Shown here piece by piece: positions 1 to 50,249 of a stretch of DNA of 50,249 nucleotides. The translations under genes and the position numbers were made by a program. Positions within the stretch are counted from its first letter, which is position 1. Every line of letters begins with the position of its first letter. Under the pieces are notes generated by a model that worked only from the letters and a program-made list of their open reading frames with translations, was not told where the DNA came from and did not search any database. Source of the stretch: Pseudomonadota bacterium (GTDB taxonomy: Bacteria; Pseudomonadota; Gammaproteobacteria; Acidiferrobacterales; Acidiferrobacteraceae); assembly GCA_021827145.1 (NCBI GenBank), contig JAKAXK010000006.1, forward strand, positions 1 to 50,249. The letters run 5' to 3'.

Positions 1-377
1 TAAGACTGATTCGCATATTTCACGACTGGGTGTGTACTGCGGCCCCCATCATAAGCTCGGACGGAGACCTGGTCGGGTGCCTCGACATCTCGGCCGCCGA
101 GGGTCCGATCTACGAAAAACTGGCCCTAACCCGGTCGATCGCGCGCGAGATCGGGCGTCTCGTGGGAAACAAGAGAACGACTTCGCTCAACATCACTATA
201 CGGCAAAGGGAGGTCCTGGCGCTTTTTGCTCAAGGGGTGAGCTACAAAGGGATCGCCAAGGAGCTTGGTATATCGATCAAGACCGTGGAGGAGCATCTGG
301 ACGCGGTGCGGACAAAGATGGGAACCAAGAGTCGGCGGGCCTGCATCAAGAAGGCCATCGAGATCGGTGCGCTGTAA
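1..377 (+). CDS. GAF-LuxR type transcriptional regulator, 3' end only
   Basis: The reading frame is open to the left window edge (codons from base 3), so the GTG at 30 is probably internal and this is the C-terminal part of a longer protein. The first part contains CTAAPIISSDGDLVG followed by LDISAA, which resembles the end of the GAF sensory domain of AcoR-like regulators. The last 65 or so residues are a LuxR/GerE helix-turn-helix: LTIRQREVLALFAQG-like start, then GISIKTVEEHL as the recognition helix region. It probably binds DNA in response to a small ligand sensed by the missing N-terminal part. It converges on dnaE2, with 12 bases between the two stop codons. Ligand and targets cannot be read. 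Confidence 0.8.
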   Translation, partial: RLIRIFHDWVCTAAPIISSDGDLVGCLDISAAEGPIYEKLALTRSIAREIGRLVGNKRTTSLNITIRQREVLALFAQGVSYKGIAKELGISIKTVEEHLDAVRTKMGTKSRRACIKKAIEIGAL

Positions 378-389
378 GGAAATGGCCGC

Positions 390-3300
390 TTACGCGGATG
401 TCGGGGATGGGCCCGGCATCCGCAGGAATTCCCGCGCGTGGATATGCTGGATCTTGTCGGGCGTGCGTTGCAGCACGCCCCGTACGAGCACCAAGGCGGA
501 TCGCAGAACGAGGGGGCGAAAGACCTCCACCACGTCCGCCGATACGATGATGTTTGCCGTGCCGGTCTCATCTTCCAGTAAGAGAAACATCAGTCCCTTG
601 GCGGAGCCGGGCCTCTGACGACTGATCACAAGCCCGGCTATGGTCACGAACACGCCGGGTCTTATGCCTCCCAAGGCCGCGATCGATAGGACCCCGGATC
701 CGAGAAGCGCGCGCGCAAGTCCCACCGGATGGCCGCGCAGGGAAAAACCCAGGGCGTGGTAATCCGCCCGCATGTCCCCGGCATGGGAGCCCGGACGACG
801 CCATATCCCGGCCTCCTCCGGATCACCAAAAAGCGGTAGCGGTGCCTGGGCAGCGAGACTCCCCCACAAGGCCTGCGGGCGCGACCCCCATACCCCGTCC
901 AGGGCCCCGCCTTCGGCGAGGCGCCAACCGTCAGTCCGCGAGAGTCGGGCACCACGCGTCAAGGCCGGCCACGAGGAGCGCTCCGACGGGGGTAATTGCG
1001 TAAGCCGCGCGGCGGCCTTACGCTTAAGCCCCCCTATGAGGCCCAGACCCAGACGCACGGCGCGCCGGCCACCGGCGTCCACCTCCAGAATCGTGTCGAC
1101 TTGGCTCGAACGGATATCGGGTGCCAAGACGCGCACCCCGTGGCGCCGCGCATCGGCTATGAGTTGCGACGGCGCATAGAAACCGAGCGGCTGGCTATTC
1201 AAGAGGGCGCATAAATAGACATCCGGGACATGACACTTGAGCCAGGCGCTGGCATAGGCTAAGAGCGCGAAGCTCGCGGCATGGGATTCCGGAAAACCGT
1301 AGGCCCCGAAGCCATGTATCTGCCGATAGATATCGTTCGCGTAGTCTTCTCCATAGCCGCGCCCACGCATCCCCTCCAGAAAACGCCCCTTGAAGGCCTG
1401 CAGATCCCCATCCCTTTTCCACGCCCCCATGGCGCGCCTGAGCGCATCGGCCTCGCCCGGCGAGAAGCCGGCGGCCACCACCGCAAGCTTGATCACTTGC
1501 TCCTGAAAGAGCGGTATGCCCAGCGTGCGGCCCAAGACCGCCTCGATGTCTCGGCTCGGATAAGACACGGCCTCGCGCCCTTGGCGTCGCCGCAGATAGG
1601 GGTGGACCATATTCCCTTGAATGGGTCCTGGACGCACGATCGCGATCTGCACGACGAGATCATAGAAGGTGCGTGGCCTCAGACGCGGCAAGAGCGCCAT
1701 CTGGGCGCGTGATTCGATCTGAAAGACACCGACCGTATCGGCGGCCGACACCATCTCGTAGACGGCGCGATCCTCGGCCGGTATCTCCCCGAGCGCGCCC
1801 GGCCCAAGCCCATGCTCGCGCATGAGCGCAAAGGCCTTGCGCAGCGCCGTCAGCATGCCAAGCCCCAGGCAATCGACCTTCATGATGCGCAAGGCGTCCA
1901 GGTCATCCTTGTCCCACTGCAGGACCGTCCGTCCCGGCATGGCCGCCTGCTCTATCGGGATGAGCCGCGTCAGGGACTCCTGCGACAACACCATACCCCC
2001 GGTATGCTGCGAGAGGTGACGCGGGCGGCCGGCCAATTCCCGTACCAAGGCGATGAGCGGACGAAAGGGCGGCTTGCGCGTATCCATGCCCTGCTCGGCC
2101 AGCCGCCCCTCCAAGACATCGACCCCCTCCCACCAACCCAGCATTCCCGCCAGCCGATCCACGAGGGCGGCCTCGCAACCCAAGGCCTTCGCGACATCGC
2201 GCAAGGCGCTGCGTGTTCGATAGGTGATGACGCTTGCCGTCATGGCGGCGCGCTCACGGCCATAACGTTCATACAGATATTGAATGACCTCCTCGCGCCG
2301 CTCGTGCTCGAAATCGATATCGATATCAGGTGGCTCGTTGCGTTCGCGCGAAATGAATCGCTCAAACAAGACCTCAAGATGCGCGGGGTCTACGGCGGTA
2401 ATACCCAGGGCATAACAGACCACGGAATTGGCTGCCGAGCCGCGCCCCTGACAAAGAATGCCGTGATCGCGCGCGAACCGCACGAGGTCATGGACAGTCA
2501 GAAAGTAATCCGCATAGGCAAGCTCCCCTATGAGGGAGAGCTCATGACGCGCCAGGGACTGCACGGAGTCCGGCACGCCCCGCGGATAGCGGAGGGCGAG
2601 ACCCTCGCGCGTCAATCGGATCAATTGCACCAGCGAATGGCGCGGACTGCGGCCCTGACGCGGATAACGATAATGGAGGTCCTCCAGGGAAAAGTGGCAG
2701 GCCGCGGTCACGACCTGTGTTTCCTTGAGCCACGCCTCGGGATAAAGGGTGCGCAAGCTTGGGATGTCCCGCAGGTGTCGCTCGCCATTCGGGTACAGGG
2801 CCCATCCCGCATCCGACACCGAGGTCTTAAGTCGGATGGCGGTCACGGTGTCTTGCAGGGCCCGGCGCCCGCGCTTATGCATGTGCACATCACCACAGGC
2901 CACGACCGGCCTTGCGAGACGCATAGACAGGGCATGAAGGCGCTCCCGGTGACGATCATCGAGCCCCGTCTTGTGCAATTCCCCAGCGATCCAAAACCGC
3001 GACCCCAAGGCCTCCACGAGCGATGCCGCAAGCGCGTCCCGATCCGGATCCTGGTCTGGACACCAAAGCACGAGGCAAGACGAGAGCCCGGCGATATCGG
3101 CAAGACCGAGATCATAACGGCCCTTGTCGACCTGTCGGCCGCGCGTTATGAGCTCGGAAAGCTCCGCATAGCCTGGCGCGCACCCCACGAGGACCACGCA
3201 CTTCAAGCCCTCCCGAACCGTGATCTCGGAGCCCACGATCAGTTGGAGTCCATGCTCGCGGGCGGCCCTGTGGGCATGCACAATGCCGGACAGGGAACAT

Positions 3301-3425
3301 TCATCCGTCAGGGCCAGGGCGCGATAGGACAAGGCGCGGGCGCGCAGAACGAGCTCCTGGGGGGAAGAGACACCGCGCAGGAAGCTGAAATGACTCAGGC
3401 AATGCAGCTCACTGTAGGCAGTCAT
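390..3425 (-). CDS. dnaE2: Error-prone DNA polymerase DnaE2 (ImuC)
   Basis: A 1011-residue C-family polymerase alpha subunit of the DnaE2/ImuC type, the usual length. It performs translesion synthesis together with ImuA and ImuB after DNA damage. The N terminus YSELHCLSHFSFLRG is the PHP domain. The catalytic carboxylates lie in PPDIDIDFEHERREE, near residue 366. A C-terminal OB fold is suggested by VFVTIAGLVISRQRPGSAKG. The start is taken at ATG 3425, which overlaps the imuB stop as ATGA; an in-frame start eight codons upstream is less likely because it would lie inside imuB. It is the last gene of the LexA-controlled operon. Confidence 0.95.
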   Translation of the reverse strand: MTAYSELHCLSHFSFLRGVSSPQELVLRARALSYRALALTDECSLSGIVHAHRAAREHGLQLIVGSEITVREGLKCVVLVGCAPGYAELSELITRGRQVDKGRYDLGLADIAGLSSCLVLWCPDQDPDRDALAASLVEALGSRFWIAGELHKTGLDDRHRERLHALSMRLARPVVACGDVHMHKRGRRALQDTVTAIRLKTSVSDAGWALYPNGERHLRDIPSLRTLYPEAWLKETQVVTAACHFSLEDLHYRYPRQGRSPRHSLVQLIRLTREGLALRYPRGVPDSVQSLARHELSLIGELAYADYFLTVHDLVRFARDHGILCQGRGSAANSVVCYALGITAVDPAHLEVLFERFISRERNEPPDIDIDFEHERREEVIQYLYERYGRERAAMTASVITYRTRSALRDVAKALGCEAALVDRLAGMLGWWEGVDVLEGRLAEQGMDTRKPPFRPLIALVRELAGRPRHLSQHTGGMVLSQESLTRLIPIEQAAMPGRTVLQWDKDDLDALRIMKVDCLGLGMLTALRKAFALMREHGLGPGALGEIPAEDRAVYEMVSAADTVGVFQIESRAQMALLPRLRPRTFYDLVVQIAIVRPGPIQGNMVHPYLRRRQGREAVSYPSRDIEAVLGRTLGIPLFQEQVIKLAVVAAGFSPGEADALRRAMGAWKRDGDLQAFKGRFLEGMRGRGYGEDYANDIYRQIHGFGAYGFPESHAASFALLAYASAWLKCHVPDVYLCALLNSQPLGFYAPSQLIADARRHGVRVLAPDIRSSQVDTILEVDAGGRRAVRLGLGLIGGLKRKAAARLTQLPPSERSSWPALTRGARLSRTDGWRLAEGGALDGVWGSRPQALWGSLAAQAPLPLFGDPEEAGIWRRPGSHAGDMRADYHALGFSLRGHPVGLARALLGSGVLSIAALGGIRPGVFVTIAGLVISRQRPGSAKGLMFLLLEDETGTANIIVSADVVEVFRPLVLRSALVLVRGVLQRTPDKIQHIHAREFLRMPGPSPTSA

Positions 3426-4834
3426 GCAAAGTAGCCCTGCAGAAACCACTCCTCTTGCGCGCTGCGGAACACCCAGAAAGACTCGCAGGCGGGATTGACG
3501 GCCACGAAATAGTCGCGCACCACGGGTTCATCCCACCACCCGGTCTCCACCCGCTCGGGGCCACGCGCAAGACGCAAGGGGCCGCGCAATATCGGTACGC
3601 CGCCGACGACCTCGAGCCGCTCCGGGGGATCCATGAGCCATATCGGGCGCTCGGCGGCCACGGCCCCTGCGGGCCCCCGCAGGCCCTGTGGCGGCCAAGG
3701 GTCCTCACGGCTTGCGCGTTCGGGTCTATGATCCGGGCGCACCGAAAGTGCGCGCACCGCGTCACGGCCAAGTCGCGCGCGCAACCTGTCCACGAGCCCC
3801 CCAAAGCCCTGCTCATGCCATTGCCCGTCGCGCCACAAGGGCAGACTGCCTTCCGTCGAGGCCTCCAGCGGGGCCGATAGCGTGACCGCCGTTATGGGGG
3901 ACGCGGGACGCGCATCCCGCAACCGTTCCCGTATGAGGCGCACCAAGACCTGACCGTCCCGCTCCGGACGTGTGAGCGTAAACGTCTCGGATCGCAGACC
4001 GCCATCCTCATGGCGCATCTCGACTGCGAACTCACCGGCGCGCGCGTCGCGGGCCCGCATGACCGCGACCCACTCGCGCACGATCCGCGCCAAGGCGAAG
4101 GACAAGGCCTCCTCCGTCTCCGCGGGATGAGAGAAACACAGCCTGCGCCGAAAGCGGGGTGCCGGCGCCCAGAAGTTCTCGACCTCCGAGCGCTCGCCCA
4201 TGAGCCCCTCCAGCAAAGAGATGACCTCCCGACCAAAACGTCGGACCAGGCCCGAGCGCGGCATGTCCAGGAGATCGCCCACCCGCGCAAGACCTAGCGC
4301 GAGACAGGCCGCGCGTACCGCGTCCGCCAGCGGCAACTGCGCCAAGGGTAAAGGGCGCAGCAGCGCGCGCCAGGGGTCTTGGGGCGTCCATACGCAACGC
4401 ATCGCGGCGCGCGCGCACAGCCAGGCGGTGGTGGCGGTCGGCGCCATGGCGGTCTCGAACGCGTACCCCATATCCGCAAGCCCCTGCGCCACCGAGGCCA
4501 CGAGCCGCCGCGGATCGCCCACGGGGCTTGCCTTGTCCGTGAAGCGCATCAAGACACCATCGGCCCGCAAGACCACCTGCGGCGTAAAGCCATAGGCGAA
4601 AGCCGCCAAACCCTCCAGAAGGGCCTCCTCGGCGGCCCGATCGCGCGGCGCGAACGACAAGGACGGGCACGAGGCGGCGGCCCGCACCATGGACAGGCCG
4701 GGTGTCAAGCCGTACTCCCGGGCGCACGCATTGCAGCCGACCAAGGTCTTGCCCTCGACCACCGCAAACGGGGTCTCACGCGGTGCGAAGGCCTCCAGAG
4801 GCAACGCCGTCAGGACCACAGCCTGCCATAACAT
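3422..4834 (-). CDS. imuB: ImuB, Y-family polymerase-like mutagenesis protein
   Basis: A 470-residue Y-family polymerase relative of the ImuB type. ImuB lacks polymerase activity and acts as the hub that joins ImuA, DnaE2 and the sliding clamp. Visible family signatures are PFAVVEGKTLVGCNACA near the N terminus, the FAYGFTPQVVL stretch and the C-terminal LGRDAVRALSVRPDHRPE. The acidic pairs of active Y-family enzymes are not evident: the VLMRFT position lacks the usual catalytic Asp/Glu. ATG 4834 is chosen; the reading frame continues upstream, but that part has no similarity to the family and overlaps imuA. imuB starts 14 bases after imuA and its stop overlaps the dnaE2 start. Confidence 0.93.
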   Translation of the reverse strand: MLWQAVVLTALPLEAFAPRETPFAVVEGKTLVGCNACAREYGLTPGLSMVRAAASCPSLSFAPRDRAAEEALLEGLAAFAYGFTPQVVLRADGVLMRFTDKASPVGDPRRLVASVAQGLADMGYAFETAMAPTATTAWLCARAAMRCVWTPQDPWRALLRPLPLAQLPLADAVRAACLALGLARVGDLLDMPRSGLVRRFGREVISLLEGLMGERSEVENFWAPAPRFRRRLCFSHPAETEEALSFALARIVREWVAVMRARDARAGEFAVEMRHEDGGLRSETFTLTRPERDGQVLVRLIRERLRDARPASPITAVTLSAPLEASTEGSLPLWRDGQWHEQGFGGLVDRLRARLGRDAVRALSVRPDHRPERASREDPWPPQGLRGPAGAVAAERPIWLMDPPERLEVVGGVPILRGPLRLARGPERVETGWWDEPVVRDYFVAVNPACESFWVFRSAQEEWFLQGYFA

Positions 4835-4848
4835 GAGGAAATCCCGGA

Positions 4849-5442
4849 TTAGAGTGTGACGATAAGCGGCGCCACCGGACGGCCGGCCTTGCGCGCAAGG
4901 GTAACCCGCACGCCCCGGGGCGCGGGCTCCAAGACGAGGCGCAGGCGCGAAGGCTGGGGCGCGAGATTCCGGGGCAAAAAGCAAAAGCTCCAGCGTCCCC
5001 CTGCGGCGGCCTGGCGCTGCAAGGCGCGGAACTCCTGCTCCCGGATATCGGCAAACCAACTCACCACGGCCCCGATGGCGGGACTCGCAAGCCCTTGGCT
5101 GACCGCCCACAAGGCCTCCTTGTGGGTCCTTGGGCGCACGATGACGAGGTGATCCAGTGCAATGGCATGCGCGGCGAGCGCCGGGGCGCAGGGCCTGTAG
5201 GGGGGTGCCACCCATATCAGCCGGCCCTCGCGACCCAGGGCCGCCAAGACCGGCAACAGCAGGCGCATCTCGCCGATACCCGCCCGCCCCACGCGCAACT
5301 CCGTCAGGACCCCGACCGGCCACCCTCCCCCCTCCAGGCATCGATCGAGCTCCGCAAAGCCCGTGGATATGACGGTGGGTACAGTCGACGCCGTCCCGCG
5401 GCGTACCCCGGCCCGCCCCCAGGCGTCCGCCAAGACCCTCAT
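4849..5442 (-). CDS. imuA: ImuA, RecA/SulA-like mutagenesis cassette protein
   Basis: A 197-residue protein of the ImuA (SulA-like, RecA-fold) family. In the lexA-imuA-imuB-dnaE2 cassette, ImuA is needed for damage-induced mutagenesis. Family features are the [17 protein letters not shown] stretch before a degenerate P-loop region ([20 protein letters not shown]) and the basic C-terminal [22 protein letters not shown] 5442 overlaps the lexA stop as ATGA, indicating translational coupling; a longer frame starting at 5499 would run into lexA. Regulation is from the single LexA box upstream of lexA. Confidence 0.9.
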
Positions 5443-6050
5443 GACGCGCCCCCCAAGCCTTGGCGCAACACCCCCACCCCAATCCCCTCTATGACCCAAT
5501 CCTCGCGATCCTGCAGAACGATTGGCTGATAGTCCGGGTTCTCCGGCCGCAAAACGACCTGCCCCGCGCGACGCTGCAAGCGCTTGACCGTCACCTCGTC
5601 GTCCAAGCGCGCCACCACGATCTGCCCGTCATGGGCGACGGGGGTCTTGTGGACCGCCAGGAGATCCCCGTCCCGAATCCCGGCATCCCGCATACTCTCG
5701 CCGACTACCGTCAGGAAATAATCCGCGCGCGGCCGAAACAGGGCCGAGTCTATCTGGTGATGGGCGGTGATATGGGCCTGCGCGAGCAGGGGCTGTCCGG
5801 CCGCCACCCGACCTATCACGGGGATGCCCTCTTCGCGCCGATCCGGGAGCCGGATGCCGCGCGCGCTCCCCGGGGTCAAAACGATCACGCCCTTGCGGGC
5901 CAACGCCCGTACATGCTCCTCGGCGGCATTGACGGACCGGAAACCCAAGGCTGCGGCGATCTCCGCGCGCGTGGGCGGACGGCCCGTGGCCTCGATCTGC
6001 CCCCGGATCCAATCCAAAATCTGCTGTTGGCGCCCTGTGAGAATCGACAT
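5439..6050 (-). CDS. lexA: LexA repressor
   Basis: A 203-residue S24 family repressor-protease that switches on the SOS response when RecA filaments trigger its self-cleavage. The N-terminal winged helix (1-70) contains [22 protein letters not shown], close to E. coli LexA. The cleavage site Ala84-Gly85 (RVAAGQP), nucleophile Ser119 (VGESM) and Lys156 (VTVKRL) fall at the same numbers as in E. coli. Start ATG 6050 matches the family N terminus. No Shine-Dalgarno sequence precedes it: the LexA operator occupies bases -1 to -18. It heads the operon with imuA, imuB and dnaE2, so the repressor autoregulates the whole mutagenesis cassette. Confidence 0.96.
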
Positions 6051-6068
6051 ACTGTAAATATATACAGT
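6051..6068 (-). promoter_or_regulatory. LexA operator (SOS box), probably overlapping the lexA -10 region
   Basis: The perfect consensus core CTGT-N8-ACAG (CTGTAAATATATACAG on the plus strand, 6052-6067) lies directly against the lexA ATG at 6050. On the minus strand it contains TATATT (6062-6057), a plausible -10 box placed six bases before the ATG, which would give a leaderless transcript. LexA bound here would block polymerase directly. The match to the E. coli-type box is direct; the promoter reading is inference. Confidence 0.9.
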
Positions 6069-6076
6069 TATAGGAC

Positions 6077-6105
6077 GAAAAAAAAGAGAGTGGCTTCCGT
6101 GCCAC
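6077..6105 (-). terminator. Intrinsic terminator of the small RNA candidate
   Basis: The stem GTGGC/GCCAC (6105-6090) has an ACGGAA loop and is followed on the minus strand by TCTC and eight T residues (6085-6077 region). It ends about nine bases before the LexA box, so it separates the small RNA from lexA. The T-run would also lie where the lexA -35 region should be. Confidence 0.8.
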
Positions 6106-6250
6106 CCTCCTTGCGATCCAGAAAGCACCCCGCTCGGCATCCCTACCGAGAACATCCCTGTACCCCTTGGGCATCCTTGCCCCGCGCTTCCCGCTTTCTC
6201 GACATCCTGTCGAAAATCCTTTTTCGCGATCAGCCATCCTAGGCGAAGCC
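6077..6250 (-). ncRNA. Candidate CsrB/RsmZ-like CsrA-sequestering small RNA
   Basis: On the minus strand this non-coding stretch carries about ten GGA triplets in roughly 145 bases, mostly as AGGATG or AGGGATG. Four sit in loops of short perfect hairpins: CGAC-AGGAT-GTCG (near 6206), GGGC-AAGGAT-GCCC (near 6175), CTCGG-TAGGGATG-CCGAG (near 6141) and the terminator stem GTGGC-ACGGAA-GCCAC (6105-6090) followed by T8. GGA in hairpin loops and a hairpin plus U-run end are the hallmarks of CsrB, CsrC, RsmY and RsmZ RNAs, which bind and titrate the translational regulator CsrA/RsmA. The 5' end is not fixed; a weak TAGGCT at 6262-6257 could be a -10 box. No convincing ORF fits here. No GacA-type TGTAAG-N-CTTACA site was seen upstream. 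Confidence 0.72.
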
Positions 6251-6360
6251 AGGGTAAGCCTAAAGACGCCCCCGCCCTATCCGCCAAAGGTCGGAGACGG
6301 TAGAGCCCGGCGCGCCCGCAGGGGCTCGCACAACACCCCCGACGCCCACGCCATCGCGCG

Positions 6361-6391
6361 GGCCTAGCAAACTCTTCGAGTGCGCTAGGCC
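6361..6391. repeat. Perfect inverted repeat in the 5' flank of the small RNA
   Basis: GGCCTAGC (6361-6368) and GCTAGGCC (6384-6391) form an 8-bp perfect palindrome, with an inner stem ACTC/GAGT around a TTC loop. It has no T-run on either strand, so it is not an obvious terminator. It lies between the divergent small RNA and the quinone oxidoreductase gene and could be a regulator binding site or an RNA hairpin. Nothing else recognisable was seen in 6251-6526. Confidence 0.55.
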
Positions 6392-6526
6392 GCATAGGTT
6401 CCAATCGCAACCCAAGAATCGCACCGCCACGCCAAAAGACGGTACGCGCCCCGTTGTCGGGGCGGCTTGTTTGGTCTCCCGCTCTTTGCCATAGTGGTCC
6501 GACCAGCCAAGGAGGGAGCGGACGGC

Positions 6527-7510
6527 ATGCGCTACATCGACTATGGGCCCGCCGGTGGCGCCGATACGCTGCGACTGGCCGAGGGCCCGACCCCCGTCCC
6601 ACGCGCCGGCGAGATCGTGATCGAGGTCGCCTACGCCGGCGTCAATCGCCCGGACATCCTGCAGCGGTCCGGACGCTACCCACCGCCACCAGACGCCTCC
6701 CCGATCCTCGGCCTCGAGGTCTCCGGACGCGTCATCGAATTAGGGACCGGCGTACGGGAATGGCGAATCGGTGATGCCGTCACAGCGCTCGTACCCGGCG
6801 GTGGTTACGCCGAATACTGCGTCACGCCCGCCGATCAGGCCTTACGAATCCCCGCCAATATGGACCTCGCCTCCGCCGCCGGCCTCCCCGAGAACTGGTT
6901 TACGGTGTGGGCCAACCTGGCCGACATGGGCGCCCTGAAAGCGGGCGAGCGCCTACTCGTGCATGGCGGCACAAGTGGCATTGGACTTACGGCGATCCAA
7001 TTGGCGAAGTTTCTCGGTGCCACGTGCTGGGCTACGGTCGGCGACGAAGACAAGGCCGCCTTCTGTCGCGCCTTTGGCGCCCACCATGTGATCAATTATC
7101 GGACCACGGATTTCGCGCAGGCCGTGATGGCCACGACCGATCATCAAGGCGTCGACGTGATCCTGGACATCGTGGGCATCCCTTACCTGGAACGCCACCT
7201 CGCCCTCCTCAGGCATGACGGCCGACTCGTCTTCATCGCGTTCTCCGGCGGCAGCCGGGGCGATATCGACCTCACCCCCCTCATGGCCAAGCGTCTACGC
7301 CTCACCGGCTCCGCGATGCGTCCACGCACGGTTCAGGAAAAACGTGCCATCCGCGATGCACTCGCCGCCCGCATCTGGCCCGAACTCGATCAAGGCCGCC
7401 TACTCCCCCATATCGGTGCGCGATTTCCGCTGAACGAGGCCGCGCGCGCCCACGCGCTCATGGAAAGCGGCGACCACCGCGGCAAGATAGTTCTGACCGT
7501 AAAACCGTGA
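6527..7510 (+). CDS. Zinc-independent NAD(P)H quinone oxidoreductase (PIG3-like MDR family)
   Basis: A 327-residue medium-chain dehydrogenase/reductase of the quinone oxidoreductase (PIG3) type, which uses NADPH to reduce quinones or related carbonyls in the cytosol. The N-terminal GroES-like fold has [17 protein letters not shown] and GLEVSG. The Rossmann part has the nucleotide-binding [18 protein letters not shown]. The zinc-ligand Cys and His pattern of alcohol dehydrogenases is absent. ATG 6527 follows AAGGAGG (6509-6515); the frame extends upstream to 6467, but [11 protein letters not shown] is the natural family start. It stands alone, divergent from the small RNA and lexA. Confidence 0.88.
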
Positions 7511-7639
7511 CACTCTCATCTCGCTAAAGCGGTTAAATCCCCGATCGCGCGCCTCATTCAGTGCCCCCGTGAGCCCTCTCGTCGTCCGTGGTGCAGCCCC
7601 CACCTTTGGCGCTATGATCGCGGTTTTGTGGGAACCGGC

Positions 7640-8536
7640 ATGGACTGCAAGCAGACTCTCCCCGTGGCGGGCATGACACTCGCGGTCTTGATCGGCATGG
7701 CCGCCAACAGTCTGCTGGCGCGCGCGGCCCTCTCCGGCCCTGCGATCGGCCCCACGCTCTTTACTCTCATACGACTGGCCGGCGGCGCCCTCACGCTTGT
7801 GGTCCTGTCAGCGATCCGCCGGGTCCCACTGAGGCGTCCGCAGGTGAACGCGTTCTGGCTGTTCCTCTACGCCGCGGCGTTCTCCTACACCTACGTCGTG
7901 CTGGGCGCCGCCATGGGCGCGCTGCTGCTCTTTTTCGCGGTGCAACTCACGATGTTCGCCGGGGCCCTGGTCGGGGGCGAGCGGCCGACCGCAAGCCACA
8001 TAGGGGGCGGCCTCCTGGCACTCGCCGGCCTCTATATCCTGGTGGCCCTGCAACTCCATCGCCCGGCCCCCTGGGCGGTTGTGGGCATGCTGACCGCAGG
8101 CGCGGCTTGGGGCCTCTATTCGATCGGCGGACGCGGCTTGCGCGATCCGCTGGCGCACACCGCGGGTAATTTCGTCTATGCCGCCCTGCTTGCCATGGGT
8201 CTTGCGTTCGTACGCCTCGACTGGCACACCGGACCACAGACCGTGCCGCACATGGCCGGGGTGCTTGAAGCGCTCATCTCGGGGGCAGCGACTTCGGCGC
8301 CCATCTACCTGCTCTGGTATGCGCTACTACCAAGACTGAGCACCGTGTTCGCGGCCACCGTGCAACTTGCGGTGCCGGTAATCGTCGCCTTGGGGGGCTG
8401 GACCCTCCTGGGAGAGCCGATCAGCGCGCGGCTTGTGATCGCCGGGGCCCTGGTCCTGGCGGGGGTGGGCCTCACCATGCGCCGCAACGGCCATGACACG
8501 CCGCGCCCGGCGAAACCTTCATCCGGGACCCCTTGA
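7640..8536 (+). CDS. EamA/DMT-superfamily membrane transporter
   Basis: A protein of about 298 residues with ten predicted membrane helices in two EamA repeats, for example AVLIGMAANSLLARAAL and VAALGGWTLLGEP with the family GEP motif. Members export amino acids, metabolites or drugs across the inner membrane; no substrate can be read. ATG 7640 is preferred, with GTG 7628 as an alternative; a -10-like TATGAT lies at 7613-7618. The DMT helix content and MxxxSLLARAAL N terminus support a threonine/homoserine-type exporter only at family level. The 129 bases between the previous gene and this one hold nothing else. Confidence 0.85.
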   Translation: MDCKQTLPVAGMTLAVLIGMAANSLLARAALSGPAIGPTLFTLIRLAGGALTLVVLSAIRRVPLRRPQVNAFWLFLYAAAFSYTYVVLGAAMGALLLFFAVQLTMFAGALVGGERPTASHIGGGLLALAGLYILVALQLHRPAPWAVVGMLTAGAAWGLYSIGGRGLRDPLAHTAGNFVYAALLAMGLAFVRLDWHTGPQTVPHMAGVLEALISGAATSAPIYLLWYALLPRLSTVFAATVQLAVPVIVALGGWTLLGEPISARLVIAGALVLAGVGLTMRRNGHDTPRPAKPSSGTP

Positions 8537-8596
8537 CCGCCAGGGCCGCTCCGCCCCTGGCGCATGGTCGTATGGCGGCCCAGCGCCTCCACATAC

Positions 8597-8653
8597 CGTC
8601 CGCCCGACCGCGTCGACGACGCCGGCGAGTCAGCGGACCTATAAATCCCGCAG
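8597..8653 (+). repeat. 57-bp imperfect direct repeat, copy 1
   Basis: This stretch contains GACGACGCCGGCGAGTCAGC and the flanking bases, and matches 10516-10572 over 57 positions with about a dozen differences; the core GCGAGTCAGCGGAC is identical. Both copies are in non-coding DNA and in the same orientation, and they enclose the accessory genes 8721-10302. It may be a dispersed genomic repeat or the end of a decayed mobile element. Apart from it, 8537-8720 holds nothing recognised. Confidence 0.7.
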
Positions 8654-8720
8654 CGGCCGAGTGCCGAGAAAGCTGCTCGTTCTTCCGGTGAACCGGATTC
8701 CAACAGTGCCCAGTCGGCTT

Positions 8721-9158
8721 TTATTGTCCAGCATTTTGGCATCGTTCTTCCCAAACAGACTTGACGTACATGCGCATGGCATCTTGATCTTCCAGCGGAT
8801 ACCCATGGTGCTCGCCAGCGCCATTGGCCTCGGTCTTTGCCTCGAATACTTCACCGCGATCAGAAACGCTCCAGATGAATTTCGGAAACCCGTCGTGACG
8901 AATTTGACTGAATAGCCCACAGCGAATGCCACTTAGCGCCAGTAATCTTGCCTCGTCCAAAAGAATGGCCCGCCCCAGGTCACAAAGTGATTTTGTGGGA
9001 CGCGGATTCGTGCGCGGCAGTCCGTAGTCGGCCGGATTGCGTTTGTGATGACCGCTGCCGACATAGCGCGCCAACTTCTCAAGTCTCTGCTTCACCTGAT
9101 CGGTCGCGCAACTCGCAGGCACGATACGACGTTTGGGGTTGTTTCCAGGTCGGCTCAC
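8721..9158 (-). CDS. Small uncharacterised protein with an HKRNPxDYGL motif
   Basis: About 145 residues from GTG 9158; TTG 9170 is an alternative, and neither has a clear ribosome-binding site. Conserved-looking blocks are GHHKRNPADYGLPR, the KSLCD segment, GLFSQ, FPKFIWSVSD.GEVFEA and HHGYPLE. From memory these blocks occur in small stand-alone proteins of many bacteria (HxRNPxDFGL, KTLCD, GxPKxIW, YHGYP) whose function is unknown to me. The many His, Cys and Asp residues in these blocks could form an active or metal site, but that is speculation. Base composition is lower in GC than in the neighbours, as expected for an acquired gene. Confidence 0.6.
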   Translation of the reverse strand: MSRPGNNPKRRIVPASCATDQVKQRLEKLARYVGSGHHKRNPADYGLPRTNPRPTKSLCDLGRAILLDEARLLALSGIRCGLFSQIRHDGFPKFIWSVSDRGEVFEAKTEANGAGEHHGYPLEDQDAMRMYVKSVWEERCQNAGQ

Positions 9159-9184
9159 GGCAATGTTCAAGTTTATACAGAAAA

Positions 9185-9379
9185 TTATCCGCTTTTCTCG
9201 CGTGCAAAACCATGTACCGTTGTTTCAGGTATCAAAATAATGTCCTGTAAACCTTTGTCGGCTATGACGCCCCAAAAACCAACAACTAAACCCTGTGCTA
9301 GAGTATCTCCTGTGGGCCACAATCTGGTCGGGTCCCTACCGCGTACGAACGCCCATGGCTCGACGTCGGACGGATTAAT
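9185..9379 (-). CDS. Possible small protein upstream of the HKRNP gene
   Basis: A 64-residue frame from ATG 9379 whose stop lies about 26 bases before the 8721-9158 gene, so the two could be cotranscribed. It contains WPTGDTLAQGLVVGFWGVIA and ends in HGFAREKSG. Its codons are AT-rich at third positions, unlike the rest of the window, so it is either acquired or not coding. It shares the region from 9171 to 9408 with the presumed promoter of the plus-strand gene at 9409. Function unknown. Confidence 0.3.
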   Translation of the reverse strand: MNPSDVEPWAFVRGRDPTRLWPTGDTLAQGLVVGFWGVIADKGLQDIILIPETTVHGFAREKSG

Positions 9380-9408
9380 CATAATAACGGTGCACAAGGG
9401 AGCGAAAA

Positions 9409-10302
9409 ATGACAAGACTGCGATCTGTTGCGGCGCTGTTTATGGCCGTGATGTCGGTTGGTGTGTGTTCTGCGCGCGACGTATCCCCCGCTTCACTTCA
9501 CCGGCTTCTGGTGCTTTCTGGCACCGCGCAACAGGTGCAACAAATTCCGGTCCTGCTGCGCCTGGGACTGCAGGAGGCCAAGCAGCGGGTGGAACTGCAG
9601 GCGAAGACCCCCTCCAAAAAGGCCGCATTTGCTATTGAATTCACGCAGATAGAGCAGGTCATGAACACCACGTTCAGACCGGCTGACATCATGCGCATCA
9701 TCGCGCAACATGTCACGCATAACGTCTCCGAACAGGATGCGCGCGCAATGTTGGCGTGGTTCCAGTCACCGACGGGCAGACGGATCAGCCAGGCTGAGGA
9801 GAACGCCTCCACGCCGCAGGCCTACCGACAGATGATTGCCTCGGCGAGGACATCGCTCGCGAACCGGCCCCGCGTGCATTTCGCGATCGAGCTGGACAAG
9901 CTTCTGCATATTACCAAATCGGCTATGACGCTCGATGAAAACAATGCGCTCGCCATGTTCACCGCTCTTGCGGGTGCGGCACACCCAGGGCACCCAGTGC
10001 CGACCAAGGCGTTCCGGGAAACGATTGCACAAAAACTTCAGCAGGCGCGGCCCAAGTTCGAGATGCTGACGATCATCACCTCGGTCTATACCTACCGGCA
10101 TATCCCAATGACAAGTCTGCACAAATACCTCACCTTCCTGAAAACGCCGGGCGCCATGCGCTTCAATAAGAGCCTGCAGCGCGGATTGGAAACAGGTATA
10201 CGCCAGGCAATGACGAAACTCGCGAAGGCCATTGTCGTCATTGGTCAAAGAATTTCCCGACACGCACACACCGCAAGACCGGCACACCCCGGACAGCCCT
10301 AG
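9409..10302 (+). CDS. Exported protein with DUF2059-like repeats
   Basis: A 297-residue protein with a Sec signal peptide (residues 1-23: basic MTRLR, hydrophobic core, cleavage near CSARD). Around residues 96-135 HVTHNVSEQDARAMLAWFQS followed by PTGRR resembles DUF2059, and a second, weaker copy lies near residues 232-262 (LHKYLTFLKTPGAMRFNKSL). Such proteins are usually periplasmic and of unknown function. ATG 9409 has GGGAG at a suitable distance. The C terminus is basic and Pro/His-rich, which may be a degraded extension. It stands alone in the accessory patch. Confidence 0.75.
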   Translation: MTRLRSVAALFMAVMSVGVCSARDVSPASLHRLLVLSGTAQQVQQIPVLLRLGLQEAKQRVELQAKTPSKKAAFAIEFTQIEQVMNTTFRPADIMRIIAQHVTHNVSEQDARAMLAWFQSPTGRRISQAEENASTPQAYRQMIASARTSLANRPRVHFAIELDKLLHITKSAMTLDENNALAMFTALAGAAHPGHPVPTKAFRETIAQKLQQARPKFEMLTIITSVYTYRHIPMTSLHKYLTFLKTPGAMRFNKSLQRGLETGIRQAMTKLAKAIVVIGQRISRHAHTARPAHPGQP

Positions 10303-10711
10303 CAGGCCGCAGGAACACCGGGGGCGGCAAAGAATCGGCTCGCCCGATGGTAGTTGTGAGGCGAGTCGTAAGCGACCGAGCAGTGAGAGGGGGGTGTCGG
10401 CGGGGACTCTTTTTCTCGATGTCGGCCTTCGCCTCCGCCCCGTTATGCGTCACCTAGTCTTGCGGCTTATTGCGCGCGGCACAAGGCCGCTTCGCGCCTC
10501 TGGCCACGCATAGCTCGTCCGCCTTCCCCTATCGACGACGCCAGCGAGTCAGCGGACTTGGAAATCCCACAGGGCCTGCTGTTCAACGGCGGCGGCTTTG
10601 AGAACCACTGTTCTCCGGCGCGGACCGCAACCGCTTCCCGCTGGAAGGCCGCCGGGCGCCCATCGCGCCCCTGCCGGGACCAGGGGCGGTCCAAGGTCTC
10701 GGCCGCCCGCG
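10303..10711. other. Non-coding region between convergent genes, possible mobile-element remnant
   Basis: No credible gene was found. The region carries copy 2 of the 57-bp repeat (10516-10572) and a stretch at 10369-10406 (TAAGCGAC, then GGGGGTGTC, then CGGGGAC) that resembles a stretch at 37428-37459. Both facts fit decayed ends of an insertion element, but no transposase fragment could be read. No clear intrinsic terminator for either flanking gene was seen. Confidence 0.4.
10516..10572 (+). repeat. 57-bp imperfect direct repeat, copy 2
   Basis: Partner of 8597-8653, in the same orientation, with the core GCGAGTCAGCGGAC conserved. It lies in non-coding DNA downstream of leuA and closes the accessory patch on its right side. 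Confidence 0.7.
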
Positions 10712-12259
10712 CTACATCCCTCTATGGAGTTGGGGATGGGTGCGGTTGTCGGGGATGAGGAGTTTATTCACGGCGTTCAGATAGGCCTTCGCAGACGCGA
10801 GCACGATGTCGGTATCGGCGCCATGGCCGTTTACGATACGTCCCTGGCGCTCAAGGCGCACGGTCACCTCGCCCTGGGCATCCGTCCCGCTCGTGATCGC
10901 ATTCACGGCGTAGAGCTGCAGGGTCGCGCCACTGGCCACCACGCCCTCGATGGCACGAAACGCGGCATCCACGGGCCCACCACCCTCGGCGTGGGCCTCA
11001 TGTTCCTTACCATTCCACATAAGCCTCACATCCGCGCGCGGCTTGGTGCCGGTACCCGAGGCTGTCTCCAAGGTCATGAGCCTCACGGGCTCCACCGCCT
11101 CCTCCAAGGCCCCCTCGCTCACGAGCGCCTGGAGGTCCTCATCGAAGATCTCGTGTTTCTTGTCCGCCAGATCCTTAAAGCGCTCGAAGGCCTGATTCAA
11201 GGCCGCATCATCCTTCAGGGTGACGCCGATCTCGGTCATGCGCGCCCGGAAGGCGTTGCGCCCCGAGTGTTTGCCCAGGACCATGCGATTGGCGGTCCAA
11301 CCCACATCCTCGGCGCGCATGATCTCGTAGGTCTCGCGATTCTTGATCACCCCATCCTGATGGATGCCGGCCTCGTGGGCAAAGGCATTGGCACCCACGA
11401 TGGCCTTGTTGGGCTGCACGGCGAAGCCCGTAATGGTCGACACGAGACGGCTCGCCGCCACGATGTGCGGGGTCTCGATGCGCGTATCGCACTGAAACAC
11501 ATCCTGGCGGGTCCGCACCGCCATGACGATCTCCTCGAGCGCGGCATTGCCGGCACGCTCGCCAAGACCGTTGATCGTGCACTCGACCTGGCGCGCGCCG
11601 TGGTACACAGCCGCCAGGGAGTTGGCCACCGCAAGACCGAGATCGTTGTGGCAATGGACCGAGAAAATGGCCTGATCGGCGTTCGGGACGCGGGTTTTCA
11701 GCATCGCGATGAGCTCCCCGAATTGCGCCGGGACGCTGTAGCCTACCGTGTCCGGGATATTGACGGTGCGGGCGCCGGCGGCGATCGCCGCCTCCATGAC
11801 GCGACAGAGGAAATCCGGGTCCGAGCGGCCGGCGTCTTCCGCCGAGAACTCCACGTCATCCGTAAATTGTCGCGCGTAGCGTACCGCCTTCACCGCGCCT
11901 TCGAGCACCGCCTCGGGGCTCATGCGCAACTTCTCGCGCATATGGATGGGCGAGGTGGCGATGAAGGTGTGGATACGGGCGGCGCGCGCGGGCTTCAGTG
12001 CCTCGGCCGCACGATCGATGTCCTTGGTGAGCGCCCGCGCGAGCCCGCACACCCGGCTCTCGGTCACCGCCTCGGCCACCGCCTTCACGGCCTTGAAATC
12101 GTCGGGGCTCGCGATCGGGAAGCCGGCCTCGATCACATCGACCCGCAGGCGCTCCAGGGCGCGCGCGATGCGCACCTTCTCTTCGCAGGTCATGGACGCG
12201 CCGGGACTCTGTTCCCCGTCGCGCAATGTGGTATCGAACACCAAGAGCTGATCGGCCAT
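10712..12259 (-). CDS. leuA: 2-isopropylmalate synthase
   Basis: A 515-residue long-form LeuA, which condenses acetyl-CoA with 2-oxoisovalerate in the first committed step of leucine synthesis. The TIM-barrel domain starts with [16 protein letters not shown], with the metal site [10 protein letters not shown] and GLGERAGN; the C-terminal third (after about residue 390) is the LeuA regulatory dimer domain that binds leucine. ATG 12259 fits the family start and follows AGAGGTGG. In related genomes leuA often follows ilvIHC-psd-pssA; here the MFS and DUF4440 genes separate it from them. No leader peptide or attenuator could be read in the 170 bases upstream. Confidence 0.95.
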
Positions 12260-12429
12260 TGCGTTACGCCACCTCTGAATCGGCGCCAAGCGGCGCCATC
12301 TCTTCTCTGATCGCCAGGGACTCTAGCCAAAAAACCCCGCAAAGTCTATCGAGAACCCGACCCATGAGGCGGGTCCGAACGTACAGACCCGAACCCGTTT
12401 CGGCGCACACGAACCCTCGGCTACCCCTT

Positions 12430-13983
12430 TCATTCGCCGCGCGGCAAGGGCTTCGCCCACCGAAAAAGCAACACGAGCGGCAGACAGGCGAAGAACAGGA
12501 TCCCCATGAGTTCGAAGTCATCGATATAGGCCAGCATCTCGGACTGGCGTAACACCGTCGTATAGAGATGAGCCAGACCCGCCCCGGGCACGGCATGACC
12601 GATGGCGCTCTGGACCGCCGCCAAGTAGCTGTGCAGATGCGGATTATAGGGCGTAATGCGCGCTACAAGCCGGGTCTGGTGATACTGGGCGCGACGCGCG
12701 AGGATCGTGGCGGCGATCGACATGCCGACACTACCGCCAATGTTACGTGACATATTGATGATGGCCGAGGCATTACTCGACTTTGATGCCGGTAACGACG
12801 CGAACGCGAGCGTATTGATGGGGATAAACAAAAAAGCCATGCCGGCGGCCTGGAACGCGCGCGTCCAAACCAAGGTCGTAAAGCCTATGTGGGTATCGAA
12901 CTGCGTCATGAGCAGGGTCGCGAAGCCGCTGATACAAAGCCCACCCACAATCAGGGCGCGGGCATCGAGGCGCGACACGAGCTGCCCCACGACCGGCATC
13001 AGGGCCATGATGAGAAGCCCTCCCGGGGACAGCACGAGACCCGCATCCACGGCGGTGTAGCCCAAAAGCGACTGCATGAAGAGCGGCAACAAGGCCGTGC
13101 TGCCCAGGAGCAGAGCGCCGAGCATGAACATAAGGACATTAGCGGCGGCGAAACCTCGATCATGGAGCAGACGCAGATCCACGATCGGGTCCGCCCGACG
13201 CCATTCGCGGATCACGAAAGCCGTGATCGCCAGGACCACGGTGATCGTCATGGTCATGATGGGTACGGAGCTAAACCAGCCATCCTGCTGACCGCGGTCG
13301 AGTACCACCTGCATGAGGCCAAGGCCCAGGGTGATGAACGCAAAACCCATGAAGTCCGCACGGGGCGCGGAGGCGCGCCGCGCGCTACGGGCCCGAACGA
13401 AGGACTCTGGATCATGCACCAAGGCCTGCACCAGGGGCAGAATCAAAAGCCCCACCGGGACGTTAATGAGAAAGATCCAGCGCCAGCCCACATGATCCGT
13501 AATCCAGCCCCCGACCGTGGGCCCTATGGCTGGCGCGAAGACCACCGCCATGCCATAGACCGCGAACGCCATGCCACGCTTGGCCGCGGGCGCGGCGTCC
13601 GTGAGGATGGCCTGGGCGTTCGGTTGCAGTCCGCCGCCGGCAATGCCTTGCAGGGCCCGAAATGCCACAAGCGCAGGAAAATTGGGGCTCAAGCCACATA
13701 AGAGCGAGGTCATGGAAAAAGCGGCTATGCAGCCCATGAAGTAGCGTTTACGCCCCAACACGGTGGCCAACCAGCCGCTCAAGGGCAAGATGATCGCATT
13801 CGTCATGGTGTAGGCCGTCAGCACCCAGATCGCCTTGTCCTGGGAGATCGCCATGCTGCCCATGATATGCAACAAGGATACGTTGACGATGGTGAGATCC
13901 AGCACCTCCATGAACGCCGCCAAGGCGACCACCAAGGCGACTGCCCAGAAATTTCCCGTCACCGGCCGCTCATGGCCTTTCAT
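12430..13983 (-). CDS. DHA2-family (EmrB/QacA) multidrug exporter
   Basis: A 517-residue major facilitator of the 14-helix DHA2 group, which exports drugs or toxic compounds using the proton gradient. Seen are LDLTIVNVSLLHI in helix 1 (motif D1), GWLATVLGRKRYF (motif A) and GGGLQPNAQAIL with RGMAFAVYGMAVVFAPAIGP (motif C). Length and order match EmrB-like proteins. No EmrA-type membrane fusion partner is adjacent. ATG 13983 has no evident ribosome-binding site. It interrupts the usual pssA-leuA neighbourhood. Confidence 0.9.
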   Translation of the reverse strand: MKGHERPVTGNFWAVALVVALAAFMEVLDLTIVNVSLLHIMGSMAISQDKAIWVLTAYTMTNAIILPLSGWLATVLGRKRYFMGCIAAFSMTSLLCGLSPNFPALVAFRALQGIAGGGLQPNAQAILTDAAPAAKRGMAFAVYGMAVVFAPAIGPTVGGWITDHVGWRWIFLINVPVGLLILPLVQALVHDPESFVRARSARRASAPRADFMGFAFITLGLGLMQVVLDRGQQDGWFSSVPIMTMTITVVLAITAFVIREWRRADPIVDLRLLHDRGFAAANVLMFMLGALLLGSTALLPLFMQSLLGYTAVDAGLVLSPGGLLIMALMPVVGQLVSRLDARALIVGGLCISGFATLLMTQFDTHIGFTTLVWTRAFQAAGMAFLFIPINTLAFASLPASKSSNASAIINMSRNIGGSVGMSIAATILARRAQYHQTRLVARITPYNPHLHSYLAAVQSAIGHAVPGAGLAHLYTTVLRQSEMLAYIDDFELMGILFFACLPLVLLFRWAKPLPRGE

Positions 13984-14493
13984 GGGCGGCGGCGCGGCGG
14001 CATGCGCGAACCGCGCGTAAGGGCGCTTGCGCGCGACGCCACGCCCTTAGGGCGCTGGGCGCTCACATCGGATCGATGCGTGGCATGCGCTGATCTCTCA
14101 ACAAATCTGACGGGGCCCGTAAAAAAGGGTCTATCGGCCGGGGACTGGTGTCCGTCCATAAAGAGCCTCGCAAGGGGCCCGACGGGCCTTCGGCGATCCG
14201 CCGACGGGTCGCTGCGCGCGCGATCAGGAGCGGACCGGGCCAGTATGGCAAAGCTGGGGGCGGGCCTCAAATACGAGGGGCCCGCAGACCGGGCCTCGAC
14301 TTGGGTAGGGAGCGCGCGGGATAGTGTTTGCGCTCTTGACCGAAAGCCTTATAGCCGTTTTCCCTGAGCGACCATAAGGCCCCTTCAGGGCCCCATTCCA
14401 TCGGGGAAGACGACTCTTGACGGCCCCCTTCAGTGCTCCTATCGTTGCCCTTGGACACCTCTTCTCATGGCGGCACCCCAGAGGGCGGCAGCG
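13984..14493. other. Non-coding spacer between divergent genes
   Basis: About 500 bases without a convincing gene. Short frames on both strands have no family features. The stretch is rich in GC-rich inverted repeats (for example CCCTGA at 14362 with TCAGGG near 14385, and CCCC/GGGG around 14391-14406) and has two copies of a CTTCAG-centred block near 14381 and 14428. It presumably contains the promoters of both flanking genes, but no box stands out. Confidence 0.4.
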
Positions 14494-14892
14494 ATGACCC
14501 ACCACGACTCTCCCCACCTCCTGCGTATCCTCGAAGAACGGCTTCTCAACGGTGGTCAGAACCCGGAGGAACCGGGCCCCGGGGTATTACTCGCCGACGA
14601 TTTCTATGAAATCGGCTGCTCAGGACGACTCTATGATCGCACCGAGACCCTCAGACACCTGAGCCAAGAGGCACACCACAAATGCGCCATACGCGACTTT
14701 CAGGTGCGTTTTCTGGGCCCGGGCGTGGCCTTGACCGTATATCTGGTGGAAAGTGCGGAGGACGAGCCCGTCGCCGCGCCCTCCTGGCGCAGCTCGCTCT
14801 GGCGATGCCAACACGACCGCTGGCAGGTCCATTTTCATCAAGGGACGCGGGCCGCCATGCAGACCGAAGACCCTACGACCTTCCTACCCTAA
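14494..14892 (+). CDS. DUF4440 (SnoaL-like fold) protein
   Basis: A 132-residue protein with the DUF4440 pattern: LEERLLN near residue 11, LLADDFYEIGCSGRLYDR in the middle and a late W..HFHQGT. The fold is that of nuclear transport factor 2/SnoaL, seen in stand-alone proteins of unknown role. ATG 14494 follows AGAGGG; an upstream ATG at 14467 is possible. It is the only plus-strand gene among the minus-strand biosynthetic genes. Confidence 0.75.
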   Translation: MTHHDSPHLLRILEERLLNGGQNPEEPGPGVLLADDFYEIGCSGRLYDRTETLRHLSQEAHHKCAIRDFQVRFLGPGVALTVYLVESAEDEPVAAPSWRSSLWRCQHDRWQVHFHQGTRAAMQTEDPTTFLP

Positions 14893-14945
14893 GACATCTC
14901 GCCCGCGGACACAGCCGCGCCCTCGAAACGCCGTCGCGACCCCAG

Positions 14946-15707
14946 TCAAGGACGGGGCGCGCCTTCGTGGCCGTCACTGACCCTGCGCCTATGGACCGAA
15001 CGGCGATAGCGCCGCACGAGCGCATCGATCGGTCCCGATAGGGCGTAACAGAAAAATAGCGCAAACAAGACGCGTGCCGGATCGAGCGAGATCAAGACAA
15101 AGATCAGGACGATGGCGAGCACGGCGATGAAGGGTACGCGTCCCTTGAGGTCGATGTGCTTGAAGCTGTGGTAACGGATGTTGCTCACCATGGCCGCGCC
15201 GATCAGGACGGTGATCGTCAAGGCCGCCGCGCGCAACCACCAGTGGGGCGGACCATAGCCTTGCAGAACCCACACAAGGCCGGTCACGACTGCGGCCGCC
15301 GCCGGGCTCGGTAGTCCATGGAACGACAAGCGCCGGTCGGCGCTCGCCTGAATATTGAAGCGCGCCAAACGCAGGGCCGCGGCCGCCGAGTAGACAAAGG
15401 CCGCAAGCCAGCCGAGCTTGCCGAGACCCGAAAGGCCCCACTCGTAGACCACCAGCGCGGGCGCAAGCCCAAAGGACACCATGTCCGAAAGGCTGTCATA
15501 CTGGGCGCCGAAATCACTCTCGGTGTGCGTCCAGCGCGCCACCCGCCCATCCAGCCCATCCATGACCATGGCAATGAAGACCGCCACGGCGGCGTGCCAA
15601 AATTCGCCCTTCATGGCCTGGACGATGGCATAGAAGCCGGCGAAGAGCGCCGCTGTGGTAAACAGGTTCGGCAGGATATAAATGCCTTTGCGTTTATCTT
15701 CCATCAT
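14946..15707 (-). CDS. pssA: CDP-diacylglycerol-serine O-phosphatidyltransferase
   Basis: A 253-residue membrane protein that makes phosphatidylserine from CDP-diacylglycerol and serine. The CDP-alcohol phosphotransferase signature is visible as MDGLDGRVARWTHTESDFGA, continuing into YDSLSDMVSFG (D-G-x2-A-R-x8-G-x3-D-x3-D). Hydrophobic segments follow to the C terminus. ATG 15707 lies just after the psd stop; ATG 15704 is equally possible. Gene order psd-pssA means the two consecutive steps to phosphatidylethanolamine are cotranscribed. Confidence 0.93.
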   Translation of the reverse strand: MMEDKRKGIYILPNLFTTAALFAGFYAIVQAMKGEFWHAAVAVFIAMVMDGLDGRVARWTHTESDFGAQYDSLSDMVSFGLAPALVVYEWGLSGLGKLGWLAAFVYSAAAALRLARFNIQASADRRLSFHGLPSPAAAAVVTGLVWVLQGYGPPHWWLRAAALTITVLIGAAMVSNIRYHSFKHIDLKGRVPFIAVLAIVLIFVLISLDPARVLFALFFCYALSGPIDALVRRYRRSVHRRRVSDGHEGAPRP

Positions 15708-15715
15708 CACACCCT

Positions 15716-17427
<1,712 letters not shown>

Positions 17428-17457
17428 TCACCCGGAAGCCGGGCCGTTAGGGTTGAT

Positions 17458-17964
17458 TCAGGTTCCGGGCGCGTCGGGTTTGACAGTGATGCTACCGCGG
17501 GCGATACCGATGACCCCGGAACGTACCACTTCCAGGATACGCCGCGGCTGCAAAACGGAGATGAAGGCGTCGATCTTGCCGCCGTCGCCCGTAAGCTCGA
17601 TGGTATAGGCGCAATCTGTGACGTCGATTATACGCCCACGAAAAATGTCCGACAGCCGCTTGATCTCGGCGCGTTCCTCGCCCTCGGCGGCGACCTTTAT
17701 GAGCAACATCTCCCGCTCGATGCGCTCATTATCCGTCAAATCCACGAGCTTCACCACATCGACAAGCTTATTCAGCTGCTTGCGGATCTGATCGACCACG
17801 CCTTCGGATCCGCTCGTGACCAAAGTCATGCGCGACAGGCTCGGGTCCTCGGTGGGCGCGACCGTGAGCGAGGCAATGTTGTAGCCGCGCGCGGAAAAAA
17901 GCCCGGCCACGCGCGACAAGGCGCCGGCCTCATTCTCCAGAAGTATCGAAATGATATGGCGCAT
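17458..17964 (-). CDS. ilvH: Acetolactate synthase small regulatory subunit
   Basis: A 168-residue regulatory subunit that confers valine feedback inhibition on IlvI. The N-terminal ACT domain is HIISILLENEAGALSRVAGL, with FSARGYNI following; the C-terminal half contains LSDIFRGRIIDV. ATG 17964 overlaps the ilvI stop by one base (TGATG), so the subunits are translationally coupled. Confidence 0.96.
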   Translation of the reverse strand: MRHIISILLENEAGALSRVAGLFSARGYNIASLTVAPTEDPSLSRMTLVTSGSEGVVDQIRKQLNKLVDVVKLVDLTDNERIEREMLLIKVAAEGEERAEIKRLSDIFRGRIIDVTDCAYTIELTGDGGKIDAFISVLQPRRILEVVRSGVIGIARGSITVKPDAPGT

Positions 17965-19679
17965 CACGCCAATTCGCGATCTGTCGCCAGATGCATCTCA
18001 TGGTGTCCGGCTCCGGCCGCGATCATGGGGTAGACATTCTCCGTCTGGTCAGTAATGAAGTCGAGAAATACGAGCCGGTCACGCCGACCCAAGGCCTCCT
18101 TCAAGGCCGCCTCCACGTCATGAGGCTTGTCGATACGAAGCCCCGCGTGACCATAGCTTTCCGCGAGCTTCACGAAATCCGGCAAGGCCTCGAGATAGGA
18201 ATGCGAATAACGGCTCTGATAGAAGAACTCCTGCCACTGACGCACCATGCCCATATAGCGGTTATTCAGGTTCACGATGGTAAGGGGCAGATCATACTGC
18301 TTGCAGGTCGACAACTCCTGAATACACATCTGGATGCTCGCCTCGCCCGTCACGCAGGCCACAGTGGCGTCGGGATGCGCGAGCTGCACACCGATCGCAG
18401 CCGGCAATCCAAAGCCCATGGTGCCCAGTCCGCCGGAGTTTATCCAGCGGCGCGGCTTGTCGAACTTATAGAACTGCGCCGCCCACATCTGGTGCTGACC
18501 GACGTCGGAGGTGATGAAAGCATCGCCCGCCGTTAAGCGATAGAGCGTCTCCAGCACGAACTGGGGCTTTATGACCTCGATATTGGCACGATCATATTCG
18601 AGACAATGACGCGCGCGCCAGCCATCGATCTTGTGCCACCAGGCCTTCAAGGCCGCCTCGTCCAGACGCACGCCCGTCCCCTTTAGGGCCGCGAGCAACT
18701 CGCGCATGACGAGACCGGCTTCGCCTATGATCGCGATCTCGACCTGGACGTTCTTCTGGATGGACGCCGGATCGATGTCGATGTGGATGATACGTGCGTT
18801 CGGGCAGAACTTGTCCAGATCGCCGGTCACCCGGTCGTCGAAACGCGCGCCCACCGCGAGCAGCACATCACACTCGTGCATGCCCATATTGGCCTCATAC
18901 GTCCCGTGCATGCCGAGCATGCCCACGAACAGGGGGTCGGTCGCCGGAAAGGCGCCCAGGCCCATCAAAGTATTCGTGCAGGGGGCGCCCAGCCAGCGGA
19001 CCAGCTCCGTAAGCTCGGTCGCGGCATTGCCCAACACGACCCCGCCCCCCGCATACACCATGGGGCGCTTGGCCTGCGCGAGCGCGGCGGCGGCCTGACG
19101 TATGGCCGCCGGATCGCCGTCACGCACGGGCTTATAGGAGCGCAGTGTGGGATCCTTGGGGAAGACATAAGCCGCCTTGTGCGCCGTGATGTCCTTGGGG
19201 ATATCCACCACGACCGGTCCCGGGCGTCCCGTCGTGGCCACATGAAAGGCCTTGCGTATGGTGAGCGCCAGATCGCGGACGTCCTTCACCATGAAGTTGT
19301 GTTTGACGCACGGCCGCGTGATACCGATCGCGTCCACCTCCTGAAAGGCGTCATCGCCGATCAAGTGCGTCATCACCTGGCCCGTGAACACGACCAGCGG
19401 GACGGAGTCCATATACGCCGTGGCGATCCCCGTCACGGCATTGGTGGCCCCAGGACCGGAGGTCACGAGCACCACCCCGGGCTTGCCCGTGGAGCGCGCA
19501 TAGCCATCGGCCGCATGCGTGGCGCCCTGCTCATGGCGTACCAGGATGTGCTTCACCTCTTCCTGCTTGTAGAGGGCGTCGTAGATGTGTAAGACCGCGC
19601 CTCCCGGATAGCCGAACAGGTACTCAACACCCTCGTCGCGAAGGCACCGAACGAAAATCTCCGCTCCCGTGAGCTCCAA
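17964..19679 (-). CDS. ilvI: Acetolactate synthase large subunit
   Basis: A 571-residue ThDP-dependent enzyme that forms acetolactate from pyruvate and opens the ilvIHC-psd-pssA run. Visible are VEYLFGYPGGAVLHIYDAL, the catalytic Glu in VRHEQGATHAADGYAR, SGPGATN, and the ThDP-binding VTGEASIQMCIQELST to NLNNRYMG. In the last motif GEAS replaces the usual GDGS/GDAS, so Glu takes the place of Asp as a metal ligand. The start is TTG 19679, which gives the family-like MELTGAEIF and has GGGGTG upstream. A gap of about 100 bases after cysS may hold its promoter. Confidence 0.95.
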   Translation of the reverse strand: MELTGAEIFVRCLRDEGVEYLFGYPGGAVLHIYDALYKQEEVKHILVRHEQGATHAADGYARSTGKPGVVLVTSGPGATNAVTGIATAYMDSVPLVVFTGQVMTHLIGDDAFQEVDAIGITRPCVKHNFMVKDVRDLALTIRKAFHVATTGRPGPVVVDIPKDITAHKAAYVFPKDPTLRSYKPVRDGDPAAIRQAAAALAQAKRPMVYAGGGVVLGNAATELTELVRWLGAPCTNTLMGLGAFPATDPLFVGMLGMHGTYEANMGMHECDVLLAVGARFDDRVTGDLDKFCPNARIIHIDIDPASIQKNVQVEIAIIGEAGLVMRELLAALKGTGVRLDEAALKAWWHKIDGWRARHCLEYDRANIEVIKPQFVLETLYRLTAGDAFITSDVGQHQMWAAQFYKFDKPRRWINSGGLGTMGFGLPAAIGVQLAHPDATVACVTGEASIQMCIQELSTCKQYDLPLTIVNLNNRYMGMVRQWQEFFYQSRYSHSYLEALPDFVKLAESYGHAGLRIDKPHDVEAALKEALGRRDRLVFLDFITDQTENVYPMIAAGAGHHEMHLATDRELA

Positions 19680-19781
19680 AGCGATATCACCCCGTGATCT
19701 ATGGTCTTTTTCGAACCCCTGATTTTCGGATAAGGAAGGCGGCCGGTCAAGGGCTGGTGACGGCGGCCCCTCCGGCCGGCC

Positions 19782-21152
19782 CTAGGCCCGGCGCCAGACG
19801 GTCCCCGCCGGGGTATCCTCGAGCACGATCCCGCGGGCCTTCAGTTCATCGCGCAGGGCATCGGATCGGGCCCACTGGCGCTCGCGCCGTGCCTGGTCGC
19901 GCAGGGCCACCAAGGCCTCGATATCCGCGTGATCGCCGGTCCCCTGCAGGAAGGCCGCGGGCGGCCGCGACAGCAGGCCGAGCACCCCTCCCAAGAGCCG
20001 CAAGGTGGCCGAGAGACGCCCGACCGAGGCCTCGTCGCGCTGATCGCGGGCACGCTGTATGGCGTGTCCGACCTCGAACAATACGGCCAGCGCGCCCGGG
20101 GTATTGAAGTCATCATCCATGGCGGCGTGGAAGCGCCGCGCATAATCGCCGTCGGCCTCGGCGACACCCTCGGGGGCGTCCTTCAAGGCCTGGTAGAGGC
20201 GCGTCAGGCCCTCGCGGCACTGCGCGATCGCCTCGTCGTCGTAATTCAAGGGACCCCGGTAGTGGCTTGCAAGCAGAAAGTAACGCAACACCTCGCCGTC
20301 ATACACCCCAAGCAGGTCCCGCAGGGTCCGAAAATTCCCGAGCGACTTGGCCATCTTTTCGCCGTTCGTGCGCACGAAGCCGACATGCATCCAGGTATCG
20401 GCGAACGCCTCGCCATGGGCCGCCTCGCTCTGTGCGATCTCGTTTTCGTGGTGCGGGAAGGTAAGATCGAGCCCACCGCCGTGGATGTCGAAGTGATTCC
20501 CCAGGCAATGGGCGGCCATGGCCGAGCATTCGATATGCCAGCCGGGACGACCCGGCCCGAAGTCCGAGGGCCACGCAGGCTCGTTCGGCCGCGCCGACTT
20601 CCAGAGCACGAAATCCAGGGGATCGTCCTTGGCCTCGTCAGCCTCCACGCGCGCCCCCACTTTGAGGTCGTCCAGCGTGCGTCCCGACAAACGTCCGTAA
20701 CGGGGGAAGCGGCGCACATGGAAATACACATCCCCGTTCGGGCCCTGGTAGGCATAATCCTGGGCCACGAGTTTGCCGATCATCGCCGTCATATGCTCGA
20801 TATACTGGGTCGCACGTGGCTCGTGGTCAGGGGGCTCGACATACAAGGCGGCCGCATCGTCGGCCATGGCGGCTATGGAGCGCTCGGTCAAGGCACTCAG
20901 ATCCTCGCCGTTCTCCTGGGCGCGCTTTATGATCTTGTCGTCGATATCAGTGATATTGCGCACATAAGTCACGCGCAAGCCCCGATGGCGCAGGTAGCGG
21001 ACCACCGTATCAAACACTACAAACACGCGGCCATGTCCCAAATGGCAGCGATCGTAGACCGTCACTCCGCACACATACAGGCGCACATGGCCGGGCTCCA
21101 GGGGCACGAGTTCGTCCTTGGTGCGCGTCAAAGTGTTATAGATCTTCAGCAT
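19782..21152 (-). CDS. cysS: Cysteinyl-tRNA synthetase
   Basis: A 456-residue class I aminoacyl-tRNA synthetase that charges tRNA-Cys. Zinc ligand Cys28 lies in [10 protein letters not shown], the HIGH motif is HLGH at 37-40, and the KMSKS motif is KMAKS near residue 265; [10 protein letters not shown] and the [18 protein letters not shown] block are diagnostic. ATG 21152 lies within the last codons of gltX (7-base overlap). The C-terminal DALR-type region is complete. Confidence 0.96.
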
Positions 21153-22522
21153 CCTTCGTCCCGTATCCGAGCCAAACGCTGCACCGTGAGCGCGCGCGGC
21201 ATGAGTGTCAAGACATCCTTGAGTTCCGGGCCCGTGACCCGGCCGGTCAGGGCCGCGCGCAGGGCATGAAAGAGCCCCTTGCCGCCATACCCCGCCTCTT
21301 TCAACACCGCCGGCAGATCCCCGGCCGCACCACCGGCATCGAGGTGCGCCGACGCCGCCCGAAAAAATCCCGGCCCCACGGCCGCGAGCGCCGTGCGCGC
21401 GGCCGCGTCGGGAGACTCGGGCGCGCCATACAGGATATCCGCCCAGCGCCGGTAGTCTCCAGGGAACAGGGCGTTCGGGCGGGTCGCCGTCACAAATCGC
21501 AGCCGGTCCGCCGCGGGCACCCGATGGGCTACAAGCGGGATCCATTCGGCAAGCGGGGTCTCCGCCATGGCCAAGCGCTGCCAATGGAGCAGTTGTTCGC
21601 GATCATAGCGCGCCGGCGCGTGCCCGATACGTCGGCAGTCGAAGAGCCGCGCGAGCTCCGTGAGCGGCAGGAGCCGATCCGAGCCCACGACCGCACCCAG
21701 ACGCGCCAGATAATTCACGACCGCAAGCGGCAGGAAGCCCTCATCGCGCAGCGACGCGAGACTGAAGGCCCCGTCGCGCTTGGAAAGCGGGGTGCCGGCC
21801 TCGCTCAGCACGAGTGGCAGATGCCCGTAATCCGGCACCGCGAGCCCAAGCGCGCGCAAGATCAGGATCTGGCGCGGGGTGTTGGCCAGATGATCCTCGC
21901 CCCGCAGCACAAGCGTCACCCCGGACAAGGCATCGTCCAGGGCGTTGGCGAAGAAAAACATCGCGTCCCCCTGGGCGCGCCGCACGACGAAATCACCGAG
22001 CAGGGCCGTCGCCACATGCTGCGGCCCGCGCACCACGTCGTGAAAGGTGATCTCCTGCCCAGCCGGGACCCGGAACCGCCATACCGGGGTCTCGCCCTGC
22101 GCGATCCGTTCCTGCGCGATCCGCGCGTCGATACCCGCGCAGCGGCCCAGGTAACGCGGCGGCAGACCCTGGGCGCGTAGTTGGGCACGCTCGGCGCCCA
22201 GCTCAGCCTCGGTGCAAAAACAGGGATACACGACAGCCTGGGCCTGCAAGCGCCTAAGGTAATCATCATAGATAGCGGCGCGCTGCGACTGGCGAAGGGC
22301 CGCCGCCTCATCCATATAGGGCGCGAACCCAAGCCATCTCAAGTCGGCGCGCAGGGCCTCCTCGAACGCCGGGCTCACGCGGGCGCGGTCGCTATCTTCG
22401 ATGCGCAGCAGGAACTGGCCATCGGGCAAGGCCGCAAGCAGACTGAAAAGCGCGGTGCGCGCATTGCCAAGATGCAAGAGGCCACTTGGGCTCGGCGCGA
22501 AACGGGTGGTTCGGGGATCCAT
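21146..22522 (-). CDS. gltX: Glutamyl-tRNA synthetase
   Basis: A 458-residue class I GluRS. The HIGH motif is HLGN (residues 17-20, in [20 protein letters not shown]) and the KMSKS motif is LSKR near 244-247. Some bacteria carry two GluRS, one non-discriminating; which type this is cannot be told from sequence alone. ATG 22522 fits the family start. A -10-like TATCAT (22534-22529) lies only six bases before the ATG and there is no Shine-Dalgarno sequence, so the mRNA may be leaderless. It heads the gltX-cysS pair that precedes ilvI. Confidence 0.93.
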
Positions 22523-22598
22523 ACGCCCATGATAGCGCGTCATTGCCCTGGCGTGCCAAGTCGGCGACAATGCGCCAAACTTGGCCGGAGGGTCCCCC

Positions 22599-23090
22599 AT
22601 GGTACATCTTGAAACGAATAAGGGCGTCATCGTCCTCGATCTGAACGCCGACAAGGCCCCAAAGACCGTGGCCAACTTCCTGGCCTACGCCCGCGAAGGC
22701 TTTTTCGACAACACCATCTTCCATCGCATCATCGACGGCTTCATGATCCAGGGGGGCGGCTTCGAGCCCGGAATGCGCCAAAAACCAACACGCGCGCCGA
22801 TCGATAACGAGGCCAACAATGGCCTGCGCAACGCCCGCGGTACCATCGCCATGGCGCGCACCAGCGACCCCCATTCGGCCTCGAGCCAGTTCTTCATTAA
22901 TGTCGCCGACAATGACTTCCTGAACTTCACGGCGCCCACCCCCACGGGCTGGGGCTATTGCGTGTTCGGGCGCGTAAGCGAGGGTATGGACATCGTCGAT
23001 GCCATCAAGGGCACCGCCACCACCAGCCGCAACGGGCATCAGGATGTGCCGGTGAACGATGTCCTCATCACCGCCGTGCGGATCGACTAG
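22599..23090 (+). CDS. ppiB: Peptidyl-prolyl cis-trans isomerase B (cyclophilin)
   Basis: A 163-residue cytoplasmic cyclophilin that isomerises Xaa-Pro bonds during folding. The core signature is [20 protein letters not shown], with the catalytic Arg in FHRII, SSQFFIN and a Trp-containing [12 protein letters not shown] 22599 has GGAGGG about seven bases upstream; the frame extends six codons further upstream. It is divergent from gltX, and lpxH follows after four bases, as in many gammaproteobacteria. Confidence 0.95.
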
Positions 23091-23094
23091 GCGC

Positions 23095-23865
23095 GTGAAG
23101 GCACGGGCGTTCATCGCCGATCTGCACCTGACGGCACAGCGGCCGCAGGCGATCGAGCTCTTCCGGGACTTTCTGGCGCAAGCGCAGGGCCTGCTCGATC
23201 AGCTTTATATCCTAGGCGACTTGTTCGAATACTGGGTCGGAGACGATGGCGCGGATGAAGCGGAATTCATCCCGGTGGTCGCAGCGCTGCGCACGGCCAC
23301 CAATCAGGGCCTCCGGATCAGCGTCCTGCACGGCAATCGCGACTTCCTGCTCGGCGCGCACTTCGTCGAACGGACCGGCTGTCGCCTGCTCGATGACCCG
23401 CACGAATTGACCCTCTTTGGAACACCGACTCTGATCAGTCATGGCGACGCGCTCTGCACCGATGATCACGCCTACCAGGATCTACGCCGCCAATTCCGCG
23501 ATCCGCGCTGGCAGCAACAGATCCTGACCCGTCCACTGGCCGACCGCATCGCCATGGCCCGCGCCCTGCGCGCGGAGAGCGGTCGCGCGACGCAGGCCTT
23601 GGACGCCACCGTGCTCGACGTGAATACCGAAGCGGCAAGCGCACTCCTCGAGCGCCACGGGGTCCGGCGCTTGATCCATGGACACACCCACAGGCCCGGC
23701 GAGTACCCGGTGCCGACCGCCACGGGGTCCGGCGTGCGCATCGTGGTCGGTGATTGGTACGAGGGTTCGAGCGTACTGGTCGTGGGGCCCGCGCGCCACG
23801 CCCTAGTCGCCGTTGCGGACTTCCCCGGGGCTGTAGCGCACGTAATGCGCGGGCAGGACGAATAG
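23095..23865 (+). CDS. lpxH: UDP-2,3-diacylglucosamine diphosphatase
   Basis: A 256-residue metallophosphoesterase that hydrolyses UDP-2,3-diacylglucosamine to lipid X in lipid A synthesis at the inner membrane. The metal motifs are in order: IADLHL, GDLFEYWVGDD, HGNRDF, SHGDALC and HGHTHRP. GTG 23095 lies four bases after the ppiB stop. The last 63 bases overlap the end of the convergent lipoprotein gene; the C-terminal tail after GDWYEGSSVL is the shared part. Confidence 0.94.
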   Translation: MKARAFIADLHLTAQRPQAIELFRDFLAQAQGLLDQLYILGDLFEYWVGDDGADEAEFIPVVAALRTATNQGLRISVLHGNRDFLLGAHFVERTGCRLLDDPHELTLFGTPTLISHGDALCTDDHAYQDLRRQFRDPRWQQQILTRPLADRIAMARALRAESGRATQALDATVLDVNTEAASALLERHGVRRLIHGHTHRPGEYPVPTATGSGVRIVVGDWYEGSSVLVVGPARHALVAVADFPGAVAHVMRGQDE

Positions 23866-24519
23866 GCTGCGCTTGATCGGGACGTCCTTCTTGTAGCCCG
23901 TGAGTATCTTCTCGTTCTGCTCGTAATCGAGAACGCGCACGGGGAAGCCCATCGCATACTCGCGGCCGGCATCGAACACGTTGTCGGCCAAATCACAGGA
24001 GGTCTCGAGCCCCGTCGGAGTATTGGCGGCGGTCAAGGCCTGCTCCCCGGCCAGCGTGTCCGCGTAGGCCTTGAGGGCTGACACGGCGCTTGGCAAGAGG
24101 CCCTTAGCGGCCACCACGTAGTAACACTGGTGGTCGTTGGTATAGAGCCGATAGCTTTTCAGCTTGTGGCCCTTGAACCGACCCTTGATCTGCCCGGGCT
24201 TGACCGACTCGTGAAGCTTGGCGGGCTTCGCCAGGGTAATGACATGGCTTCGAATCACAAGGATCGTGCGATCACTGCGATCTACGCTGTAGATGACCCG
24301 CCGCTTGCGATCGAACAGGATGTAATTGCCAGTACCCGTGTCCGGATCGATCCGCAGGTAATGGCGGTTCACGATAATGCGCGTCGGAAACAGCGGTCCA
24401 CCGAGTTCCCGCTCCTTCATGTAGAGGACGGTGGCGTGCGGCGTGCCCCGCCCGCAGGCGACCAGTGCCAGGGCAAGACCGAGAAGCCCCAGTCGAACGA
24501 TGGCGCGACCCACCCTCAT
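23803..24519 (-). CDS. Lipoprotein of unknown function
   Basis: A 238-residue protein with a lipoprotein signal: a hydrophobic stretch from residue 7, then LALALVAC with the lipobox Cys at 22. The mature part has many basic residues and short beta-like segments (YILFDRKRRVIYSVDRSDRT) and a central HQCYYVV. No family is recognised. ATG 24519 overlaps the metZ stop as ATGA, so it is the last gene of the trp-to-metZ superoperon. Its 3' end overlaps lpxH by 63 bases. Confidence 0.75.
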   Translation of the reverse strand: MRVGRAIVRLGLLGLALALVACGRGTPHATVLYMKERELGGPLFPTRIIVNRHYLRIDPDTGTGNYILFDRKRRVIYSVDRSDRTILVIRSHVITLAKPAKLHESVKPGQIKGRFKGHKLKSYRLYTNDHQCYYVVAAKGLLPSAVSALKAYADTLAGEQALTAANTPTGLETSCDLADNVFDAGREYAMGFPVRVLDYEQNEKILTGYKKDVPIKRSLFVLPAHYVRYSPGEVRNGD

Positions 24520-25721
24520 CGTACTCCCTCGAGCGCCGCGACCGCGCGCAGGCCCGTCTCCAAATCGGCGATCAGGTCGTCACGATCCTCGAGACCGATC
24601 GACAATCGGATGAGTCCATCGCCCACACCAGCCGCCTGCCGTGCCTCCGGGCTCAGTCGGCCATGGGTGGTGGTGGCCGGATGCGTGATCGTGGTCTTGG
24701 TATCGCCCAGGTTGGCGGTCCGCGACAACAAGCGACAGGCGTTCACAAACGCGAACGCCTGTCGCGTCTGCGCATCCTTCAAGGTAAAAGAGATTACCCC
24801 GCCGCCGGCCGATTGCTGGGCACGGGCCAAGGCATACTGCGGGTGGGTCGCAAGAAACGGATAGAACACCTCGCCCACAAGGGGCTGGGTTTGCAGCCAG
24901 CTTGCCACGGAAAGCGCGGTCTCGCTATGGGCCTTCATGCGCAAGGAGAGGGTCTCCAGACCCTTCAGGAAGATCCAAGCGTTGAAAGGGCTCATGATCG
25001 GCCCGCCGGTACGCACGAAGGGTAGGATCTCGTCCACGACGACCCGCGTGGATCCCACGATCGCCCCGCCCAAGGCGCGCCCCTGGCCATCGATATACTT
25101 GGTGGCCGAATGCACGACGAGGTCGGCGCCGAGCGCCAAGGGCCGTTGCAGGATGGGCGTGCAAAAAGTGTTGTCGACAACCAGTTTGGCGCCATGGCGA
25201 TGAGCGATCTCGGCCAGAGTCACGAGGTCACCGAGGACACACAGGGGGTTGGACGGTGTCTCCAGGAAAAAGAGCTGTGTGCGGTCCGTACATGCGCGCT
25301 CCCAAGCGCCCGTGTCTTCCAGGGGCACGAAGCTCGTGGCCACGCCGAAACGCGCCAGCGTCTGAAAAAGCGCCACCGACGGACCAAACACGCTTTGCGA
25401 CACCACGACATGATCGCCCGCCTTCAGGAGCGCCATGCACACCGACAGGATCGCCGCCATCCCCGAGGCCGTCGCCAGCGCCCGCTCGCCCCCCTCGAGC
25501 AGCGCCAGGCGCTCCTCGAAGATCCGCACGGTCGGATTGCTCGTGCGTGAATAAATATTGCCCTCGGCGCGCCCCGCGAAACGATCCGCGGCCTGCTCGG
25601 CGTCCTCGAACACATAGCTCGACGTGAGGAAGAGGGGCTCACTATGCTCGCCCTCGTGGGTGCGGTGGTGACCCGCATGGATCGCAAGCGTCTCCATACG
25701 ACCCTTCAAGTCGTCATCCAT
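24516..25721 (-). CDS. metZ: O-succinylhomoserine sulfhydrylase
   Basis: A 401-residue PLP enzyme of the Cys/Met metabolism family that makes homocysteine directly from O-succinylhomoserine and sulfide. Visible are YSRTSNPTVRIFEERLALLE, SGMAAIL, the substrate loop FLETPSNPL, and the PLP lysine in VHSATKYIDGQGR. The position after purF is the usual one for metZ in gammaproteobacteria and separates it from MetB. ATG 25721 follows GAAGGGGGG. Direct sulfhydrylation suits a sulfide-handling organism. Confidence 0.93.
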   Translation of the reverse strand: MDDDLKGRMETLAIHAGHHRTHEGEHSEPLFLTSSYVFEDAEQAADRFAGRAEGNIYSRTSNPTVRIFEERLALLEGGERALATASGMAAILSVCMALLKAGDHVVVSQSVFGPSVALFQTLARFGVATSFVPLEDTGAWERACTDRTQLFFLETPSNPLCVLGDLVTLAEIAHRHGAKLVVDNTFCTPILQRPLALGADLVVHSATKYIDGQGRALGGAIVGSTRVVVDEILPFVRTGGPIMSPFNAWIFLKGLETLSLRMKAHSETALSVASWLQTQPLVGEVFYPFLATHPQYALARAQQSAGGGVISFTLKDAQTRQAFAFVNACRLLSRTANLGDTKTTITHPATTTHGRLSPEARQAAGVGDGLIRLSIGLEDRDDLIADLETGLRAVAALEGVR

Positions 25722-25740
25722 TTCCGACCCCCCTTCGCGC

Positions 25741-27255
25741 TTATGAGTAATACGTGTGCAGCTCGGTCGATACGAGATCATTCATGGGGCTTGCGCACTT
25801 GGCGGCATCTCCGCGCATGAGCTCAATATGCTCGAGATAGTCCTTGTCGACATCCCCGGTCACATAGACCCCATCGAAACACGAGGTATCGAAATGCGTG
25901 ATGCGCGGATTACCCTCGCGCGCGGCCTCGATAAGGTCCTCCAGATCCTGAAAGATGACTCGATCGGCACCGATGGCAACCGCCACTTCGTCTGGCGTCC
26001 GACCGTTGGCGATCAGCTCATGCCGTGACGGCATGTCGATGCCGTACACATTCGGATAACGCACAGGAGGCGCCGCGGAGGCGAAATAGACCTTGCGCGC
26101 ACCCGCCTCCCGCGCCATTTGGATGATCTGCATCGATGTCGTGCCACGCACGATGGAGTCATCCACCAACATCACGTTCTTGCCACGGAATTCGAGATCG
26201 ATGGCATTGAGCTTCTGGCGCACTGACCGGTTCCGCTGCGCTTGACCGGGCATAATGAAGGTACGTCCGATATAGCGGTTCTTGATAAACCCTTCCCGAT
26301 ACTTCACGTCGAGCTCCTTGGCCATCTCCAAGGCCGCGGCGCGGCTCGTATCGGGGATCGGAATGATGACATCGATATCATGATCTGACCACTCGCGCAG
26401 CAATTTCCGTGCGAGCCGCTCGCCCATCCGCAGCCGCGCCTTATAGACACTGATGCCATCGATGATGGAGTCCGGGCGCGCCATATACACATGCTCGAAG
26501 ATGCAGGGCGTGGGGCGCGGCTTGTCCGCGCACTGACGCATGGACAGGCGACCCTCCATATCCACGAACAAGGCCTCGCCCGCCTGCACGTCGCGCACGA
26601 GCCCGTAACCCAGGACATCGAGCGCCACGCTTTCGGAGGCGAACATATGCTCAGGACCCCCATCCGTATCGCGGCGCCCATAGACGAGCGGCCTGATCCC
26701 CCAGGGGTCCCGGAACGCCACGATACCGAAGCCCGAGATCATGATGACGGCCGCATACGCCCCGCGCGCGCGTCGATGCACCGCCGCCACCGCCCGAAAG
26801 ACGTGCTCGGGCGTCAGCGCCGCCCCTCCTACCTTCTGCATTTCATGCGCGAAGGCGTTCAATAAGACCTCGGAATCCGAATCGGTGTTGATGTGTCGCT
26901 GATCTTCGCGGAATAACTCCTCGCGCAACTCAGCGGCGTTGGTGAGGTTACCGTTATGCGCAATCGCAAGCCCAAACGGAGAGTTCACGTAAAACGGCTG
27001 GGCCTCGGCCGACGAGGCGCAGCCCGCCGTGGGGTAGCGCACATGGCCTATTCCCATGTTCCCCCGTAACGCTAGCATATGGGAGGCCTGAAAGACGTCG
27101 CGCACGAGGCCGTTGTCCTTGCGCATATAGACGCGCTTGCCGTCGCTCGTAATGATCCCGGCCGCGTCCTGGCCCCGGTGCTGAAGAACGATGAGGCCGT
27201 CGTAGAGGGACTGGTTAACAGGCCCCTTCGCCAAAATGCCGACTATCCCACACAT
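25741..27255 (-). CDS. purF: Amidophosphoribosyltransferase
   Basis: A 504-residue enzyme for the first committed step of purine synthesis, making phosphoribosylamine from PRPP and glutamine. Cys2 is the glutaminase nucleophile ([11 protein letters not shown]) with no propeptide. [15 protein letters not shown] and [12 protein letters not shown] belong to the N-terminal glutaminase domain; the PRPP loop is [14 protein letters not shown]. It follows cvpA by 39 bases, the common cvpA-purF order. Confidence 0.97.
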
Positions 27256-27294
27256 GATAGGAACTCCTTGGGGAGCACCGAAAAACCGCCTAGT

Positions 27295-27786
27295 TTAGCC
27301 ATAGCGGAGACTGCGGGCAACGTCTGCGGGCAGCCAATGCGCCACATAGAGCGCCACGCCCTGAAAATATCCCACGAACAAAGAACCGTGCCAGCTGTGG
27401 TAATTGGGGAACGGCGTCAGGCCGGCCAGCAAAACCATGAGCACAATGACCGCGCCCCCTTTGAGAAACCCTATGACACCGCCCATGACCCGGTCGGCGG
27501 CCCGCGAACCGATCTTGAGCCAGGCCTCGCGAATGAAGTGAGAGGCGATCGCCAAGGCCACGAAGGAGCCAAAAAACAGCACGAAGAAGACCACAACCGC
27601 CCGCAAATTCGCGTCGCGCAGATGCCCCGCGAACCAGCCCGTGAAGTCCCCCGAAAAGAACCAGGCCACGAGAAAACTCAAGACCCACGTCAAAAACGAC
27701 AAGACCTCACTCATGAAGCCCCGCAACACGCCCACCAGGACAAAAAGACCCACGATCACAACGATCACGACATCCAACCAGTTCAT
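27295..27786 (-). CDS. cvpA: CvpA family inner-membrane protein
   Basis: A 163-residue protein with four hydrophobic segments and the family features MNWLDVVIVVIVGLFVLVG, GFMSEVLSFLTW and DRVMGGVIGFLKG. CvpA is linked to colicin V production and, more widely, envelope stress tolerance; its biochemical role is unsettled. ATG 27786 overlaps the stop of the upstream SPOR gene as ATGA. Confidence 0.93.
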   Translation of the reverse strand: MNWLDVVIVVIVGLFVLVGVLRGFMSEVLSFLTWVLSFLVAWFFSGDFTGWFAGHLRDANLRAVVVFFVLFFGSFVALAIASHFIREAWLKIGSRAADRVMGGVIGFLKGGAVIVLMVLLAGLTPFPNYHSWHGSLFVGYFQGVALYVAHWLPADVARSLRYG

Positions 27787-28352
27787 CGCGCCGCTGTCGC
27801 CTCCCGAATGAGAAATCCCTGCACCCGATCACGCCGAGCCACCGCCCGCACAACGCTCCGCGCCTGCGCGCGGTCGTAAGGGCCCACGATCACGACCACG
27901 CCTCGACCGCTCGGAAGCCGGGTCAGCTCCACATGCGCAGGGAAACCCTGCGCCTTGAGACGGTGCTTGAGGGTGATCCCATCGACCGCCTGCACATAGG
28001 CCCCGACCTGCACATACCAGACGCGCGCCTTGGCCGCTACCTGGGGGGCTGGGGCTGCGGGCTTCGCCCGCGCCTTCACGGCGCTGACCGTAAGCGGCGG
28101 CTGCGTGGCGCTCGAGGCCGAGGCGCGCACGGGGGGGGTGACAGACGCCGCCGGGGCCGCTTTGGCGACCGGCGCGCGGCTCACGACGACCTGCACACCC
28201 TGTGCGACGCGTCGTACCGTCAACACCTGGCCACCGCCCGCCAAAGATGAGGGCTGCCGCAATATAATCGGCAGGAACACGATGGCCGCGATTACGAGTA
28301 TGGCGGCGCCGACAATCCTGCGTTTGGCGTCAAACGACCCGTCCCCCTCCAC
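27783..28352 (-). CDS. dedD: SPOR-domain membrane protein, DedD-like
   Basis: A 189-residue bitopic membrane protein: short cytoplasmic N terminus with [20 protein letters not shown] as the membrane segment, an Ala/Pro/Val-rich linker (about 60-110), and a C-terminal SPOR domain (WYVQVGAYVQAV, then VVIVGPYDRAQA). SPOR domains bind denuded peptidoglycan at the division septum; the gene position between folC and cvpA is that of dedD. The GTG 28352 start has GGAGAGGGGG upstream and overlaps the folC 3' end. A longer frame lies within folC. Confidence 0.85.
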   Translation of the reverse strand: MEGDGSFDAKRRIVGAAILVIAAIVFLPIILRQPSSLAGGGQVLTVRRVAQGVQVVVSRAPVAKAAPAASVTPPVRASASSATQPPLTVSAVKARAKPAAPAPQVAAKARVWYVQVGAYVQAVDGITLKHRLKAQGFPAHVELTRLPSGRGVVVIVGPYDRAQARSVVRAVARRDRVQGFLIREATAAR

Positions 28353-29613
28353 CGCCCCCTCTCCGATCCTCTCTTGACGCGAGTATAGCACCGACCGTCT
28401 TGAAGGACCCAAAGACGACCACCCGATCGTCGGGTCCGGCGCACTCCCGCGCCGCCTCAAAGGCGCGCACCGGATCGTCATAAAGCCCCTCGGCCACTAC
28501 CCCCAGGCCTTGCAAGGCATCATCCAAAAACGCCGCATCGGCACCGCGCGCATCGTCCAGCGACGCGAGAAACCATATGTCGACCGATCCGCGCAGGACC
28601 TCGAACACCTCGGCGACCGGCTTGTCTCTCAGCATACCCACAACCGCCAGCGTACGTCCGGATACGCCTTGCTCGCCCAAGGTCCGCGCGAGCGCCGCCG
28701 CCGCCTCCCGGTTATGGGCGACATCCAGCACGACACGCGCCCCGGCGCCAGGCAAGGCCTGGAAGCGGCCGGCAAGACGCACAGCCTGCAGACCTTCGCG
28801 CAGATCCCGCGCGGTGAGCGCCAGGGTCGGCAGGGCCTCGGCCGCCGCCAGCGCGCACGCCGCATTGGCAAGCTGATAGGTCCCGCGCAACGGCGGGTAG
28901 GCCAGATCCAAGGAGCCGCGGACGCCCGTAAAGCGCCAGCTGGACCCGCAATCCTCATACCGGAAATCCTGGCCGCCAATGCGCGCCTGCGCCCCCAGCC
29001 GGTGCGCCTCCTGCACCACCGACTCCGAGACATCGAAACCGACGATCGCGGGGCGGCCGGCGCGGAAAATGCCGGCCTTCTCGCGCCCTATCGACTCACG
29101 ATCGGGCCCAAGCAGATCCTTGTGGTCCGTACCTACCGACACCACCACCGACACATCGGCATCGATGATATTGACCACATCGAGGCGCCCGCCGAGGCCC
29201 ACCTCAAGGATGGCCACATCGACCTGGGCCCGGGAAAACAGCAAGAACGCCACCAGCGTCCCGAACTCAAAATACGTGAGCGGGACATCCGCGCGGGCCG
29301 CCTCGACCTCGGCGAAGGCCGCGCATAAGGCATCGTCCGTCGCCTCCTCGCCATTCAATTGAACGCGCTCGTTGTAGCGCACGAGATGTGGGGAGAAATA
29401 GGCGCCTGTGCGGTAGCCGGCGGCGCGATAGATCGATTCGACCATGGCCGCAGTCGAGCCCTTGCCATTGGTACCGCCGATCGTGATGACCGGGCACGAC
29501 AAGTGCGGCATGCGCTCGTAGACCCCGCGCACTCGATCCAATCCGAGCTCGATACGGCGCGTGTGGAGGCCGTCGATATAGACAAGCCATTCTTGGAGAG
29601 TTCGGTGGCTCAG
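28330..29613 (-). CDS. folC: Folylpolyglutamate/dihydrofolate synthase, probable CTG start
   Basis: A 427-residue Mur-ligase-fold enzyme that adds glutamate to folates. With the start used here the P-loop GTNGKGST lies at 47-54; other motifs are [15 protein letters not shown] and [15 protein letters not shown]. The first ATG/GTG/TTG codon in frame is TTG 29541, but that loses [19 protein letters not shown], the conserved N terminus of the family. Upstream of it the only candidate is CTG 29613, overlapping the accD stop as CTGA, just like the ATGA overlaps of the neighbouring genes. The C terminus is low in complexity (GGGGGGRVV). Confidence 0.85.
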
Positions 29614-30503
29614 AGGTCTTTGTGCAGCGCGCTGACAGTGTTGGCGACGAGTGGCCGGTTCGACAGCACCGACAACAGGCGCGCGATCGTCTCACGCAGT
29701 TTGTGGCGATGCACGATCATGTCGATCGCCCCGTGCTCGAGCAAGAATTCGGACCGCTGGAAACCTTCGGGCAGAGTTTCGCGCACGGTCTGCTCGATCA
29801 CACGCGGACCCGCGAAGCCGATCAAGGCCTTGGGTTCGCCTATGATGACATCCCCAAGCATCGCGAAGCTCGCCGATACTCCGCCCATGGTGGGATCGGT
29901 GAGCACCGACACGAACGGCAGGCCGGCGTCGGCCAAGCGCGTAAGCGCGGCGCTCGTCTTGGCCATTTGCATGAGCGAGGTAAGCCCCTCCTGCATGCGT
30001 GCCCCGCCGCTGGCTGCGAAACACACAAACGGCAGGCGCTCGGCCAGACACACGTCCACCCCACGCACGAAGCGCTCGCCCACCACCGACCCCATAGAGC
30101 CGCCCATGAAGGCGAATTCAAAGGCGGCGGCGACCAAAGGCAGGCCCTGCAAGCGCCCCCGCAAGACGACCAGCGCGTCCGATTCGCCCGTGGTCTTGGT
30201 GGCGTCGACCACGCGATCCTTGTAACGCTTGCTATCTTTGAACTTCAGGAAATCCGTGGGCGCCAAGCCCGCGCCGATCTCCGGCTGATCGCCGGCATCG
30301 AGGAAGGCCGCCAGCCTCTTGCGGGCTGAGATGCGCATGTGGTGGTCGCAGCGCGGACACACGCCGGCATTCTTCTCGATCTCGGCATGGTACAAGACGC
30401 TGGCGCAGGCCGGACATTTACTCCACAGACCTTCAGGGACCGCCTTTTTTGCCACTCCTCGACTCTTGATCTTGGGGGGTAGGAGCTTGTCAAACCAGCT
30501 CAT
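29610..30503 (-). CDS. accD: Acetyl-CoA carboxylase carboxyltransferase subunit beta
   Basis: A 297-residue subunit that, with AccA, transfers the carboxyl group from biotin to acetyl-CoA for fatty acid synthesis. The N-terminal zinc ribbon has Cys30, Cys33, Cys49 and Cys52 (CPAC, CPRC). The crotonase fold has [12 protein letters not shown] and [18 protein letters not shown]. Start ATG 30503 overlaps the trpA stop as ATGA; the order trpA-accD-folC is typical of gammaproteobacteria. Confidence 0.97.
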
Positions 30504-31318
30504 GGCGACATCCTTGATGCGTGCGCCGGCAAGGCCGCGCGCAGGTCGCGCACAAACCCTTCGACGTCGGCCAGCATCTCATTCATGGTCTTTTTGGCCG
30601 CCATCCGCTCAACGATCGCGCTGCCGACGATGACGGCATCGGCGAAGCGGCCCACCTCGGCCGCCGAGTGCGGGTCACGGATGCCAAAACCCACCCCCAC
30701 GGGCCATGCGGACAAGGCGCGGACCACGGCAAGCCGCGCGGCCACGTCCGCCACGTTCAGGTGGCTCGCCCCGGTGACACCCTTCAAGGCGACATAGTAA
30801 AGAAAGCCCGTGGAGGCCGCACTGATAGACGCCAGCCGTTCGGCCGGCGTCGTCGGAGACAAAAGGAAGATCGTGTCGATGCCGGCGCGGGCGGCGCAGT
30901 CGCGCCACTCGGCGGCCTCCTCCGGGGGCATATCCACGAGGATCACGCCATCGACCCCAGCCGCTTGGCAGGCGTGGGCAAAGGCCTCATAGCCCATGGT
31001 CTCGACGGGGTTCACATAGCCCATGAGAATGACCGGCGTGCGGCTGTCGTCGTGCCGAAAGGCCGCCACCTGGTCTATGACCGCGCGGGTAGTGGCCCCG
31101 GCGGCAAGCGCCCGCTGATGGGCCCTCTGGATGGCCGGCCCATCGGCCATGGGATCGGAAAACGGCATGCCGACTTCGATCAGGTCGGCACCGGCGCGCA
31201 CCAGCGCGTGCATGACAGGTACGGTGGCCGTAAGCCCCGGATCCCCGCCAGCAATGAACGGGATCAGCGCCGCGCGTTGACCCTTCAGGGCGGCGAACAC
31301 ACCCTTTATGCGCGACAC
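30500..31318 (-). CDS. trpA: Tryptophan synthase alpha subunit
   Basis: A 272-residue TIM-barrel subunit that cleaves indole-3-glycerol phosphate to indole. Visible are the catalytic Glu in [17 protein letters not shown], the Asp in [11 protein letters not shown], and the phosphate loop [15 protein letters not shown] 31318 starts 13 bases inside the end of trpB. The product indole passes to TrpB through the subunit tunnel. Confidence 0.96.
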
Positions 31319-32514
31319 GTCTGCGCCTCCTCGTAGGCCGCCACGCTCTCCACATCCTTGTCCCCGCGACCCGAGAGATTCACGATGAGGGCCGCCTCAC
31401 GTCCGAGTCGCGCCGCCAAGTCGTGCGCGTAGGCCAGCGCGTGACTCGACTCCAGGGCCGGGAGTATCCCTTCGAGGCGGGTCAGCCTATGGAAGGCCGC
31501 AAGCGCCATCTTGTCATCGACGGCCACATACCGCGCGCGCCCGATGTCCTTCAGCCAAGCGTGCTCCGGACCCACGCCCGGATAGTCGAGCCCCGCCGAG
31601 ATCGAGTGCGTATCGCGGATCTGTCCGTCTGCGTCGAACATGAGATAGCTGCGCGCTCCGTGTAAGACCCCGCGCCCGCTCGCGGCCGTCAAGGGCGCGG
31701 CGTGCAGGCCCGACGCCAAGCCCTTGCCGGCGGCCTCGACCCCGTAGAGATCGACCCCAGGGTCCCCGAGAAACGCGTAAAAAAGGCCCATGGCATTGGA
31801 GCCGCCGCCCACGCACGCCACCAGGGCCTCGGGCAGGCGTCCCTCGCGTTCCAAAAACTGTCGTCGCGCCTCCTCCCCTATCACTGCCTGGAAGTCGCGC
31901 ACCATGGCCGGATAAGGGTGGGGGCCGCTCACGGTCCCGATCACATAAAATGTCTCATCGACCGTGGTCGCCCAGTCGCGCATGGCCTCGTTCATGGCGT
32001 CCTTCAGGGTCCGCGAGCCCAGGGTCACGCTCACCACTTCGGCCCCCAGAAGGCGCATGCGCCGGACATTGGGGGCCTGACGGGCGATATCCTCGGCACC
32101 CATATAGACCACGCAAGCGAGCCCCAGGCGCGCGGCCACGGTGGCGGTCGCCACGCCGTGCTGGCCGGCCCCGGTCTCGGCGATCAGGCGCTTCTTGCCC
32201 ATGCGCTTGGCAAGCAGCGCTTGGCCTATCGTATTATTGACCTTGTGGGCACCCGTGTGATTCAAGTCCTCACGCTTCAGATAGATACGCGCCCCACCCG
32301 CATCGGCCGTGAGTCGCTCGGCAAGATAGAGTGGCGAAGGCCGGCCCACGTAGTCCCGAAAATCCGCGGCGAGCTCCGCCTGAAAGACCGGGTCGATACG
32401 GGCCTGGGCATAGGCGCGCTCCAGATCGGCGAGCGGCCCCATCAGGGTCTCGGCGACAAATCGCCCCCCGTAAGGCCCAAAATGGCCGCGTGCATCCGGC
32501 TGCTCGTAACTCAT
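31306..32514 (-). CDS. trpB: Tryptophan synthase beta subunit
   Basis: A 402-residue PLP enzyme that joins indole and serine to tryptophan. PLP lysine lies in [11 protein letters not shown], the catalytic Glu in [11 protein letters not shown], and the phosphate loop is [12 protein letters not shown] 32514 overlaps the trpF stop as ATGA; the frame extends eight codons upstream without support. Confidence 0.97.
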
Positions 32515-33131
32515 GACTCTCCTCTCGCGCGGCGACAAAACGCCTGCATGCGCCGCTCGTCCTTAATTCCGGGGGCGCTCTCGACGCCGCCGCTCACATC
32601 CACAGCATAGGGCGCTACCCGGGCGATTGCCTCCCCGACGTTCTCGGGGGTCAAGCCCCCCGCCAGGATCACGGGCTTGGCGAGCCCCGCAGGCATCAGC
32701 CCCCAATCGAAGGCCCGCCCGGTACCACCAGGGCGCCCCTTCTGGTAGCTGTCCACCAGGAGCCCCTGGGCGGCCGCGTAGCGGACTTCCGCCGCGCGCA
32801 GATCCACACCCTCGCCCATGGTGATCGCCTTCAGGTAGGGCCGCCCGAAGCGCTCGCAGTCGGCGGGCGTTTCGCGACCGTGAAACTGCAGGACATCCAA
32901 GGCGACACTCGACAACACCCGCTCGATCTCCTCCGGCGCGGCGTCCACGAACAGCCCGACCCGCGTCACGAAGGGCGGTAGGGCCGCCACGATGGCGCGC
33001 GCCGCACCGATGTCGACAGCGCGTGGACTCGGGGCATAGAACACGAGCCCGATGGCGTCGGCGCCGGCCGCAGCCGCCGCCTGTGCGTCCGAGGGGCTCG
33101 TGATCCCGCAAATCTTTACGCGCGTCGGCAT
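32511..33131 (-). CDS. trpF: Phosphoribosylanthranilate isomerase
   Basis: A 206-residue TIM-barrel enzyme that converts phosphoribosylanthranilate to the ribulose derivative in tryptophan synthesis. The catalytic Cys is in VKICGIT and the catalytic Asp is in VGLFVDA; LQFHGRE and [11 protein letters not shown] are further signatures. It heads the superoperon that runs to the lipoprotein gene. ATG 33131 lacks a Shine-Dalgarno sequence, and a -10-like TACACT (33147-33142) lies ten bases before it, so the leader must be very short or absent. Confidence 0.96.
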
Positions 33132-33167
33132 AGGGCGATGGAGTGTACCAGAGGCACGGCCTCCGAC

Positions 33168-33518
33168 TTAAGTCTTAGCCGACCTGAGCGCCTCGAAGTG
33201 GGTCCGAAAGAGCGTCTCCAGATCGTCGATCACCTCTTCGGTCGGCCGACCCCCCATGACACACTGGGCCATCAAGGTCGAGGTCTCATTCAACATCTTG
33301 CCGCGATCAAGCATCGGATAGCTCGCCGCTAGACGCTTGATGGCACGCACCACGCTCTCCCCCTCGGGACGCGCCATAACGATGGGCTCGGTCGGAACCG
33401 GAGGCTCGGTACGAGCCTGCCGCAGGTGCAGAAACTCGGCGAAGGCCAGCACCTGCTCCTGGCCGTCTTCCGAAAGCTCGCGCACCACCGCCAATAATCG
33501 CTTCTCGTGGCGATTCAT
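33168..33518 (-). CDS. Small conserved-looking protein of unknown function
   Basis: A 116-residue soluble protein with an N-terminal helix pair (KRLLAVVRELSEDGQEQVLA, then FAEFLHLRQ) like the start of DUF2281-type proteins. A central stretch is PEGESVVRAIKRLAASYPML followed by a helical C terminus with ETSTLMAQCVMGGRPTEEVI. From memory, similar proteins occur in other gammaproteobacteria, with no function known to me. ATG 33518 has GGAG about nine bases upstream. A long frame upstream to 33650 is not supported. Confidence 0.65.
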   Translation of the reverse strand: MNRHEKRLLAVVRELSEDGQEQVLAFAEFLHLRQARTEPPVPTEPIVMARPEGESVVRAIKRLAASYPMLDRGKMLNETSTLMAQCVMGGRPTEEVIDDLETLFRTHFEALRSAKT

Positions 33519-33833
33519 CGATTCCGCTCCGCAAGGAAACCCGCGCCCGTCGCGGGAGCAATGGCGCAAAAACGCGCCTGGCGCCCGTAGCCCCCGCCGG
33601 GCCTGATGACACGACCGAGTAAGGAGGGATGGGCCGCACACGCCCGACACCGGGAGGCATAACGGGATGCAGACCTTCCGGCACGATCGGGCCCGCGGTG
33701 CAGCCCGACTGGGAAAGACATGGGGCCGGAAGCCAAGGCTTGCGTGGCAATCCCCGGTATGTTCGCTGAATGCCGCACCGCTGTGTTCTCCAGAATAAGG
33801 CCTGCGACCTCAGTCGCGGCTTGGTTGACGCTT
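33519..33833. other. Intergenic region
   Basis: About 315 bases between two minus-strand genes. It presumably holds the promoter of the 33168-33518 gene and the 3' end of the LysR-GATase transcript. The minus strand was examined for a riboswitch, but no cobalamin, TPP, SAM or FMN core was recognised. Several short inverted repeats are present but none ends in a T-run. Confidence 0.35.
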
Positions 33834-33873
33834 AATCACTAATACTCAATCGGAATCACTGATACTCAATCGG
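33834..33873. repeat. Tandem 20-bp duplication across a stop codon
   Basis: AATCACTAATACTCAATCGG (33834-33853) is followed directly by the same 20 bases with one change (33854-33873). On the minus strand the duplication encodes the last codons of the GATase-like protein, and its stop TGA (33848-33846) falls in the second unit. It is a recent-looking duplication at the 3' end of the gene. Confidence 0.8.
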
Positions 33874-34592
33874 AAGACCGGCATCTTGCGCCGCTCCACC
33901 ATCAGATCGAGCTCCTTCACGAGGGCCACGATCACCTGATCAGTCGTGCGCTGCATATCCCCCCAATGCTGTCGTGCCCCGGCGAGGAGATCACCGATAT
34001 CCGCGGGCGTCTTGCGCTTGGCCTCCATGATCATGTCCTCGATCATGCCGGGCTTCAGTTCTGGGCGAAACAAGAGGCCATAAGCCATGGGGTCGGGACG
34101 TATGGCGATCCAGCGGCCGTCATCATCGACGACGATGGGCGCCACGCCCTCGGGCAGAGCGGCGCGGCCATTGGCCATGACGAGCACGGGCCGACCGTCG
34201 ACCGCCTCCGCCAAGGCATCGCCCGCCCCAGCGGGGGTCTTGTGTGCGGTCGTCCAGTAGGCGTCATGAAAGGGCTCGGAGCTCAGGCTTCCCCCCTCGT
34301 ACTCGGCCAAGAGCAGGGCGCCGTAACCCAGCCCCACCATGGGCCGATGCACATCACGGAACAGGCCGATCAGCCGGATTTCGTCGTCATGCCAGGGATT
34401 TTTCTCGTGATCGCTCGGCGGATCTTGACCACCGAGCACGAACAGCGCATCGAACTGCCCGGCACTGCCTGGCAGATCCTGGCCGACAAAGGGCCGAAAA
34501 TAGACGAAACCGATGTCACGCTTCTCGAGCTGATTCTCGATGAGCCCGAGAAATTCGGAATAGGTGTGCTGGATGACCGCGAATTGTTTCAC
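33846..34592 (-). CDS. Class I glutamine amidotransferase-like pseudoenzyme
   Basis: A 248-residue protein with the GATase1 layout: FDALFVLGGQDPPSD near 48-61, PWHDDEIRLI, MVGLGYGALLLAE (86-97) and GLLFRPEL (172-179). In active enzymes the elbow is GxCxG and the His motif is FHPE. Here Gly89 replaces the nucleophilic Cys and Arg176 replaces the catalytic His, so glutaminase activity is not expected. ATG 34592 overlaps the LysR stop as ATGA, which suggests that it works with or on that regulator. Confidence 0.78.
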   Translation of the reverse strand: MKQFAVIQHTYSEFLGLIENQLEKRDIGFVYFRPFVGQDLPGSAGQFDALFVLGGQDPPSDHEKNPWHDDEIRLIGLFRDVHRPMVGLGYGALLLAEYEGGSLSSEPFHDAYWTTAHKTPAGAGDALAEAVDGRPVLVMANGRAALPEGVAPIVVDDDGRWIAIRPDPMAYGLLFRPELKPGMIEDMIMEAKRKTPADIGDLLAGARQHWGDMQRTTDQVIVALVKELDLMVERRKMPVFRLSISDSD

Positions 34593-35521
34593 AATACATG
34601 CGCCTTGGTGGGCGATTCGGTCTGGGTTTGTTGCTCACAATGCGTATGCGCAAACCGCATGAACTCCTCCACCGCCCGCAGACGGAATTTCTGGCGCTGA
34701 TACACGAAGGAAAACGGGCGGTCGATGGGCGGGTCCAGGGGCAAGGCAACCAAGGTCCCGAGCCGCAGCTCCTTGGCGACCGTGGCCCGCGAGACGATCG
34801 ACACACCCAATCCGGCCTCCACGGAGCTCTTGACCGACTCCGGGCTGCCGAATTCCATGCTGAGATTCAGATCGTGCCATTGCAGCCCATTTTGCGCGAG
34901 ATAGTCGCTGATCACCTCGCGAGTCCCCGAACCCTCCTCGCGGGCCAGAAAGGGGAGGTCCAGGAGCTCGCGTACCGGCACACGCACCGCCCGCGCCATG
35001 ACATGGTCGGGACGGCAGATGAACACCAGCTGATCCTGCCAGCAGACCTCGACCGCCAGGGTCTTGTTCGCGATCGGCGACTCGACGATACCGATGTCGA
35101 CTGCATTGCTCTCCACCATATGTACGATACCGAGGGAATTCGATACGCTGAGCCGGATACGGACATCCGGATGGCGTCCCTGGAACTCACCTAGGAGCGC
35201 GGGCAACACATACTCGGCGATAGTCGTACTGGCGCCTATGATGAGCACCCCCGAAACGTCTCCCGTGATGTCTCGCACGCGGATATTCATTTCGTTGTAG
35301 AGACTGATGATGCGGTCGGCGTACTCGAAGACGCGCTCGCCCGCGGCGGTGAGATTGATGCGATTGTGGGTGCGATCGAACAGGCGGGTATTGAAGAATT
35401 CCTCGAGTTGCCGCACCTGAAAGGTCACGGCCGGCTGCGTCATGTGTAAAGTCTCGGCGGCCTTCGTAAAACTCAATAACTTCGCCACTGTATGGAATAC
35501 TTGTAGTCGCCGGTCAGCCAT
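34589..35521 (-). CDS. LysR-family transcriptional regulator (CbbR/CysB-like group)
   Basis: A 310-residue LysR regulator with an N-terminal winged helix (1-60: LLSFTKAAETLHMTQPAVTF and VRQLE) and a substrate-binding domain starting near residue 90 (GVLIIGASTTIAEYVLPALL). The sequence resembles LysR proteins linked to sulfur, selenium or carbon metabolism, but the effector cannot be named. ATG 35521 has AGGAAGGGGC upstream. It is divergent from the 35578 gene across 56 bases, the usual LysR arrangement, so that gene is a plausible target. Confidence 0.88.
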   Translation of the reverse strand: MADRRLQVFHTVAKLLSFTKAAETLHMTQPAVTFQVRQLEEFFNTRLFDRTHNRINLTAAGERVFEYADRIISLYNEMNIRVRDITGDVSGVLIIGASTTIAEYVLPALLGEFQGRHPDVRIRLSVSNSLGIVHMVESNAVDIGIVESPIANKTLAVEVCWQDQLVFICRPDHVMARAVRVPVRELLDLPFLAREEGSGTREVISDYLAQNGLQWHDLNLSMEFGSPESVKSSVEAGLGVSIVSRATVAKELRLGTLVALPLDPPIDRPFSFVYQRQKFRLRAVEEFMRFAHTHCEQQTQTESPTKAHVL

Positions 35522-35577
35522 GCCCCTTCCTACCCCTCAGACGCGCGCCCTCAGGCCAAGTAGTATACAATGAATTA
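35522..35577. promoter_or_regulatory. Divergent promoter region, LysR / membrane protein
   Basis: The 56 bases contain TATACA (35564-35569) eight bases before the plus-strand ATG at 35578, and the reverse reading TATACT for the LysR gene in the same AT-rich block. One LysR-type site here could control both directions. The plus-strand gene has no Shine-Dalgarno sequence. Box assignments are inference. Confidence 0.5.
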
Positions 35578-36138
35578 ATGACTAACGCCTGGAAACAATG
35601 GGATTTCTCCGGCGGCGGGCTCCAGTCCCTCAATCTCGAGCTGAGCAAGCGCCTACGTAAACGCGCGGTCGCCTACAGTCTCTGGATCGGCTTCGCGCTG
35701 GGCCTCCACGCCTTCTATCTTCACGAACGGCGCCGTGGCCTGAGCTACTTAGCCGCGAGCCTGGCCCTGGGGGTCTTGGCGTTCCTGGCGCCGTGGCCGG
35801 CCTCGGCCGGGTTCGGCGCCCTCTATCTGGCCGCAGCAGTGGCTGATCTCGCGACCCTCGAACGGCGGCTCACCGCCTACAACAAGGCCCTGCGCCTCAA
35901 TCTCTCCCTGCACAAAGGCAACACGCCCCCGACGGGCTTCCACGGCCGTTACACGGACCAGGATGTCGATATCCGCGACTACATGACCGTCAAGGAGCGC
36001 GAGCGTGCGGGACACGCCACCGAGACCACACCCCCAGACCCCAACCGCGGCCCGCGGTCCAAATCCTTTCAGCAGCAGGAGGCGGCGCTGCGGGCCTATA
36101 CGGAACGCCGCAAGTCGCTCAAAAACCCTCGATCTTGA
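35578..36138 (+). CDS. TM2-like small membrane protein
   Basis: A 186-residue protein. Residues 28-58 (KRAVAYSLWIGFALGLHAFY followed by LHERRRG) resemble the TM2 domain pattern, with two further hydrophobic segments at about 58-92. The C-terminal third is hydrophilic and basic (VKERERAG and SFQQQEAALRAYTERRKSLK). Role unknown. It is transcribed divergently from LysR and its last 20 bases overlap the end of the convergent pilT-like gene. Confidence 0.65.
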   Translation: MTNAWKQWDFSGGGLQSLNLELSKRLRKRAVAYSLWIGFALGLHAFYLHERRRGLSYLAASLALGVLAFLAPWPASAGFGALYLAAAVADLATLERRLTAYNKALRLNLSLHKGNTPPTGFHGRYTDQDVDIRDYMTVKERERAGHATETTPPDPNRGPRSKSFQQQEAALRAYTERRKSLKNPRS

Positions 36139-37225
36139 GGCGCAGATCGTTGGGGCTGGAGGCGTACTGCAGGGCCACGGCCGGCGCGATCCGCTTGGCC
36201 TTGACGAGGGCGAGCAGGCAGGCGTCGAAGGACAGCATGCCGTCGTGAATGCTCCCGCGCTTCAGGAGTTCGGGCAGGTCCTTGATGCGGGCGGAATCGG
36301 CAATGAGCTCACGAGCCAGTGCCGAGATCGTCAAGACCTCGCATGCAAGCGCCCGCCCTTGCCCGTCCGACCGCGGTAGCAGGCGCTGCGTGACAACGGC
36401 CTTCAGATTCTGCGCCACCTTGACGCGTATCCCTGCTTGCGCCTCGGCGGAAAACGCGGTGATGAGGCGGTTCACGGCCTCGGGCGCCGCCGGGGCATGG
36501 GCGGTAGCCAGCACGAAATGCCCGGTCTCGGCCGCCTGCAGGGCCGTCTCTATGGTCTCGATGTCGCGCATCTCGCCTAACAGGATGACATCCGGATCCT
36601 CGCGCAGCGCCGCGCGCATGGCCTCATGGAAATTGGTGGCATCCACCCCGATCTCGCGCTGGGTAATAAGCGACTTCTGTTCGGCGAACAGGAACTCGAT
36701 CGGGTCCTCGATCGTCAGGACGTGCTTGGTCTGAGTCAGATTAATCTCGTTCACGAGGGCCGCGAGCGTCGTCGTCTTGCCCGAACCGCTGGCGCCGGTC
36801 ACAAGCACGAGTCCACGCTCGACCTGCGTCAACTTGGCGACCATCTCGGGCAGTCCCAGACTCCCAAGCGGCGGCACCACACTGTGAATGACGCGCAGCA
36901 CCAAGGCCACAGTCCCGCGCTGCAGAAATATGTTGGCGCGTACTCGCCCTATCCCCTTGAATCCACGCGACAGATCGACCTGCTGATCGCGCGCAAACAG
37001 GGCCCGCTGGCGGGCGTCCATCATAGCCTCGCCAATCTCGGCGACTCGCTCCACGGTCAGTCGCGGCCGATCATCCAGGGCCCGCAATGCGCCATCCACC
37101 CGCAGGATCGGGTGGTTACGCGCGCGCAGATGGACATCCGAGGCCCCATAACGGGCCGCCTCGGCCAACACCGCGCTCAACCACTCGAGCGGTTCGTTCG
37201 TTACAGCCACACCCGCGCTTTCCAT
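36119..37225 (-). CDS. PilT/PilU-type twitching motility ATPase
   Basis: A 368-residue secretion-superfamily ATPase like those that retract type IV pili. Walker A is GASGSGKT at 144-151, Walker B DPDVILLGEMRD, and the His box GHFVLATAHAPAAPEAVNRL; EYGASDVHLRARNHPILRVDG-like sequence in the N-terminal domain is typical. The His box has ATAHAP where PilT usually has ATLHTN, which favours PilU or a divergent PilT. It stands without other pil genes. A -10-like TACAAT (37237-37232) lies six bases before ATG 37225. Confidence 0.85.
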   Translation of the reverse strand: MESAGVAVTNEPLEWLSAVLAEAARYGASDVHLRARNHPILRVDGALRALDDRPRLTVERVAEIGEAMMDARQRALFARDQQVDLSRGFKGIGRVRANIFLQRGTVALVLRVIHSVVPPLGSLGLPEMVAKLTQVERGLVLVTGASGSGKTTTLAALVNEINLTQTKHVLTIEDPIEFLFAEQKSLITQREIGVDATNFHEAMRAALREDPDVILLGEMRDIETIETALQAAETGHFVLATAHAPAAPEAVNRLITAFSAEAQAGIRVKVAQNLKAVVTQRLLPRSDGQGRALACEVLTISALARELIADSARIKDLPELLKRGSIHDGMLSFDACLLALVKAKRIAPAVALQYASSPNDLRLKIEGF

Positions 37226-37495
37226 GCCCTCATTGTAGCAGCCGCCCGAGAAATGCAAGGAGTCCCGGTCTCGGGTCACTCACCATGCCACGCGCGCCAC
37301 CGCAGCCTCCATCCCGTCTACGAACTTTCCCACCGATAGCCCCTGGCCTACGGCCCAGTAAGGAGAATGCGCGGGCTAATGTTCAGCAATGCCGGCCGCC
37401 CCACTCATGATCGGCGTGGCGCACGCCTAAGCGACACAAGCGGGGGTGTCTCCGGGGACCATCGCAAACGGTACCGAGGCCACGGCCCCGGCGCG

Positions 37496-38659
37496 TCAAT
37501 TCTCGGTGCGACGATAGAGCGCCATATAAGCGGAGTGACTCAAGACCGGTGTGCGCGCAACCGCAAGCACGTCATCTAGGTGGGCGGGTGTACTGAGCCC
37601 CACGAGTGTCGTACCAAGACCCGGTGTGGAGCGATTGAACTGCAAGGCGCGTTGGGCCTCATTGGCAAGCCTCGGCATCGCCTGCACAAGGATGTCGATG
37701 GGCTGTTTGGCGAGATGGCCCTTAAAAAGACCGTGACTTGCCACGGTATAGAGTTTGAGCGCAAGCGCCGCCTGCAAGGTCGAGGCCTCGCCCCCATCCC
37801 CCGTGACCTGGTTGAAGCGCGAGAATCCCTCCGGCATCACGGCGTTGAACGGCAGTTCAATCAAGGCCAAGTGATGGTCGCCCTCCGTACCGCCCACCGC
37901 CTGGGCGGCCTTTTGGGCCAGCGCCACGAGCGAGGCAAGCGACAGAAATAAAGTGTCATCGGTCGCCACCCGGAAGGCCTGGAAGCTTGAAACCCCATAG
38001 TAGGCGATCGCCCCTTCACGCACCGCCTCCTCGAGCGTCACGAACACGCGGGCGAGCTTGTCGATCAGGGCGGCCTTGCCCGTCACCGGGATTTGCACCT
38101 CGGGCTGATCGATAAGAAAGGCGTCCAGGGTCTCGACCCCCAATGCCGCGCGACTCTGATCGATCTGGGCGCGGATATGCGCGGGGCTCAAGACCTGCGT
38201 GCCCGCGCAGTCCTCGGGGCGGCCGAGGCCTTTGGCAATGATCTCGGCCTCAATATAAGCGGCGGGGTCGGCAAGAGGTGTCCCCGGAAAGGTGACGAAG
38301 CCGCCCTTGGACATAAGCCATAGGGCCCTGCGATCCACACCGTCGTCCAGGGCCCGGCGCAAGCCGGCGCCCACGGCCTGCAAGGAACGTCCATACCGGT
38401 AATGGGCCGCGGTATCGATCACGTTCAGACCACTGACCAGCCCCTTATGGACGATATCGGCGATCGCCCGGTCCGTATCGTCATCGGCCACCCCTGGGAA
38501 GGTCCCGAGGCCTATGGCGCTCAATTTGATCCGCCCCTGGAAATCGCTGTAGTGACCAGGGTCGAGGGCGCCCCCATAGCTGCGACTGTAGGCGAGCGTC
38601 GCCTCGCCGGTCGCCACCCCTGGGATCGGGCCGGCCGAGCGCGCCCCTAAGAGGCCCAT
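37496..38659 (-). CDS. Aldo/keto reductase-family protein, catalytic His replaced
   Basis: A 387-residue TIM-barrel protein of the aldo/keto reductase superfamily. Asp82 and Tyr89 (IDTAAHYRYGRS) and Lys118 (LMSKGG) match the catalytic set. The usual His in the LHNPE-type motif is Asp184 (FLIDQPEVQ), so activity may be altered. The C-terminal NADP region has STPGLGTTLVGLSTPAH. ATG 38659 lies 13 bases inside the end of the deacetylase gene, so the two are coupled. About 270 bases downstream of the pilT-like gene hold nothing else recognised. Confidence 0.82.
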   Translation of the reverse strand: MGLLGARSAGPIPGVATGEATLAYSRSYGGALDPGHYSDFQGRIKLSAIGLGTFPGVADDDTDRAIADIVHKGLVSGLNVIDTAAHYRYGRSLQAVGAGLRRALDDGVDRRALWLMSKGGFVTFPGTPLADPAAYIEAEIIAKGLGRPEDCAGTQVLSPAHIRAQIDQSRAALGVETLDAFLIDQPEVQIPVTGKAALIDKLARVFVTLEEAVREGAIAYYGVSSFQAFRVATDDTLFLSLASLVALAQKAAQAVGGTEGDHHLALIELPFNAVMPEGFSRFNQVTGDGGEASTLQAALALKLYTVASHGLFKGHLAKQPIDILVQAMPRLANEAQRALQFNRSTPGLGTTLVGLSTPAHLDDVLAVARTPVLSHSAYMALYRRTEN

Positions 38660-39828
38660 AGAGACCTCTTAAGGGCCGCATGGCCGGCAAGCATGGCCAC
38701 AAGCTCGCGGATCACCGGGCGCACCGGCCGCTCCTCGCCGTATTCCAGGCGGTCGCGAAACAAGTCCTCATAGTAAGGTTCGTCCTCGTCCTCGTCCCAC
38801 CCGACGGCACGTAGGGCACGGCTTGCGGCCTCCGGCAGCGCCACCGGCAACGCACGCCCGGAGAGCAGTCCCCATACGCCCGCCCAGGCCCGCGCCAACA
38901 GCAGCGGATGATATCCGCCACCGCCCGTGGCCAGAACCGGGGCCCCGGCCGCCATGACCTGCTCGACGATCGAGAGAAAGCCCGCCGTCGAAAGCTGGAA
39001 CCGGCCCAGAGGATCCCCGAACAAAGCATCGGTCCCGGTCTGCAAAACGACCACGTCCGGACGGAATCGCTCGACCACCGGTGGCCATAGGTGATCGAAG
39101 ACCTCCCGATATTCGCGGTCAGAGGTCTCGCGCGGCAAGGGCACGTTGAGGGTACAACCGAGGGCCTTGGGCCCGCCCTGATCCTGCAGACGGCCGCCCT
39201 TGAACGGATAGGCGTAGGCGGTATCCATATGGAGCGACAGGGTAAAGACTGCCGCGTCATCCCAAAACGCCTGCTCGACCCCGTCGCCGTGATGCGCGTC
39301 GATGTCGACATACAAGACCCGCAAACCCGCATCGCGCAAGCGCAAAATGGCGAGCACGACATCATTGAAGTAACAGAACCCGCGCGCCGCGTCCGCCAGG
39401 GCGTGATGCATCCCACCTGCGGGACTAAAGGCGTGGGACCCGGAGAGGACCACATCGGCCGCCTGCAGACTGCTCCCGGTGGCCAGGGCCGGCGTATAAA
39501 ACATCCCAGGAAAATAGGGGTTTTCCAGGGTACCGATCTCGTGACGCGCGCGATCCGCCGCGCGCACCCGCCCAAAGGCCTCGGTGCGCTTCAGGGCATT
39601 CACATAGTCACGGGTATGAAAGCGGGTCAACTCGGCAACGCTCGCCGGGCGCGATCGCATGTACTCCTCGGGGGTGAGCGCCTCATAGGCCTCGATCACG
39701 TCAAAGGCGAGTGACACGCGAGGGATGGCCAGCGGATGGTTGCTTCCGTAGCTTGGCCGCCTATAGTGCGGACCGGCTATGAAAACGGCCCGGCGCGTCG
39801 CCCCCGGGCCCGCAGCCGCCTCGATCAT
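38647..39828 (-). CDS. Histone deacetylase-family (AcuC/acetylpolyamine amidohydrolase-like) enzyme
   Basis: A 393-residue arginase-fold metallohydrolase that removes acyl groups from amines or protein lysines. Zinc and active-site motifs are complete: DIDAHHGDGVEQAFW, SLHMDTAYAYPF, LQTGTDALFGDPLG and GGGGYHP. The upstream PAGGMHHA and GFCYFND stretch is also typical. ATG 39828 overlaps the stop of the preceding small gene as ATGA; a long frame upstream belongs to another gene. Substrate unknown: acetate-CoA ligase control or acetylpolyamines are family options. Confidence 0.9.
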   Translation of the reverse strand: MIEAAAGPGATRRAVFIAGPHYRRPSYGSNHPLAIPRVSLAFDVIEAYEALTPEEYMRSRPASVAELTRFHTRDYVNALKRTEAFGRVRAADRARHEIGTLENPYFPGMFYTPALATGSSLQAADVVLSGSHAFSPAGGMHHALADAARGFCYFNDVVLAILRLRDAGLRVLYVDIDAHHGDGVEQAFWDDAAVFTLSLHMDTAYAYPFKGGRLQDQGGPKALGCTLNVPLPRETSDREYREVFDHLWPPVVERFRPDVVVLQTGTDALFGDPLGRFQLSTAGFLSIVEQVMAAGAPVLATGGGGYHPLLLARAWAGVWGLLSGRALPVALPEAASRALRAVGWDEDEDEPYYEDLFRDRLEYGEERPVRPVIRELVAMLAGHAALKRSLWAS

Positions 39829-40238
39829 CTCTCTTGCAGTCCGTATTCTTTGATCGCGCGCGTGCGCATGTAGAGGTAGGTGTGGCGCACCGTCCGCACC
39901 GCCATCGCCACGGGATTGACCGGCAAGGCATCCTCGCGGCCGGAGGCGAGACAATTCCGGTAATACACGAGCTCCCGCACATTATCGCGCACCGCGTTCA
40001 GGGACGGGTCCCCCTTCACGAAGGCCTTGAAGACCTCGAGAGGATCTGAATCTTCGTCCAGTCCCGGAATCGCCCGATCGGCAGCCATCGCCAACGTCAG
40101 CATCAGGCGATTGGCCAAGCGCAGGGCACCCTCCACGGTCGGCCCAAGCGTAAGCGTCCCCGCGCGCAGCCCATCTTCCAGGACGCGGATCTCGCGATCC
40201 ACGTCGCGCATCGCCATCTCAAGCCCTGACACCCCCAT
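39825..40238 (-). CDS. Helical protein of unknown function coupled to the deacetylase
   Basis: A 137-residue, mostly helical protein with no family recognised. It has an N-terminal amphipathic helix (MAMRDVDREIRVLEDGLRAG), a central LRLANRLMLTLAMAADRAI and a basic C terminus (RTVRHTYLYMRTRAIKEYG). ATG 40238 follows GGGAGGTC. It heads the three-gene set with the deacetylase and the aldo/keto reductase, each overlapping the next. It is divergent from 40324, with an AT-rich block (TAATATTATC near 40281) between them. Confidence 0.65.
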   Translation of the reverse strand: MGVSGLEMAMRDVDREIRVLEDGLRAGTLTLGPTVEGALRLANRLMLTLAMAADRAIPGLDEDSDPLEVFKAFVKGDPSLNAVRDNVRELVYYRNCLASGREDALPVNPVAMAVRTVRHTYLYMRTRAIKEYGLQER

Positions 40239-40323
40239 GACCCGCTAGACCTCCCGCCCCGCATTCCGTAGAATCCGCTAATATTATCACACTGCCCAAT
40301 CGCGGGCGGCGTCCGGGAGGCCC

Positions 40324-40650
40324 ATGAAAAAGCTTGTGAAGCTCGTGCGTCTGAACAATCTCATCTACAACACCAATCGCGACCCCCAGGTCTACCGTCG
40401 CGTCCCCAATAAGCCCTTCCGTATCCAGGCCCTCCTCGAGGGCGAAGGACGCGCGCGCGCCCAGGTCCTGGTCGATGGAGAAAGTCAGGCGCGCTGCGAC
40501 CAGCAGATCACCTTGCCCAACACCTTCACCTGCGAGTTTGCCTTTGACACATCGGGCAGTCGCGTCGCGACCCTGGTCATCGAACAAGGCGGCGAGACCT
40601 TCCGTCAGGATCTGCGGCTCGACGTCATGGAACACGCCTGGGTCGGCTGA
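40324..40650 (+). CDS. Small uncharacterised protein, beta-rich
   Basis: A 108-residue protein with an Asn-rich N terminus (VRLNNLIYNTNRDPQVYRRV), followed by alternating strands with two Cys (RCDQQITL, FTCEFAF). No signal peptide or membrane segment. No family recognised. ATG 40324 has GGGAGG upstream. It converges on the pseudo-receiver gene with one base between the stop codons. Confidence 0.65.
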   Translation: MKKLVKLVRLNNLIYNTNRDPQVYRRVPNKPFRIQALLEGEGRARAQVLVDGESQARCDQQITLPNTFTCEFAFDTSGSRVATLVIEQGGETFRQDLRLDVMEHAWVG

Positions 40651-40651
40651 G

Positions 40652-41035
40652 CTACCAGGCGTATTGCGCCAGAAACTGCGGCAGCACGGTCACGATCTGC
40701 TCGCGCCCATAGAAACGGTCGGCGCGTGACATGCGCATCTCATCTTGGATATCGGCGTCTCCGCCGAAACACAAGACCGCGATCTGCAGGAGATACTCCA
40801 TACGCAGCGTCCTGATCACGTCGATGGGGTCGAAGGCCTCGACCTCATCGAGATCCAGGAGCAGGAAGCGATAGAGCAGGATCTCGTTCCAGTCGCCGGC
40901 CTGATCCAGAGACGTGATTGCCACCATCTCCCAGTCCGGCGGCACCAGGGCTTGTAGGCCCTCGCGCAAGGCCACATCGGTCGTCATCACCAGAAAACGA
41001 CGCTTGAGGCGCGCGGCGATTGTCGGGCCCGCCAT
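40652..41035 (-). CDS. Divergent response-regulator receiver domain
   Basis: A 127-residue stand-alone domain with a receiver-like order of strands and helices. LLLDLDEVEAFDP places Asp61 where the phosphoacceptor usually lies. The acidic pocket is reduced to one Asp (TTD, residue 20), the conserved Thr/Ser after strand 4 is missing (AVLCFGG) and Gly110-Arg111 replace the usual Lys. It is probably a pseudo-receiver that acts by protein contact, not a normal phospho-switch. It lies three bases after the 41039-41440 gene. Confidence 0.6.
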   Translation of the reverse strand: MAGPTIAARLKRRFLVMTTDVALREGLQALVPPDWEMVAITSLDQAGDWNEILLYRFLLLDLDEVEAFDPIDVIRTLRMEYLLQIAVLCFGGDADIQDEMRMSRADRFYGREQIVTVLPQFLAQYAW

Positions 41036-41038
41036 GCG

Positions 41039-41440
41039 CTAGCCGCCCACCTCTTCCTCGTCCGTGCCAGGCCGGTAGAACTTCCCGAAATAAAAGTCGC
41101 GCCGGTCCAGATCCTCATAGAGCGCCGCACGCTCGCGCACTCCCTGCTCCACGATCTCGGCCATATAGCCCGCCTGCTCGCCATCCAGGATGAAGATGCG
41201 GCCGACCAGGTCGTCATCGATATTCAAGAGTCGCGCGCTCAGCCCATCCGGAAAATCGATATACATTAGGTAGGACTGTACCTCGGGGTCCTCGGGGTCC
41301 AAGGGCATCATCGTGACCTTGCCAAGCCAAGCGAGGCGCGCGGCCTGGTTGAACTGGCGAATCTCGAGCTTGCGCCCCCTGCGATACTTATTGAGTTCGT
41401 TTTTGATCTGCCCTACATCAGTAACCTTGATGGACTTCAT
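41039..41440 (-). CDS. Uncharacterised protein paired with the pseudo-receiver
   Basis: A 133-residue soluble protein rich in charged residues, for example NELNKYRRGRKLEIRQFNQA, PEVQSYLMYIDFPDG and DRRDFYFGKFYRPGTDEEE. No domain recognised. It starts the two-gene unit with the receiver-like gene (three bases apart). The regular mix of hydrophobic and acidic segments suggests a folded partner protein. Confidence 0.65.
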   Translation of the reverse strand: MKSIKVTDVGQIKNELNKYRRGRKLEIRQFNQAARLAWLGKVTMMPLDPEDPEVQSYLMYIDFPDGLSARLLNIDDDLVGRIFILDGEQAGYMAEIVEQGVRERAALYEDLDRRDFYFGKFYRPGTDEEEVGG

Positions 41441-41489
41441 GACCGCTCCCCGCCAAAGCGTCCATTCTAAGCCCGACCTCCGGACAGGG

Positions 41490-41519
41490 AAAGCGGCGGA
41501 CGGATGTGCCCGCCGCTTT
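41490..41519 (-). terminator. Hairpin downstream of the 41526-42434 gene
   Basis: AAAGCGGCGG and CCGCCGCTTT form a perfect 10-bp stem with a ten-base loop, six bases after the stop codon of the minus-strand gene. The A/T ends give three T residues after the stem on the minus strand, so it would be a weak intrinsic terminator. Confidence 0.65.
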
Positions 41520-41525
41520 GGGTCG

Positions 41526-42434
41526 TCACCCCCCGCGGCCCACGACCTGCCGCATCACCTTACGAATGCCGCCCGGGGCACTCATGATGTTCATGAAGCC
41601 GTGCGAACCCATCATGGAGGTATCCGGAAAATTCACGGCGATGCGATAGCGGGGACGAAGCGCGATGACCCGCCGCCCCACCACCATCATTTCATAAGGA
41701 AGATAGGCGTAACCGCGGTAGCGGTGTGCATCGACGACGCGCAAGATATGGTGATCACCCCCATGGCCTTTCTTGATCCCAAACCCAAAGACCGTCGTCG
41801 GTTTGGGCGTCCCTGGCACATTCACCTCATAGACAAATGAACTGCCGGCCACGTGCCGGGCAAGATTCGTGCGGATCATGCTCACCGCCGCGGCATGATT
41901 CGGGAACCGACGCACGTGGTACACGTTATTGAAGTAGGGCATGAACAGCGCGTAGTGGTAGCTCCCCGGCTTCAACTCATCGCGCGTCAGCCCGCGCCGC
42001 GAGCCGAACACCTTCATGGCGCCAAGCGCCGTTTTCAAGGCGGCATCGGTCTTCGACAAGGGGTGCAGTCCGTAGGCCACCGCCAAGTAGTCTGGATTCA
42101 CATAGGACACCTGCCATGTACCGTGCACCTTCGTGACCGAGATCCGCTCGACCGCGCCGAAGCCGCCGTGATGGGCCTCTCCCGCGACCTTCAGCATCTC
42201 GGGATAGGTGGCACACATAATGGTCGTATTGCGAAACGGAACATATTGCCCCACGACATCGAAGCCATTCTTCGCCAAGGCCGCCCGGACATCAGCGACC
42301 ACCTTCGTCATCGCCTCCGAGCCCGAAACCTTCTGACCCAGGACAAAGGGCTTATAGCGCGTCTGGGCGGCTACCGCGGTACCGATCGCGAGAGTCGCGG
42401 CCATGCACAACCCCAACCACTGCCTCTTCTCCAT
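41526..42434 (-). CDS. Exported protein, weakly DUF302-like
   Basis: A 302-residue protein with a signal peptide (LGLCMAATLAIGTAVAAQ, cleavage after residue 22 or so). Residues 35-115 (VVADVRAALAKNGFDVVGQY, PEMLKVAGEA, WQVSYVNPDYLAV) have the strand-helix pattern of DUF302 but match weakly. The rest is rich in Gly, Met, Tyr and His (GIKKGHGGDHHIL, YRGYAYLPYEMMVVG). Periplasmic role unknown. ATG 42434 follows GGGGTGA and lies downstream of the porin terminator. Confidence 0.65.
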   Translation of the reverse strand: MEKRQWLGLCMAATLAIGTAVAAQTRYKPFVLGQKVSGSEAMTKVVADVRAALAKNGFDVVGQYVPFRNTTIMCATYPEMLKVAGEAHHGGFGAVERISVTKVHGTWQVSYVNPDYLAVAYGLHPLSKTDAALKTALGAMKVFGSRRGLTRDELKPGSYHYALFMPYFNNVYHVRRFPNHAAAVSMIRTNLARHVAGSSFVYEVNVPGTPKPTTVFGFGIKKGHGGDHHILRVVDAHRYRGYAYLPYEMMVVGRRVIALRPRYRIAVNFPDTSMMGSHGFMNIMSAPGGIRKVMRQVVGRGG

Positions 42435-42463
42435 AACTCACCCCTTATTCTTCTTTCCCAAAG

Positions 42464-42487
42464 AAAAAAGGGGGGCCGAGGCCCCCC
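42464..42487 (-). terminator. Intrinsic terminator after the FadL-type porin gene
   Basis: On the minus strand GGGGGGCC and GGCCCCCC form a GC-only stem and are followed by six T residues (42469-42464). It lies about 40 bases after the porin stop codon and would separate the porin transcript from the downstream gene, perhaps with partial read-through. Confidence 0.9.
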
Positions 42488-42523
42488 ATATTCACACGAT
42501 GTGAACCACAAGCGCGTTTATTA

Positions 42524-43801
42524 TTAAAACTTCCATCCCCAATTCGCCTCGACCTGATACTCATGCATGCTGATCTTGATCGGCGCGCCACCGAAACCCG
42601 CGGGCGCATTGCCGTACACCGACTGCGGAAGTCCATACATAGCCGCCACCGTGAAATCCTGGCGACGCGCCGTGCGGACCGTGAAGCCCGCAGTGACGTG
42701 GCGCTGAATGACACCCGGGGCCAGCACATTGAACAGCACTTGGGACGACGGTATGGGCTGGGTGTTGTAGGCAAAGCCCACGCGCCCGGTCACGGTCCGA
42801 CTCAACGCGATCTGGTAGCCCAGCTTGTACACCGACACGTTCTGCCACCCGAAGCCGGGCCCGCCCGCGGACCCAAGCTTGCTGCCGGTCAAAAGGCCAC
42901 CGATCGGATCCGCGATCGCCGGCACGTCGTTGTAGTAAATCCTCTGGAAATCGAATGCGAGCACCTGGCTGGCCGTGGGCTTAAACGCGAGCCCTATGAC
43001 GCCGTTTGCTGGAATATCAAAGCGCCCGCCGCCCGCAAACAGACCCGAATAGGCGCTGAACTTGGACATGGTCATGCGCGGCGAGTAGGCCACGCCCAGA
43101 TTGATGCCGGGCATGAGACGGAACTGGGCGCCGACCTTGAAACCGACACCGGTCGATGTCGAGACGCCGTTACCGCTCAGGTGGTGGCGGTGCGCCGAAA
43201 AATTCCCGAAATTCTGGAGGCCATCGGCGCTGAAGCTCTGACGCGCCGCGATGATGCTGAGACCGACCGCGTCATGGCGCAAGAACTTGCGGGAGTACGT
43301 CAACTGCACGAAGAGCTGTGAGAGGTTCACGCCGGTCTGGCCGCCGTAATAGGGGCCGCCTGCGCCCGTCGCCGCCCCGGCCGCCGGGTAATGATAATTC
43401 GTGTTCATGCCGCCGTTGCCATAGATCGCAATACCGACATAATTGTTGCGGCTCAGGCGCTGACTGTATCCAATGTGCGGGATGAGGAAGAAATTCGTGC
43501 TGCTACCGTAGCTGCCTGGGCTGGGCATACCCGCGGGGGTGGCGCCCGACGTGTAACTCCGATGCGGCCAGAAACCCGCGACACCCACATCCAAACGGCT
43601 CCCGACGAAGGCAATGCCCGCGGGGTTGATCGCCTGGATCATGCTGTCTTGCGGAAGGGCGGCAGTGGCACCAGCCATGCCGTCACTGATGGAGCTGTAT
43701 CCGAGCTGGAAGTAGCCAGCGGTTGTTGCAAGAGCGGTAGCAGGTAGGGCGATGGCGGCCGCGATGGCCGTAGCCAGCGTCCACTTCTTAGTACTCACCA
43801 T
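42524..43801 (-). CDS. FadL/OmpP1/TodX-family outer-membrane porin
   Basis: A 425-residue beta-barrel with a signal peptide (residues 1-25, cleaved after ALATTA) and the family N-terminal hatch motif IQAINPAGIAFVGSRLDVG. FadL-family channels pass hydrophobic compounds such as fatty acids and aromatics; in a sulfur oxidiser the substrate could be different, which is speculation. It ends in a C-terminal aromatic (NWGWKF), as barrels do. ATG 43801 follows GGAGGA. It is divergent from a second member of the family. Confidence 0.88.
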   Translation of the reverse strand: MVSTKKWTLATAIAAAIALPATALATTAGYFQLGYSSISDGMAGATAALPQDSMIQAINPAGIAFVGSRLDVGVAGFWPHRSYTSGATPAGMPSPGSYGSSTNFFLIPHIGYSQRLSRNNYVGIAIYGNGGMNTNYHYPAAGAATGAGGPYYGGQTGVNLSQLFVQLTYSRKFLRHDAVGLSIIAARQSFSADGLQNFGNFSAHRHHLSGNGVSTSTGVGFKVGAQFRLMPGINLGVAYSPRMTMSKFSAYSGLFAGGGRFDIPANGVIGLAFKPTASQVLAFDFQRIYYNDVPAIADPIGGLLTGSKLGSAGGPGFGWQNVSVYKLGYQIALSRTVTGRVGFAYNTQPIPSSQVLFNVLAPGVIQRHVTAGFTVRTARRQDFTVAAMYGLPQSVYGNAPAGFGGAPIKISMHEYQVEANWGWKF

Positions 43802-44053
43802 GATGTCCTCCTATTGGACATGAACCACGAAGAGCGGCAGGCATGCCGCGTCGCTCGCGTCGATTTCTGTTTTTGTCGTTAGAATCGTTATTAGCGGAAC
43901 TCCCGACGCGAACGGACTCCGCAATATTCCCTAAGCGTCACGTTCCTGTCAATATGCACGAAGGAAGCGATCAAGAACCGCCCCACCTCGTACAGTGGGT
44001 CGCCATAAGCCAAACTTTATGGAAGACTCCACACAACATTAGGAGAGACTAAT
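43802..44053. other. Promoter region between two divergent porin genes
   Basis: The 252 bases are less GC-rich than the rest and should hold both promoters. TAGGAGAG (44040-44047) is a ribosome-binding site for the plus-strand porin. AT-rich patches occur near 43880-43930, but no consensus box could be fixed. Confidence 0.45.
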
Positions 44054-45277
44054 ATGCGTCTCCGAACATCCATTATGTCCGCAGTGCTGATCGCGGTCGC
44101 CGGATTGGGCGCCGCCCATGCGTCGGGTTTCGCGCTCGCGGAGCTGTCGACTGCGGGATTGAGCGAGGCCGATGCCCTCGTCGCCAATACCGCGAGTATG
44201 GGTGCGCTTGCCTATAACCCGGCTGCCATGGCGTTTCACAAAGGGGGATATGATCTCGGACTTCTCGGAATCAATCTTCATACGCAGGTAACACCGACCG
44301 GCGGCACGGGGACCTTTGTGGCGACCACACCGCACTGGGAGACGATGCCCAATCTCTTCTGGGCGAGCAAGATTGCACCGCACACACGCTTCGGGTTTGG
44401 TATAAATGAACCTTATGGGATGCAGATCGCGTGGGCCGCACAAACATTTCCCACACTGGCCCAGGGACCGGCATCAGCGCTTGCGCCTACCTTCACCCAA
44501 CTGCGTCTCTTCGACGTAGCGCCGAGCTTCTCCTATCGCTTTGGCCACATCGCCGTGGACGTCGGGGCCGATTACTACGACGCACACCGGGTCGTTCTCG
44601 GAACGCCAGCCGCCACCGTCAGCGGATCCGGTGACCAGGTCGGCGCACATGTGGGGGCCTTGGGACAATGGGGCACGGTCAGTGTTGGCGCCAACTATCG
44701 CTCCGCCGCCAACGTGCCGCTCGATGGGACATTGGCCTCGCATGCGGGCTCGATCCCCGTGAACGCCACTTTGCACCTGCCATGGCAATTCGCGCTCGGC
44801 GTGCGTGATGCGCTCAACACCAAACTCGGGGTCGAGTTCGACTTCGATCGCACAGGCTGGAGCCGCTTTAGCAATATCGCGGTGAATGCCGCGCCCGTGG
44901 CCGGGGGCGCCACCGTACTCACAAGCACCTATGACTGGCAGTCCTCGAACGCCTATCGGCTGGGATTTCACTACGCCCTGAGCCGGGATGTGAGACTGAG
45001 AGCGGGCTATGCCTATGACGTCGCGGGGGCCACGAGCGCGCACTTCTCGGCGCGCATCCCGGACGCCAATCGTCAGGAGTTCAGTTTCGGGGCCAGTCAG
45101 CGCCTGGGGACGTGGAGCTTGAGCGCGGGTTATATGTACGTGCTCTTCAACACCCGCACCTATGTGTCGAATACCGCCTTCAATGGCGGCGACCCGAACG
45201 GCACCAACGCCTACGACGGGACCTACAAGACCCACGCGCAATTGTTTGGCATCAGTATCGGCCGACGCTTCTCCTAA
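44054..45277 (+). CDS. FadL/OmpP1/TodX-family outer-membrane porin (second copy)
   Basis: A 407-residue beta-barrel, distinct from its divergent neighbour. Signal peptide about residues 1-23 (AVLIAVAGLGAAHASG). The OmpP1 N-terminal pattern is ASGFALAELSTAGLSEADAL then GALAYNPAAMAFHKGGYDLG. It ends in GRRFS, a barrel-type end. It probably imports hydrophobic substrates. Only the general family can be assigned. ATG 44054 has AGGAGAG upstream. Confidence 0.88.
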   Translation: MRLRTSIMSAVLIAVAGLGAAHASGFALAELSTAGLSEADALVANTASMGALAYNPAAMAFHKGGYDLGLLGINLHTQVTPTGGTGTFVATTPHWETMPNLFWASKIAPHTRFGFGINEPYGMQIAWAAQTFPTLAQGPASALAPTFTQLRLFDVAPSFSYRFGHIAVDVGADYYDAHRVVLGTPAATVSGSGDQVGAHVGALGQWGTVSVGANYRSAANVPLDGTLASHAGSIPVNATLHLPWQFALGVRDALNTKLGVEFDFDRTGWSRFSNIAVNAAPVAGGATVLTSTYDWQSSNAYRLGFHYALSRDVRLRAGYAYDVAGATSAHFSARIPDANRQEFSFGASQRLGTWSLSAGYMYVLFNTRTYVSNTAFNGGDPNGTNAYDGTYKTHAQLFGISIGRRFS

Positions 45278-45302
45278 GCGGAGGCGATCGGGGCAGCCAG
45301 CG

Positions 45303-45339
45303 AGGAGAGGCCGGGGCGATCGCGCCCCCTGCCTCTCCT
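45303..45339. terminator. Strong bidirectional hairpin between convergent genes
   Basis: AGGAGAGGC (45303-45311) pairs with GCCTCTCCT (45331-45339), and GGGGCG pairs with CGCCCC inside it around an ATCG loop. It lies between the porin stop and the radical SAM stop. There is no T-run on either strand, so it may act as a barrier or an mRNA 3' stabiliser and not as a classical terminator. Confidence 0.6.
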
Positions 45340-45354
45340 TGTACCGCTATCGCT

Positions 45355-46485
45355 CTACAAGGTCCCGATGTCTTCGCCGGCCATCTGCCGCTTCACGATA
45401 TCGACATCGCGGCGATTCAAGGCAAAGGGGAAGGAGCGGATATCGGACGGGCTTGAGTCGCCGTATGGACGGTTGCAGGCCGAGATCTCCTCGTCATCCT
45501 TGCCGGGGCAACCCGAGGTCTGGAAGGGCTTGCCCGAGGCGATGAGCTCCGCCAGATCGGCCTCGCTCATACCAAAGTCCACCACCCGGCCCTCGTCGTC
45601 GAAACGCATGTCGCGGATGTGGCCACCGGCGTAGTCGATGATGAACCTCGCCAGCTGCACGCGCCGCCACTGATCCTTGGCAACCGGGGCCCAGTCCTCC
45701 ATGAGCGAGCCGCGCTCCGGGAAGAACGCGAACATATGGTTGTGTCCGCCCATGTCCGTGATCTTCTGGGCTACCTCCAGGATCTCCCGCTCGGTCTCTC
45801 CCATGCCGCATATTAGGTGCGCACCAAACTTCTCGGGCCCGAAGATCTCGGCGGCCCACTCGAGGGCCTGCCAGTACTTCGCCCATTTGTGCGGGCTATC
45901 GACGGCCTTGCCACGAGTCCGGTCGAAGATCTCGGGGGTCACGGCATCGAGGGCGATCGTAAAGATATCGGCGCCGGCGTCGCGCAAGGCAATGAGATCC
46001 GCCTTCTCCATGGTCGTCGGGTTCGACAGGATAGAGACGGGAACGTGCGGCACGGCCGCCACCCAGCGCTTCAACAAGGCCATGGTGTCGTGATCCGACT
46101 CGGGATGCGTAATCATCGAGATGCACATGCGCTGAAACTGTGATTTGTCGCTGCCCGCTTGCATGCGCTCGATCACCTCGTCGTAACGCACTGCTGGCCA
46201 ATCCACGCGGATGAAATTCCGGTCGGCGTAATCGCGGGCCTCTTCGCGATGGCGGGCGAGGCCGCAGTAGGCGCAGTTGGCCCGGCATCCTTCCGAGTAG
46301 GTCACAAGGAGATTCAGGCAATGCGTACAGCCGGTCCTATGCATCTGACCGGGAATGAGCCCCAGCGTGATAGCCGCTGCCGTCGACATCTGTACATACT
46401 CCGGCGACCGCATGTCCGGGGTCTTAACGTGGTAATTGGGCCGGTAGAACGTAATCGGCGTAACGGCGTCGGCGGTAGCGCTCAT
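45355..46485 (-). CDS. lipS2: Radical SAM lipoyl synthase component (LipS2-like)
   Basis: A 376-residue radical SAM enzyme with the CxxxCxxC cluster at Cys67, Cys71 and Cys74 (SEGCRANCAYCGLAR), additional Cys53 and Cys56, and a C-terminal SGCPGKDDEE/SACNRP region that could bind an auxiliary cluster. LipS1 and LipS2 together insert the two sulfur atoms into octanoyl groups, replacing LipA. The number 2 is assigned only by the gene order that I recall for sHdr clusters. ATG 46485 has GAGGAGA upstream. Last gene of the lipoate cluster. Confidence 0.75.
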   Translation of the reverse strand: MSATADAVTPITFYRPNYHVKTPDMRSPEYVQMSTAAAITLGLIPGQMHRTGCTHCLNLLVTYSEGCRANCAYCGLARHREEARDYADRNFIRVDWPAVRYDEVIERMQAGSDKSQFQRMCISMITHPESDHDTMALLKRWVAAVPHVPVSILSNPTTMEKADLIALRDAGADIFTIALDAVTPEIFDRTRGKAVDSPHKWAKYWQALEWAAEIFGPEKFGAHLICGMGETEREILEVAQKITDMGGHNHMFAFFPERGSLMEDWAPVAKDQWRRVQLARFIIDYAGGHIRDMRFDDEGRVVDFGMSEADLAELIASGKPFQTSGCPGKDDEEISACNRPYGDSSPSDIRSFPFALNRRDVDIVKRQMAGEDIGTL

Positions 46486-46507
46486 AGGTAGGTCTCCTCA
46501 GCAGAAC

Positions 46508-47572
46508 TTAAGGTGCGAAGTATTCACGAAACGCGATCCAGCCCCGCTTGTGGGTCGCGTCCAAATGGGCCGCCGGCGTGCGCCAACGCTCCATCAACCA
46601 TTGCCGGCGCGCCACGGCGCGCGCGAGGCTCTCAGCAAACTCGTCTTGCATATCTTGCGCATACTCTTCCAGACTCCCCGCGTCACCCCCGAGGAATGCC
46701 GCCGCCGCAAGACCGGCGCGTTCACCCGACACCACGGCGCTCGCGATCCCCGCTCCCGTAATCGGGTGGGTAAGACCCGCGGCATCGCCCACGAACACGA
46801 TGTCTTCGTGGACCAAGGGGGCGCGCAGGCCGCTGACCGGGATGCTGCCGCCCGTGCGCCCGAGAATCTCCATGCCCACGACCCCATCGTGCGCGAGCAT
46901 CGCACAAAGACGCTCAAGCGGCATCTTGAGATCTGCCGCCAGATGGCGATCCGCGCCGAGGCCAACATTGGCGACCGATCCACGCGGGAACAACCAGCCA
47001 TAGCCGCCTGGAAATTCGTCGGACAACCAAATATCCGTGTCCGTGTACGGGCGACACAAAGGCACCTGATACTGTCGCGTCTCCACCGTCTTGAGCGGCG
47101 CCAATCCCACCGCGCGCGCGACGGTCGAATGCGGCCCATCGGCTGCGATCAGGATATTGTAACGGGCCCGTTCAACATCCCCCTCGGGGCCTCGCAGGAT
47201 CACCATGCGCTCCTCAGGTTCGACCGCCTTGAGCGCCGTCTGGACACGCAGCAAGGCGCCGGCCTTCGAGGCTTCGGAGGCCAAGGCCTGATCGAAGGCC
47301 GCGCGGTCGACCATAAGCCCCGGAAAATCCGAATGCTCGCAGACTCCTGAAGGTAGGACGCTGCGCATGCCGCTGATCCTCTGCACGAGCGCGGGCTTCG
47401 CATAGCGCCCCATGGTCAGCGGCACGAACTCTGCGCACTGCACGGGCTCCCCGACCGTCCGCCGCTTGTCGATGGCAAGCACCGAAAGCCCCGCCTGCGC
47501 CGCCGCAAGCGCGGCCGATGTGCCGCCAGGCCCCAGCCCTACCACGAGGACATCAAACGCCGACGCGTTCAT
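46508..47572 (-). CDS. lipT: FAD-dependent oxidoreductase of the geranylgeranyl-reductase type (LipT-like)
   Basis: A 354-residue flavoprotein. The dinucleotide-binding motif is VVGLGPGGTSAALAAAQAG at the N terminus, with EPVQCAEFVP; the second FAD motif is VFVGDAAGLTHPITGAGI. The fold is that of GG-reductase/monooxygenase flavoproteins. In sHdr-associated lipoate clusters a protein of this type, called LipT in the work I recall, is thought to supply electrons to the radical SAM enzymes. ATG 47572 overlaps the ligase gene by 20 bases; a longer upstream frame is not supported. Confidence 0.78.
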   Translation of the reverse strand: MNASAFDVLVVGLGPGGTSAALAAAQAGLSVLAIDKRRTVGEPVQCAEFVPLTMGRYAKPALVQRISGMRSVLPSGVCEHSDFPGLMVDRAAFDQALASEASKAGALLRVQTALKAVEPEERMVILRGPEGDVERARYNILIAADGPHSTVARAVGLAPLKTVETRQYQVPLCRPYTDTDIWLSDEFPGGYGWLFPRGSVANVGLGADRHLAADLKMPLERLCAMLAHDGVVGMEILGRTGGSIPVSGLRAPLVHEDIVFVGDAAGLTHPITGAGIASAVVSGERAGLAAAAFLGGDAGSLEEYAQDMQDEFAESLARAVARRQWLMERWRTPAAHLDATHKRGWIAFREYFAP

Positions 47573-48641
47573 GATCCTCGCGCTCGAGTGCTCGTATCGC
47601 TTCGTGGAGTACGCCCAGCACATCATCGGGGGTCAACAACAGCATGTCGACCTCGCGACTGGCAAAAAACCCTTCGACCGTCTCATCGATCCGTTCCAAG
47701 GCTAGATCCCGCAGAGCCGCCTCGAGATCCACGATGGTGCGGCGCGGATCGATGAAGAAGTCGCCGGTGATGAAGACCTGCTTCAAGCGGCCGCGCGCCG
47801 TATCCACCATCGCCATGACGCGCACCAGTCCGCCCGGTGTCTTACGCAGGGCGCTCGCGGTCGCCACCTCGAGGCGCGGTCGGTCGGTCTCGAAGACCCA
47901 GTCGTCCCCACCCATCTCGGCCTTATAGGTCTCGTAGAGCTCGCACTCGGCCGCGCTCAGATCTCCGGCCTCGAAGCGCACCCCCAGACCCTCGGAAAAA
48001 GCCTGGACGAGCGACGCCTGCACGGTCGCAACCGAGGGTGTGGCGTCCGCCAGTAAAGCCCGCAGCGTCGTTATGCGCTCCCGCGCCGAAGCGATCGCCT
48101 TATCCGAAATCTTCTCGCGCGGGATCCGCAGGACCCGCAGCATGCGCTCGACGTCGAAATCAATCAGCACCGTACCTTGATAGAGCAAGGCCTCGCCATC
48201 GAAGGCCCCGCCAGTCCCGCCGATCTTGCGCCCCTGTACCTCGATGTCATTGCGCGGGCGAAACGCCGCCTGCACACCGAGTGACTGCAGTCCGCGTACC
48301 GCCATCCCGCACGTCTGGCGCGCAATCTCCATCATATCGGCGGTCGCGAACGTGCGACGGTCCACGAACAGTTCCCACCCGATCTGACCTTGATCGCAGT
48401 ACAGCGCGCCGCCGCCCGTTATGCGCCGCGAAACCGCGATGCCCGCGTCGCGACAGTAATCGAGGTCCAGCTCCTGGGATGCACTTTGATGAAAACCGAT
48501 GAGCGCGGACGGCTCGAAGCGCAGAAAACGCAGGGTGTTGGGGGCGCCCGCCTGACAAGACTCGAGCAAGACGCGATCGAGCGCCATATTCTCGGACGCG
48601 GGACGCAGGCCCGTGTCGAGGAGGCGCCAGGGACGACTCAT
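47553..48641 (-). CDS. Lipoate/octanoate-protein ligase of the sHdr-associated sLpl(AB) type
   Basis: A 362-residue ligase that activates octanoate or lipoate with ATP and attaches it to the carrier protein lysine. The nucleotide/lipoyl site is RRITGGGALYCD (72-83) and the catalytic Lys is in GRKIGGTGGAF (Lys139). Residues from about 250 on form the accessory LplB-like domain in the same chain. ATG 48641 overlaps the upstream radical SAM stop as ATGA. Its cluster partners give the expected target: the GcvH-like carrier at 49845. Confidence 0.85.
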   Translation of the reverse strand: MSRPWRLLDTGLRPASENMALDRVLLESCQAGAPNTLRFLRFEPSALIGFHQSASQELDLDYCRDAGIAVSRRITGGGALYCDQGQIGWELFVDRRTFATADMMEIARQTCGMAVRGLQSLGVQAAFRPRNDIEVQGRKIGGTGGAFDGEALLYQGTVLIDFDVERMLRVLRIPREKISDKAIASARERITTLRALLADATPSVATVQASLVQAFSEGLGVRFEAGDLSAAECELYETYKAEMGGDDWVFETDRPRLEVATASALRKTPGGLVRVMAMVDTARGRLKQVFITGDFFIDPRRTIVDLEAALRDLALERIDETVEGFFASREVDMLLLTPDDVLGVLHEAIRALEREDHERVGV

Positions 48642-49795
48642 GTCCCGCAGCAACCCGACTGGCCTTCGCCTCCGACCACTTTGACCCGGCCGAAGACCGC
48701 TTGCCGTTTCTGGGCCTCACGGCGCTCGCGTTCCTGCCGTACGATCTCCGCCAGATCGATCTCGAGACCCGCGTTCGCATCATCCATCGCCAGCACCTCA
48801 TCGCCCACCGCGATCGAGCAGCAGGCTGGGGTGACGCGCACACGGCGCTCAAGACGCGCGGCGAGCTCGACCATGCCGTCACTTGGGTGCGCCATGCCAT
48901 CGACCCCAGCCATGACCGCATAGGCATCGATCAGACGCTTCACCGAGCCTGCGGGCCGCGCGCAACCGAGCAGCAAAGGCGTGTCCGACAAGACATCGCG
49001 GGCATCGCCAAAGAACTCCCCCACCTCGTGGGCGTCGGGTGTGACGAACGGCCGCGACGCGCTTGCGTAGGTCGGCATGACCACCACGAGAACGAGCGCC
49101 GCGGGCTTATGGCGCGCAACCATTTCGAGCGCCTTCCACTCGCCGAGCAACTGCCCGTAATGAAGCCCCACCACGATGTGCGGCACCACCTTCATAGAGG
49201 TCGCGGTCAGGGCCTCCAGCGCCCGCTCGAAATCGTCGACTGAGCGTCGCAAGTGATAGACCTGCGTGATGGTATCCTGCGCGCCGATCACATCCATCAT
49301 AGCCGCATCGATGCCAGCATCAGCCATGCGCGCGGCTATAGCGTCATCGACCAAGGCCGTGTGCATCGCGATTCGGAATTGGGGAAACTCGTCTTTGATG
49401 CGCCGAATGGTGGGGTAGTAGGCGTCGTATTCGACTTCGTTGCGGTGGTTCGATCCCCCCGTCAACAACATCCCGCCCGCCCCTTGCGCGACGATCTCAT
49501 TGACCGTTCGCCACAGGTCCTCCGGCGTCCGGGCCGGTATCATGGGCTCCAGGATCTTGGCCTTGCAGTGGTCGCAATTGAGCTTGCAATCGCCGCCCGT
49601 GATCGAGATCGCGGGCCATGCGCTGCGCCCGCAACTCTTGATCTCGCTACTCGCGTAACTTTTGAAAGTCGGCGTATAGAAGTTGATCCCGGGAAGCGCC
49701 CGGTCCGGCGCCGACAAGCGCTCAATAAGGCCCTTGTCGAACACCAGGTCTTCCAGTGGTTCGACCGCCTCGAGGATTTCCGACCACGCGCCCAT
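48638..49795 (-). CDS. lipS1: Radical SAM lipoyl synthase component (LipS1-like)
   Basis: A 385-residue radical SAM protein with the cluster motif at Cys70, Cys74 and Cys77 (ITGGDCKLNCDHCKAK) and several later Cys residues (LLLGCARPAG, TPACCSIAVG, GQSGCCGT at the C terminus) that may hold auxiliary clusters. With the 45355 protein it forms the LipS1/LipS2 pair; the numbering follows recalled gene order and is tentative. ATG 49795 follows AAGGGGT. A frame upstream to 49900 crosses the lbpA terminator and is rejected. Confidence 0.75.
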   Translation of the reverse strand: MGAWSEILEAVEPLEDLVFDKGLIERLSAPDRALPGINFYTPTFKSYASSEIKSCGRSAWPAISITGGDCKLNCDHCKAKILEPMIPARTPEDLWRTVNEIVAQGAGGMLLTGGSNHRNEVEYDAYYPTIRRIKDEFPQFRIAMHTALVDDAIAARMADAGIDAAMMDVIGAQDTITQVYHLRRSVDDFERALEALTATSMKVVPHIVVGLHYGQLLGEWKALEMVARHKPAALVLVVVMPTYASASRPFVTPDAHEVGEFFGDARDVLSDTPLLLGCARPAGSVKRLIDAYAVMAGVDGMAHPSDGMVELAARLERRVRVTPACCSIAVGDEVLAMDDANAGLEIDLAEIVRQERERREAQKRQAVFGRVKVVGGEGQSGCCGT

Positions 49796-49813
49796 GGGAC
49801 CCCTTCGTAAACG

Positions 49814-49841
49814 CAAAAAGCGCGATCGCCTCGCGCCTTTT
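49814..49841 (-). terminator. Hairpin between the lipoyl carrier and lipS1
   Basis: On the minus strand AAAAGGCGCG and CGCGCTTTTT form a stem (one G unpaired) around an AGGCGAT loop, ending in five T residues. It starts four bases after the carrier stop. It would let the small carrier be made in excess over the enzymes by partial termination, or protect the 3' end. Confidence 0.75.
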
Positions 49842-49844
49842 GTC

Positions 49845-50249
49845 CTAGCAGCCTTTAAAGCCTTCGCTATCCATCTTGCCTTCGAAAGCCTTGACGGCAT
49901 CGCCGCCCACCTTCAACGACTTGGATTCACCATCCCAATCGGTAGGCTTCATCTTCACGATCCAGCCTTCGCCATAGGGGTCCTTGTTGATCAGACCCGG
50001 CTTGCTCGTCACCGCGTCGTTCACGGCAACCACCGAGCCCGTCACCGGCGTCTTCACGGGTCCCACCCACTTGCCCGACTCGACCGTCGCACAGGACTTG
50101 TCCTTGGCGATGTCCTTGCCGGCCTTCTTCGGGGTGTAGGCGACGATTTCGCCAGCCAGCGAACACGCGTAGGCCGTGAGCCCCACGGTGACGGTGCCAT
50201 CGGCTTCGCGTCGGGCCCAGACGTTATTGTCGACGTTGTAACTCAAGTC
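49845..50249 (-). CDS. lbpA: GcvH-like lipoate-binding protein (LbpA-type), N terminus outside the window
   Basis: The frame is open to the right edge; the TTG at 50246 is probably an internal Leu, since the family normally begins with about ten or more residues before YDVDNNVW-like sequence. The visible part is a GcvH-fold lipoyl carrier: VGLTAYACSLAGEIV, then the lipoyl-lysine hairpin TVESGKWVGPVKTPVTG (Lys60 of the visible chain), NKDPYGEGWI and a C-terminal Cys. GCV-associated genes are absent, and the neighbouring ligase and radical SAM genes mark it as the LbpA type that works with the sHdr sulfur-oxidising complex. Confidence 0.85.
   Translation of the reverse strand, partial: DLSYNVDNNVWARREADGTVTVGLTAYACSLAGEIVAYTPKKAGKDIAKDKSCATVESGKWVGPVKTPVTGSVVAVNDAVTSKPGLINKDPYGEGWIVKMKPTDWDGESKSLKVGGDAVKAFEGKMDSEGFKGC

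Follow-up and report, generated by a model that had tools for sequence, protein, structure and literature searches.

A probable CsrA-titrating small RNA upstream of lexA in presumed Acidiferrobacter and a sister genus

GacA/UvrY is the usual, although not universal, activator of CsrB/Rsm-type RNAs. According to the accessible text of the published work, CsrB of Escherichia coli contains 22 GGAs, and the SELEX consensus for CsrA is RUACARGGAUGU (PMC7652899). The same holds for the report that UvrY drives csrB and csrC, acting in csrB at an 18-nt repeat whose centre lies near -183, with TGTAAGN6CTTACA as the UvrY box (PMC4682653). A literature search, with most subscription journals outside it, returned no report of a CsrA-titrating RNA in Acidiferrobacter, and no csrB-type sRNA upstream of lexA was among the matches listed. 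The available part of a machine-learning survey of RsmA-binding sRNAs makes no mention of Acidiferrobacter or lexA (PMC5568370), and according to the available part of a paper from 2026, the acidophile Acidithiobacillus caldus has yielded no Csr-family sRNA (PMC13029372).

The RNA predicted here resembles CsrB/CsrC of E. coli in its repeated AGGA(U)G loops and in the presence of csrA in the genome. It differs from CsrB in having ten GGAs, and the UvrY repeat of csrB/csrC is not conserved at its locus. Several GGA hairpin loops, an approximate length and an intrinsic terminator are shared with PrrB/RsmZ (RF00166, clan CL00106), whereas the promoter without a GacA box and the place adjoining lexA are not. 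With RsmY (RF00195), it has ACAGGAUGU-type loops in common. A comparison with the Rfam models, as proposed in a sequence-only reading of this DNA, returned matches to PrrB_RsmZ and RsmY below threshold and no family at the gathering threshold anywhere in the window (the whole stretch of 50,249 nucleotides analysed). The copy in genome G001 matched the full length of the PrrB_RsmZ model with a score of 22.4 bits (E 0.16), compared with a gathering score of 44 bits that was exceeded in none of 12 genomes. Among the Rsm-type models, RsmY scored highest on the window copy, at 13.4 bits versus a threshold of 57 bits, which none of 41 genomes surpassed; the weak RsmY matches seen in 9 of the 41 genomes were set aside, as 5 of 14 control genomes also matched. 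Sub-threshold matches to BcKCsr2, snaR-A and asX2 near the region were taken as chance.

All ten GGA triplets reported by the sequence-only reading were confirmed on the minus strand, with starts at 6239, 6219, 6207, 6191, 6176, 6157, 6142, 6119, 6110 and 6098. They had been described as mostly AGGATG or AGGGATG, which applies to 5 of the 10 (6239, 6207, 6176, 6157 and 6142). The locus is composed of the following features.

6280..6295, minus strand: 16-bp inverted repeat TCCGACCTTTGGCGGA, presumed activator site, in a block aligned in 15 of 15 loci
6251..6256, minus strand: -10-like hexamer TACCCT (TANNNT), with T, A and last T invariant and spacing fixed in 15 of 15 loci
6078..6244, minus strand: predicted small RNA of ~167 nt, conserved in 15 genomes, its 5' end placed from the -10-like hexamer
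6233..6244, minus strand: hairpin 1, GGA 6239 in the loop (proposed structure, alignment)
6212..6225, minus strand: hairpin 2, GGA 6219 in the loop (proposed structure, alignment)
6201..6211, minus strand: hairpin 3, ACAGGATGT, GGA 6207 in the loop (proposed structure, alignment)
6186..6194, minus strand: weak hairpin 4 of two pairs, GGA 6191 in the loop (proposed structure, alignment)
6169..6182, minus strand: hairpin 5, GGA 6176 in the loop, with a two-sided change at one pair in 2 of 11 sequences
6150..6165, minus strand: hairpin 6, GGA 6157 in the loop, exact SELEX 12-mer GTACAGGGATGT (alignment and SELEX match)
6135..6148, minus strand: hairpin 7, GGA 6142 in the loop (proposed structure, alignment)
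6078..6111, minus strand: intrinsic terminator with a 12-pair stem, GGA 6098 in the loop and T8 at 6085-6078
6052..6067, minus strand: LexA box CTGTATATATTTACAG of the neighbouring gene, downstream of the sRNA terminator and directly before the lexA ATG
5439..6050, minus strand: lexA, the neighbouring gene (TIGR00498, 226.4 bits versus a cut-off of 110.95)

Multiple (A)NGGA motifs in loops or single strands are a feature of this RNA class, and the predicted RNA has 10 GGAs in 167 nt. Eight of the ten, including the one in the T8 terminator loop, are placed in loops of the proposed structure; the other two (6119 and 6110) fall in a linker and at the terminator foot and vary across species. A scan for GGAs in short loops closed by at least four Watson-Crick pairs recovered 6219, 6207, 6176, 6142 and 6098, in agreement with the short hairpin loops and the T8 terminator loop noted earlier. 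The densest other cluster in the window among the matches listed had three such GGAs, on the plus strand. For GGA density alone, 10 per 160 nt was also reached from ~283 on the plus strand, among the best five starts listed for the window. That stretch (~283-446, plus strand) lies mostly antisense to a long frame at 390-3449.

Folding of the minus strand, likewise proposed earlier, yielded a structure more stable than expected from shuffled sequence. Positions 6077-6244 folded at -67.4 kcal/mol, compared with a shuffled mean of -54.0 (z -3.34; 0 of 200 shuffles as low), and 6077-6260 gave a z of -3.06. In genome G000, that of the window, six GGAs lay in hairpin loops of the minimum free energy (MFE) structure, versus a shuffled mean of 1.3 and a maximum of 3 (60 shuffles). 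This test covered 6 of the 15 sequences with 60 shuffles each (shuffled means 0.9-1.5, maxima 3-4), and the counts were six in G005, five in G001, six in G007, four in G016 and two in G014, which the test fails to distinguish because its count is within that of the shuffles. In the MFE fold, a longer, competing hairpin takes the place of hairpin 2.

Some compensatory changes are present. When the proposed structure was laid on 11 sequences, 98.0% of cells could pair, versus 96.2% after shuffling; pairs with two-sided changes numbered four versus 1.3, and the covariation score was 0.197 versus 0.157, shuffle counts that are not probabilities, the sequences being related. Sliding the pairing partners reduced pairing to 39-56%. 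Helices 2, 3 and 4 are without covariation evidence because they never vary. Unconstrained RNAalifold produced a partly different structure of 45 pairs, 5 of them changed on both sides.

The GGA element beside lexA is real. A DNA search of 41 genomes, all of which have LexA, matched 11, all of one genus and including the window's own genome. Reading the DNA upstream of lexA added a diverged copy of the same layout in G007 and three sister-genus copies (G014, G016 and G017), which brings the genomes with the RNA immediately ahead of lexA to 12 of 14 in the genus and 3 of 3 in the sister genus. Relatives in two genera thus carry the conserved GGA-hairpin RNA that the sequence-only reading had suggested looking for. 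A covariance model built from the 11 genus sequences (R1) recovered the four copies outside its training set at E values of 7e-24 to 5e-9. Eight GGAs were retained in all 11 aligned genus members, seven in fixed columns and the eighth displaced by one base in two species. In 25-nt bins, seven genus members had a mean pairwise identity of 0.43-0.80 at 6494-6320, 0.82-0.93 from the promoter through the greater part of the RNA (6319-6095), 0.77 at the terminator end and 0.86-0.96 at the lexA start. Two contigs of G002 (C117 and C25) end inside or just past the RNA and overlap there, an assembly break.

No such RNA was present upstream of lexA in G012 and G013, which have both csrA and lexA and are 77% and 91% complete, respectively. 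In G013, the 3' end of leuA reaches a terminator just before lexA, and the RNA is missing there; the same genome has a 3-mismatch match to the promoter block on contig C54. More sensitive searches of both genomes found no convincing copy elsewhere. The best R1 match of G012 (C93; 18.9 bits, E 8e-4) was rejected as it comprised only one ACAGGATGTCG hairpin with 2 GGAs by eye, and that of G013 (E 0.53) was not accepted as a copy. These two cases count against an indispensable role, although both genomes are incomplete. The RNA was also missing upstream of lexA in G015, the sole genome of the family's third genus, and no such array was seen by eye upstream of lexA in the 12 of 23 genomes read from the rest of the order.

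Aligned to each other, the 15 upstream regions show no internal gaps and read TCCGACYTWNGRNGGATRGG, with 23 nt from the NGGA of the repeat to TANNNT. In all 15, TANNNT is followed by six nucleotides and then by the start of hairpin 1. A consensus scan detected no sigma-70-type pair. A start seven nucleotides past the hexamer would place +1 at 6244 and centre the inverted repeat near -43.5; the 5' end, left open by the sequence-only reading, can thus be predicted at about 6244. The 21-nt block at 6275-6295 occurs once in the genome at up to 3 mismatches. Of 17 genomes, 7 contain the exact pattern of block and hexamer, each at a single site that lies upstream of the RNA; the pattern misses G007 and G009, whose blocks are one base off, and its match in G017 uses an alternative hexamer two bases nearer. 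A promoter of its own and an intrinsic terminator without an ORF, as characteristic of the class, are therefore recognizable here at the level of sequence.

Control by GacA, a question raised by the sequence-only reading, looks unlikely, because no UvrY/SirA/GacA homologue scored over the cut-off and the box is not conserved. With the UvrY/SirA/GacA profile (cut-off 280 bits), none of six genomes had a match over the cut-off (best 105-110 bits), while 1 of 14 control genomes did. The best UvrY-box sites had 4-6 mismatches in 14 of 15 upstream regions. In the remaining region, that of G010, a site at -162 differs from the box by only 2 mismatches, a value reached by 24 of 3,000 base shuffles of this one region out of the 15 inspected; the corresponding site in its relative G001 has 4 mismatches. 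The G010 locus may therefore support GacA control a little.

The two best UvrY/GacA-profile matches in G000 (L094 and L100) are NarL-like, scoring 251.7 and 219.8 against a NarL cut-off of 250, and each follows a histidine kinase-like frame (NarX-type) by eye. NarL sites have a 7-2-7 layout with TACYYMT as the heptamer. The TCCGNCNNNNGNCGGA repeat has the 7-2-7 layout, but TACYYMT does not match its TCCGNCN. As the layout fits and the two fullest profile matches are NarL-like, the activator could perhaps be a NarL-type regulator, with L094 and L100 as candidates, although repeat layout and regulators alike are no more than suggestive.

A csrA gene, which a CsrA-titrating RNA requires, was found once in G000 and at least once in 39 of 41 genomes. 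The G000 CsrA has 67 aa and carries the VHREEIY stretch, the arginine of which we take to contact RNA. On the RNA side, the SELEX consensus occurs exactly at hairpin 6 or its counterpart in 4 of the 15 homologues (G000, G003, G010 and G014), and ACA(N)GGAYGU is present in all 15. With high probability, the locus would thus encode a CsrB/RsmZ-type RNA that sequesters CsrA, as the sequence-only reading had claimed; the promoter block, GGA hairpins, terminator and conservation in two genera agree with that assignment, and the function is a prediction.

The place adjoining lexA is itself conserved in the two genera. The sister genus, as well as G001 and G010, has the gene order leuA, RNA, lexA, so the lexA neighbourhood is old, and a PIG3-type quinone oxidoreductase gene adjoins the RNA in 8 of 11 genus loci (L001-L008, absent from L009-L011). 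A link of Csr control to the SOS cassette had been proposed earlier but is unsupported: the LexA box is downstream of the terminator, and over the 300 nt that precede the RNA, the closest box on the RNA strand had 6-7 mismatches at 15 of 15 loci, so the RNA's own promoter lacks the LexA box of an SOS regulon member. Elsewhere in the window, a further LexA-box match with 3 mismatches lies at 29570. The sister-genus copies of the RNA, located behind leuA, are separated from lexA by 148-185 nt of unlike sequence, and the adjacency may therefore be inherited gene order. A functional tie to DNA repair or SOS is not supported by adjacency alone. The LexA box runs right up to the lexA ATG (6050), leaving no ribosome-binding site in between (region 6045-6070, minus strand), so the lexA mRNA may be leaderless; this layout recurs in relatives of both genera.

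The arrangement could also be read as a cis-acting lexA leader in which CsrA, bound at the terminator GGAs, decides between stopping and readthrough into lexA. The RNA is on the same strand as lexA and 29-30 nt from its start in the 11 measurable genus loci, GGAs lie at and in the terminator, and the linkage to lexA is retained in two genera. However, the terminator is strong and kept in 12 genus copies, lexA has its own LexA-boxed start region past it, the sister genus has the unlike spacer described above, and the promoter block is as well conserved as the RNA, all of which make a leader improbable. Still less likely is a transcribed sRNA with incidental GGA loops that works chiefly by pairing with mRNAs or via a different RNA-binding protein. 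Structured, terminator-bearing small RNAs are common, but the GGA columns are better conserved than the others (24 of 30 invariant versus 61 of 133), and the loops match the ligand selected by CsrA in SELEX.

That there is no RNA gene at all and the region is G-rich coding or chance sequence is hardly credible. The lexA frame does stay open across the region in G000 (400 aa), and the same GGA density is reached elsewhere in the window. Against this, with G002 left aside because its frame meets a contig end, 9 of 10 other genus members have a lexA frame of 222-240 aa, which cannot span the RNA (the exception being G001 with 293 aa), and the frame from a conserved ATG ends at codon 3 in two species (G001 and G010). 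Given these short frames and early stops, a coding origin was rejected and there is no conserved ORF, in line with the earlier claim, and conservation of the promoter block, structure and terminator argues against chance as well as coding.

Across 57 genomes of the order, 21 had an R1 match at E <=0.1, comprising the 15 lexA-adjacent copies and six weaker matches. CsrB-like GGA arrays were seen by eye at non-lexA places in other families of the order, in G019 (L072 and L079) and G018 (L073), one G019 copy lying at the 3' end of a frame resembling tgt. Matches in G020, G028, G031 and G047 were judged by eye to be chance or coding. A search of 369 genomes of the class gave matches at E <=0.001 in 7, two of which were G000 and G004. 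In the remaining five, GGA arrays are visible by eye in G312, in G331 and in the four copies of G327, the array of G142 is a short one, and G356 shows no array. The four copies of G327 (L127, L131, L132 and L133) are similar GGA-array RNAs with terminators. Rfam searches at E up to 1 gave no Csr/Rsm family match in the 11 wider-match loci scanned, including those of G327. A candidate second Rsm RNA in G000 (C163; RF00166, 25.2 bits) was rejected since it spans a terminator and the end of the preceding reading frame, which by eye resembles an OmpA-type domain; a second R1 match in this genome (C129, 14.2 bits) was likewise discarded, with only 3 GGAs that form no array.

Overall, the locus very probably encodes an independently transcribed sRNA of ~167 nt that works like CsrB/RsmZ. 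Conservation of the sequence, promoter block, structure and GGAs, together with the presence of csrA, forms the basis of this reading. Transcription would begin near 6244 at a conserved promoter of the RNA's own, with activation through the inverted repeat near -43.5, and the transcript would display eight GGA motifs in hairpin loops and end at the intrinsic terminator. Several CsrA dimers could then be bound and drawn off their mRNA targets, i.e., titrated. More tentatively, and with considerable doubt, a CsrB-type RNA might here have moved off GacA and onto another regulator, perhaps of the NarL type, and from its position ahead of the lexA SOS cassette, readthrough or interference could tie the release of CsrA targets to mutagenic repair.

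The RNA would add a new lineage and a new place to a known kind, and its promoter points away from GacA. A probable CsrA-titrating RNA can be proposed for what are presumably Acidiferrobacter and a sister genus, a case in which Rfam models miss such RNAs outside the groups used to build them. The promoter block, unusual and strict in its spacing, makes it testable what drives a CsrB-type RNA where GacA/UvrY is not found.
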